DNA of 39,521 nt from an uncultured Bacilli bacterium (GTDB lineage Bacteria; Bacillota_I; Bacilli_A; RF39; UBA660). The stretch covers positions 1 through 39,521 of the forward strand of contig CALVIV010000009.1 in NCBI GenBank assembly GCA_944331935.1, read 5' to 3'. The position numbers and the translations under genes are program-made. The notes under the pieces were generated by a model that was not told the origin of the DNA, searched no databases, and saw nothing but the letters and a program-made list of their open reading frames with translations. This document shows, one piece after another, positions 1 to 39,521 of the stretch. Within the stretch, counting starts at the first letter, position 1. Each line of letters opens with the position of its first letter.

Positions 1-76
1 TATTACTAATCTTTTTAGACCAGCAAAAAAGAATGCTGAAAATTTACTCAGCACCCTTTAATGTCGAAGAACCAAA
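1..76 (-). mobile_element. Terminus of an ISL3-like insertion sequence (partial, body off the left edge)
   Basis: Bases 25-76 are the exact reverse complement of 39447-39498. Read on the minus strand the outer edge begins GGTTCTTCGACATTAAAGGG and runs leftwards out of the window, so only the end of the element is present. GGYTCTT-type outer edges are typical of ISL3-family elements; that family assignment is from memory of the family. The terminus contains a hairpin (GGGTGCTGA / TCAGCATTC with two G-U pairs) followed by a T run, which would stop transcription entering the element. Inside base 25 the sequence diverges from the right-hand copy, as expected for left and right ends of one element type. 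No transposase is visible. Confidence 0.65.
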
Positions 77-100
77 ATAATAATAAAGAATTCTTTAATG

Positions 101-134
101 AAAATAATTCCTAGTTATGTTTAGGAATTATTTT
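101..134 (-). terminator. Intrinsic terminator of yigZ, stop codon inside the stem
   Basis: A perfect 13-bp stem (101-113 with 122-134) closes an 8-base loop. Read on the minus strand the 3' arm ends in TTTT. The TAG stop of yigZ (111-113) lies in the stem. Confidence 0.75.
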
Positions 135-692
135 TTCATTTACATAGTTAATTGTAACAAGGTTAGAAATACTATCTAATAGCTCTTTAGTAGTTTCTAT
201 TATATAAGTACAGTTTTCTTCATATAATTTGCTTTTTATAATACTATCTTTAAGTAAATAGTTAATCTCTTTTTCTTTAGAATAATTAAAAGTAATAGAA
301 GCTTCTATTCCTTTAATTAACTCTACTAGAGTAGATTTATTAATAACTTCTTTACAAGTATTAGAATAGGCTCTAATAAGACCACCTGGACCTAATTTAA
401 TACCTCCAAAGTATCTTATTACTACAACTAAGACATTTACTAAGTCATTACCTTCAATTACATTTAGAATAGGTATCCCTGCTGTTTTATTAGGCTCGCC
501 ATCATCACTAAAACCTTTATTATTGATTAGTTTAAAAGCATAACAGTAGTGAGTGGCATTCTTATATTCCTCTTTTAGTTTATTTATATTATCTTTAACA
601 TCATCTAAGAATTCTATAGGTACAATAACTCCTATAAATTTAGAGTTTTTAATAGTAGTTTCATATATTTCTTTAGTTAAAATACTCTTCAT
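111..692 (-). CDS. yigZ: YigZ/IMPACT family protein (UPF0029)
   Basis: 193 aa. The N-terminal part carries the family signature in order: SKFIG near residue 17, an A-T-H-Y-C-Y-A segment near 46, DDGEP-TAGIP near 63-74, and VVIRYFGGIKLGPGGLIRAY near 90-109. The C-terminal half is the usual ferredoxin-like DUF1949-type domain. Family members are small cytosolic proteins (E. coli YigZ, yeast IMPACT homologue) linked to translation stress; the exact role in bacteria is not settled. The start at 692 is preceded on the minus strand by AAAGGAAC. The gene is monocistronic, with its own promoter (717-745) and a terminator overlapping the stop. The length is slightly short for the family (about 200-215 aa). 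Confidence 0.93.
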   Translation of the reverse strand: MKSILTKEIYETTIKNSKFIGVIVPIEFLDDVKDNINKLKEEYKNATHYCYAFKLINNKGFSDDGEPNKTAGIPILNVIEGNDLVNVLVVVIRYFGGIKLGPGGLIRAYSNTCKEVINKSTLVELIKGIEASITFNYSKEKEINYLLKDSIIKSKLYEENCTYIIETTKELLDSISNLVTINYVNEKIIPKHN

Positions 693-716
693 AATAAGTT
701 CCTTTCTGTATTTGCT

Positions 717-745
717 ATTTTACAGTAAATTGTTGAAAAACACAA
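717..745 (-). promoter_or_regulatory. SigA-type promoter of yigZ
   Basis: On the minus strand TTGTGT (740-745) is followed after 17 bases by TAAAAT (717-722). It lies about 25 bases upstream of the yigZ start. Confidence 0.6.
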
Positions 746-754
746 ATAAGGTAC

Positions 755-784
755 TTGTATTACCCTTATATATTGATATATAAT
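755..784 (+). promoter_or_regulatory. Probable promoter of the surface protein gene
   Basis: TTGTAT (755-760) and TATAAT (779-784) are separated by 18 bases, about 70 bases before the ATG at 854. It is divergent from the yigZ promoter. Confidence 0.5.
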
Positions 785-853
785 TTTAATAGATAAGATA
801 TAAGTATTAAAGATATCTAATTGGTTATATTAAGTAGTAAGGAGAAGAGTTGA

Positions 854-2428
854 ATGAAAAAACGAGAAAATATAGTAATAATAATAGTGTTAGTAGTAAT
901 GATATTAGCAATAATAGGAGTAAGTTATGCTGCTTTTAATTATAGTGGATTAGGAAATAAAGTAAACACTATAACAACAGGAGCGATAAAGATGACTTAT
1001 ACTGAAGATGATAATATAATTAGTATGAGTGGAGCCCTACCAACAACAGATAAGACAGGAAAAGTAAGATTAAATCCTGGAGAGTATTTTGATTTTACAG
1101 TAAGTAGTGAGATTACAGGTAATGTCAATATCAATTATGAGATAAGTGCAAAAGATGTAACTACATCAGATAGAAAGATAGATGGTAAATATATTAAGTT
1201 ATATCTAACTAGATTAAAAGATGATGGAACAGAAGAAGAGTTAATGACACCAGAGACTTACAATGAAGAGAGTAGTGCTAATAACTTTACAGGAAGACCA
1301 GCAGGAGAGATGAGTTTATATACAAGTAGTATGAATAGTAGTGAATCTAATAGATATAGACTTAGGATGTATGTAACAGAAGAATATAATCCTCAAGGAG
1401 ATGGAGGAGGATTACAATTTAGTGTACAAGTTAATGTTTATGGTAAAGATGGAGAGAAGCCATTAACTGGTGCTGAGAATTTAGTGTCAAAAGCAAATCC
1501 AGATGATTTAGATTATAATACTGCAACACCTGAACAACAAAAAGAAATGTGGACTTTCACTCATCCAGAGACAGAACAAACAGAGGCCTTAACAGATTAT
1601 AGATATATAGGAGCAAATCCTAATAATTATGTACAGTTTAACAATGAATTATGGAGAATAATAGGAGTATTTACAGTAGATGATGGAACAGGAAATAAAG
1701 AAGAAAGACTTAAACTAATAAGAAATGATTCTATTGGTAATTACTCATGGGATAATAAACCTAGTGGAACAGGTTCATCTACTAGCTCTTATGGTAGTAA
1801 TGAATGGACTGATGCAAGAATTAATTACTTACTAAATGAAGGCCATGAAAGTGAGTCTGTTGGAGGTAGTCTATATTGGAATAGTGGTAGTGGCACTTGT
1901 TATAGTGGTTATAATAATGGAACAACTACCTGTGATTTTACATCTACAGGGTTAAAGGAAGAAGCTAAAAGTATGATAGGAGATACCTTATGGTACTTAG
2001 GAGGAGCAGTATCAACAGGTATAACAAGTTCTTGGTACTCAAACGAAAGGGGAACAACAGTATATAGTGGAAGAAGTACAAGTTGGACTGGAAAAGTAGG
2101 GTTAATGTATTCGAGTGATTATGGATATGCCACAAGTGGAGGAACAACAACTGATAGAAATACTTGTTTAAATAAAGAATTATATAATTGGGATTATTAT
2201 AGTGATTGTTATAATAATGACTGGATATTTAACTCAGCTAGTCAATGGACAATCACTCCCATCTCTTCTAGTTCTATCAGGGTGTTTTTTCTGGTTAGTC
2301 CGGGGGATCTGAATCATGCTTATACGAGCGATGCTAATTATGGGGTCCGCCCAGTTGTCTTTCTAAAATCTAATATCAAAATTGTTGACGGTGATGGAAG
2401 TAGTAGTGATCCGTATATCCTACAATGA
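854..2428 (+). CDS. Membrane-anchored/secreted surface protein with a putative variable C-terminal tip
   Basis: 524 aa. Residues 7-27 form a hydrophobic signal/anchor ending in VSYAAF, the style of SipW-dependent TasA/camelysin-like proteins. Residues 30-195 are a beta-rich extracellular domain (TTGAIKMTYT, an NPGEYFDF-type strand). From about 250 a second domain begins (YIGANPNNYVQFNNELWRII) that is rich in Gly, Ser, Trp and Tyr and has four paired-looking Cys (349, 360, 438, 452). It ends with a GVRPVVFLKS motif (497-506), which recalls the C-terminal core strand of FGE/C-type-lectin folds and of uncharacterised surface proteins of gut Firmicutes. The 3' end has clearly different codon use (separate entry). 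A function as adhesin or receptor is inference. The start is set by AAGGAG 10 bases before ATG 854. The TGA stop shows the code is standard. Confidence 0.8.
   Translation: MKKRENIVIIIVLVVMILAIIGVSYAAFNYSGLGNKVNTITTGAIKMTYTEDDNIISMSGALPTTDKTGKVRLNPGEYFDFTVSSEITGNVNINYEISAKDVTTSDRKIDGKYIKLYLTRLKDDGTEEELMTPETYNEESSANNFTGRPAGEMSLYTSSMNSSESNRYRLRMYVTEEYNPQGDGGGLQFSVQVNVYGKDGEKPLTGAENLVSKANPDDLDYNTATPEQQKEMWTFTHPETEQTEALTDYRYIGANPNNYVQFNNELWRIIGVFTVDDGTGNKEERLKLIRNDSIGNYSWDNKPSGTGSSTSSYGSNEWTDARINYLLNEGHESESVGGSLYWNSGSGTCYSGYNNGTTTCDFTSTGLKEEAKSMIGDTLWYLGGAVSTGITSSWYSNERGTTVYSGRSTSWTGKVGLMYSSDYGYATSGGTTTDRNTCLNKELYNWDYYSDCYNNDWIFNSASQWTITPISSSSIRVFFLVSPGDLNHAYTSDANYGVRPVVFLKSNIKIVDGDGSSSDPYILQ
2252..2350 (+). 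other. Codon-aberrant cassette at the 3' end of the surface protein gene (possible DGR-type variable region)
   Basis: These 33 consecutive codons (residues 467-499) contain no A-ending codon, although A-ending codons are very frequent in the rest of the gene. CTG, CCG, GGG, GTG, ACG and CGC appear, which are rare or absent upstream. In the middle most codons are NNT (TTT, GTT, AGT, GAT, AAT, CAT, GCT, TAT). The segment ends at GGGGTCCGCCC, coding GVRP. In diversity-generating retroelements the variable repeat lies exactly here, in the last part of a C-type-lectin-like gene, and adenine-specific mutagenesis of AAY codons gives NNY codons. No reverse transcriptase or template repeat is in this window, so this is a hypothesis; a recently imported or gene-converted cassette would look the same. 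Confidence 0.5.
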
Positions 2429-2448
2429 TAAATAAAGCGGTAGTAAAA

Positions 2449-2490
2449 CACGTCCCTAAAAGGCGAAGCCTTTTGGCCGTGCTTTTTTTG
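2449..2490 (+). terminator. Intrinsic terminator / GC-rich hairpin after the surface protein gene
   Basis: AAAAGGC (2458-2464) pairs with GCCTTTT (2468-2474) around a GAA loop. An outer CACG/CGTG pair extends the stem, and seven T follow at 2483-2489. It is about 20 bases after the stop and is unusually GC-rich for this window. Confidence 0.8.
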
Positions 2491-2562
2491 TCTTTTTCTA
2501 TTGATTTAAGATAATTGTTTTGGTTTATAACTTTTACTTTTGGTTATACTAAGTGTAAGCTG

Positions 2563-2591
2563 TTTACTCTTAATGATGTTTGTGATAGAAT
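2563..2591 (+). promoter_or_regulatory. SigA-type promoter of the AI-2E family permease
   Basis: TTTACT (2563-2568), 17 bases, TAGAAT (2586-2591), about 25 bases before the chosen start at 2616. Confidence 0.55.
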
Positions 2592-2615
2592 ATGTCATAT
2601 AAATGGAGGGATTAT

Positions 2616-3821
2616 ATGTTTCGTAAAAATAATAAAAGTGATGAATTAGATTATAAAGCTATTAATAGATTCTTTTATACTTCTAATAACTTACTAAAGT
2701 TTGTTCTTGCTTTAGTTATTATCCTTGCTGTACTTCTTGCAACTTACTTAATTAAAGAGTGGAATATACTTGGTATAATTGGTACTATTTTATCAGTTAT
2801 ATCTCCAGTCTTTATAGGGTTTGTTGTCGCTTGGTTACTTGACCCTCTTGCAACTAAGTTTTCTCATAAAATGCCTCGTGTTTTAGCATGTATTCTAACA
2901 TACTTAATTATCTTTGGAGGAATCATTTTAATACTTGTCTTAACAGTACCAACATTTTCTAGTGGTATTTCTGATATTGTTTCAGTTGTTCCTGATATAG
3001 TTGATAATGCTCAAGATTTTGCAAGTGATATGTTAGAGAAATTTGGTGATAGTAAACAAGTTGATAGTTATAAAGAAACTATGCTTAATAAGATAGAAAA
3101 TTTTGGTAGTGATATTGCAAGTAGTTTACCTAATACTATTTGGAACTTTGGTAGAGGTTTTGTTAGTGGAGCGACTAATATAATTTTAGGTATTATGATT
3201 GGCTTTTATCTATTATTTGATTTTCGTAAATTCCAGGGACACTTACTTAGTATTATGCCTAAAAGATGGCATAAGAATGCTAAAGACTTGATGAGACGTA
3301 TAAATGGTAAATTAAGAAGTTATGTTATGGGTGTTTTAGCAGTTATGGTATTAGTCTTTATTACCCAGTCTATTGGCTTTAGTTTGGCAGGACTTAGTGC
3401 TCCTTTCCTATTCGCTTTGTTCTGTGCCATAACTGATGTCATTCCATATATTGGTCCTTGGATTGGAGGTGCTCCTGCTGTTATTGTTGGTTTTACCATT
3501 GATCCAATGGTAGGAGTATTTTGTTTAGTTTCAGTAGTAGTTTGCCAGTTACTTGAGAATAATTTCTATCAGCCTCTAATTATGGGTAAAACTATGAAAT
3601 TACATCCTGTTACAATTATGCTTGGACTCTTGCTTTTTAATTATTTCTTTGGTATGATAGGAATGATAGTTGCAACACCTGTAATCGCTACTATTAAGAT
3701 AATTTTTGAATTTATTATGGAACATTCTGAATTGGGAGCGATGTTTAACAATTATCAAGAGAATAATAAGAAAACTGTGAAGGAACCAAGTACAAAAGAG
3801 CATCTTATCGAAGAGAGTTAA
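2616..3821 (+). CDS. AI-2E family transporter (PerM/UPF0118 permease)
   Basis: 401 aa integral membrane protein with about eight hydrophobic segments. The first pair lies near residues 25-75, a hydrophobic pair near 90-110, then a soluble loop of about 85 residues, then five more segments. The family hallmark is DVIPYIGPWIGGAP at about residues 270-285. Members include E. coli TqsA/PerM and the Na+/H+ or AI-2 exporters of Bacilli; the substrate cannot be told from sequence. An in-frame ATG exists at 2592, but the strong GGAGGG at 2605-2610 fits only ATG 2616. The last 40 bases of the gene double as the 5' arm of the alanine T-box leader (next entry). The C-terminus is a charged cytosolic tail. 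Confidence 0.9.
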   Translation: MFRKNNKSDELDYKAINRFFYTSNNLLKFVLALVIILAVLLATYLIKEWNILGIIGTILSVISPVFIGFVVAWLLDPLATKFSHKMPRVLACILTYLIIFGGIILILVLTVPTFSSGISDIVSVVPDIVDNAQDFASDMLEKFGDSKQVDSYKETMLNKIENFGSDIASSLPNTIWNFGRGFVSGATNIILGIMIGFYLLFDFRKFQGHLLSIMPKRWHKNAKDLMRRINGKLRSYVMGVLAVMVLVFITQSIGFSLAGLSAPFLFALFCAITDVIPYIGPWIGGAPAVIVGFTIDPMVGVFCLVSVVVCQLLENNFYQPLIMGKTMKLHPVTIMLGLLLFNYFFGMIGMIVATPVIATIKIIFEFIMEHSELGAMFNNYQENNKKTVKEPSTKEHLIEES

Positions 3822-3950
3822 TGGTAGGTGAGAATTAACTAAGATCCTTTTGGAAAGCTAGTTCTAGAGTTTTGTAGGGATGACCTTTATCAAAATTAAG
3901 ACCAAAGTAGGATGGTAACGTGTATTATACACTCCTACAGTGGTCTTTTT
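3782..3950 (+). promoter_or_regulatory. T-box riboswitch, alanine-specific (GCU specifier), leader of the alaS operon
   Basis: Stem I is visible. GGAAC (3782-3786) pairs with GTTCT (3861-3865), and CAAAA (3793-3797) with TTTTG (3848-3852). Between them lie the AGTA S-turn strand (3789-3792) and the opposite strand GAAAGCTA (3853-3860), with specifier GCT at 3857-3859. The distal part has GAGAG, the stem AGTTAAT/ATTAACT (3816-3822 / 3834-3840) and GGTAGGTGAGA, like the conserved interdigitated loops. The T-box bulge is AGGATGGTAACGTG (3909-3922), with the TGG that pairs with the tRNA NCCA end. GCU is an Ala codon and alaS lies downstream, so uncharged tRNA-Ala should switch on the operon. The leader is short and starts within the 3' end of the preceding permease gene, including its stop codon (3819-3821). 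Confidence 0.85.
3899..3950 (+). terminator. T-box regulated terminator
   Basis: AGACCA (3899-3904) pairs with TGGTCT (3941-3946), GTAGGA (3907-3912) with TCCTAC (3933-3938), and GTGTA with TACAC (3920-3924 / 3928-3932). A T run follows. The antiterminator form would use the T-box sequence in the 5' arm. Confidence 0.85.
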
Positions 3951-3975
3951 TATGTAATTTTAGGAGTTGGTTTAG

Positions 3976-4524
3976 ATGAAGATATTTTTGTTAGCAGGTA
4001 AAGCTGGTTGTGGTAAAGATTTACTTGGTAGTTATATGAAGACTAAATATGATTTTAAAGGTGATAGTGCTTGTATTCTTCATATAACGACACCTCTATA
4101 TGAATATGCTAAAAACTATTTTAGTTGGGATGGTGATATGAGGGATAAACCAAGGGAGTTTTTACAAGAGATGGGAATTGAAGTAATTAGAAATACTTTA
4201 CATAAAGATACATTTTTAGTAGATAGATTATGTGAGGATATAGATATATTAAAACATTACTTTGATGTCTTTATTATTACTGATGGTAGACTTGTTAGTG
4301 AATTTAATTTGTTAAGAGAAAGATTTCCTGATATTAAGATAATTCATGTAATTAGAGATAATTATGATAATAAATTGACTGCTAAGGAAAAAGAACATAT
4401 TACTGAGACTGATATGGATAATTATAAAGATTATGATTATGTCGTTAATAATACTACTAAAGAGGAATTATATAAAGAAGCTGATAAAATTATGGATATA
4501 GAAAGTGGGGTCGAATATTTATGA
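3976..4524 (+). CDS. P-loop kinase, deoxynucleoside monophosphate kinase-like
   Basis: 182 aa. The Walker A is GKAGCGKD at residues 8-15, a variant seen in T4-type dNMP kinases and related P-loop kinases, with Asp where Ser/Thr is usual. A DGR motif near residue 103 (IITDGRLVSEF) and an R-D pair near 124 resemble the LID and acceptor parts of NMP kinases. The substrate is uncertain; phosphorylation of a (deoxy)nucleotide in the cytosol is an inference. It is the first gene after the alanine T-box, with AGGAG nine bases before the ATG. Its TGA overlaps the next ATG by 4 bases (ATGA), so translation of the two kinases is probably coupled. Confidence 0.65.
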   Translation: MKIFLLAGKAGCGKDLLGSYMKTKYDFKGDSACILHITTPLYEYAKNYFSWDGDMRDKPREFLQEMGIEVIRNTLHKDTFLVDRLCEDIDILKHYFDVFIITDGRLVSEFNLLRERFPDIKIIHVIRDNYDNKLTAKEKEHITETDMDNYKDYDYVVNNTTKEELYKEADKIMDIESGVEYL

Positions 4525-5078
4525 AAAAACTAATCGCAGTCGTTGGTATGAGTGGAACAGGTAAGAGTGTTGCAACAACATACTTAGAAGATCAAGGTTA
4601 TAAGAAGATATACTTTGGAGGAGTAATTTATGATAAGATGAAAGAAGCCGGTATAGAGATTACTCCTGATAGTCAAAAAGAGTTTAGAGAAAATCTTCGT
4701 AAAGAACATGGTATGGGAGTAGTTGCCAAGATACTCCTTCCTAAGATAAGTGATGCTTATAGTATAGGAGATACGGTCTTAGATGGCTTATATTCTTGGG
4801 ATGAATATTTAATACTTAAAGAAAGATTTAAAGATTTAAAGTTAATTTGTGTTTGCACAGATAAGAAAATTAGATATAATAGAGTTGAGTCAAGACCAGA
4901 TAGACCTTTTAATCATGAAGATATTATTAAAAGAGATATTTCTGAGATAGAAAATTCTGCTAAAGGTGGTCCTATTGCCTTTGCGGATTATTATATCTTA
5001 AATAATGGAGATCTTAATAGTTTTTATAAGAGATTAGAAGAAATACTTAAGGATATAGAACAAGAAGGAGAGAAGTAA
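4521..5078 (+). CDS. P-loop kinase, UPF0200/dephospho-CoA kinase-like
   Basis: 185 aa. Walker A GMSGTGKS is at residues 9-16, followed by an FGG-V-I-Y-DKMKEAGIE segment like the G-D-V-I-R-E-E-M pattern of the UPF0200 family of NMP kinase-like proteins. Further on there are VLDGLYSWDE near 88-97 (matching the V-x-DGIRS-x-x-E motif) and an RPDRP LID-type Arg cluster near 133. Archaeal relatives are annotated as dephospho-CoA kinase-related or nucleotide kinases; the true substrate is unknown. It overlaps the upstream kinase by 4 bases and ends one base before alaS, so all three are one unit under the T-box. It is not the canonical CoaE. Confidence 0.65.
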   Translation: MKKLIAVVGMSGTGKSVATTYLEDQGYKKIYFGGVIYDKMKEAGIEITPDSQKEFRENLRKEHGMGVVAKILLPKISDAYSIGDTVLDGLYSWDEYLILKERFKDLKLICVCTDKKIRYNRVESRPDRPFNHEDIIKRDISEIENSAKGGPIAFADYYILNNGDLNSFYKRLEEILKDIEQEGEK

Positions 5079-5079
5079 T

Positions 5080-7770
5080 ATGAGATATATGACTAGTAAT
5101 GAAATAAGAAAGATGTGGATTAAATACTTTGAAGAACATGGCCATAAATATGTTAAGTCAGCTCCATTAATTCCTATTAATGATGACTCACTGCTTTGGA
5201 TTAATGCCGGGGTTACCCCATTAAAAAAATACTTTGATGGTACTATTACACCTGAGTCTAGAAGAATTGTTAATATTCAAAAATGTATTAGAACTAATGA
5301 TATAGAAAATGTTGGTGTTACTAAAAGACATCATACTTTCTTTGAGATGATGGGTAACTTTTCTATTGGTGATTACTTTAGAGATGAAGTAATAGAGTTT
5401 GCTTTTGAACTTTTAACTAGTAAAGATTGGTTTGCTATTCCAGTTGAGAAGCTTTATGTAACAATTTATACAAATGATTTAGATTCTTATAATAAATGGA
5501 TAGAAGTTGGTATGCCTAAAGATCATATCATAAAACTAGAAGGTAATTTCTGGGAAATAGGAGAAGGACCTGGAGGACCTGATAGTGAAATATTTTATGA
5601 TCAGGGAGAGAAATTAGATCTAGATGGTACTGCCTGGGATAAATTTATTAACGACGAAGATCAAGATCGTTATGTAGAAATTTGGAATATTGTTTTTAGT
5701 CAATATAATTGTAAACCAGGTACACCTAGGGAAAAATATGAAGAACTTCCTCATAAAAATATCGATACGGGTGCAGGATTAGAAAGATGGGCTTGTATCT
5801 TCCAAGGTGTTGAATCCAACTTTGAGACAGACCTTTTTAGACCTATTATTGAGAAAATAGAAGAGTTAAGCGGTGTTTTATATAATGGTGAAGTAGCCTT
5901 TAAAGTAATCGCTGACCATATGAAAGCGGTAACATTTGCGATAAGCGATGGGGCAAGTTTTGGAAATACTGGTAGAGACTATGTCTTAAGACGTTTAGTA
6001 AGACGTAGTGTTAGATTTGGTAGAACTTTAGGATTTAGTGAACCATTCCTTTATAAACTAGTTCCTACTATTGTTAATGTAATGGGAGAAGCATATCCTG
6101 AGTTAAAGAAAAATTCTGGTGAAGTAGCAGTATACATATTAGATGAAGAGAAATTATTCTTTAATACTCTAGAAGATGGAGAACGTCGTCTAAAAGAGAT
6201 TATGAGTGATGATAATGATAAAGTAATTAGTGGCTATGATGCTTTTAGATTATATGATACTTATGGCTTTCCATTAGAACTTACAGAAGAAATTGCAAAT
6301 GAAAGTGGCTATACTGTTAATGAACAAGAATTTAATGATTATATGACTAAACAAAAGGAACTTGCTAAGAAAAATTCTCGTTCTAAGACATCTATGGCTA
6401 GTCAAAAGAAAGTCTTAATGGACTTTACTAAGCCTTCAACCTTTGTTTATGGGCTATATCGCCTAAAGAGTAGTGTTCTTGCTATTGTTAGTAAAGATAA
6501 ATTAGAAAAGTCTCTTGATCACTCTGGATATATCATTTTAAAGAGAACTTGTTTCTATTCTGAATCTGGTGGTCAAGTTTCTGATACGGGTATGATTGTT
6601 GGTAAGAACTTTAAAGCAAGAGTTGTTGATGTTTTCAAAGGACCTAATGGACAACATATTCATAAGATAAAACTATTAGACGGTATAATTCATGTTAATG
6701 ATGAAGTTGAAGTAATCATTGATAAACAAAGAAGAAAAGAGATTGAGGCAAATCACTCTAGTGTACATATCTTACAATATGCTCTCCAACAAGTAGTTGA
6801 TAAAAATATTAGACAAGCAGGTAGTTATGTAGATGAAGAGAAAATTAGATTTGACTTTACCTGCCCATCTAAAATTAGTGATGAAGAGATAGTTAAAACA
6901 GAAGATTTTGTCAATAATATAATCAAAAAACACGTTATAACTTCTACTGAAACTATGCCACTTGATAAAGCGAAAGAATTAGGAGCGATGGCTTTATTTG
7001 GTGAGAAGTATGGTAGTACGGTTAGAGTTGTTAAAATTGATAAATCTATAGAGCTTTGTGGTGGTACTCATGTTGCAAATACTAAAGATATAGGTAAGTT
7101 TGCCATATTTAACTTTGAATCTAAAGGAAGTAATACTTATAGAATAGAGGCAGTTACTGGTAATAGATTAGAGAATACTTTATTTGAAGTAATTAAACCT
7201 TATAATGATGAGATGGTTAAACTATTAATAAAAGCGAAAGAAATCCTTGCCCTTGCTAAAAGACAAAATATTAATTTAGACTTTGATGTGGAAATAGATA
7301 ATAGTGCTCCAACTTCTTATAAAGATATTATCTATAATCAAAATGAACTTTCTTATGTTCAAAGTGAAGTTAAAACATTAGAGAAAACTTATAATAATGA
7401 AGTAGAGAAGTTAACTTTATCAAGCTTAGATGCTTATCTTTCTAGAGTAAAAGAAATTGGTGGTAAGAAATTATTATACTTAGAGCTTGATAATATCGAG
7501 ATGTTCTTAGTAAAAGCCATGGCTGATAATTTATGCAATAAATTTGATGAAGTAGTAGTTTTACTTGCCAATATTAAAGAAGATAATAGTGTTAACTTTA
7601 TCTGCCGTAGTTCTATTCCATCAGTTAATGCTGGATTTGTTGTAAAAAGTATTACAACTGCCTTTAATGGTAATGGAGGAGGTAGTCCTACATTTGCTCA
7701 AGGTGGTATTAAAGATAAGAGTCATTTAAAAGAGATAAAAAGTGCAGTAGAGGACTTAATTAATGAATAG
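5080..7770 (+). CDS. alaS: Alanyl-tRNA synthetase
   Basis: 896 aa, full length. Class II catalytic core: TSNEIRKMWIKYFEEHGHK at the N-terminus, RHHTFFEMMGNFSIGDYF near 90-107 (motif 2), and IDTGAGLERW near 229-238 (motif 3). The editing domain has HSSVH near 559-563 and CGGTH near 660-664, the four metal ligands that clear Ser/Gly mischarged tRNA-Ala. The C-terminal DHHA1/C-Ala domain carries GNGGGSPTFAQGG near 866-878. AAGGAG 9 bases upstream supports ATG 5080; a second ATG three codons later is possible. It is controlled by the GCU T-box at 3782-3950 through two intervening kinase genes. The last 8 bases overlap holA. Confidence 0.98.
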   Translation: MRYMTSNEIRKMWIKYFEEHGHKYVKSAPLIPINDDSLLWINAGVTPLKKYFDGTITPESRRIVNIQKCIRTNDIENVGVTKRHHTFFEMMGNFSIGDYFRDEVIEFAFELLTSKDWFAIPVEKLYVTIYTNDLDSYNKWIEVGMPKDHIIKLEGNFWEIGEGPGGPDSEIFYDQGEKLDLDGTAWDKFINDEDQDRYVEIWNIVFSQYNCKPGTPREKYEELPHKNIDTGAGLERWACIFQGVESNFETDLFRPIIEKIEELSGVLYNGEVAFKVIADHMKAVTFAISDGASFGNTGRDYVLRRLVRRSVRFGRTLGFSEPFLYKLVPTIVNVMGEAYPELKKNSGEVAVYILDEEKLFFNTLEDGERRLKEIMSDDNDKVISGYDAFRLYDTYGFPLELTEEIANESGYTVNEQEFNDYMTKQKELAKKNSRSKTSMASQKKVLMDFTKPSTFVYGLYRLKSSVLAIVSKDKLEKSLDHSGYIILKRTCFYSESGGQVSDTGMIVGKNFKARVVDVFKGPNGQHIHKIKLLDGIIHVNDEVEVIIDKQRRKEIEANHSSVHILQYALQQVVDKNIRQAGSYVDEEKIRFDFTCPSKISDEEIVKTEDFVNNIIKKHVITSTETMPLDKAKELGAMALFGEKYGSTVRVVKIDKSIELCGGTHVANTKDIGKFAIFNFESKGSNTYRIEAVTGNRLENTLFEVIKPYNDEMVKLLIKAKEILALAKRQNINLDFDVEIDNSAPTSYKDIIYNQNELSYVQSEVKTLEKTYNNEVEKLTLSSLDAYLSRVKEIGGKKLLYLELDNIEMFLVKAMADNLCNKFDEVVVLLANIKEDNSVNFICRSSIPSVNAGFVVKSITTAFNGNGGGSPTFAQGGIKDKSHLKEIKSAVEDLINE

Positions 7771-8692
7771 TTATTTAATTAAAAGCAATGCTATTAGTCT
7801 TATAGATAAAAAAATAGATGAGTTAATTAAAGAGTTAGGCTTTAATGATGCTAGCATTACTACTTATGACTTGGAAGAAGATAGTATTACTTCTTTAATA
7901 GAAGATGCTGATACTATCTCTTTTCTAACACCTAGTAAAGTAATAATAGGTAAAAATCTATCTAATAATAATCTAGATGATAAAAACATTAAAACCTTAT
8001 CTAAATACTTAGATAATCCTAATAGTGATGTTTTATTAATCTTTGTAACTACTAATATAGACACAAGAAAGAAAAGTATTAAAGAAGTTATTAATAAACT
8101 TTCTTTAGTTAATATTAGTACAGATACAAAGAGCATAGTTAAAGACATATTAAAAGGCTATGATGTAGAATATAGAGTTATTAATCTATTAGATGAATAT
8201 TATAAAGATGATTTAGAAAGACTTATTAGTGAGACTAAAAAACTAGCTTTAGCATTTATAAACACCAAGAAAATCACCTATAAAGAGGCACTTGACTTAC
8301 TAGTTAAACCTCTAAATAAACAGGATACCCTTGCTTTTGACCTAGTACGTGAGATAGCTTTAAAAGATAAGAAAAAAGCTTTAAATATTTATAATGAACT
8401 ACTTAGTTATAATATTGAAAGTTATGCTTTATTTGGGCTATTAGAAAGTCAGTATAGACTACTTTATCAAGTAAAAGTCTTAAATAAAAGAAATATTTCC
8501 TATAACGATATAGCAAGTATTTTAGAAGTACATCCTTTTAGAGTTAAGAAGACTTTAGAACTAGTTAGATATTATACCTTAAAAGAAATAAGAAAACTCC
8601 TTAAAAATCTTGCTGATATCGACTATAAAATTAAAAGTGGTATCTATGAAAATAATATAATTATAGATTTACTAATATTAAATATCAAGTAG
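7763..8692 (+). CDS. holA: DNA polymerase III delta subunit
   Basis: 309 aa. The delta subunit opens the beta clamp as part of the clamp loader. The fold order fits HolA: an N-terminal domain with the SFLTPSKVIIGKNL strand pair (family pattern F-x-x-x-K-x-V-I), the LIFVTTNIDTRKK segment near 89-101 (usual pattern V-x-x-x-K-D-x-R-K), then a helical collar with LAFDLVREIALKDKKKAL near 191-208 and LFGLLESQYRLLYQ near 219-232. It overlaps alaS by 8 bases and is the last gene of the T-box operon. The stop TAG follows a hairpin arm (terminator 8681-8720). The sequence is divergent, as HolA usually is, but the C-terminal domain is clear. Confidence 0.9.
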   Translation: MNSYLIKSNAISLIDKKIDELIKELGFNDASITTYDLEEDSITSLIEDADTISFLTPSKVIIGKNLSNNNLDDKNIKTLSKYLDNPNSDVLLIFVTTNIDTRKKSIKEVINKLSLVNISTDTKSIVKDILKGYDVEYRVINLLDEYYKDDLERLISETKKLALAFINTKKITYKEALDLLVKPLNKQDTLAFDLVREIALKDKKKALNIYNELLSYNIESYALFGLLESQYRLLYQVKVLNKRNISYNDIASILEVHPFRVKKTLELVRYYTLKEIRKLLKNLADIDYKIKSGIYENNIIIDLLILNIK

Positions 8693-8720
8693 TGTATTGC
8701 TTGATATTTTTACTTTTTTT
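8681..8720 (+). terminator. Intrinsic terminator at the end of holA
   Basis: AATATCAAG (8681-8689) pairs with CTTGATATT (8700-8708) around a 10-base loop that contains the holA stop. T-rich tracts follow to 8720. Confidence 0.8.
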
Positions 8721-8728
8721 GATATAAT
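8701..8728 (+). promoter_or_regulatory. SigA-type promoter of the gene at 8756
   Basis: TTGATA (8701-8706), 16 bases, TATAAT (8723-8728). The -35 box sits inside the 3' arm of the holA terminator, so termination and initiation share the same DNA. Confidence 0.75.
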
Positions 8729-8755
8729 ATGTATTATTTAGAGAGGGGATTATGT

Positions 8756-10042
8756 ATGGAGTTTATAGATGAACTTATTGATAAAACTAATAAGATATTT
8801 TCTAATGATGAAATGACAAAAGCCATATTAAAATCTTTTGATAATACTAATACAATAGAAGAATTATTAATATTGAAATGGCATTTAGGAAGAGTCTTTT
8901 ATCCTAGTGTTATTGATTTTAAAAATGATAATAGCTTTTCTAAAAATATTGAGAGAATATCTTATAACAATGCTTTGAAAAATAAGGAATATATTATAGA
9001 TGATTTGCTAGGTGGGGCTTCTTTATCTAAAATTAAAGATCAATATAATACTACAAGGGAAGCTTTAAATAGATTAATTATTAACTATCTAAATACTGCT
9101 AACTATAAGGAGGAAATATTATCAAGAATAGAATCATTTAATGAACCATTTGTTCCTCAACATGATAGAGAATTTTTAATTGCTAAAGCTGCTATAAAAA
9201 TGTTTATTGATAATAAATGTTATACTTCTACTAAAGCATATAAAAAATTTGCCTGTCCTACTTCACAGACATTTAAATATTTGAATATTTTAGAAGTACA
9301 AAAGCATCCTTTATATATAAAATACACTCTATTGAATAAAAAAGAATCAAGTACTAATACTACTAATGTAGATAATAGAACACATCATAAGGAAAAAGAA
9401 GAACAGAAAAAGAAAATTAATAAGATTGGTGCCTTTAGTTATGAAGAAATATTAGATATATTAACTAATTATAATAGTAAAGAATTTCTTAACTATTGTT
9501 TATATTATGGCTTTGATTCATTTGTTTTAAAAGAGTTATTAAGAGATAATATAGATTTAAGAGAAGAACTTGCTAAAGCTAGAAATAAAGAGATGACAAT
9601 TAATATTTATGATAAGTATGTAAATAGATATAAGATAATAATTAAAAGTGTTATTAAAGATATAATTATTCTTAGTAAAGATAGATTTAAAAAGCCTTTA
9701 GATTTATATAAATATTATGAAAAAACTTGTTTTAATATAAAAATATTAGCAAGATTAGCAGAAAGCTTTTCTGATATAAAGAATAACACTCTTATATTAC
9801 AGTATTTAGATAAATTTCCTTCTGTTTTAGAAGAAGTTACAAGAAGAAATTTACCTGCCCTAAAACAAAAGGGTGTATTTAGTTGTTGTAAAGATAGTAT
9901 TTCATTTTATTATAGTGAGTTTAATAGAGCTTTAAGTGATATTGATGAAAAAGGAATGCCATTAGTTAAAGGTGTACTTTATGGTTCTATAAAAAGACAA
10001 ATAGAATTAAAAGATGTTAAAGTAATGAAGAAAAAGTTATAA
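8756..10042 (+). CDS. Unknown helical protein with HTH-like modules, related to the triplet at 24177-29557
   Basis: 428 aa, predicted almost all helix, Lys/Asn/Ile-rich, with no signal or TM. Three segments look like helix-turn-helix: SLSKIKDQYNTTREALNRL near residue 85, TKAYKKFACPTSQTFKYLNI near 163, and FKKPLDLYKYYEKTCFNIKI near 305. The second lines up with the modules in the three ~600-aa proteins on the minus strand (pattern K-x-F-x(4,5)-T-x-x-T-[FY]-x-K-x(4)-L-E-x(4)-P-L-Y). A very charged linker of Asn, Thr and Lys lies near 195-220. GAGAGGGG at 8741-8748 decides for ATG 8756 rather than the in-frame ATG 8729, which lies at the promoter -10. The gene is monocistronic and converges on rarA. 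The function is not recognised; nucleic-acid binding is a guess. Confidence 0.75.
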   Translation: MEFIDELIDKTNKIFSNDEMTKAILKSFDNTNTIEELLILKWHLGRVFYPSVIDFKNDNSFSKNIERISYNNALKNKEYIIDDLLGGASLSKIKDQYNTTREALNRLIINYLNTANYKEEILSRIESFNEPFVPQHDREFLIAKAAIKMFIDNKCYTSTKAYKKFACPTSQTFKYLNILEVQKHPLYIKYTLLNKKESSTNTTNVDNRTHHKEKEEQKKKINKIGAFSYEEILDILTNYNSKEFLNYCLYYGFDSFVLKELLRDNIDLREELAKARNKEMTINIYDKYVNRYKIIIKSVIKDIIILSKDRFKKPLDLYKYYEKTCFNIKILARLAESFSDIKNNTLILQYLDKFPSVLEEVTRRNLPALKQKGVFSCCKDSISFYYSEFNRALSDIDEKGMPLVKGVLYGSIKRQIELKDVKVMKKKL

Positions 10043-10046
10043 AAAT

Positions 10047-10070
10047 AAAGAAGGGTTTTAGCTCTTCTTT
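10047..10070. terminator. Short shared terminator between convergent genes
   Basis: AAAGAAG (10047-10053) pairs with CTTCTTT (10064-10070) around a 10-base loop. T runs flank it on the plus side. It overlaps the rarA stop codon (10058-10060). Confidence 0.5.
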
Positions 10071-11272
10071 TGTTTTTCTAAGTATAAATAAATCTCTTTT
10101 AATTTATGTTCATAGCCTAAATCTTTAGGATGATAATATTTCTTATTCTTTAATTTATCAGGTAAGTATTGTTGTTTAACAAAAGCATTTTTATAATCAT
10201 GAGGATATTTATAAGTATCACTTGGATTCTTTAAGTGTTTAGGGATATCACCTACATTACCTTTTTCTATATCACTTAAAGCTTCATCTAAAGCGATATG
10301 GGCAGTATTACTTTTAGGAGATAGAGCCATTTCTGTAACAATAGTACCTAGTGGAATTCTTGCTTCCGGTAATCCTACTAACTTAGCGGCATCAATCGCT
10401 GCCATTACTTTAGGACCAATAGAGGGGTTAGCAAGACCTATATCTTCATAGGCGATAACAGACATACGTCTAAAGATACTATCTAAATCTCCTATTTCAA
10501 TTAATCTTGCTAAATAGTGTAGTGAAGCATCAACATCACTTCCTCTAATAGATTTTTGAAAAGCCGATAACATATCATAGTAACCATCACCATTTTTATC
10601 AGCATTAAATACGGGTTTACTATTAATCTTTTTAACAACATCTATATCTACTTTAAAATCATTAGTAGAGTAGTAAGATATCTCTAAAAGGTTATAAGCA
10701 TATCTTAAATCATTACCTGAAGCCCTTGCAATATAATCAATAGCTTTGCCTTCTATCTTTATATTAGGTAAATAAGGACTACTAACCGCTTTCTTTAACC
10801 CTTCAACAATATCACTTGTCTCTAAGTCTTTAAGTTCAAACAACTGACACCTTGATCTAATAGCAGGATTAATAGCATGATACGGATTACTTGTAGTCAT
10901 ACCTATTAAAGTAATAAGACCGCTTTCTAAACAAGGCAGCAAGATATCTTGTTTATCTTTATTAAGTCTATGTATTTCATCCATAACTAGAACAATACCA
11001 TCATACATTTTCGCTTCTTCTATAACGATATCTAAATCTTTCTTAGAATTAACTGTAGCATTTAAAAATCTATGTCTAACTCCTAAGTCATTAATAATAG
11101 CATTGGCAATAGAAGTTTTACCTATACCAGGTTTACCATATAAAATCATGGAAAATAACTTCTTGTTCTTAACTAAATTACTAAGAATCATATTGTCTCC
11201 CACTAAATGTTTTTGTCCTATTACTTCTTTTAGGGAAGTAGGGGCAAGTTTTAAAGCTAGAGGTTTATCCAT
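10058..11272 (-). CDS. rarA: Replication-associated recombination protein A (AAA+ ATPase)
   Basis: 404 aa. The RarA/MgsA/WRNIP1 family acts at stalled forks together with SSB. Visible motifs: LAPTSLKEVIGQKHLVG at the N-terminus, Walker A GKPGIGKTS near residues 47-55, Walker B VLVMDEIHRLNKDKQD near 93-108, sensor 1 TTSNP near 127-131, and SRCQLFELK near 140. The C-terminal tetramerisation part has AYEDIGLANPSIG and the HDYKNAFVKQQYLPD signature. A GTG at 11281 opens the same frame but lies inside the ribosome binding sequence GAAAGTGAT, so ATG at 11272 is chosen. It is divergent from the gene at 11365, with its own promoter, and ends in the hairpin shared with the gene before it. Slightly short for the family (about 420-450 aa), with no missing motif. 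Confidence 0.95.
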   Translation of the reverse strand: MDKPLALKLAPTSLKEVIGQKHLVGDNMILSNLVKNKKLFSMILYGKPGIGKTSIANAIINDLGVRHRFLNATVNSKKDLDIVIEEAKMYDGIVLVMDEIHRLNKDKQDILLPCLESGLITLIGMTTSNPYHAINPAIRSRCQLFELKDLETSDIVEGLKKAVSSPYLPNIKIEGKAIDYIARASGNDLRYAYNLLEISYYSTNDFKVDIDVVKKINSKPVFNADKNGDGYYDMLSAFQKSIRGSDVDASLHYLARLIEIGDLDSIFRRMSVIAYEDIGLANPSIGPKVMAAIDAAKLVGLPEARIPLGTIVTEMALSPKSNTAHIALDEALSDIEKGNVGDIPKHLKNPSDTYKYPHDYKNAFVKQQYLPDKLKNKKYYHPKDLGYEHKLKEIYLYLEKQKKS

Positions 11273-11298
11273 GTGTATCACTTTCTTTCTACTAGATT

Positions 11299-11327
11299 AT
11301 TTTATCAAAAAACTCTGTCATTTTAAA
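11299..11327 (-). promoter_or_regulatory. Promoter of rarA (extended -10)
   Basis: On the minus strand TTTAAA (11322-11327), 17 bases, then TGATAAAAT, an extended -10 with TG one base before TAAAAT (11299-11304). The -35 is weak. Confidence 0.5.
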
Positions 11328-11344
11328 GATATTGATGTTATACT
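11315..11344 (+). promoter_or_regulatory. Promoter of the operon at 11365
   Basis: CTGTCA (11315-11320) and TATACT (11339-11344), 18 bases apart, just ahead of the strong AGGAGGG at 11352-11358. It overlaps the divergent rarA promoter. Confidence 0.45.
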
Positions 11345-11364
11345 TTTATTTAGGAGGGTTTCGT

Positions 11365-12354
11365 ATGGAGAAGAAATTAGAAGATTATTATAAAAAATGG
11401 AAAGAAGTAGATTTTCTTATTAAAAGAAGAACAGATGATCAAAACGAAATTTATGATAAATTGATGGAAACTAATTTGGGAAAATTTTATTTTAGCTTAA
11501 CTGATGAACAGAAAAATGATTTTAGAGGAATTTATTGTTGCATTGATTGTAGAGATTATTTCCATTCAGATCTTTATAAATATTGTAGTGTTTCTGAAGT
11601 AATTGAAATATATCACGAAACATTGCATGGCACAGAAACAGATGCTTTGTGTAGTGATGATTTTCCTTTTAAAGATAGAGGACTTGCAATTTATATTAAA
11701 GATGGTGTAGATACTTATAATGCTTTGACAGATGAGAGTACAAAAGACTTAAAAGTTAGTGCTGAAGTTAAATTATTTATACAAAATATTATAAATGATT
11801 TATATGGTTTTAATGACAATCTTACAGTAGATGATATTCCAGTAATTAAAGTAATTTATGATAAATTAACTAAGCGTGAAGAAGAATTTCCTAAAACTAA
11901 TTCTGTTACAGCAGTACAAGGAATTATTTTAGATAAGGTTAAAAGAATTCATGCTATAGATAAAAACCATATTACTTATAAAGAAAATAGACGTAATGTT
12001 ATTGTAGATTTAAAAGAGAAAATAGATGAAAATGAGACGGAAATAAGAAACAGTGATAGTGGCTTTAAGTATTTGTTATTATCTTTGGTAGAAACTGCTA
12101 AATATGAAGTTCGTCTATTAGAAGGCAAGAGAGTTACTGCTCTTTTAAAAGAAATAGAAGAAAGTAATATGAGGGAAAGTGATAAAGATTACTTTAAAGA
12201 TGCCCTTGTTAAAGCATATTATAATTTAACAAATATCGAATTTAGAAAACAAAGTAAATATTTTGATAATGATAATGATATTTGTTATGCTACTTTTGAG
12301 ACAGGTAATTATGAGATAAATAAGAGATTAATTAAAATGAGGCAAGGTTTGTAG
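11365..12354 (+). CDS. Unknown protein, first of two tandem paralogues upstream of mutS
   Basis: 329 aa, soluble, helical, acidic, with no signal peptide. It is clearly homologous to the next gene. Shared blocks in the same order: an N-terminal coil (KLEDYYKKWKEVDFLIKRR), a block with DAL-CSDDFPFKDRG in the first third, VDDIPVIKVIYDK near 165-177, GKRVTALLKEIEES near 255-268, and a C-terminal KAYYNLTNIEFRKQSKYF followed by TFETGNYEINKRLIKM. One C-C-x-x-C-R-D cluster (CCIDCRD, near residue 51) is present here but not in the paralogue. AGGAGGG six bases before ATG 11365 excludes the earlier in-frame ATG at 11332. It starts an operon that runs into mutS. No family recognised. Confidence 0.8.
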   Translation: MEKKLEDYYKKWKEVDFLIKRRTDDQNEIYDKLMETNLGKFYFSLTDEQKNDFRGIYCCIDCRDYFHSDLYKYCSVSEVIEIYHETLHGTETDALCSDDFPFKDRGLAIYIKDGVDTYNALTDESTKDLKVSAEVKLFIQNIINDLYGFNDNLTVDDIPVIKVIYDKLTKREEEFPKTNSVTAVQGIILDKVKRIHAIDKNHITYKENRRNVIVDLKEKIDENETEIRNSDSGFKYLLLSLVETAKYEVRLLEGKRVTALLKEIEESNMRESDKDYFKDALVKAYYNLTNIEFRKQSKYFDNDNDICYATFETGNYEINKRLIKMRQGL

Positions 12355-12363
12355 GTGAAAAAT

Positions 12364-13341
12364 ATGCAGTATAATAAGAATAAATTTAATGATTATTTAA
12401 AAAATTATCTAGATATTAGGCAGCGAATAGATAATACTAAAAAGACAATTAATGAACTTATAGAAGATGAGAAATTAAAAGAAACACTTAGTTTTTATAG
12501 TGATTTAGATGATGTTAATAAGAAAAGATTTGATAGAATTAATTGTAATAATGATTATGTTAGATATAAATTGAACAGGAGAATACTTATAGAATTAAAT
12601 GGGGGACTACTTAACTTATATAAAGATTTTATAGAAAGTGATGCTTTTCCTTTTTCTAAAGACGATTACCATTTCTTTGTTAGTAGTGATACATATTTAG
12701 TTGATGCAATTACTGATGTGGATAGTAGTGAATTAAATAAAGAAGAGAATACTTTTTTAAGAGATAGTATAGCTTCAATATATAAATATAACCCTAATGA
12801 TTATAGTAATGATGATATACCTTTAATAAAAGTATTATATTTAAAAAGTAAAGCTAGTTATGTTAATCCTGTAACTTTATGTGATGCTATTAAAAGTGAT
12901 ATTAGAGTAATTAAAAATTTAGATGCAAAAGGAAAAAATGTTTGTTCATATAGGAGTTATCAATATAAAGATTCGTGGAAAATAGATCACTTTAAAAACA
13001 AATTACTAATTCAAGAAAAAAGAGTTTTAGATAGTGATAGTAAATATAAAGATTTGTTATTATTTTCTATTAGGTCTGCATTTTATGAACTTGAACTTTT
13101 GAGTGGTACAAGAGTTACTGAAGTACTAGAACAATTAGAAAATGTAGAGGTAGTAAATCAACATCAAGAAAGAAAAAGAGAATATGAAATGGAAGCTTTA
13201 ATTAAAGCTTATTACAATTTAACTGATATAAACTTTAGAGAAAATAGTAACTATTTTAGTGATGATGATTATATCTTTGCAAGATTTGAAACTGCTGATA
13301 AAAAAGTAAATGAGAAAATGTTAAAAATGATGAAAAGATAG
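12364..13341 (+). CDS. Unknown protein, second tandem paralogue upstream of mutS
   Basis: 325 aa, the duplicate of the gene at 11365. It shares D-A-F-P-F-S-K-D-D near residue 95, NDDIPLIKVLYLK near 152-164, SGTRVTEVLEQLE near 252-264, KAYYNLTDINFRENSNYF near 284-301 and ARFETADKKVNEKMLKM at the end. The two copies are far diverged (identity is concentrated in these blocks), so the duplication is old or under relaxed constraint. A GTG at 12355 opens the frame, but TAGGTGA at 12353-12359 is the ribosome binding site, so ATG 12364 is chosen. The binding site overlaps the stop of the preceding gene, which suggests tight co-translation. It ends 11 bases before mutS. The function is unknown. Confidence 0.8.
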   Translation: MQYNKNKFNDYLKNYLDIRQRIDNTKKTINELIEDEKLKETLSFYSDLDDVNKKRFDRINCNNDYVRYKLNRRILIELNGGLLNLYKDFIESDAFPFSKDDYHFFVSSDTYLVDAITDVDSSELNKEENTFLRDSIASIYKYNPNDYSNDDIPLIKVLYLKSKASYVNPVTLCDAIKSDIRVIKNLDAKGKNVCSYRSYQYKDSWKIDHFKNKLLIQEKRVLDSDSKYKDLLLFSIRSAFYELELLSGTRVTEVLEQLENVEVVNQHQERKREYEMEALIKAYYNLTDINFRENSNYFSDDDYIFARFETADKKVNEKMLKMMKR

Positions 13342-13352
13342 GTAGTGATAAC

Positions 13353-15923
13353 TTGAAACGTAGTGAAGTAGATAGAGAAAAAATAAGTCCGATGATGAGA
13401 CAGTATTTAGATATTAAAGATAAGTATGAAGATACTATTATCTTTTTTAGGCTTGGAGATTTTTATGAAATGTTCTTTGAAGATGCTGTTATTGCATCTC
13501 GAGAGTTAGAATTAACTCTAACAGGACGTAATGCTGGGCTTGAAGAGAGAGTTCCTATGTGTGGTATACCTTTTAAGGCTTATGAAGGGTATTTAGACAA
13601 ATTAATAGATAAAGACTATAAAGTTGCAATAGTTGAACAGTTGGAAGATCCCAAGACTACTAAAGATATGGTAAAAAGGGATGTTATTCAAGTAGTTACT
13701 AAAGGTACAAGATTAGATTCATCTATTAATGCTAAAGATAATAACTTTATCGCCTCTATCTATGACTTAGAGTATTGTTATGTCTTATCATACTCTGATG
13801 TATCGACTGGAGAAGTCTATGTCTTATTAGAAAATGGTGATAAAGATGCTTTGCTTAGAGAAGTATTAAGACATAATTTTAGCGAAATAATCGTCAATAA
13901 TAAAATAGATAGAGAGTTTGTTAATACTTTAAGAACTACTTATCACTTAAACGTTACTATCTATGATGAACTATATAATGGCAGTGATTATAGTTATGTC
14001 TATAAAAACTTAAAAGATGTAAGAGAAGAGACTGGTATTAAACATTTACTTTCATATCTTACTAATACTAAAAAAGGAGATTTATCGCATTTAACAGAAG
14101 CAAAGGTAGAGAATACTAAAGAACATTTGTTAATAGATAATAATACGAAAAGAAATCTAGAACTTACTGAGACTGTTAGATTAAGAGAAAGAACTTATAG
14201 TTTATTATGGCTTTTAGATAAGAATAAAACTGCGATGGGTAGTAGACTCTTAAAACAAAATATAGAAAGTCCTTTAACTAATAAGAAAGAAATAGAAAAA
14301 AGATATGACTTTGTAGATAAGTTAAGAGTAGAGTTTATTTTAAGAGATGATTTAAAAAATAACTTAAATGAAGTCTATGACTTAGAACGACTTGCTAGTA
14401 GAATTACTTATGGTAATTTAAATGCTAGAGACTTACTTCAACTTAAAAATAGTTTAAAGGTATTACCAGATATTAAGAGAATCTTAAAAGAATTAAACTA
14501 TTATAAAGAAATAGAGGACTTTCCTGAAGTTTATAGTTTACTTGATAAAAGTATAGTAGAAGATCCTCCTATTACCTTAAGAGAAGGACATCTTATTAAA
14601 GATGGGTATAATGATGAGTTAGATGAGTTAAGAAAAGTATCCAGTGGTTCTAAAGACTTTATCTTAGAACTTGAACAAAAAGAGAAGGAAAGAACTGGTA
14701 TTAAGAACTTAAAAGTAGGTTTTAATAAAGTCTTTGGTTATTATATAGAAGTTAGTAAAGGACAGGTTAAAGAATTAAAAGATGAATACGGGTATGAAAG
14801 AAAACAAACCTTATCTAACTGTGAGAGATTTATTACTCCTTTACTTAAAGAAAAAGAAAATATTATCTTAGGGGCAGAAGAGAAGATTATTAACTTAGAA
14901 TATGATTTATTTATGAAGATTAGAGAGACTATTAAAAGATATATTCATCCTTTACAGAAAACTGCTAATATCATCGCTGAATTTGATATGTTACAAGCAT
15001 TCTCTACTGTTTCTGATATGTATAATTTTGTAAGACCTACTATTACAGATAACCATTCAGTAAAGATAATTGCATCACGTCATCCTGTTATCGAAGAAGT
15101 AATGGCAAAAGAAGATAAGAAATATGTCTCTAATGATATAATTATGGATGAAGATACAAGTATACTTTTAATAACAGGCCCTAATATGGCTGGTAAATCA
15201 ACTTATATGAGACAGTTTGCCATTACAGTTATCATGGCTCAAATAGGTTGTTTTGTACCTGCAAAGAGTTGCTCTATGCCAATATTTGATAAAATCTTTA
15301 CAAGAATAGGGGCAAGTGATGACTTAGTTAGTGGCGAGTCTACATTTATGGTAGAGATGAAAGAAACGAATCTTGCTTTAGAGAATGCTACTAAGAACAG
15401 TTTAATTTTATTTGATGAGTTAGGTAGAGGTACAGCGACTTATGATGGAATGAGTCTTGCTCAAGCGATATTAGAGTATATCCATGATAAAATAGGAGCG
15501 AAGACGATGTTTTCTACGCATTACCATGAACTTACTAGTTTATCTAATAGTCTAAAACATCTGCAAAATGTCCACGTCTCTGCTGTAGAAGAAGATGGAG
15601 TCTTAACCTTCTTACATAAGATAAAATTAGGGGCAGTTGATAAGAGTTATGGCCTTAATGTAGCATCTCTTGCTCACTTACCATCATCTTTAATTAAAAG
15701 GGCAGAAGAAATACTTAATGTCTATGAGAGTGAAGGGGTTAAAGAAAGGGAATTTACTCAGACTAGTTTATTTAGTCTTGATGAAGAAGAAGTGAAAGTT
15801 GAAGAGAAAGTTAATGAAATAGAAGAGATGGTTAAAGAGTGTGATCCTCTAAATATGACACCAATTAATGCTTTAAACTTCTTATATGAATTAAAAGAAA
15901 AAATAAAGAAAGAAGATGTTTAA
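13353..15923 (+). CDS. mutS: DNA mismatch repair protein MutS
   Basis: 856 aa, normal length for MutS1. The N-terminal mismatch-reading domain has FFRLGDFYEMFFEDA (Phe-x-Glu motif, near residues 31-45) and the GRNAGLEERVPMCGIP segment. The connector, lever and clamp domains follow. The ATPase has Walker A GPNMAGKSTYMRQ near 609-621, a SGESTFMVEM loop near 660, Walker B LILFDELGRGTATYDG near 684-699, and FSTHYHELT. The start is TTG (13353), with GGTAGTGATAA just upstream; no ATG is in a suitable position. The two unknown paralogues precede it, and the stop overlaps the next ORF by 8 bases. mutL, the usual neighbour, is not in this window. Confidence 0.98.
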   Translation: MKRSEVDREKISPMMRQYLDIKDKYEDTIIFFRLGDFYEMFFEDAVIASRELELTLTGRNAGLEERVPMCGIPFKAYEGYLDKLIDKDYKVAIVEQLEDPKTTKDMVKRDVIQVVTKGTRLDSSINAKDNNFIASIYDLEYCYVLSYSDVSTGEVYVLLENGDKDALLREVLRHNFSEIIVNNKIDREFVNTLRTTYHLNVTIYDELYNGSDYSYVYKNLKDVREETGIKHLLSYLTNTKKGDLSHLTEAKVENTKEHLLIDNNTKRNLELTETVRLRERTYSLLWLLDKNKTAMGSRLLKQNIESPLTNKKEIEKRYDFVDKLRVEFILRDDLKNNLNEVYDLERLASRITYGNLNARDLLQLKNSLKVLPDIKRILKELNYYKEIEDFPEVYSLLDKSIVEDPPITLREGHLIKDGYNDELDELRKVSSGSKDFILELEQKEKERTGIKNLKVGFNKVFGYYIEVSKGQVKELKDEYGYERKQTLSNCERFITPLLKEKENIILGAEEKIINLEYDLFMKIRETIKRYIHPLQKTANIIAEFDMLQAFSTVSDMYNFVRPTITDNHSVKIIASRHPVIEEVMAKEDKKYVSNDIIMDEDTSILLITGPNMAGKSTYMRQFAITVIMAQIGCFVPAKSCSMPIFDKIFTRIGASDDLVSGESTFMVEMKETNLALENATKNSLILFDELGRGTATYDGMSLAQAILEYIHDKIGAKTMFSTHYHELTSLSNSLKHLQNVHVSAVEEDGVLTFLHKIKLGAVDKSYGLNVASLAHLPSSLIKRAEEILNVYESEGVKEREFTQTSLFSLDEEEVKVEEKVNEIEEMVKECDPLNMTPINALNFLYELKEKIKKEDV

Positions 15924-16668
15924 AATGGAAGTAGATTTATTACAGTTAATAAAAGATAGAATGCCTGGCTTGGAAGAAAATGAAGTTGTTTGTAAATTAT
16001 TAGATTATTATCTTAAGGATAACTATTCTTCAAATCTATTTACATTATCTGATGATATGATTAAGCTAGAAGATGGCACGTACATTAATATTTATAATGA
16101 TGACAATATTGGCATTACAAAAAATAATGAAGAAGTGAGAGTAGTAGAGAATATTAGATTTAACATTATAGATAATAATAGTTTTGATATATTTTATTGT
16201 AATTATGATGTTAATGGTAATAAACCTTTAGTTAAAAGTTTTAACTTATCATTTTTAAATAATAAATTAAGCAGGGCAGTTATTAGTGAATGGGATTTTT
16301 CTAAGGAAATGGAACTACTTCTTTCCCGTATAGCCAGTATACTTGCTACTATAAATCCAAATATGGATTATTATGAAGAAATTAAACAATTAATAGATAA
16401 ATGTTCTGCTACAAATATAATTGCACATTATAAAATTTTAAGTGTAAATGATAAAAAAATAACTACTGATGAGGATGATGTACTATTAGAAGAACCGCTT
16501 GATAAAGATATTATTGAGGTGTTGGATGGATTTTTTGACTTTTCTAAGGAAGAACATAGTAAAGTAAATCAAGCTATGTATGATAGTCTTTTAACTGTAG
16601 AGGATAGTATAGAAAATATTAATACTCCTAAAGAAAGACAATATATATTAATTAATAATAGAAAATAA
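15916..16668 (+). CDS. Unknown acidic protein downstream of mutS
   Basis: 250 aa, cytosolic by composition, Asp/Glu/Asn-rich, alpha-beta mix. The middle (residues 40-110) reads as beta strands (LSDDMIKLEDGTYINIYNDD and onward). The rest is helical, with IASILATINPNMDYYEEIKQ near 136-155 and a C-terminal helix rich in Glu. No known motif is recognised. The first ATG (15916) overlaps the mutS stop by 8 bases. A second in-frame ATG at 15925 is equally possible, and neither has a strong binding site, so translation may be coupled to mutS. There is no similarity to MutL. The coding signal is supported by codon use, an uninterrupted frame and operon position. Confidence 0.65.
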   Translation: MFKMEVDLLQLIKDRMPGLEENEVVCKLLDYYLKDNYSSNLFTLSDDMIKLEDGTYINIYNDDNIGITKNNEEVRVVENIRFNIIDNNSFDIFYCNYDVNGNKPLVKSFNLSFLNNKLSRAVISEWDFSKEMELLLSRIASILATINPNMDYYEEIKQLIDKCSATNIIAHYKILSVNDKKITTDEDDVLLEEPLDKDIIEVLDGFFDFSKEEHSKVNQAMYDSLLTVEDSIENINTPKERQYILINNRK

Positions 16669-16684
16669 AAAGGGATGATAACTA

Positions 16685-17203
16685 ATGAATTATGTATTAA
16701 TATATAAAGATACTAAAAAGAATATAAACTACTATTATAATTTTAATGATAAGTTGGTTTATACTAGTAATAATAAAAATAATAATTGTAATATAATAGG
16801 AGTAATTGGTATTATTATAGGCTTTATTTCCTATCTTACTTTCGCTTGCCTTAGTTACTATTTACCATATTCATATCTATTTATAGTACTAGTTGGAATT
16901 ATCTTTGGTATAGTTATAACACTTATTGCCAATTCTACTATTAAAGATATCTTTAAAGAAAAAGGTAAGAAAGTGTCTTTAGATAAACTAAGAGAAATGT
17001 ATAATAAGAATAAATCATTCAGAATTAAATACTTTATCTTACTAATTGCATTCTTTATTCTAACAATATTAAATCTAGTATTGTATCAAAACATCACTAC
17101 TATAAATTGCCTTTTATTTACTAGTACTATAATGACAACATTTTTATTACTTTTATATAGGCCAGTTAATAGTTTTAAGTTTTATAAAGTGATTAATAAA
17201 TAG
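16685..17203 (+). CDS. Unknown four-TM membrane protein
   Basis: 172 aa. An Asn/Lys/Tyr-rich N-terminus of about 38 residues precedes four hydrophobic segments at about 38-58 (IIGVIGIIIGFISYLTFACL), 63-83, 114-133 and 139-158. A basic cytosolic loop (IKDIFKEKGKKVSLDK) lies between the second and third. No signal peptide or catalytic motif is seen. AGGGATGATAACTA precedes the ATG. It lies in the same orientation and is closely spaced with the mutS-side gene and the CYTH-like gene, so they are probably one operon. No family recognised. Confidence 0.7.
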   Translation: MNYVLIYKDTKKNINYYYNFNDKLVYTSNNKNNNCNIIGVIGIIIGFISYLTFACLSYYLPYSYLFIVLVGIIFGIVITLIANSTIKDIFKEKGKKVSLDKLREMYNKNKSFRIKYFILLIAFFILTILNLVLYQNITTINCLLFTSTIMTTFLLLLYRPVNSFKFYKVINK

Positions 17204-17213
17204 TGAGGTAATT

Positions 17214-17798
17214 ATGAAAAAAGAATTAGAAATATGTGTTAAAGCATTAGTTCCATTTAAGGAAATTATTAATGATATGTTAGAAAAAGGATTTCATGTT
17301 CAAGAAGAATTTCAACTTAATGATATTTATATGGTTCCAAAAGATAAAGAAATAGCTTTGAAAGAAGCTGATAAACTTTTATCTAATTATATTTTAGTTA
17401 GAGAAAGAGTAGGTAAGCAAGTTTCTTTAGTAAAAAAAGTTAAACTATTTAATTCTAAAGGTGAAATAGTAAAACAATGTTCTATTAAATGTCCTATTTG
17501 TAGTGTTGAAGATGGTTATAAGTTTATGAAAGAATTAGGATATAAGAAATTGTTAGAGATAAGAGATCATAATGTTTTACTATCTAATGGAAAAAATGAG
17601 ATATATGTACAAGATGTAGAAGGATTAGGTACTTATATAGAGATGGAACAAAAAAATTTATTACTTGATAATAATAATGGTAATAATATTGAAGAAATGA
17701 TTAATACTTTAAATAGTTATAATCTGAAAATAGATAAGAGTAACTACTTTGCTAAAAAATCTTATGATATGTTAAAGAAAGTTATAGAAAATAAATAA
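17214..17798 (+). CDS. CYTH-like domain protein (degenerate)
   Basis: 194 aa. The pattern fits the CYTH (CyaB/thiamine triphosphatase) tunnel fold: an N-terminal Glu-x-Glu strand (KKELEICVKAL), an Arg-containing strand in the first half (VRERVGKQVSLVKKVKLF), a helix with EDGYKFMKELGYKKLLEIRD near 103-122, and DVEGLGTYIEME near 137-148, which matches the D-x-V-x-G-LG-x-[FY]-x-E-[IL]-E family signature. The canonical N-terminal ExExK is altered (the Lys is displaced), so triphosphate hydrolysis is doubtful. A CPIC pair (near residue 94) is odd for the family. GAGG precedes the ATG. It is the last gene of the operon; a terminator follows at 17846. Confidence 0.65.
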   Translation: MKKELEICVKALVPFKEIINDMLEKGFHVQEEFQLNDIYMVPKDKEIALKEADKLLSNYILVRERVGKQVSLVKKVKLFNSKGEIVKQCSIKCPICSVEDGYKFMKELGYKKLLEIRDHNVLLSNGKNEIYVQDVEGLGTYIEMEQKNLLLDNNNGNNIEEMINTLNSYNLKIDKSNYFAKKSYDMLKKVIENK

Positions 17799-17845
17799 TT
17801 TTACCTACATATAACTAATTAATAATAGATATTATTGAGATAGAA

Positions 17846-17873
17846 CAAACATTTAATAATGTTTGCTCTTTTC
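17846..17873 (+). terminator. Intrinsic terminator after the CYTH-like gene
   Basis: CAAACATT (17846-17853) pairs with AATGTTTG (17858-17865) around a TAAT loop, followed by CTCTTTTC. Confidence 0.7.
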
Positions 17874-17888
17874 ATATGTGACTTTTTT

Positions 17889-17897
17889 TGATAAAAT
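17889..17897 (+). promoter_or_regulatory. Probable extended -10 of the nusB-xseA-xseB operon
   Basis: TGATAAAAT (17889-17897) is an extended -10. No good -35 box is seen; TTTCAT lies at about the right distance. It is 26 bases before the TTG start of nusB. Confidence 0.4.
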
Positions 17898-17923
17898 TAA
17901 ATAGAGAAAGAGAAGTGATACTT

Positions 17924-18331
17924 TTGAAAACAAGAAATGAAGTAAGAGAAATAGCTCTTCGTATAATCTATAAAATAAATATATTTGATGCTGCTCATGT
18001 TTATTATGATGTAGATGACTTAATTAAAGAAGAATATGAAGTAGAAAATGAGTTTGTTAATTCTCTAGTTAATGGTGTTATAGAAAAAAGAGATGAGTTA
18101 ACTAATTTAGTTAATAAATATATGTCTGATTGGACTCTTGATAGGCTTAATAAAGTAGACCAGGCTTTATTCCTTTTATCTAGTTATGAGTTAAAGTATC
18201 TTGATACACCTAGTATTGTTAGTATCAATGAATGGGTAGAAATATCTAAAAAGTATAGTGATGAGAAAATTACTAAGATGTTAAATGGCGTTTTAGATAA
18301 TATTTATCATAGTGAGGATAATAATGAATAA
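17924..18331 (+). CDS. nusB: Transcription antitermination factor NusB
   Basis: 135 aa. NusB binds boxA RNA with NusE (S10) during rRNA transcription. Family marks: TRNEVREIALRIIYKINIFD at the N-terminus (usual R-x-x-A-x-x-x-L-Y), a VNGVIEKRDELTNLVNKYM segment near 55-72, W-T-L-D-R-L-N-K-VDQALFLLSSYEL near 75-96, and the SINEWVEISKKYSDEK block near 105-120 that ends in the L-N-G-V-L-D-N-I helix. The frame is open from a TTG at 17888, but AGAAGTGAT followed by TTG at 17924 is the right signal, the same arrangement as in mutS. It overlaps xseA by 8 bases, as in the nusB-xseA-xseB order of many Firmicutes. Confidence 0.92.
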   Translation: MKTRNEVREIALRIIYKINIFDAAHVYYDVDDLIKEEYEVENEFVNSLVNGVIEKRDELTNLVNKYMSDWTLDRLNKVDQALFLLSSYELKYLDTPSIVSINEWVEISKKYSDEKITKMLNGVLDNIYHSEDNNE

Positions 18332-19577
18332 AGAATACTTAACAGTTAGTCAGTTAACTAAATATATTAAATATAAATTAGATAATGATGTTAATTTAAG
18401 AGAAGTTTATCTTAAAGGAGAAATATCTAACTTTAAAGCTCATACTAGAGGACACTTTTATTTTACTATTAAAGATGAAGGTAGTAGAATTAATGCTGTT
18501 ATGTTTGCAAGCAGTGCTAGTAAAGTTAAGTTTACTCCAGAAGATGGAATGAAGATACTTGTAACAGGAAGAATATCTGTTTATGAAGCGACAGGAGGGT
18601 ACCAAATCTATGTTAATGAAATGATGGAAGATGGAGTAGGGAATCTTTATGTTGCTTTTGAACAATTAAAGAAAAAACTTGCTAGTGAAGGCTTATTTGA
18701 TGATAGATACAAGAAACCTATTCCTAAGATACCAGAACGTGTGGGAGTAATAACAGCCCCAACTGGAGCGGCAATACGTGATATAATATCTACTATTAAT
18801 AGAAGATTCCCACTAACTGAAGTAATACTTTTACCTAGTTTAGTACAAGGAGAAGGTGCTAAAGAAGATATTGTAAGGCAGATAAAACGAGCTGAAGATT
18901 ATAACCTTGATGTTCTAATAGTAGGAAGAGGTGGAGGCTCTATTGAAGATTTATGGGCCTTTAATGAAGAGATAGTAGCAAGAGCAATCTTTGATTGCCC
19001 AATACCAGTAATAAGTGCAGTAGGTCATGAAATCGACTTTACTATTGCAGACTTTGTAGCAGACCTAAGAGCACCTACACCGACAGGGGCAGCCGAGATT
19101 GCCGTTCCTAATAAAGCAGATGTTATAAACTATATTAATCAGTTAAGTTTAAGAAGCAGGAAAGCCGTAGGAAATATTCTAGAATTAAAGAAAAAAAGAC
19201 TTGATAATATCAAGAGTAATTACATCTTAAATAATCCTTTAGATTTATATTCTGCTAAAATTCAAAAACTTGATTATTTAACTGAAAGCTTAGTTAAAAA
19301 CTATAAAAATATTATTGATAAAGAAAAAATTAAACTAAATAATATTAAGACAAGGCCATTATTTAGTAATCCTTTAGTAATATTAGATAAGACTAAACAA
19401 AAATATGCTTTGCTACTTAGTAAATTAGATGCCTTATCTCCTTTAAAAACATTAGAGAGAGGCTATGGTATTATTAAACTTAATGAAAAGGCAGTTACTA
19501 GTATAAAAGACTTAAAGAAAGATGATTTAATAAATATAGAATTAAAAGATGGCAGTAGGGAAGCTATCATAAAGTAG
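18324..19577 (+). CDS. xseA: Exodeoxyribonuclease VII large subunit
   Basis: 417 aa. The N-terminal OB-fold has LTVSQLTKYIKYKLD and VYLKGEISNFKAHTRGHFYF. The catalytic domain has IPERVGVITAPTGAAIRDI near 133-151, VLIVGRGGGSIEDLWAFNEE near 191-210, and PVISAVGHEIDFTIADFVAD followed by RAPTPTGAAE near 224-252. The long C-terminal helices are the XseB-binding coils, ending in LERGYGII. The first in-frame codon is GTG 18312, but it is part of the binding site GTGAGG, so ATG 18324 is used, overlapping the nusB stop. Together with XseB it degrades single-stranded DNA into short pieces in the cytosol. Confidence 0.97.
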   Translation: MNKEYLTVSQLTKYIKYKLDNDVNLREVYLKGEISNFKAHTRGHFYFTIKDEGSRINAVMFASSASKVKFTPEDGMKILVTGRISVYEATGGYQIYVNEMMEDGVGNLYVAFEQLKKKLASEGLFDDRYKKPIPKIPERVGVITAPTGAAIRDIISTINRRFPLTEVILLPSLVQGEGAKEDIVRQIKRAEDYNLDVLIVGRGGGSIEDLWAFNEEIVARAIFDCPIPVISAVGHEIDFTIADFVADLRAPTPTGAAEIAVPNKADVINYINQLSLRSRKAVGNILELKKKRLDNIKSNYILNNPLDLYSAKIQKLDYLTESLVKNYKNIIDKEKIKLNNIKTRPLFSNPLVILDKTKQKYALLLSKLDALSPLKTLERGYGIIKLNEKAVTSIKDLKKDDLINIELKDGSREAIIK

Positions 19578-19589
19578 GAGGAATTAATT

Positions 19590-19820
19590 ATGGAAAAGAA
19601 AGAAATGAAATTTGAAGAGAAAATAACTGAATTAGAAACACTTGTTAAAGCCTTAGAAAACGGAGATGTAGAACTAGATAAAGCGATAGATTATTTTACA
19701 AAAGCTACTAAACTTGCTTCATCTTGTGATAAAGATTTAAAAGAAGCAGAAAAAGCTCTAACATCTATAGTCAATGAAGATGGGACTCTTTCTGACTTTA
19801 AAGGTGAAGTAGAAGCATAA
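19590..19820 (+). CDS. xseB: Exodeoxyribonuclease VII small subunit
   Basis: 76 aa, two helices. FEEKITELETLVKALENGDV and the E-L-D-K-A-I-D-Y-F motif near 27-36 are the family signature. It packs on the XseA C-terminal coils. AGGAGG lies before the ATG, and it is 12 bases after xseA. Many Firmicutes have ispA next; here a DUF1653 gene follows instead. Confidence 0.95.
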   Translation: MEKKEMKFEEKITELETLVKALENGDVELDKAIDYFTKATKLASSCDKDLKEAEKALTSIVNEDGTLSDFKGEVEA

Positions 19821-19822
19821 TT

Positions 19823-20083
19823 ATGAGAGAGATTAAAATACATGGTATTTATAAACACTTTAAAGGAGATTACTATTTAGTAGAAGAAGTTGCTAAAGAC
19901 TGTGAAACCCTAGAAGATGTAGTAATTTATAGAAAACTATATGAAGATGGTTCATGTTGGGTTAGACCTTTAAAAGACTTTATGGAAAAAGTTGACCATG
20001 ATAAATACCCTAATGTAGAACAAGAGTATAAGTTTGAACTTATAGAACCATATAGTAAAAGGGAAAAGTTTAAAGGAGAATAG
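19823..20083 (+). CDS. DUF1653 domain protein
   Basis: 86 aa. The DUF1653 pattern is clear: GIYKHFKGDYYLVEEVA near residues 8-24, ETLEDVVIYRKLYEDGSCWV near 29-47, then RPLKDFMEKV. This small beta-rich domain is widespread and has no established function. It starts 2 bases after xseB; the only binding-site candidate (AAAGGTGA inside xseB) is rather far, so translation may be coupled. The C-terminus is extended by a short charged tail compared with the domain. Confidence 0.85.
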   Translation: MREIKIHGIYKHFKGDYYLVEEVAKDCETLEDVVIYRKLYEDGSCWVRPLKDFMEKVDHDKYPNVEQEYKFELIEPYSKREKFKGE

Positions 20084-20085
20084 AT

Positions 20086-20745
20086 ATGGAACAAATAACT
20101 TATAAAGAGTTTAGAAGTTTTTTAGATAGTGATGTAGATGAAGCAGAATACTTTGGTTATAGTAAAGAAAATTTAATCAGTTTGAAAGAACGTTTAGAAG
20201 GATTAAGAGAACGTTTTGATATATGTGAGTCTAGAATAGAAAGTGATAGAGAAAAAATTAAAAGAGCTTATAGTGATATAAGTGATATTTCTTATAGTGA
20301 TTATCGCAAGACTTTAACTTTTGATATTGGGAAATCTTCATATTATTTAACTAAAGATAAAGAAAGAAATATTTATAAAATTAATTGGTATGCAAGTAGT
20401 GAACCATCAATACTTACTAGTATGAAATTAATTAAATATAGAAATATAGGAAAAAAGTTTTCTAAAGAAATAGGAAATATTGTAGAAAATAGTGTTAAAT
20501 ACTTTAATAAAGAAAATACAATTGAATCAGTAAGCTCAATATTTACTTTAGAAGATAGATATTTTTCATCTAAGTTAAATTGTAATAATTGTCCATTTTT
20601 CTTTATTGATAAAAAAACACTTATGCCAAGTAAAAATACAATTATATCTTTTGATGATGAACTAGATAATGAAAAAACGTTAAATGTTGAAGATAAGCAG
20701 AAATTATTAACTAAGATAATGGTACCAAGAGGATTTTTAAACTAA
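20086..20745 (+). CDS. Unknown protein with a CxxC pair
   Basis: 219 aa. A helical N-terminal third with a coiled-coil look (EYFGYSKENLISLKERLEGL, then R-E-R-F-D-I, residues 20-65), a beta-rich middle (residues 75-110), and a C-terminal part containing CNNCPFFF near 165-172, a possible metal or redox pair. There is no signal or TM. AAAGGAGAATAG before ATG 20086 is a strong binding site that overlaps the end of the DUF1653 gene. It is the last gene of the nusB operon and is closed by the terminator at 20746. No family recognised. Confidence 0.7.
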   Translation: MEQITYKEFRSFLDSDVDEAEYFGYSKENLISLKERLEGLRERFDICESRIESDREKIKRAYSDISDISYSDYRKTLTFDIGKSSYYLTKDKERNIYKINWYASSEPSILTSMKLIKYRNIGKKFSKEIGNIVENSVKYFNKENTIESVSSIFTLEDRYFSSKLNCNNCPFFFIDKKTLMPSKNTIISFDDELDNEKTLNVEDKQKLLTKIMVPRGFLN

Positions 20746-20777
20746 ATAAGAGTGTTAGCATTAGCTAGCACTCTTAT
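20746..20777. terminator. Bidirectional terminator between convergent genes
   Basis: A 14-bp stem with one G-T pair: ATAAGAGTGTTAGC (20746-20759) pairs with GCTAGCACTCTTAT (20764-20777), loop ATTA. It contains the spoIVB stop and its last five codons. Confidence 0.85.
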
Positions 20778-21768
20778 CTCCTTCTTCTAACATAGTTGTT
20801 ATAAAAATACCATACCCTTTCTTAGCATCACTTACAATAACATGAGTAACGGCACCTATAATCTTATTATTCTGAATTATAGGAGAACCACTCATACCTT
20901 GGATGACACCTCCAGTTTCATTTAAAAGTTCTTCATCTGTTATTTCAAAAAGAATATTTTTAATATCACTATCTTTATTAATATTTAAAATATTTATAGT
21001 ATATTCTTTTACTTCATTACCATTAATAACAGTCCTTATTATCGCTTCACCTTTCTTAACATCATCTTTTGTTCCTACTTCTAAAGCTTCAGTATCTAAG
21101 AGTTCACTTGAATATTTTCCAAAAATACCTGACTCTTCATTAGAATTAATCTTACCATAAGTTACAGATTCATCATAAGTTGCATTTTTCTCTCCAGGTG
21201 AACCATTTTCACTTTTGGTATTATCAGTTACTGTGGCTTTAAAGATTTTACCATCTTTTATCTCAAATCTTTCACCAGTAGTTCTCTCAGTTATCTCATG
21301 ACCTAAAGCACCGAATATAGTAGTCTTAGGGTCGATATAAGTAAGTGTACCAATTCCTGTTATTTCATCTTTTACATAAAGACCTGTTTTACAGACGGCA
21401 TCACTATCACAAATCATATCTAAAGTTAAATTAGAAGACTTACCATTTCTAATAATAGTTACATCTAACTGATTATTACTATTTGCTTCATCATTTACTG
21501 CTTTTACCATTTCATCTATATTATTTACTTTGGTATTATTAATTTCTGTAATAGTATCACCAATTAGAAATCCTGCATCTTTTCCAATATATTTTCTATC
21601 TACTTCATAAAAGCCAACTACTAAAACACCTTTAGAATTAATTTCTATACCAATGGTTTCTCCACCTGGGATAATATATTTGGAATAAGCAGATACACTT
21701 TGGGGCATAATAAAGAGTATAAGAAGAGGAAAAATTATTTGTAGCTTTAATTTTTTTAAAAAATGCAT
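20761..21768 (-). CDS. spoIVB: SpoIVB-type serine peptidase (S55) with PDZ domain
   Basis: 335 aa. N-terminal hydrophobic signal/anchor (residues 8-26), a PDZ domain with VVGFYEVDRKYIGKDAGFLI and GDTITEINNTKVNNIDEMV (near 50-90), then the S55 peptidase with FGALGHEI (catalytic His, near 150) and GGVIQGMSGSPIIQNNKIIG (catalytic Ser, near 300-319). In Bacillus, SpoIVB is secreted from the forespore and cleaves SpoIVFA to activate pro-SigK processing. This copy is short (B. subtilis about 426 aa) but has the known motifs. ATG 21768 has AAGGAGTGATT in front; the GTG at 21777 lies within that site. A CATAATA at 21794-21800 (minus strand) resembles a SigF/SigG -10, but no matching -35 is evident. 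It faces the nusB operon. Confidence 0.92.
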   Translation of the reverse strand: MHFLKKLKLQIIFPLLILFIMPQSVSAYSKYIIPGGETIGIEINSKGVLVVGFYEVDRKYIGKDAGFLIGDTITEINNTKVNNIDEMVKAVNDEANSNNQLDVTIIRNGKSSNLTLDMICDSDAVCKTGLYVKDEITGIGTLTYIDPKTTIFGALGHEITERTTGERFEIKDGKIFKATVTDNTKSENGSPGEKNATYDESVTYGKINSNEESGIFGKYSSELLDTEALEVGTKDDVKKGEAIIRTVINGNEVKEYTINILNINKDSDIKNILFEITDEELLNETGGVIQGMSGSPIIQNNKIIGAVTHVIVSDAKKGYGIFITTMLEEGDKSAS

Positions 21769-21832
21769 TTTAATCACTCCTTAGCTACATTACTATTATG
21801 GAGCATTTTAAGAAAAAAAGACGTGTTAAATC

Positions 21833-21861
21833 TTGCCAATATTAATCAAATATGATATAAT
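21833..21861 (+). promoter_or_regulatory. SigA-type promoter of the 21887-23334 operon
   Basis: TTGCCA (21833-21838), 17 bases, TATAAT (21856-21861), 25 bases before the ATG at 21887. A near-consensus promoter. Confidence 0.8.
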
Positions 21862-21886
21862 AATAGCCACTTGAAGGGGGAATACT

Positions 21887-22189
21887 ATGAAAGTATGGAA
21901 AACTGCTAAATTTTTAAAAAAAGATAAAAATATAGAGTTAATTACTAGAAGTTATATTAATTATATATATAAATATGGACCAATTAACGATATTATTAGA
22001 AAATATAATATTAATCCTAGTGATGTCTATAAACTAAATCAATATACTGCTAATAGAATTGCAGGATTACTAATACTATATCTTGCTAAAGATAAGAAAA
22101 GACTTAATGATATAGTTTTAAAGTATGATACTAGTGATTTATTAGTTAGTGATATAACACCAGAAATAGAAGGATATATAGAAAGGTAA
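21887..22189 (+). CDS. Small unknown protein
   Basis: 100 aa, basic N-terminus, all helical by composition. GPINDIIRKYNINPSDVYKL near residues 37-56 could be a helix-turn-helix, but this is weak. No TM. A strong promoter at 21833 and AAGGGGGA before the ATG mark it as the first gene of an operon with the 35-aa peptide and the 339-aa unknown protein. It is divergent from spoIVB. No family recognised. Confidence 0.7.
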   Translation: MKVWKTAKFLKKDKNIELITRSYINYIYKYGPINDIIRKYNINPSDVYKLNQYTANRIAGLLILYLAKDKKRLNDIVLKYDTSDLLVSDITPEIEGYIER

Positions 22190-22199
22190 GGGTAGTTTT

Positions 22200-22307
22200 A
22201 TGGAAGTGAAAAAAGTTAAAAGTAATTATAATAAAAAGAAGAATGTTAAAAAGATAAACTTTTTATCTAATAGTAAAAGAGTTAATACAACTAAATTATT
22301 TAAATAG
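22200..22307 (+). CDS. Small basic peptide of 35 aa
   Basis: MEVKKVKSNYNKKKNVKKIN starts the peptide; about one third of residues are Lys or Arg, and the rest are mostly Asn, Val, Phe and Ser/Thr. It fills the gap between two operon genes exactly (11 bases after the first, 7 before the next) and is preceded by AAGGGTAGTTT. The high charge suggests nucleic acid or membrane contact, which is speculation. Confidence 0.55.
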   Translation: MEVKKVKSNYNKKKNVKKINFLSNSKRVNTTKLFK

Positions 22308-22314
22308 GTGAGAT

Positions 22315-23334
22315 ATGTATTCTAAGAAATTAATATATGACTATATTATAGGTAATGATATAGGTAATCTAGAAGAATTAGAAAGTGATAATAACTTTCT
22401 TTTTGAAGTCTTAAAAGCATCTCATGATATATCATACTATAGTTATTTAGATATATCTTATAGAAGAAACTATAATGTTATTAAATATATGTTACTTAAC
22501 TTTAAAGATAATTTTGACGTCTATAGGGAAGATGCTGATTATTTATTAGATAATTTAGATAGAGATAGTTTAGAATATAAAGAGATTATTGTTTTAATGG
22601 CCTCAATAGATAAAAATAAGTTTAATGATTATAAAATATATAGAAGTGGGTTTTATGCTGAAGATAGAGTAGAAGTAGGGGCAGTTCAAAATAGTGATAA
22701 AGAACTTGAAGAATTAATAGGTCTTGGTTTTGAAGTAGTTTTATCTAAGTATGAAGATAAGCCTTTAATACTTGATTATTATGCTATATGCTTTTTATAT
22801 GAGATGTTTTATGAAGATAATAATTTTGAAGAAATAATTCATGGAAATATTAAAGATAAAGAGAAATTAAATAAACTAGGTAATACTAAGTTTTTGTTAG
22901 ATTATATTGGTAATTTAGATTACTATTTAAAAGAATATTTAAAAGAGCATTTATATCTTTTAGATAATTTATCTAAAGACTTGAATTTAGTTAAGAATAA
23001 TTGGGATAACTATATTAAGAGAATTAATGAACAAAGAGTAGCGATAGTTTATCAAGTAGTAGATAAATTTGCCGAAGAGTATAGAGGAAAGTTTTACTTT
23101 GATATTTATGCTGCTTTAGATAAAATAATTCGTAAATATCATTTGGAGGAAGTATTTGAACTTGAAGAAGAACTTCAAGAATTTGATTTAAAAGATAATG
23201 AATACTTGAAAAATAAATTTACTTCTGATATTGATAAGTTAATTACTGGATTATTTAGGGAAGATGTAATCTTTAATGATAACAGTGATTATAATGATAA
23301 CAATGCTAAAGTTATAGAATTTAAAAAGAAATAG
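22315..23334 (+). CDS. Unknown helical repeat-like protein
   Basis: 339 aa, very acidic, Tyr/Asp/Leu-rich, no TM or signal. The N-terminal half has short helical repeats (NNFLFEVLKASHD, YNVIKYMLLNFKDNFDVY, YRED-ADYLLDNL), similar in style to ankyrin-like or HEAT-like scaffolds common in uncultured gut Firmicutes with small genomes. The C-terminal half (from about 230) is a long helical stretch with YRGKFYFDIYAALDKIIRKY near 260-279. TAGGTGAGAT overlaps the stop of the 35-aa peptide and precedes ATG 22315. Last gene of its operon, closed by the hairpin at 23324. No function can be given. Confidence 0.75.
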   Translation: MYSKKLIYDYIIGNDIGNLEELESDNNFLFEVLKASHDISYYSYLDISYRRNYNVIKYMLLNFKDNFDVYREDADYLLDNLDRDSLEYKEIIVLMASIDKNKFNDYKIYRSGFYAEDRVEVGAVQNSDKELEELIGLGFEVVLSKYEDKPLILDYYAICFLYEMFYEDNNFEEIIHGNIKDKEKLNKLGNTKFLLDYIGNLDYYLKEYLKEHLYLLDNLSKDLNLVKNNWDNYIKRINEQRVAIVYQVVDKFAEEYRGKFYFDIYAALDKIIRKYHLEEVFELEEELQEFDLKDNEYLKNKFTSDIDKLITGLFREDVIFNDNSDYNDNNAKVIEFKKK

Positions 23335-23356
23335 GTTTGTTTAATCTATTTCTTTT
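23324..23356. terminator. Bidirectional terminator, stop codon in the stem
   Basis: AAAAGAAATAG (23324-23334) pairs with CTATTTCTTTT (23346-23356), loop 11. The TAG of the plus-strand gene is in the stem, and the end of the small minus-strand gene abuts the other arm. Confidence 0.75.
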
Positions 23357-23357
23357 C

Positions 23358-23450
23358 TTATATTACATAATAAAAAATTACACTAATTACACCTGCTAGT
23401 ATTGCTACTAACATAATTAGAGAGACTATCTTTACCATTTTTTGATTCAT
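23358..23450 (-). CDS. Single-pass membrane peptide of 30 aa
   Basis: It reads MNQKMVKIVSLIMLVAILAG and ends in a further hydrophobic stretch with YYVI. A positively charged N-terminus precedes one TM helix (residues 8-28). AGGTGAAAAC lies directly before the ATG, and a good promoter (23468-23496) lies upstream, so it is very likely expressed. Its layout resembles the tiny single-TM proteins of Bacilli (for example DUF4044-type), but the homology is not proven. Not in an operon. Confidence 0.7.
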   Translation of the reverse strand: MNQKMVKIVSLIMLVAILAGVISVIFYYVI

Positions 23451-23467
23451 GTTTTCACCTCACTTCA

Positions 23468-23496
23468 ATTATATATAAAAAGTCTATTTTTGTAAA
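23468..23496 (-). promoter_or_regulatory. SigA-type promoter of the 30-aa membrane peptide
   Basis: On the minus strand TTTACA (23491-23496), 17 bases, TATAAT (23468-23473). It lies 18 bases before the ATG at 23450. Confidence 0.7.
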
Positions 23497-23550
23497 ATGA
23501 ATTTAGGTAAATAATAGTTATTTTTGAATAATATTTACTAGGTGATTATA

Positions 23551-24180
23551 ATGGATTTAAAACTAAAAAAAGTAAAAACTAAAGTAACTAATAAACTAGC
23601 AGAACAGAAAAAAATATATATCTTTCTAATAATAGTAATGCTTATAGGTTTAATACTTGGTATTATCTATGCTGTAATATTAAATAAAAGTGACCATGCA
23701 ATAGTAACTACTAGTCTAGATAGTTTCTTTACTAGTATTAAGAACAATGACATAGACTATAAGAGTGCTTTAATTAATAGTCTAGTTGGTAATATTTCTT
23801 TTGTAACCTTTATCTTCTTACTTGGTATCTCTATTATAGGTATACCTTTAATTATCTTTTCTTTAGCCGCATCTTCTTTTATCTTTGGTTTCTCTTTATC
23901 ATCAATTATTTATACATATCACTTTAATGGTATTTTAAAAGCCATTACTTATCTTTTTCCTCATCAGTTGATTACTTTATTAATGAGCTTATTTTTAGGC
24001 TTCTATGCTCTTTATTTTGGCATTAAACTATTTAAATATTTATTTAGAGGTATAGATATTAATCTAAGAAGTTCTATGAAAAGATATCTACAAGTATATA
24101 TAACAGTTTTATTAATATTTATATTATGTAGTTTTATAGAAGTATTCTTATCTCCAGCTTTAATTAAATTAGTTGTTTAA
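23551..24180 (+). CDS. spoIIM: SpoIIM-family membrane protein
   Basis: 209 aa with five or six TM segments: near 23-45, 75-98 (ISFVTFIFLLGISIIGIPLI), 100-122, 140-165 and 184-205. The stretch FLLGISIIGIPLI and the FPHQLI-type motif (LFPHQLITLLM) fit the SpoIIM family (PF01944). In Bacillus, SpoIIM works with SpoIID and SpoIIP in septal peptidoglycan removal during engulfment; other members in non-sporulating bacteria are of unknown role. The GTG at 23542 is part of the binding site TAGGTGATT, so ATG 23551 is used. The TAA stop shares TTAA with the stop of the convergent gene (4-base overlap). Confidence 0.82.
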   Translation: MDLKLKKVKTKVTNKLAEQKKIYIFLIIVMLIGLILGIIYAVILNKSDHAIVTTSLDSFFTSIKNNDIDYKSALINSLVGNISFVTFIFLLGISIIGIPLIIFSLAASSFIFGFSLSSIIYTYHFNGILKAITYLFPHQLITLLMSLFLGFYALYFGIKLFKYLFRGIDINLRSSMKRYLQVYITVLLIFILCSFIEVFLSPALIKLVV

Positions 24181-25979
24181 TTTTTATGTAATGTTTTTTC
24201 AAACTTTTTATCTATCATTAAATTACCACTTATATATCTTTTTAAAGCCTGTTTATATACTTTTACATAAAGAGGAATCCCTCTTTCTTCTAGAAAATTA
24301 ATCACTGCTTCTTTTTCATCTCTTGTAACTTCGTAAGGAGAATTATCAATCATAAATATAGTAGTACCATTAAGTTCTTGATTAACAGTTATTTTGGCCA
24401 TTTTATTATCGTCTATTCCATATATCATTTGATTGTCCTTCATAAATTTTTTAAAAGCGGTTAAAGAAGATGTAGTGCATTCATTACTTTTTATGTAAAT
24501 ATCAAAAACCTCACTATAACTTAATTTAGTATTAAGAAGATAATCTAGTAATTCAAATTTTCTAACATTACCATCATTATCAGTAACACCAACTTCTATT
24601 TGCTTAACAATAGAAATGATATCTTCAGTAGATTCATTAATTTCTTTTTTCTTTTTATTATGCTTTTCTATTTTTTCTTTTATTTGTAAATATAAAGGAT
24701 TATTAATTTCTTCAAGGACCTTTATACATTTATAATAAGTTCTCTCAGTAATACCTACTAATTCACAAAACTGTTTAATACTTTCAACATTGTTATCAAG
24801 AAATAGAGTAAAATCAACATTTTTTAATATTTCTTTAGTATTTTCTATGTCTTTTTGTCTTCTCTTAGCTTTTTTCTTATTGTCTATTCTTTTTTTTGAA
24901 TCATCTATTTTAGTAGTTATCTCTTGCTTTAACATTCGTTTTTCTTCTTCTGTTAAAATTTGTCTATAATTATTAAGAAACCTTTTAATATACTCAGGAA
25001 TTATCAAATTTTTGTTATTTTCTATTATTTTATCTATTATATTAATGTCTTCTTCTTTTTCTAACTTGCTCATAACAATAGAGTAGTGAATATATTTATT
25101 TTTTTCACTAAGGCTTTCAATTGCTTTTTTAACTTTAACATATAATTTATTATAAGTATCAGTATCAAAATACTTATTTTCATATAAATAATCAAGTACA
25201 TCTAAAGATACGTGTTTAGTAAATACAACGTTTTCAAAATCTTTAATATTATCTGAGTTCATATTATCAATAAGGGCTTTAACTAATTCTTCTTTAGAAC
25301 CTTTAATATTAATTTTATTAAGAACAAAAATAATTGATAAAATTTTATTATCTATATGTTTTAAGTCTATATTCAAGTATAAAAAACAATAGGCTTTAAT
25401 ATATTCTGTGAATATATCAATATTGATATTATATTTTTTTAAAAATTCATCAATTCTTTTATAGTAATTATCTTTGTCAGAATAATTATCAATGGTAAAA
25501 GCGGTATAATATGCTTCTTTTAATATATCTTTATTAAAATCATGATATTTTTTTAAAATATCTTTTTCTTTTTGATATGTTTTTAGTTTTTTAATTAAAA
25601 GGACATCGTTCTTAAAGATTTTAGATATAAAGTAATATTTATAAAAAAAAGTTTTATAACCTTTATAATAATCAATATTTTTTTCTTCTTTTAATTTTTC
25701 AAGATTATCTTTTCCATATAAAGAATACATATAAAAAGAAAGTTGTCCTATTTTATAAGCAATATTATTATCTATAGTATAAACATCATGATTAATTTCA
25801 GAAACTAAAGAATTCTTTATAAAATAATTATTAATTAAGGACTTAAAATTATCTAAAAAACGTTTTTTTATATTATTATCTTTAACAGTCAAAAAATATT
25901 CTATTGCTTTACTGAAATCCTTGCTATTTATATTTTCTTTATCATTATTAATTATTTTATTAAAACTTTCATTATTCAT
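24177..25979 (-). CDS. Unknown ~600-aa helical protein, third copy of a tandem triplet
   Basis: 600 aa, Lys/Asn/Ile-rich, almost entirely helical, with no TM. It shares its whole architecture with the two genes upstream. Order: an N-terminal SFNKIIN motif with an A-I-E-Y-F-L-T block, YYKGYKTFFYKYYFISKIF near 105-123, DILKEAYYTAFTIDNYSDK near 151-169, HYSIVMSKLEK near 298-308, a basic coil KKRIDNKKKAKRRQKDIENT near 362-381, an HTH-like module FCELVGITERTYYKCIKVLE near 404-423, KFELLDYLLNTKLSYSEVF near 474-492, and a strongly conserved tail LNGTTIFMID followed by IPLYVKVYKQALKRY (536-582). AGGATGATTATAA precedes the ATG. Convergent with spoIIM, sharing the TTAA stop. No known family; DNA or RNA binding is inference from the HTH-like part. 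Confidence 0.8.
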   Translation of the reverse strand: MNNESFNKIINNDKENINSKDFSKAIEYFLTVKDNNIKKRFLDNFKSLINNYFIKNSLVSEINHDVYTIDNNIAYKIGQLSFYMYSLYGKDNLEKLKEEKNIDYYKGYKTFFYKYYFISKIFKNDVLLIKKLKTYQKEKDILKKYHDFNKDILKEAYYTAFTIDNYSDKDNYYKRIDEFLKKYNINIDIFTEYIKAYCFLYLNIDLKHIDNKILSIIFVLNKINIKGSKEELVKALIDNMNSDNIKDFENVVFTKHVSLDVLDYLYENKYFDTDTYNKLYVKVKKAIESLSEKNKYIHYSIVMSKLEKEEDINIIDKIIENNKNLIIPEYIKRFLNNYRQILTEEEKRMLKQEITTKIDDSKKRIDNKKKAKRRQKDIENTKEILKNVDFTLFLDNNVESIKQFCELVGITERTYYKCIKVLEEINNPLYLQIKEKIEKHNKKKKEINESTEDIISIVKQIEVGVTDNDGNVRKFELLDYLLNTKLSYSEVFDIYIKSNECTTSSLTAFKKFMKDNQMIYGIDDNKMAKITVNQELNGTTIFMIDNSPYEVTRDEKEAVINFLEERGIPLYVKVYKQALKRYISGNLMIDKKFEKTLHKN

Positions 25980-25985
25980 TTATAA

Positions 25986-27779
25986 TCATCCTTTCTTTAC
26001 TATCGCTTTTTCGTTAGAATTATCTATTATTAAATCACCATTAACATATCTTTTTAAAGCTTGTTTATATACTTTCATATAAATAGGAATATCTTTTTCT
26101 TGAAGAAATTTAATCACTATTTCTTTTTCTTCTCTTGTAACTTCATGTAGTTCATTATCTATCTTAATTATTAAAGTGCCATTTAGTTCTTGATCTATGT
26201 TAATTTTATTACCAATGTCATATCCTTTATATATTTCAAATTCATTCTCTCTAAAGAATTTTTTAAGAGCTTTTAAAACTTCGTTATTACAAAAAGTACT
26301 ATTGATATAATTGTTAACAAAATCATTATAATCTAATTTAGTATTAAGAAAATAATCTAAAATTTCAAACTTTCTAATATTACCATTATTATCTTCTATT
26401 CCGTTCTTTATTTGCTTTGCAATAGAGACAATTAAATCAACTGGAGCAGATTCTGTTTTAGGATTATGATGGGCTTTATCTTGTATCTTTTTATATAAAT
26501 CAGGATTAATCTCTTTAATAAGACTTATACAATTATTATATTCATATCTACTAATACCAACTACTTTAAGGAATTTTTTAATTGTCATATCATTTTCCAA
26601 TAATAAATTAAAGTTAATTTTTTTAAGAGTTTCTTTAGTCTTTTCCAATTTATCTTTTTTTCTTTTAATATCATCTTGTTCTTTTAAATAAGTTTTAACC
26701 TTAGATATTTTTGAATATAAAGCTAAATATAATCTTTCTTGTTCTTCTAAAGAGAGGTTATTTCTATAGATTGAAATAAAATTCACAATATCATTTTTGT
26801 AGAGAAGTTTTCTATTATTTGAAACAATTTTAATCAATATTTCAAAATCATTGGTTTTTTCAACTTTACTTAAGGCAATAGAGTAGTGCATATACTTATA
26901 ATTTTTATATAAATAGTTAATTCTCTTTCTAATTTTACTACTTATTTCCTTATAAACATTAATATCAAAATATCCTTTTTTAAATAAATATTTAACAGTA
27001 TCTACAGTAATATTTTTAGAAAGAATAATACTATCAATTTTCTCTATATTATCAGAACCTTTAATTCTTAAAAGAGCTCTAATAGTTTCATCATATTTAT
27101 CTTTATGAATACTGCTGATAAGAGCGACTGCTTGGCTATCTATTTTATTTTCAATTTGTCTAATAGATAAATTAAAATATAAAATGCCATAAGCTTTAAC
27201 ATAATTTTTAAAAGTATCCATGTCTATATTATATTTTTTTAAAATCGAACTAACTCTCATATTATAATTATGTTTATCATCGTAATTATCTATTGTAAAG
27301 TAAGTATTGTAAGCATCTTTTAATATAGCTTTATCAAAGCTTTTATAGGTATCCTTTATATTATTTTCTTTTCTAAATACTCTTAAATCCTGTATAAAAG
27401 GTATCTCATCGCTAAACATCATTTTACTTATATCAATATATCTATAAAAAAACTTATTATAGCCTTTATAATAATCTATCCTATTATCATCATTTAACTT
27501 AACTTTATCTTCTCCATATAAAGAACAGATATAAAAAGATAAGCGACCTATTCTATATGCATCAATATTACTTATTGTATAAATAGAAGAATATATTTCA
27601 GTATCTAAACCATTTTTCTTAAAATAATAGTCCATTATAGTTTTATAATTACTTAAAAAAATCTTTTTTAAACTTTCATCTTCAAGAGTTAAAAAATACT
27701 TTAAAGATTTCTTTAAATCATTTCCTTTTAAATTATCTAAATCAAAGTTAATTATTTTATTAAAACTTTCTTTATCCAT
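25986..27779 (-). CDS. Unknown ~600-aa helical protein, second copy of a tandem triplet
   Basis: 597 aa, paralogous over its full length to both neighbours: SFNKIIN start, YYKGYNKFFYRYIDISKMM, DAYNTYFTIDNYDDKHNY, HYSIALSKVEK, KKFLKVVGISRYEYNNCISL (HTH-like, near 410), KFEILDYFLNTKLDYNDFV, and a tail with LNGTLIIKID and IPIYMKVYKQALKRYVNGDL. It is closest to the third copy by eye. AAAGGATAGTACTT lies before the ATG. Gaps to the neighbours are 5 and 6 bases, so the three are one transcript. Some positions of the tail differ (TLIIKIDNELHEV against TIFMIDNSPYEV in the others), so the copies are not recent duplicates. Confidence 0.8.
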   Translation of the reverse strand: MDKESFNKIINFDLDNLKGNDLKKSLKYFLTLEDESLKKIFLSNYKTIMDYYFKKNGLDTEIYSSIYTISNIDAYRIGRLSFYICSLYGEDKVKLNDDNRIDYYKGYNKFFYRYIDISKMMFSDEIPFIQDLRVFRKENNIKDTYKSFDKAILKDAYNTYFTIDNYDDKHNYNMRVSSILKKYNIDMDTFKNYVKAYGILYFNLSIRQIENKIDSQAVALISSIHKDKYDETIRALLRIKGSDNIEKIDSIILSKNITVDTVKYLFKKGYFDINVYKEISSKIRKRINYLYKNYKYMHYSIALSKVEKTNDFEILIKIVSNNRKLLYKNDIVNFISIYRNNLSLEEQERLYLALYSKISKVKTYLKEQDDIKRKKDKLEKTKETLKKINFNLLLENDMTIKKFLKVVGISRYEYNNCISLIKEINPDLYKKIQDKAHHNPKTESAPVDLIVSIAKQIKNGIEDNNGNIRKFEILDYFLNTKLDYNDFVNNYINSTFCNNEVLKALKKFFRENEFEIYKGYDIGNKINIDQELNGTLIIKIDNELHEVTREEKEIVIKFLQEKDIPIYMKVYKQALKRYVNGDLIIDNSNEKAIVKKG

Positions 27780-27784
27780 AAGTA

Positions 27785-29557
27785 CTATCCTTTCTTAACA
27801 TATTTTTTTCCATCTTCTAATATTAAATCACCATTAACATATTTTTTTAAAGCTTGTTTATATACTTTTATATAAAGAGGTATATCTTTAAATCTTAGAT
27901 AGTTAAGAACAGCTTGTTTTTCTTCTTTGCTTACTTCATATGGACTATCATCTATCATAAATATAGTAGTACCATTAAGTTCTTGTTTAATATTTAATTT
28001 ATTAGTCAGTTTATTTTTAGCAAAGAAGGTCTTAATTGCTCTTAGTGATTCTATATCTATATTTCTATTTTTATTATATAAATTTATAAAATCATTAAAG
28101 TCTAATTTAGTACTAAGAAAATAATCAAGTATTTCAAAGTTTCTTTTCCTACCATCTTCAAGTTCTATTCCATTAATAATGTTATCGGCAATAGAATTTA
28201 CTTTATTAATTAATACTGCATATCTTTGCCCTTGTAAATTTCTCATTTTCTCATTAATTTTAAAGTACAATTCGTTATCAACATCTTTTAATAGGGTAAA
28301 GCACTTATTAAGTTCGTTTCTAGTAATATTCATTAAACTACAAAAATCATTAATATTACTTATATTATCATTTAAAAATAGTTTAAAATCAATATTATCA
28401 AAAGCAGATTTAAGTGTTATTTCTTCAATCATTATCTTATTGTTTTCTTTTTCTTCTTTTAAAGACTTTTTTGCATTTTTAATTTTATCTAAAATAGAAT
28501 TTTTTAATTTGTCTTTATCATCTTTAGTTAAAGTTATTCTATAAACAGATATGAAATAGTTAATATATTCAATTGTTAAAAATTTATCATTATTGTTTTT
28601 AATAATTTCTATTATCTCTTTCCTATCATTAGTTTCTTCAAGTTTACTGAATAAAATTGAATAATGAATATATTTATGTTCTTGTGCAAGAGAAGATATT
28701 GCATTATTAACTTTTTTAATTATACTGTCCAAATTACTTGTATACTTTGATTCAAAAAATCTAAATTTCTCAATAAAACTTTTTATTACATATGGAGAAA
28801 GATGTCTAGTAAATACAATGTCTTTTATACAGTTGGTATCATCATTATCTATGATTTTATTTATGTCTTCTTCTAAGCAAGACATGCTACTAATACGATT
28901 AGCGGCAATGTCTACAGAATTAATCATTTTTGATAGTTTTTTTAAAGGAATATTTAAATATATATATCCATATGTTTCAACGTAGTCCTTTAAAATATCT
29001 GGGTATATGTTGTTTTTTTCCATAAATAATTTTTTTCTCTTGTCATAATCTTCTTTATCAAGTAAATCTTTAAGACTAAAATATAAATTGTATGCTTCTT
29101 CTAATATGTCTTTACTAATATTACTGTATTTAGTTTTTAATTCTTTTTCCTTATTATAAATATCTAAATTAATTATTAACTCTTTATCATTAAATAAGTC
29201 TTTATTTACATTACTGCGGTATCTAGATATAGAATCTAAATAAAGAGAATTATCTTTTATAGTTTGAACATTTTTACTAAAAAGAGGAAAAATGCTACTA
29301 CCATATAAAAAATTAGCATAAAATAAAAGTCTATTTAATGTAAAGATTGTTTCATTATATGATAAAGAAGTAGGGTATTCATCTACTAAAGGTAATAAAT
29401 TATTAACTAAAGATATAATAACTCTTTTACATTTTGATAGAAATTCTTCTTTTAATTTTTCATCTTCAATAGTTATGAAACACTCTAAAGCTTCTTTTAA
29501 ATCATTTATAGAAATATTTTCTTCTAAATTAATTATTTTTTTAAAGCTTTTATTCAT
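27785..29557 (-). CDS. Unknown ~590-aa helical protein, first copy of a tandem triplet
   Basis: 590 aa, first gene of the triplet operon. It has the same blocks as the other two: SFKKIIN, D-L-K-E-A-L-E-C-F-I-T, ILEEAYNLYFSLKDLLDKED, HYSILFSKLEE, FCSLMNITRNELNKCFTLLK (HTH-like), NFEILDYFLSTKLDFNDFIN, and a tail LNGTTIFMIDDSPYEVSKEE with IPLYIKVYKQALKKYVNGDL. The N-terminal third is the most diverged part and lacks the YYKGY motif. A TTG at 29560 opens the frame, but AAGGGGTGG fits ATG 29557. It is transcribed from an extended -10 promoter at 29586, divergent from mnmA. The function is unknown. Confidence 0.8.
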   Translation of the reverse strand: MNKSFKKIINLEENISINDLKEALECFITIEDEKLKEEFLSKCKRVIISLVNNLLPLVDEYPTSLSYNETIFTLNRLLFYANFLYGSSIFPLFSKNVQTIKDNSLYLDSISRYRSNVNKDLFNDKELIINLDIYNKEKELKTKYSNISKDILEEAYNLYFSLKDLLDKEDYDKRKKLFMEKNNIYPDILKDYVETYGYIYLNIPLKKLSKMINSVDIAANRISSMSCLEEDINKIIDNDDTNCIKDIVFTRHLSPYVIKSFIEKFRFFESKYTSNLDSIIKKVNNAISSLAQEHKYIHYSILFSKLEETNDRKEIIEIIKNNNDKFLTIEYINYFISVYRITLTKDDKDKLKNSILDKIKNAKKSLKEEKENNKIMIEEITLKSAFDNIDFKLFLNDNISNINDFCSLMNITRNELNKCFTLLKDVDNELYFKINEKMRNLQGQRYAVLINKVNSIADNIINGIELEDGRKRNFEILDYFLSTKLDFNDFINLYNKNRNIDIESLRAIKTFFAKNKLTNKLNIKQELNGTTIFMIDDSPYEVSKEEKQAVLNYLRFKDIPLYIKVYKQALKKYVNGDLILEDGKKYVKKG

Positions 29558-29585
29558 CAAACCACCCCTTAAAGTTGCATTGTAT

Positions 29586-29591
29586 ATTATA
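29586..29591 (-). promoter_or_regulatory. Extended -10 promoter of the triplet operon
   Basis: On the minus strand TGTGGTATAAT: TATAAT at 29586-29591 with an upstream TGG. The -35 is weak. It is 29 bases from the ATG at 29557. Confidence 0.55.
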
Positions 29592-29602
29592 CCACATTTT
29601 CC

Positions 29603-29631
29603 TTGAAAATAAAAGGCAGATATAGTATAAT
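29603..29631 (+). promoter_or_regulatory. SigA-type promoter of mnmA
   Basis: TTGAAA (29603-29608), 17 bases, TATAAT (29626-29631), 31 bases before the ATG at 29663. It lies back to back with the triplet promoter. Confidence 0.8.
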
Positions 29632-29662
29632 TAGTACGAAATAAAAGGAAGTAGTGATATTT

Positions 29663-30772
29663 ATGAAAAAAGTAGTTGTAGGAATGTCTGGTGGAGTAGA
29701 TTCATCTGTCGCTGCCATTCTTTTAAAAGAAGAGGGATATGAAGTTATTGGACTATTTATGCGTAATTGGGATAGTTCTATTAATAATGACTTTTTAGGT
29801 AATCCTAATTTAAATAATAATATTTGTCCTCAAGAAGAAGATTATAATGATGCCAAAGCTGTATGTGATAAATTAGGTATTCCTCTACATAGAGTAGATT
29901 TTATTAAAGAGTATTGGGACGATATATTTACTTACTTTTTAGATGAATTAAAGAAAGGTAGAACCCCTAATCCTGATATTATGTGTAATAAATATATTAA
30001 ATTTGATTTATTTGTAAAAGAAGCGAAAAAGTTAGGGGCTGACTTTATTGCAACAGGTCACTATGCAAAAATAGAAAATGGTAGGCTTATGAGAAGTCAT
30101 GAACATAATAAAGATCAAACCTACTTCTTATCACAAGTATCTAAAGAACAACTTAAAAATGTTTTATTTCCACTTGGAGATATTAAAGATAAAAAAGAAG
30201 TACGAGCTATTGCAGAGAAGTATGGATTAGTAACTGCTAAGAAAAAAGATTCAACTGGTATTTGTTTTATAGGGGAAAGAAACTTTAAAAACTTTCTTAA
30301 AAACTATTTACCTAATAAGAAAGGTAATATTGTTAATATAGATACTAATGAAGTATTAGGAGAACATATTGGTCTTATGTATTATACAATAGGGCAGAGA
30401 AAAGGGCTTGATATTGGAGGCACTAAAGATAAGTTATTTGTAGTTGGAAAAGATTTAAATAAAAATATTTTATATGTAGCAGAAGGGGAGGACAATAAAT
30501 ATCTATATTCAGATAGTGCTGTTTTAGAGTCTATTAACTTTAATTGTGATGAAAGGCCAGTAGAATGTACTGCTAAATTTAGATATAGAGCCCCTGATGT
30601 ACCTGTTAAATTAGAGTATCTTGATAATGGAGAAATATTAGTAAGATATGATAATGTCAAAGCGGTAACACCTGGGCAAGCATGTGTTTTCTATCTTGGA
30701 GAATACTGTTTAGGCGGTGGTATTGTTAAAGAAGTTAGAAAAGATAATAAGAAGTTATGGTATTTACTATAG
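29663..30772 (+). CDS. mnmA: tRNA-specific 2-thiouridylase MnmA
   Basis: 369 aa. Sulfurates U34 of tRNA-Lys, -Glu and -Gln. PP-loop ATP site VVVGMSGGVDSSVAAILL at residues 4-21; catalytic Cys in NPDIMCNKYIKF (near residue 103) and in STGICFIGERNF (near residue 200); ATGHYAKI near 130; a C-terminal beta-barrel with YTIGQRKGLDIGG near 242-254 and TPGQACVFY near 337-345. A GTG at 29654 opens the frame but is part of the binding site GGAAGTAGTGAT; ATG 29663 is used. Monocistronic, with its own promoter and a terminator whose stem contains the stop codon. Confidence 0.97.
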   Translation: MKKVVVGMSGGVDSSVAAILLKEEGYEVIGLFMRNWDSSINNDFLGNPNLNNNICPQEEDYNDAKAVCDKLGIPLHRVDFIKEYWDDIFTYFLDELKKGRTPNPDIMCNKYIKFDLFVKEAKKLGADFIATGHYAKIENGRLMRSHEHNKDQTYFLSQVSKEQLKNVLFPLGDIKDKKEVRAIAEKYGLVTAKKKDSTGICFIGERNFKNFLKNYLPNKKGNIVNIDTNEVLGEHIGLMYYTIGQRKGLDIGGTKDKLFVVGKDLNKNILYVAEGEDNKYLYSDSAVLESINFNCDERPVECTAKFRYRAPDVPVKLEYLDNGEILVRYDNVKAVTPGQACVFYLGEYCLGGGIVKEVRKDNKKLWYLL

Positions 30773-30783
30773 CTTCTTTTTCT
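30749..30783 (+). terminator. Intrinsic terminator of mnmA, stop codon in the stem
   Basis: AAGAAGTTATGGT (30749-30761) pairs with ACTATAGCTTCTT (30766-30778) with two G-U pairs and an ATTT loop, followed by T-rich sequence. The TAG (30770-30772) is in the 3' arm. Confidence 0.8.
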
Positions 30784-30810
30784 TTGTAAAGTATTTTACA
30801 TAAATTTTAC

Positions 30811-30839
30811 TTGACTAAACTTGTCAAACTAATTAAAAT
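30811..30839 (+). promoter_or_regulatory. Promoter with a dyad over the -35 (possible operator)
   Basis: TTGACT (30811-30816), 17 bases, TAAAAT (30834-30839). The -35 forms one half of the dyad TTGAC-N7-GTCAA (30811-30827), placed where a repressor would block RNA polymerase. The first gene codes for an XRE-type regulator, so autoregulation is plausible. Confidence 0.65.
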
Positions 30840-30860
30840 GTATTATAGGTGGTGTGTGAC

Positions 30861-31628
30861 ATGAAAGACTTAAATAATTTATTAAGTGAACTTGGAATTT
30901 CAAAAGTGAGACTTGCTAAGTATTTAGGAGTATCAAGACAAATGCTATATAATTATTTAGCAATGGAAAGTTTAAAAGAATGGCCTAAAGAGAAGGCTGT
31001 AAGACTACTTGCCTTATTAAATATAGAAGATGAAGACGGAGTAAGCGGAATAACTGTAACAAGTGATTACATTATCGAAGTTGAGAACAGATTAAATGAA
31101 GGTGTAAAAGATTCTTCAAATAGAGAAGTATTAGCAGACCTTAAATGTTTTAATAAAAAAGAACAAGAAATCATGGCTGATATTATCAATCTTTTAAAAG
31201 AAAAGTTAGCAGATGACAAGACTAAAACTACCTATAATACATATGTATATTTATATCATTATTTACAGTCAATGGAGACTGCAGATGAATTAAGATATAT
31301 CCTAGCTTATATGTCAAAATCTATGGGCTTTACAAATCCTTTAGAATTTGCTTTTGATAAAGACAAACAATTTATCTTTGAAAGTATTTTATTTTCTGCT
31401 ATGACTCTATATCATAATGGAGGAGCTTCTAAAAATAAAATAGCTGAAACTCATAAGAGATTTGTTCAAGATATTGAAATGAAAAAAGAAGAAAAATTAA
31501 GTCGTACTCAAGAATTAAATACGGCAAAAGTACAGGCTTTAAGAGAACTAGGATACAGTGAAATAAATGAAACTAATGCTAAAGAAGTACTAGAAAAAAT
31601 AGCTGAAATACAATCAAGAAAGGTATAA
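30861..31628 (+). CDS. XRE-type HTH transcriptional regulator
   Basis: 255 aa. N-terminal HTH at residues 3-30: LNNLLSELGISKVRLAKYLG then VSRQMLYNYLAM, a Cro/C1-like fold. The remaining 200 residues are helical and not recognised: KKEQEIMADIINLLKEKLAD near 99-118, a YNTYVYLYHYLQSM segment near 126-140, and a C-terminal charged coil ending in EKIAEIQSRKV. AGGTGGTG precedes ATG 30861; an upstream in-frame GTG (30849) lies within that site. The promoter carries a TTGAC-N7-GTCAA dyad. A two-TM membrane protein follows 4 bases downstream. Confidence 0.8.
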   Translation: MKDLNNLLSELGISKVRLAKYLGVSRQMLYNYLAMESLKEWPKEKAVRLLALLNIEDEDGVSGITVTSDYIIEVENRLNEGVKDSSNREVLADLKCFNKKEQEIMADIINLLKEKLADDKTKTTYNTYVYLYHYLQSMETADELRYILAYMSKSMGFTNPLEFAFDKDKQFIFESILFSAMTLYHNGGASKNKIAETHKRFVQDIEMKKEEKLSRTQELNTAKVQALRELGYSEINETNAKEVLEKIAEIQSRKV

Positions 31629-31632
31629 CTTT

Positions 31633-32721
31633 ATGTATAATGACATATTTCCAAAAGAAGCCCTAGAGCTTTATTTAATATTAAAACTAGATTCAAATAA
31701 TTTTTATATGCAAGATGTTTTTTTTCTTATATATCATCTTTCTAAAACTGAAAACATTAGTAATACTATTTATAATATAAAAGACTTTCTTTTAAAAACT
31801 AATTCTATTTATGATATTGAAAACTATTATTTATCCAACGAACAATTAAAGAGTTTATATTATAATTTTAGTATTAGGAAATACCTAAAAGATAATACTA
31901 TTAAAAATGAATATATTAATGCTTATATCAAAATAAAAAGAGTATATACAAATAATAATTTGGATAACATAATTAATATTTATAATGTAAAACAAAGAGT
32001 ATATAATATTTTGGATAATTTATCATCTAACAAAGAAAATAGTGAAGAGTTTTATGAATTAATAAATATTATAACAAATTATACAGATAAAAACAATTTA
32101 CAATCTTATTGTGATTATTTTGAAAATAGGAACAATTTTGTATTAAAAATATTTGATTTTAAAAGAGGAAAGTTTAAGTTTAATCAGTTAAATCAACTAG
32201 AAAATTTAAAGGTTCGCGCTTCAAAAAGTAAAAAACTATCTAAAAATATTTTTGAATATGCTGAAATATCAAAAGAAAACAAAAAGATATTAACAAATTA
32301 TTATATAAAATCAGTAGTTTTTCAAATTGTAGTTATAATATTCTTATTTTTCTTTTTTCAACCAATAGGTCTGTTTAAAAGTTATCTTTCTAGCAATAAT
32401 ACAAATTTATTATTACCGCTTGCAATTTATTTAATTGTTAATATATTAATTATTATAGGTCTATTCATTAATATATTATCTATTATAAAATTAAGATTCA
32501 ATAAGATAAAATCTATTAGTAATGGCTATATAAGTAATATCAGTACTTCACCAAGTACAAGATATAATATAGTTACAATATATTTCCCGTTATATAATAC
32601 CCATTTAGATACAACATTTAAGCAATTTAGTTCAAAAAATGTATTTATGATGGATAAAGTATTAATTGTGAAAATTTATAACAAGTTTATATGCATTCCA
32701 AATAATAATAATTTAGATTAA
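31633..32721 (+). CDS. Unknown two-TM membrane protein
   Basis: 362 aa, extremely Asn/Ile/Lys/Tyr-rich (AT-driven). The N-terminal 220 residues are soluble and helical (TPR-like helical hairpins are possible, not certain). Two TM helices follow (near 231-248, VVFQIVVIIFLFFFFQPIGL, and near 263-287, LLLPLAIYLIVNILIIIGLF), then a beta-rich C-terminal tail of about 75 residues with SNISTSPSTRYNIVTIYFPL. GAAAGGTATAA precedes the ATG, and it is 4 bases after the XRE gene. The third positions are more AT-rich than in the housekeeping genes. The function is unknown. Confidence 0.7.
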   Translation: MYNDIFPKEALELYLILKLDSNNFYMQDVFFLIYHLSKTENISNTIYNIKDFLLKTNSIYDIENYYLSNEQLKSLYYNFSIRKYLKDNTIKNEYINAYIKIKRVYTNNNLDNIINIYNVKQRVYNILDNLSSNKENSEEFYELINIITNYTDKNNLQSYCDYFENRNNFVLKIFDFKRGKFKFNQLNQLENLKVRASKSKKLSKNIFEYAEISKENKKILTNYYIKSVVFQIVVIIFLFFFFQPIGLFKSYLSSNNTNLLLPLAIYLIVNILIIIGLFINILSIIKLRFNKIKSISNGYISNISTSPSTRYNIVTIYFPLYNTHLDTTFKQFSSKNVFMMDKVLIVKIYNKFICIPNNNNLD

Positions 32722-32745
32722 CTAGATATAAATCTAATTTTGTTA
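32713..32745 (+). terminator. Weak terminator after the two-TM gene
   Basis: TTAGATT (32713-32719) pairs with AATCTAA (32731-32737), loop 11, then TTTTGTTA. The stop codon is at the base of the loop. Confidence 0.45.
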
Positions 32746-33440
32746 TGTATTAAAGGTGTAAAGTATATGTAAAATGAATAGAGTAGTAGGGGAGTAGTAT
32801 TAAAATAATAATATTATTATAAATTATCATTATATTTATATAAAATTGCTATATATTAATAATAAAATTTGTAACAATAAAGAAAACTTAAATGTATCTT
32901 TATTGATATTTGTATTTTTATTAATCTTTTAATAGTGTATTTGATGATATATGTATCGTTATAATAATTTTTAATTAGGTAGTGAATTAACTGTACTGAT
33001 ATTGCTTTTAATATTTATTTTATTTTTCATAAACATAACATACTTATATATATTATATAATATAGTAGTTTTTTAAATTAATGTGCTAGTTAACATAATA
33101 TATATTATAGGAAGTTAAATATTTAATTATTTTAGATGAATAATTGTTAATCTTATGTCTTTTACTATTCTATATTATAATCTCCATTTTAATAATAATA
33201 TTTTTGATTTAAAAAAATATCTGCTTTAATTAGTAACTATTATTTGATTTTAGTAACTACTATGCATATGGAAGCATATATAATTAAAACATAATTATAT
33301 ATATCACATTTATAAATTTATAATTTATTTAATTGAAATCAATAAGTTATCCAGTTATCAGTTATATGTATAAATTAATTATTTATAATGTATAACATAC
33401 TACTATTCTACTCTTTTTTAATATAAAACAAAGTAGGGGA
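32746..33440. other. Gene-free, extremely AT-rich region with short repeats
   Basis: About 700 bases without any plausible ORF or Shine-Dalgarno-start pair, with few G or C. Contents: an imperfect long-distance inverted repeat at the borders (AGAGTAG-N6-AGTAGTAT at 32780-32800 against ATACTACT-N3-CTACTCT at 33397-33414); a direct repeat TAGTAACTAY 20 bases apart (33231-33240 and 33251-33260); GCATAT twice (33264-33269, 33274-33279); a perfect dyad TATATAATTA/TAATTATATA (33277-33286, 33292-33301); and three GTTAT units at 33346, 33354 and 33361, the first being TTATCCAGT, close to a DnaA box. No RNA gene is recognised. It could be an origin-like or protein-bound region, or eroded coding DNA. 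Confidence 0.55.
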
Positions 33441-33510
33441 AGTGAATTTTAAAAATAGGGGAATAATATTATATTTTTTGGGAAATATAAATATTGAAGG
33501 AGAGAGAAAA

Positions 33511-33690
33511 ATGAAAAAGAAACAAAGTATTAAATGTGACGTTGACAGTTGCAAATATAATAGTAACAATCAAGAATGCAACTTAGATGAGATTAAAGTT
33601 AGTAGCAACTGTGATTGTCCAAAAGACGAAGTTTGTGACCAAGAACAAACTGTATGTGCAAGTTTTGAAAAAAATGAAGAAGAGAACTAG
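33511..33690 (+). CDS. DUF1540 Cys-rich small protein
   Basis: 59 aa. It has the DUF1540 pattern: IKCDVDSCKYNSNNQECNLD with the first Cys trio, EIKVSSNCDC, and a final TVCASF. Eight Cys in total suggest metal binding. DUF1540 proteins are common in spore-forming Firmicutes and have no firm function. An upstream extension in frame (from 33442) lacks a binding site, while GAAGGAGAGAG sits before ATG 33511. The 5' flank is rich in AT with several GTAGGGGA-like words. A terminator overlaps the stop. Confidence 0.85.
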   Translation: MKKKQSIKCDVDSCKYNSNNQECNLDEIKVSSNCDCPKDEVCDQEQTVCASFEKNEEEN

Positions 33691-33714
33691 TAGAATTAAC
33701 CTACTAGTCTTTTT
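33686..33714. terminator. Terminator between the DUF1540 gene and deoB
   Basis: ACTAGTAG (33686-33693) pairs with CTACTAGT (33701-33708), loop 7, then CTTTTTA. The TAG stop is in the stem. It can also serve deoB from the other side. Confidence 0.7.
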
Positions 33715-33737
33715 ATACCCTAAACTACTCCTCTTCC

Positions 33738-34907
33738 CTACTCTAGTTCGTCTAATATACTTGTTCCTATTTCTGGAGGTGTTATTTCAAAATTCTCCGC
33801 TATTGTCGCTCCAATAACTGCCATTGTATCTTGTATTTTCAATCTCTTAGGATTTTTAAAACTTCTACTATAAATAATTAAAGGAACATTTTCTCTAGTA
33901 TGATCATTTCCTTTAAAAGTTGGATCATTACCGTGGTCTGCTGTTATGATTAATAAGTCATCTACTTCTAGTTTATTTAAAATCATAGGTATTTCTACAT
34001 CTAACTCCTCTATCGCTTTAGCATATCCTTCCACATCTCTTAAATGACCATATAAATTATCAAAATCACATAAATTAACCATACAAAGTCCTGTAAACTT
34101 TTTATCCATAACATTAGTTAACTTATTAATAGCATCCATATTAGAATTAGCTTTTAAACTTTTATTTATGCTTGTTTTACTAAATATATCATTCATCTTA
34201 CCAATAGCGATAACATTATAATTATTAGCATTTAAATCATCTAAAATAGTCTTAGATGGAGGTGCTACTGGATAATCTTTTCTTCCAGCATTATTTAGTT
34301 TAAATTTACCTTTACTTCCAGTAAAAGGTCTTGCAATTACTCTACCTACTAAGAATTCATCTTTTAGAGTTAATTCTCTAACCTTTTCACAATAACTATA
34401 TAAAGTTTCAGGACTAATAACATCTTCATGAGCAGCGATTTGTAAATCAGAGTCAGCTGATGTATAAACAATTAAAGAACCATAATCTACTTGTCTTTCT
34501 CCTAGTTCATTAATAATACCATTGTCGTTGCTACATTTATTACCAATAACACGTCTACCTGTAACAGTTTCAATCTCATCAATTAATTCAATAGGGAATC
34601 CATTTTCATTAAAAGTCTTAAAAGGAATATTAGATGTAATTCCCATCATTTCATAATGTCCTGCTAAAGTATCTTTTCCCGCATTATTAGGTCTTGCAAT
34701 AGTATAGTAAGCATCTACATCAGTATTTTCATCCATATTTAACGTATTTAGAAAACCTATCTTAGCAAGATTAGGAATAAATAAATCATAGTTTTCTTTA
34801 ATATGACCTAGGGTATTAGCACCACTATCTCCATAACTAGCTGCATCGCTCGCTTCCCCTACTCCTAAGGAATCCAAAACCATTAAAAATATTCTTTTAA
34901 ATCTCAT
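33738..34907 (-). CDS. deoB: Phosphopentomutase
   Basis: 389 aa, normal length. It interconverts ribose/deoxyribose 1- and 5-phosphates in nucleoside salvage. Alkaline-phosphatase fold with Mn sites: FLMVLDSLGVGEASDA near 7-22, DSGANTLGH near 27-35, the phosphate-carrying Thr in AGKDTLAGHYEMMG near 81-94, and LLIITADHGNDP with HTRENVPLIIYS near 320-350. A TTG at 34913 opens the frame, but AAGGAG fits ATG 34907. It starts 2 bases after the stop of xerD, the same xerD-deoB order as in Bacillus. Only this salvage step is in the window. Confidence 0.97.
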   Translation of the reverse strand: MRFKRIFLMVLDSLGVGEASDAASYGDSGANTLGHIKENYDLFIPNLAKIGFLNTLNMDENTDVDAYYTIARPNNAGKDTLAGHYEMMGITSNIPFKTFNENGFPIELIDEIETVTGRRVIGNKCSNDNGIINELGERQVDYGSLIVYTSADSDLQIAAHEDVISPETLYSYCEKVRELTLKDEFLVGRVIARPFTGSKGKFKLNNAGRKDYPVAPPSKTILDDLNANNYNVIAIGKMNDIFSKTSINKSLKANSNMDAINKLTNVMDKKFTGLCMVNLCDFDNLYGHLRDVEGYAKAIEELDVEIPMILNKLEVDDLLIITADHGNDPTFKGNDHTRENVPLIIYSRSFKNPKRLKIQDTMAVIGATIAENFEITPPEIGTSILDELE

Positions 34908-34909
34908 AA

Positions 34910-35809
34910 TCAATTCTCCTTCTTTGCTCTTGGATGATTATTCAAGTAATCATTCTTAACCTTTTCATTAGTAATATGTGTATATATACGAGTAGTAGCA
35001 ATATCAGAATGTCCTAAAAGCATCTGAATACTTCTAAGGTCTGCACCACCATTTAAAAGATGTGTTGCAAAAGAGTGTCTTAAACTATGAGGTGATATAT
35101 CAGGATTAAGCCCTTTTTCTTTTAAAATCTCTTTTAAGTTTTTAAAGAATCCTTGTCTTGATATACCAGTACCTCTAGAGTTTAAAAATAAGTAATCAGA
35201 CTGTTTCTTTTTTAATAATAGATGTCTTTTATCTAAGTATTCATTTAAATAATACTTTTCTACATCATTAATAGGAACAATTCTCTCTTTACTACCTTTA
35301 CCTTTAACTCTAACAATATCATTATTAAAGTCAATATCATAAACCGTTAGGCTAACAAGTTCAGATACTCTTAGCCCTGAACCATACATCAATTCTAACA
35401 TAGCTTTATTCCTATAGTCAAATGGGGTGTTTAATTCTATATCTAAGAGTTTATCTACTTCTTCAATAGTTAAACTATGAGGAAGTGTTTTAGTAGTCTT
35501 AGGTCTATCTATAAATTCACTAGGATTATTTGTTTCATTCTCTTCTTTTTCTAAATAGTTATGAAAATTCTTAATAGTAGTAAGCTTATGAGCGACTGTT
35601 TTACTATCTTCATTACGATTATAACAATATTTTAAGTACTTAGTAATTATATCTTTAGTAATATTCTTTGTATCATTAATCTTCTTTTCTTCTAAAAAAC
35701 TAATATAGTCTTTCATCTCATAGCCATAACTTTTAATACTATTATTAGAAAGTCCTTTTTCAAACTCACAATAATTAAGAAAATTTTCATTAGCAGTTAC
35801 AAGTTTCAT
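34910..35809 (-). CDS. xerD: Site-specific tyrosine recombinase XerD/XerC
   Basis: 299 aa. An N-terminal SAM-like core-binding domain (LNYCEFEKGLSNNSIKSYGY), then the catalytic domain with all active residues: Arg in LMYGSGLRVSELV (near 145), Lys in VRVKGKGSKERIVP (near 170), His-x-x-Arg in PHSLRHSFATHLLNGGADLR (near 241-260), His in LLGH (near 266) and Tyr in RIYTHIT (near 276). It resolves chromosome dimers at dif with its partner Xer. The name XerD rather than XerC is supported by the adjacent deoB. GAGGATGATGTT precedes the ATG; its own promoter lies at 35828-35856. Confidence 0.92.
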   Translation of the reverse strand: MKLVTANENFLNYCEFEKGLSNNSIKSYGYEMKDYISFLEEKKINDTKNITKDIITKYLKYCYNRNEDSKTVAHKLTTIKNFHNYLEKEENETNNPSEFIDRPKTTKTLPHSLTIEEVDKLLDIELNTPFDYRNKAMLELMYGSGLRVSELVSLTVYDIDFNNDIVRVKGKGSKERIVPINDVEKYYLNEYLDKRHLLLKKKQSDYLFLNSRGTGISRQGFFKNLKEILKEKGLNPDISPHSLRHSFATHLLNGGADLRSIQMLLGHSDIATTRIYTHITNEKVKNDYLNNHPRAKKEN

Positions 35810-35827
35810 AACATCATCCTCATAATT

Positions 35828-35856
35828 ATTATATAACTATTTATAGATTTTGTAAA
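35828..35856 (-). promoter_or_regulatory. SigA-type promoter of xerD-deoB
   Basis: On the minus strand TTTACA (35851-35856), 17 bases, TATAAT (35828-35833). Confidence 0.7.
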
Positions 35857-35866
35857 AGTGGTAGTA

Positions 35867-35895
35867 TTGATTTAGTATCAAAACAGTGTTATAAT
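35867..35895 (+). promoter_or_regulatory. SigA-type promoter of tmcAL-gmk
   Basis: TTGATT (35867-35872), 17 bases, TATAAT (35890-35895), 31 bases before the TTG start of tmcAL. It is divergent from the xerD promoter. Confidence 0.75.
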
Positions 35896-35926
35896 TAATA
35901 AACAAATTAAGGAAGGGGTGTTAGTC

Positions 35927-37093
35927 TTGTCTAAACATATAGTTGGTATTATCGCTGAATATAATCCTTTTCATAATGGCCATTTATATCATATAGAAAA
36001 GGTTAAAGAAATGTTTCCAGATAGTCCTATTATCTTAGTATTAGGTGGTAATTTTACAGAAAGAGGAGATATTTCTATTTTAGATAAATGGGAAAAGACT
36101 GCTATTGTCATAAAATATGGTATAGATTTAGTAGTAGAGCTCCCCTTCCCTTTCTCTTGTGCTTCCGCCGATATCTTTGCAAAAGGTTCTATTGATATAT
36201 TAAATCATCTAGGTGTTACTGATTTAGTCTTTGGTAGTGAATCTGATGATATCGAAGGAATTAAAAGACTCGTGGAAACCCAACTTTTTAATAAAGATTT
36301 TGATAGTTTAGTTCAAGTTTATTTAAGAATGGGCTATAACTACCCTACTTCTTTATCTAAAGCTTTAGAAGATATTACAGGAGATTGTTTTAAACTTCCT
36401 AATGATATTCTAGGTATTAGTTATGTTAAAGCGATTTACTTTAATAATTATAAGATTACTCCTCATACTATAAAAAGAACTAATGATTATCATAGTAAAG
36501 AATTAGATAAAAAAAGTATAAACAGCGCAACAAGTATAAGAGAAGCTTTATTGGATGGTAAAGATATAAAGAATAGTGTTCCACCTATTACTTATAACTA
36601 TTTAAATAATAAGAAAATACCTAAGTTAGATGATTATTTTAATCTCTTAAAATATAAGATAATAAGTTCTAATGATTTAACTATTTATAATTTAGTAGAT
36701 AGTGGTATTTCTACTAAGCTAAAGAAAGAAATACTTAATAGTTATAGTTTTGATGAGTTAATTAATAAAGTTAAGAGTAAAAATGCTACTTATGCTAAGA
36801 TATCTAGAATGTTAATTTATATATTATGTGACTATACTAAAGAGCAAGCAAAAGAGTTTAAGGACATTAAATATATTAGACTACTTGGTTTTTCTAATAA
36901 AGGAAGAGTTTATTTAAATAAGATTAAAAAAGATATAGATATTCCTATTATTAGTAAATTTACAAGAGAAAAAGATAAAATGTTAGAGTATGAATACAAA
37001 ATCACAAAGATATACTCTTTAGTTTTTGATAAAGAAAAGTCTAAAAGCTTAATAGAAGCTGAATATAAGATGAAACCTATAAGGGAGGAATAA
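35927..37093 (+). CDS. tmcAL: tRNA(Met) cytidine acetate ligase TmcAL (YlbM)
   Basis: 388 aa. It makes N4-acetylcytidine at C34 of elongator tRNA-Met using acetate and ATP. Nucleotidyltransferase HIGH-type motif: GIIAEYNPFHNGHLYHIEKV near residues 6-25, then ILVLGGNFTERGDISILDKW near 37-56 and ELPFPFSCASADIFAKGSI near 72-90; NSATSIREAL near 203-212 is the KMSKS-like part. The C-terminal half is helical. The start is TTG 35927, eight bases after AAGGGG; an upstream in-frame GTG (35918) is too close to that site. It is followed by gmk after 3 bases. Confidence 0.93.
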   Translation: MSKHIVGIIAEYNPFHNGHLYHIEKVKEMFPDSPIILVLGGNFTERGDISILDKWEKTAIVIKYGIDLVVELPFPFSCASADIFAKGSIDILNHLGVTDLVFGSESDDIEGIKRLVETQLFNKDFDSLVQVYLRMGYNYPTSLSKALEDITGDCFKLPNDILGISYVKAIYFNNYKITPHTIKRTNDYHSKELDKKSINSATSIREALLDGKDIKNSVPPITYNYLNNKKIPKLDDYFNLLKYKIISSNDLTIYNLVDSGISTKLKKEILNSYSFDELINKVKSKNATYAKISRMLIYILCDYTKEQAKEFKDIKYIRLLGFSNKGRVYLNKIKKDIDIPIISKFTREKDKMLEYEYKITKIYSLVFDKEKSKSLIEAEYKMKPIREE

Positions 37094-37096
37094 GTT

Positions 37097-37786
37097 ATGG
37101 ATAATATGGTAAAAACAAAGAAACAAGGGCTTTTAATAGTTATTTCAGGGCCATCTGGCTGTGGTAAGAATAGTATAATTAATGAGCTATTAAAAATAAG
37201 AAAGAATACTTGGGTATCTATATCTTGTACTAGTAGAGAACCTAGAGGTGAAGAAAAAAATGGCATTAACTATTATTTCTTATCTAAAGAAGAATTTGAA
37301 AGTGATATTGAAAATGATGAATTCTTAGAATATGCAGAGTATTCTGGTAATTACTATGGTACTCCTAAAAAATATATTAAAGAACATCTAGATAAAGGAG
37401 AAGATGTAATACTAGAAATAGAGATTCAAGGAGCTTTAAAGATTAAAGAAAAACTAGATGAAACTGTCTTTATCTTCATAATGCCTCCTACTATGAATGA
37501 ATTAAAAAGACGTCTTATTAATAGAAATACTGATAGTTTAGAGAAAATAGAAAAAAGATTTAAAAGAGCTTATGAAGAAATAAATGAAATGCCTAAATAT
37601 AACTATGTAGTTGTTAATGATGATTTAGATAAAGCCGTTAAAAAGGTAGATGCTATTTTAGAAGCAGAACGTTGTCGTGTTGATAGAATTGAAGAAGTAT
37701 ATCTAGATAGTAAAGAAGAAAAAATCCATGAAGCCTTACTTGATGATGTTAAAGACTTTGATAATTCTAAGATAGAAATAAAATAA
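37097..37786 (+). CDS. gmk: Guanylate kinase
   Basis: 229 aa. Phosphorylates GMP to GDP. P-loop GPSGCGKNSI near residues 18-27, where the usual Gly-Thr or Ser-Thr after the Lys is Asn-Ser. GMP-binding motif SCTSREPRGEEKNGINYYF near 43-61, EYAEYSGNYYGTPK near 78-91, and VILEIEIQGALKIKEK near 104-119. The LID region carries RRLINRNTDS. The tail after residue 195 is longer than usual (about 30 residues, charged). GGAGGAATAAGTT lies before the ATG; it forms an operon with tmcAL. It ends in a shared terminator with pyk. Confidence 0.95.
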   Translation: MDNMVKTKKQGLLIVISGPSGCGKNSIINELLKIRKNTWVSISCTSREPRGEEKNGINYYFLSKEEFESDIENDEFLEYAEYSGNYYGTPKKYIKEHLDKGEDVILEIEIQGALKIKEKLDETVFIFIMPPTMNELKRRLINRNTDSLEKIEKRFKRAYEEINEMPKYNYVVVNDDLDKAVKKVDAILEAERCRVDRIEEVYLDSKEEKIHEALLDDVKDFDNSKIEIK

Positions 37787-37810
37787 GCAAGGAATATTCC
37801 CTGCTTATTT
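37781..37810. terminator. Bidirectional terminator between gmk and pyk
   Basis: AAATAAGCA-A-GGAA pairs with TTCC-C-TGCTTATTT (37781-37810): a 9-bp stem, a mismatch, then a 4-bp stem. T/A tracts lie on both sides. The gmk stop is in the 5' arm. Confidence 0.85.
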
Positions 37811-39226
37811 TTATATTTCTTCAATTTTCATTAAGTTAGTAATTCTCTTAGTTTCTGTATTAGGGAAACCACCAGTAATTACAATTAAGTCTCCTTCATT
37901 AAGTTCCATAAACTCTTTAGCTTTCTCTACACTTTGAATTAATACTTCATCAGTTGATGGTAAGTAAGGAAGTGTTCCTGCATATACTCCCCAGTTTAAA
38001 GCTAAACGTCTACCAGTTTTTTCATCTGGACATAAAGCAAGTATTGGAGCATCTGGTTTTAAGTTACTAATAACTCTTGCAGTTCTACCACTGATTGTAG
38101 CAGCACAGATTAATTTAGCACCTAAAGCATCTGTACTAAGTACAACGTTAGATGCAATAGACTTAGTAATATTATCTAGGCTTTCAATATCAAAAGCATA
38201 ATCAAAACTTGCATATTTTTCAGTAGTCTCACAAATTTTAGCCATAGCAGCAACTGTTTCAACTGGGTGTTTTCCTACAGTAGTTTCACCACTTAACATA
38301 ACAGCATCAGTACCATCTAATACAGCATTAGCAATATCACTAGTTTCTGCTCTTTTTGGACGAATATTATCATTAGCCATCATTGTCTCAAGCATTTCAG
38401 TAGCAACAATAGATATTTTTCCAAGTCTTCTACAAGTATTAATCATTTGTTTTTGATAGATTGGAACCATTTCACTAGGTACTTCTGTACCAAGGTCACC
38501 ACGAGCTACCATAACACCATCACTAACACTTAAGATATCTTCTAAGTTTTCAATACCTAAAGCACTCTCAATCTTACAAATAATTTGCAAGTCTTCTCTA
38601 CCATGTTCTTTTAATATTTCTTTAACTTCTAGTACATCTTCTTTAGTAGATACAAAAGATAAAGCTAGGAATTCTCCTCCATGTTCACATGCATAAATAA
38701 TATCATTTCTATCTTCTTCACTAACGAATGGTATATCTAGTTTTATACCAGGAGCACTCATACTCTTACGGTTTCCTAATACTCCACCATCAATAATCTT
38801 ACAAGTAACTCTATCTTCATACTTAGCGATAACTTCAAGTTTCATCTTAGCATTCTCTAATAAGATAATATCTCCAACATTAAGAGAATCAATAGCGCTA
38901 GGATGATTAACAGAAAATCTCTCTTTAGTACCAGTAACAGGCTCTTTAACTATATCAATAGTCTCTCCTGGAACAAGTTCAATAGAATCATTTTCCATAA
39001 TTCCACATCTAAATTCTGGACCTTTAGTATCCCAAAGAATAGCCACATTCATACCAGTTCTTTTTCTAACCTCACGAACTGATGCACATGCTTTCTCTCT
39101 TTCTTCTATAGTAGCATGAGAAAAGTTAATTCTTGCTACGTTCATTCCTGCTCTAACCATTTTTTCCATAACATCAGGTTCATTACTAGCAGGACCTATA
39201 CTACAAACAATTTTTGTCTTTTTCAT
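37811..39226 (-). CDS. pyk: Pyruvate kinase
   Basis: 471 aa, the short form without the extra C-terminal PEP-utilising domain of Bacillus Pyk. TKIVCSIGPASNEPDVMEKM at the start, MNVARINFSHATIEER near 28-43, WDTKGPEFRCG near 65-75, ICKIESALGIENLEDILSVS near 214-233 (catalytic Lys), GVMVARGDLGTEVP near 235-248, TEMLETM near 274-280, LDGTDAVMLSGETTVGKHPV near 305-324, and a C-terminal allosteric domain ending in ITGGFPNTETKR. Last step of glycolysis, ADP to ATP. AGAAGGAG lies 11 bases before the ATG. Own extended -10 promoter and a dyad upstream (39306-39321). Confidence 0.98.
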   Translation of the reverse strand: MKKTKIVCSIGPASNEPDVMEKMVRAGMNVARINFSHATIEEREKACASVREVRKRTGMNVAILWDTKGPEFRCGIMENDSIELVPGETIDIVKEPVTGTKERFSVNHPSAIDSLNVGDIILLENAKMKLEVIAKYEDRVTCKIIDGGVLGNRKSMSAPGIKLDIPFVSEEDRNDIIYACEHGGEFLALSFVSTKEDVLEVKEILKEHGREDLQIICKIESALGIENLEDILSVSDGVMVARGDLGTEVPSEMVPIYQKQMINTCRRLGKISIVATEMLETMMANDNIRPKRAETSDIANAVLDGTDAVMLSGETTVGKHPVETVAAMAKICETTEKYASFDYAFDIESLDNITKSIASNVVLSTDALGAKLICAATISGRTARVISNLKPDAPILALCPDEKTGRRLALNWGVYAGTLPYLPSTDEVLIQSVEKAKEFMELNEGDLIVITGGFPNTETKRITNLMKIEEI

Positions 39227-39259
39227 TATTTACTTCACTCCTTCTAATCAAGCTATACA

Positions 39260-39288
39260 ATTATAGCATAGTTTTATTAAAATTAAAA
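39260..39288 (-). promoter_or_regulatory. Promoter of pyk (extended -10)
   Basis: On the minus strand TGCTATAAT: TATAAT at 39260-39265 with TG one base upstream. The -35 (TTTTAA, 39283-39288) is weak. Confidence 0.55.
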
Positions 39289-39305
39289 GGGTATTTTAAT
39301 CTGAA

Positions 39306-39321
39306 TTACGAAAATTCGTAA
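39306..39321. promoter_or_regulatory. 16-bp dyad between divergent promoters (possible operator)
   Basis: TTACGAA-AA-TTCGTAA is a perfect 7-bp dyad with a 2-base spacer. It lies upstream of the pyk -35 and upstream of the weak promoter of the plus-strand gene at 39425. CG-containing words are rare in this AT-rich window, so the dyad stands out. The binding protein is unknown. Confidence 0.45.
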
Positions 39322-39424
39322 CTAATTTAGTACATTTTTATCTTGATATTTAGAAGTCAATATGATACTATCTATATAGAGAACATTTAATAGTTGGGTG
39401 GGCCTCAGAGAGGAGACTGATATT

Positions 39425-39475
39425 ATGAATAAGAAAGATTGTTTAATTTGGTTCTTCGACATTAAAGGGTGCTGA
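39425..39475 (+). pseudogene. 5' end of an unknown gene cut by the IS terminus (16 codons)
   Basis: AGGAG (39411-39415) lies nine bases before ATG 39425. The first eight codons (MNKKDCLI) are host sequence; the rest (WFFDIKGC, stop at 39473-39475) is read from the insertion sequence end, so the original gene is truncated after eight or nine codons. The leader holds a small hairpin CCTC-AGA-GAGG (39403-39413) that covers part of the Shine-Dalgarno, suggesting control at translation. The original product cannot be identified. Alternatively it is a short leader peptide followed by the IS hairpin as an attenuator. Confidence 0.45.
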
Positions 39476-39521
39476 GTAAATTTTCAGCATTCTTTTTTAT
39501 ACCAAAAAAAGACATCATAAC
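39447..39521 (+). mobile_element. Terminus of an ISL3-like insertion sequence (partial, body off the right edge)
   Basis: 39447-39498 is the exact inverted copy of 25-76. The outer edge GGTTCTTCGAC starts at 39450 and the element continues rightwards out of the window. The hairpin GGGTGCTGA / TCAGCATTC (39467-39492) followed by six T would end transcription coming from the host gene before it reaches the transposase. The last 23 bases differ from the left copy. No transposase codons can be assigned. Confidence 0.65.

Follow-up and report, generated by a model that had tools for sequence, protein, structure and literature searches.

Target genes of diversity-generating retroelements (DGRs) that stand apart from their template and reverse transcriptase (RT), as orphans or served in trans, are already known elsewhere. 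Orphan and remote targets of the TvpA type occur in Treponema denticola (PMC4891356), and the DGR network of Thiohalocapsa PB-PSB1 comprises nine loci of four classes with 15 targets, some of which are probably served in trans (PMC10907252). RTs of the DGR clade share the motif (I/V/L)GxxxSQ (PMC3521204), and in phage-type DGRs a hairpin/cruciform with a GRNA loop sits 4–34 bp behind the variable repeat (VR) (PMC3240598). Such hairpins are described for phage-type DGRs as 'a subset' (PMC3521204), and were therefore not taken here as defining for all DGRs. A contig-based DGR survey states that its own approach misses targets remote from the template and RT (PMC8144416); a codon anomaly in the raw sequence can expose a target of this kind, with its template and RT elsewhere.

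We analysed a stretch of 39,521 nucleotides from an uncultured Bacilli bacterium (assembly GCA_944331935.1, contig CALVIV010000009.1; hereafter the window), in which one gene ends in a codon-aberrant segment (Table 1). A preliminary description of the window had proposed this gene as a remote DGR target, and the proposal is upheld by template repeats in sister species, the adenine bias of the differences from them, a full cassette behind the orthologous target in two species, and a C-type-lectin-like fold of the encoded protein. The segment is very probably the VR of a DGR target gene, rewritten from a template by an RT and Avd.

Table 1. Position of the window gene, its parts and its neighbours in the window
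Feature	Position	Strand	Remarks
UPF0029 gene	111..692	−	neighbour of the window gene
Probable DGR target gene (window gene)	854..2428	+	524 aa; N-terminal hydrophobic helix, β-rich N domain (~residues 38–200), C-terminal lectin-like domain
Predicted C-type-lectin-like domain (residues 229–524)	1538..2425	+	AlphaFold2 model, structural matches
Probable variable repeat (VR)	2255..2354	+	full-length homology to sister-species template repeats; changes biased to adenines
Adenine-poor VR 3′ end, GGGGTCCGCCCAG	2342..2354	+	same sequence in the templates of G008 and G038
Conserved C-terminal tail following the VR, VVFLKSNIKIVDGDGSSSDPYILQ	2355..2428	+	shared with orthologues
Intrinsic terminator-like hairpin with T-run	2449..2483	+	contains the hairpin 2458–2474
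AI-2E-type transporter gene	2592..3821		neighbour of the window gene

Codon anomaly and terminator of the window gene

A run of 33 codons without a single A-ending codon extends over 2252–2350, with codon 467 (2252) as its first; of the 466 codons before it, 44% end in A. Such a run is expected by chance with a probability of ~6e-9, and did not arise once when the codons of the window gene were shuffled 20,000 times, which bears out the run first noted in the preliminary description; the unusual words listed there are likewise present in the segment. Codons ending in C or T account for 76% within the run, as compared with 46% upstream in the gene, and the GC content is 0.42 at 2251–2400 versus ~0.31 across the gene. 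This local rise in GC would also suit a recently acquired gene end bearing chance or foreign-DNA codon usage without any diversification, but that explanation is extremely improbable in view of the rarity of the run, the orthologues that keep the frame, a similar length and the tail while their VRs differ at the same codons, and the templates found in sister species.

By analogy with known DGRs, an RT together with Avd would copy a short template RNA with misincorporation at the template adenines, and the mutated cDNA would replace the VR of the target gene. AAY codons of the template would in this way become NNY codons, leaving an A-free run of codons ending in C or T, and the changes would land on fixed residues in the last strands of the C-type-lectin-like domain. 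From known DGRs we infer mutagenic reverse transcription, homing, service in trans, lectin display and a binding role for this locus, and GGGGTCCGCCCAG is likely an IMH-like homing end, its role being assigned on the same grounds.

The VR ends 74 nt before the end of the gene. The hairpin 2458–2474, with a 7-bp stem, a 3-nt loop and a T-run behind, forms the core of the terminator-like structure, and lies ~100 bp past the end of the template homology (2354). It is the sole local inverted repeat downstream; no hairpin of the phage type was found 4–34 bp behind the VR, and the same terminator hairpin also occurs downstream of orthologous targets in other species. The hairpin reported in the preliminary description thus exists, but its reading as a hairpin of the DGR type does not hold, and a homing role was rejected in favour of an ordinary terminator.

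Templates and cassettes in sister species

The GGGGTCCGCCCAG pattern also occurs in four sister species within the genus, and the aligned VRs have NNY codons at the same places. A template was guessed by rewriting the variable NNY codons as AAY, and the genus was searched for it with up to three mismatches. The guessed template was found in three sister species (G008, G015 and G011), and a looser pattern led to a fourth, G038; the templates of this type have the core TCTAACAATGTGTTTAATCTGAA and the 3′ end GGGGTCCGCCCAG. In G008 and G011, the orthologous target with its VR is followed in order by the terminator, a 127-aa ORF, an Avd-like protein, a 360-aa RT and the template. The cassette RT carries the motifs PIGNMTSQF and YMDD, and matches phrog_1423 'Reverse transcriptase' (E 8e-69), while the Avd of G008 matches phrog_3206 'Avd protein of DGR' (E 1e-16). 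Both (I/V/L)GxxxSQ and YxDD, by which membership of the DGR clade was judged, are present in the sister-cassette RT and in an RT encoded on contig C78 of the genome under study, and relatives of the cassette RT occur in 31 of the 35 genomes of the genus. The 127-aa ORF has a match to MutS domain I (PF01624) that passes the Pfam cut-off (E 5e-6); it lies at L093 9175–9558 (minus strand), occurs also in L097 and L142, and resembles a stand-alone mismatch-recognition accessory protein.

Comparison of the window VR with these templates revealed a consistent bias. Where the three sister templates agree, the only positions counted, 16 of the 30 adenines but 7 of the 57 other positions are changed (Fisher p 7e-5). 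The bias is also seen against single templates, with 17/33 adenines versus 10/67 others for that of G008 (p 1.8e-4), and 20/36 versus 9/62 for that of G038 (p 2.7e-5). From the known templates the window VR has 7–10 non-adenine differences, more than would be expected had it just been copied from any of them; either the true template is another, so far unobserved variant, or some ordinary mutations have accumulated. Two other VRs of this type differ from the template of another species almost exclusively at adenines: the VR of G015:C4 departs from the G008 template at 17/33 adenines and 2/67 others, and that of G008 from the G015 template at 14/34 adenines and 1/63 others. Against the template of its own cassette, the G008 VR differs at 15/32 adenines and 7/56 others, over 88 nt only. 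The G008 VR thus fits the G015 template better than its own, and the G015:C4 VR fits the G008 template; VRs and templates of the window type are often discordant in this way, the template of another species fitting better than the adjacent one.

A hybrid template is found in G011 (L097 11875–11968), of which the first half is of the window type and the second half is nearer, in its end and following sequence, to a template type present on contig C20 of the genome under study; this suggests recombination between DGR templates.

Machinery, paralogues and template arrays

The genome carrying the window contains five RVT_1 matches, including two RTs in DGR-like settings (contigs C1 and C78). On C1, a bAvd protein (PF22296, E 2.5e-22) is followed by an RT with the motif LPIGNYTSQF, and five template-like repeats lie upstream. 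Within its YMDD codons, this RT (L069 4846–8207) is split by a group II intron that encodes an RT/maturase of its own; uninterrupted versions of the C1-type RT occur in sister species. C78 encodes an Avd-like protein (phrog_3206, E 3e-7; PF22296 below the cut-off) and an RT with LPIGNYTSQF and YMDD. On C20, a target is followed after ~100 bp by a template of a second type, and no RT is close by; both the terminal VR (11/24 adenines, 0/56 others) and the internal VR (13/24 adenines, 0/56 others) of this target differ from the template at adenines alone, and several more genes match the same template with differences mostly at adenines. Targets with two VRs, internal and terminal, of one template type are found at C20 L044 962–1950 and at C5 L053 13687 and 14359.

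In this assembly (92% complete, 83 contigs), a search for window-type templates that allowed up to 3 mismatches to the template core gave no hit, nor was an RT of exactly the window type found. Of the template repeat and the DGR-clade RT for which the preliminary description had suggested a search of the genome, the former is seen in G008, G015, G011 and G038, with the 7–10 non-adenine differences given above, and the latter is represented by the two DGR RTs of other types on C1 and C78. A scan of viral contigs for the VR end gave no copy, and the phage records held no relative of the window protein, so that nothing points to an origin from a phage.

A protein search of the genome with the window protein returned 68 matches, several of them at contig ends. 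About 12 further copies share 75–91% of the N-terminal part, while their C-terminal segments diverge strongly, the divergence falling just upstream of the conserved sequence 'G(I/V)RPS(L/M)NLKS'; in related genes a variable segment lies at the end, followed by 'SFRLV'. In the less decayed copies the variable stretches are again poor in A-ending codons, and the family looked like DGR targets. Searching the genome with the GGGGTCCGCCCAG pattern yielded one other carrier, a paralogue on contig C3, and an adenine-tolerant scan of selected stretches of the genome returned the C3 paralogue only. Compared with the G015 template, the VR of this paralogue is changed at 17/34 adenines and 0/63 others (p 6e-10). 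Contig C3 stops ~100 bp behind this target; sister species carry the cassette from there.

Such a large family, with N domains 75–91% alike and variable C termini, would be a suitable substrate for cassette switching by homologous recombination among paralogues or silent cassettes, without reverse transcription. This route is nevertheless very improbable as the source of the variation, since recombination alone would not pick adenines, and adenine-focused differences are seen in several independent pairs; moreover, the search of the genome gave no copy of the segment besides that of the C3 paralogue, and both the genus and the genome itself contain DGR RTs, Avd and templates. Gene conversion between cassettes, the other option in the preliminary description, is not required to explain the data, and apart from that on C3 a second copy of the segment was not found in the genome. 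As a sole mechanism, gene conversion was rejected on the ground that the differences select adenines.

With the segment taken as a DGR VR, it can be asked how its gene is served. Since neither a template nor an RT of the window type is present in the 92%-complete assembly, the window gene may be a remote or orphan target; the cassette may also have been missed by the assembly, as C3 ends where sister species carry it. The target, standing alone, would then be rewritten in trans, or its last rewriting would date back to a time before the cassette was lost or escaped assembly. It is an appreciable possibility, somewhat below an even chance, that the gene is a frozen former target, diversified by a DGR in the past and left to ordinary evolution of its VR once the cassette was lost, which competes with the gene being still served and not with its being a DGR target. 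The missing RT and template and the 7–10 non-adenine differences are consistent with a frozen state, as are an orthologue with a decayed, AT-rich VR (L107, 74% identical) and the orphan targets in T. denticola strains lacking the core cassette (PMC4891356). On the other hand, the codon usage of the window VR has not drifted back (0/33 A-ending codons), the C3 paralogue fits a known template at 63/63 non-adenine positions, and C3 breaks off just ahead of the cassette site.

A neighbouring DGR type, the type-I system, adjoins rpsL-rpsG-fusA and has its templates in arrays, with five in the genome under study, ~5 in G038 and ~20 in G010, spaced at ~1 per 350 bp with a conserved element after each. 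The G010 array (contig C20; L174, L179) lies between one target gene and the bAvd-RT pair, and the VR of the target matches the array member at 10231 at all non-adenine positions. The best array member differs from the type-I target VR at 5/27 adenines and 0 others in G010, 17/29 and 0 in G038, and 7/26 and 1 in the genome under study. The type-I target thus fits one member of its own array, a different one in each of the three species. This pattern suggests that the template in use varies over time, but later gain, loss or alteration of templates may also account for it. In all three species, a template-like copy that is rich in T, poor in adenine and has the same ends is located between the target and the array (L058 569–667, corresponding to C1 30068–30166; L176 ~3879; L179 ~3492).

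Considering the different array member used in each species together with the better fit of window-type VRs to templates of other species, we tentatively place the window gene, at a confidence just short of even, in a surface repertoire run by several DGRs with interchangeable templates, in which template choice and adenine mutation would be combined. If active, the arrays would unite two usually separate routes of surface-protein variation, namely cassette choice and mutation. DGRs with two or six templates have been reported, and no comparable array is described in that work (PMC6642488). Our coverage of the literature is incomplete and novelty is thus unproven, but this neighbouring type, with arrays of up to ~20 templates, is more novel than the orphan or trans-served targets.

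Predicted fold and comparison with known systems

No named domain was detected in the window protein with Pfam and NCBIfam. The last 296 residues were modelled by AlphaFold2 with an alignment of 33 sequences (pLDDT, 92.8; pTM, 0.92). The closest solved relative and best structural match is the lectin-like N-terminal domain (CTLD) of the IgA peptidase from the gut bacterium Thomasclavelia ramosa (PDB ID, 9qa6; Z-score, 18.5; rmsd, 3.1 over 213 residues; identity, 20%; aligned with VIA-align), which has been reported as C-type-lectin-like (PMC12237041). Weaker matches (Z ~3–6) include Legionella Lcl, many C-type lectins, BPP-1 Mtd (Z 4.3) and formylglycine-generating enzyme (FGE), and on their own would be in the range of common arrangements. 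The VR corresponds to residues 240–273 of the model, in the last strands of the domain. A model of the N-terminal domain had lower confidence (pLDDT, 77), and a Foldseek search with it returned no convincing match; a TasA-like nature is a guess.

The N-terminal helix most likely anchors or secretes the protein, and the lectin domain would face outward as a changeable binding surface. The label 'adhesin' given previously denotes a putative binding function, deduced from the fold and the signal sequence. A cluster on C1 (73500–80500, L057) hints at the export route of the targets: besides a SipW-like signal peptidase, it encodes four small proteins that have the N-terminal domain of the targets, at 34–39% identity. 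By means of a DGR, a gut bacterium could in this manner change the tip of one of its lectin-like surface proteins, and the findings point to a small-genome lineage of gut Bacilli with DGR-type RTs in most genomes, rewriting a family of such proteins.

Unlike the IgA peptidase of T. ramosa, where the lectin-like domain belongs to a peptidase, the window protein showed no recognisable peptidase domain. The prototype DGR of phage BPP-1 (PMC3240598) shares with the present system a 3′ VR in a gene with the C-type-lectin fold (Mtd), an RT, Avd and adenine-specific change; the window gene differs in being chromosomal, with no recognisable prophage and no GRNA-loop hairpin 4–34 bp behind the VR, and the sister-species cassette in having the additional MutS_I-like ORF. 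The Thiohalocapsa PB-PSB1 network is similar in having several DGR classes per genome, incomplete loci, and VRs that match a distant template at all non-adenine sites, but its targets are conflict-system proteins, whereas those described here form a secreted or anchored lectin-like family in a 1.5-Mb genome. The T. denticola DGR likewise has paralogous surface targets off the core cassette, targets in strains without RT or template, and a 3′ VR of the C-type-lectin type; it belongs to another phylum, whereas the genus studied here contains several lineages of RT and several types of template, and its targets carry a different N-terminal domain.
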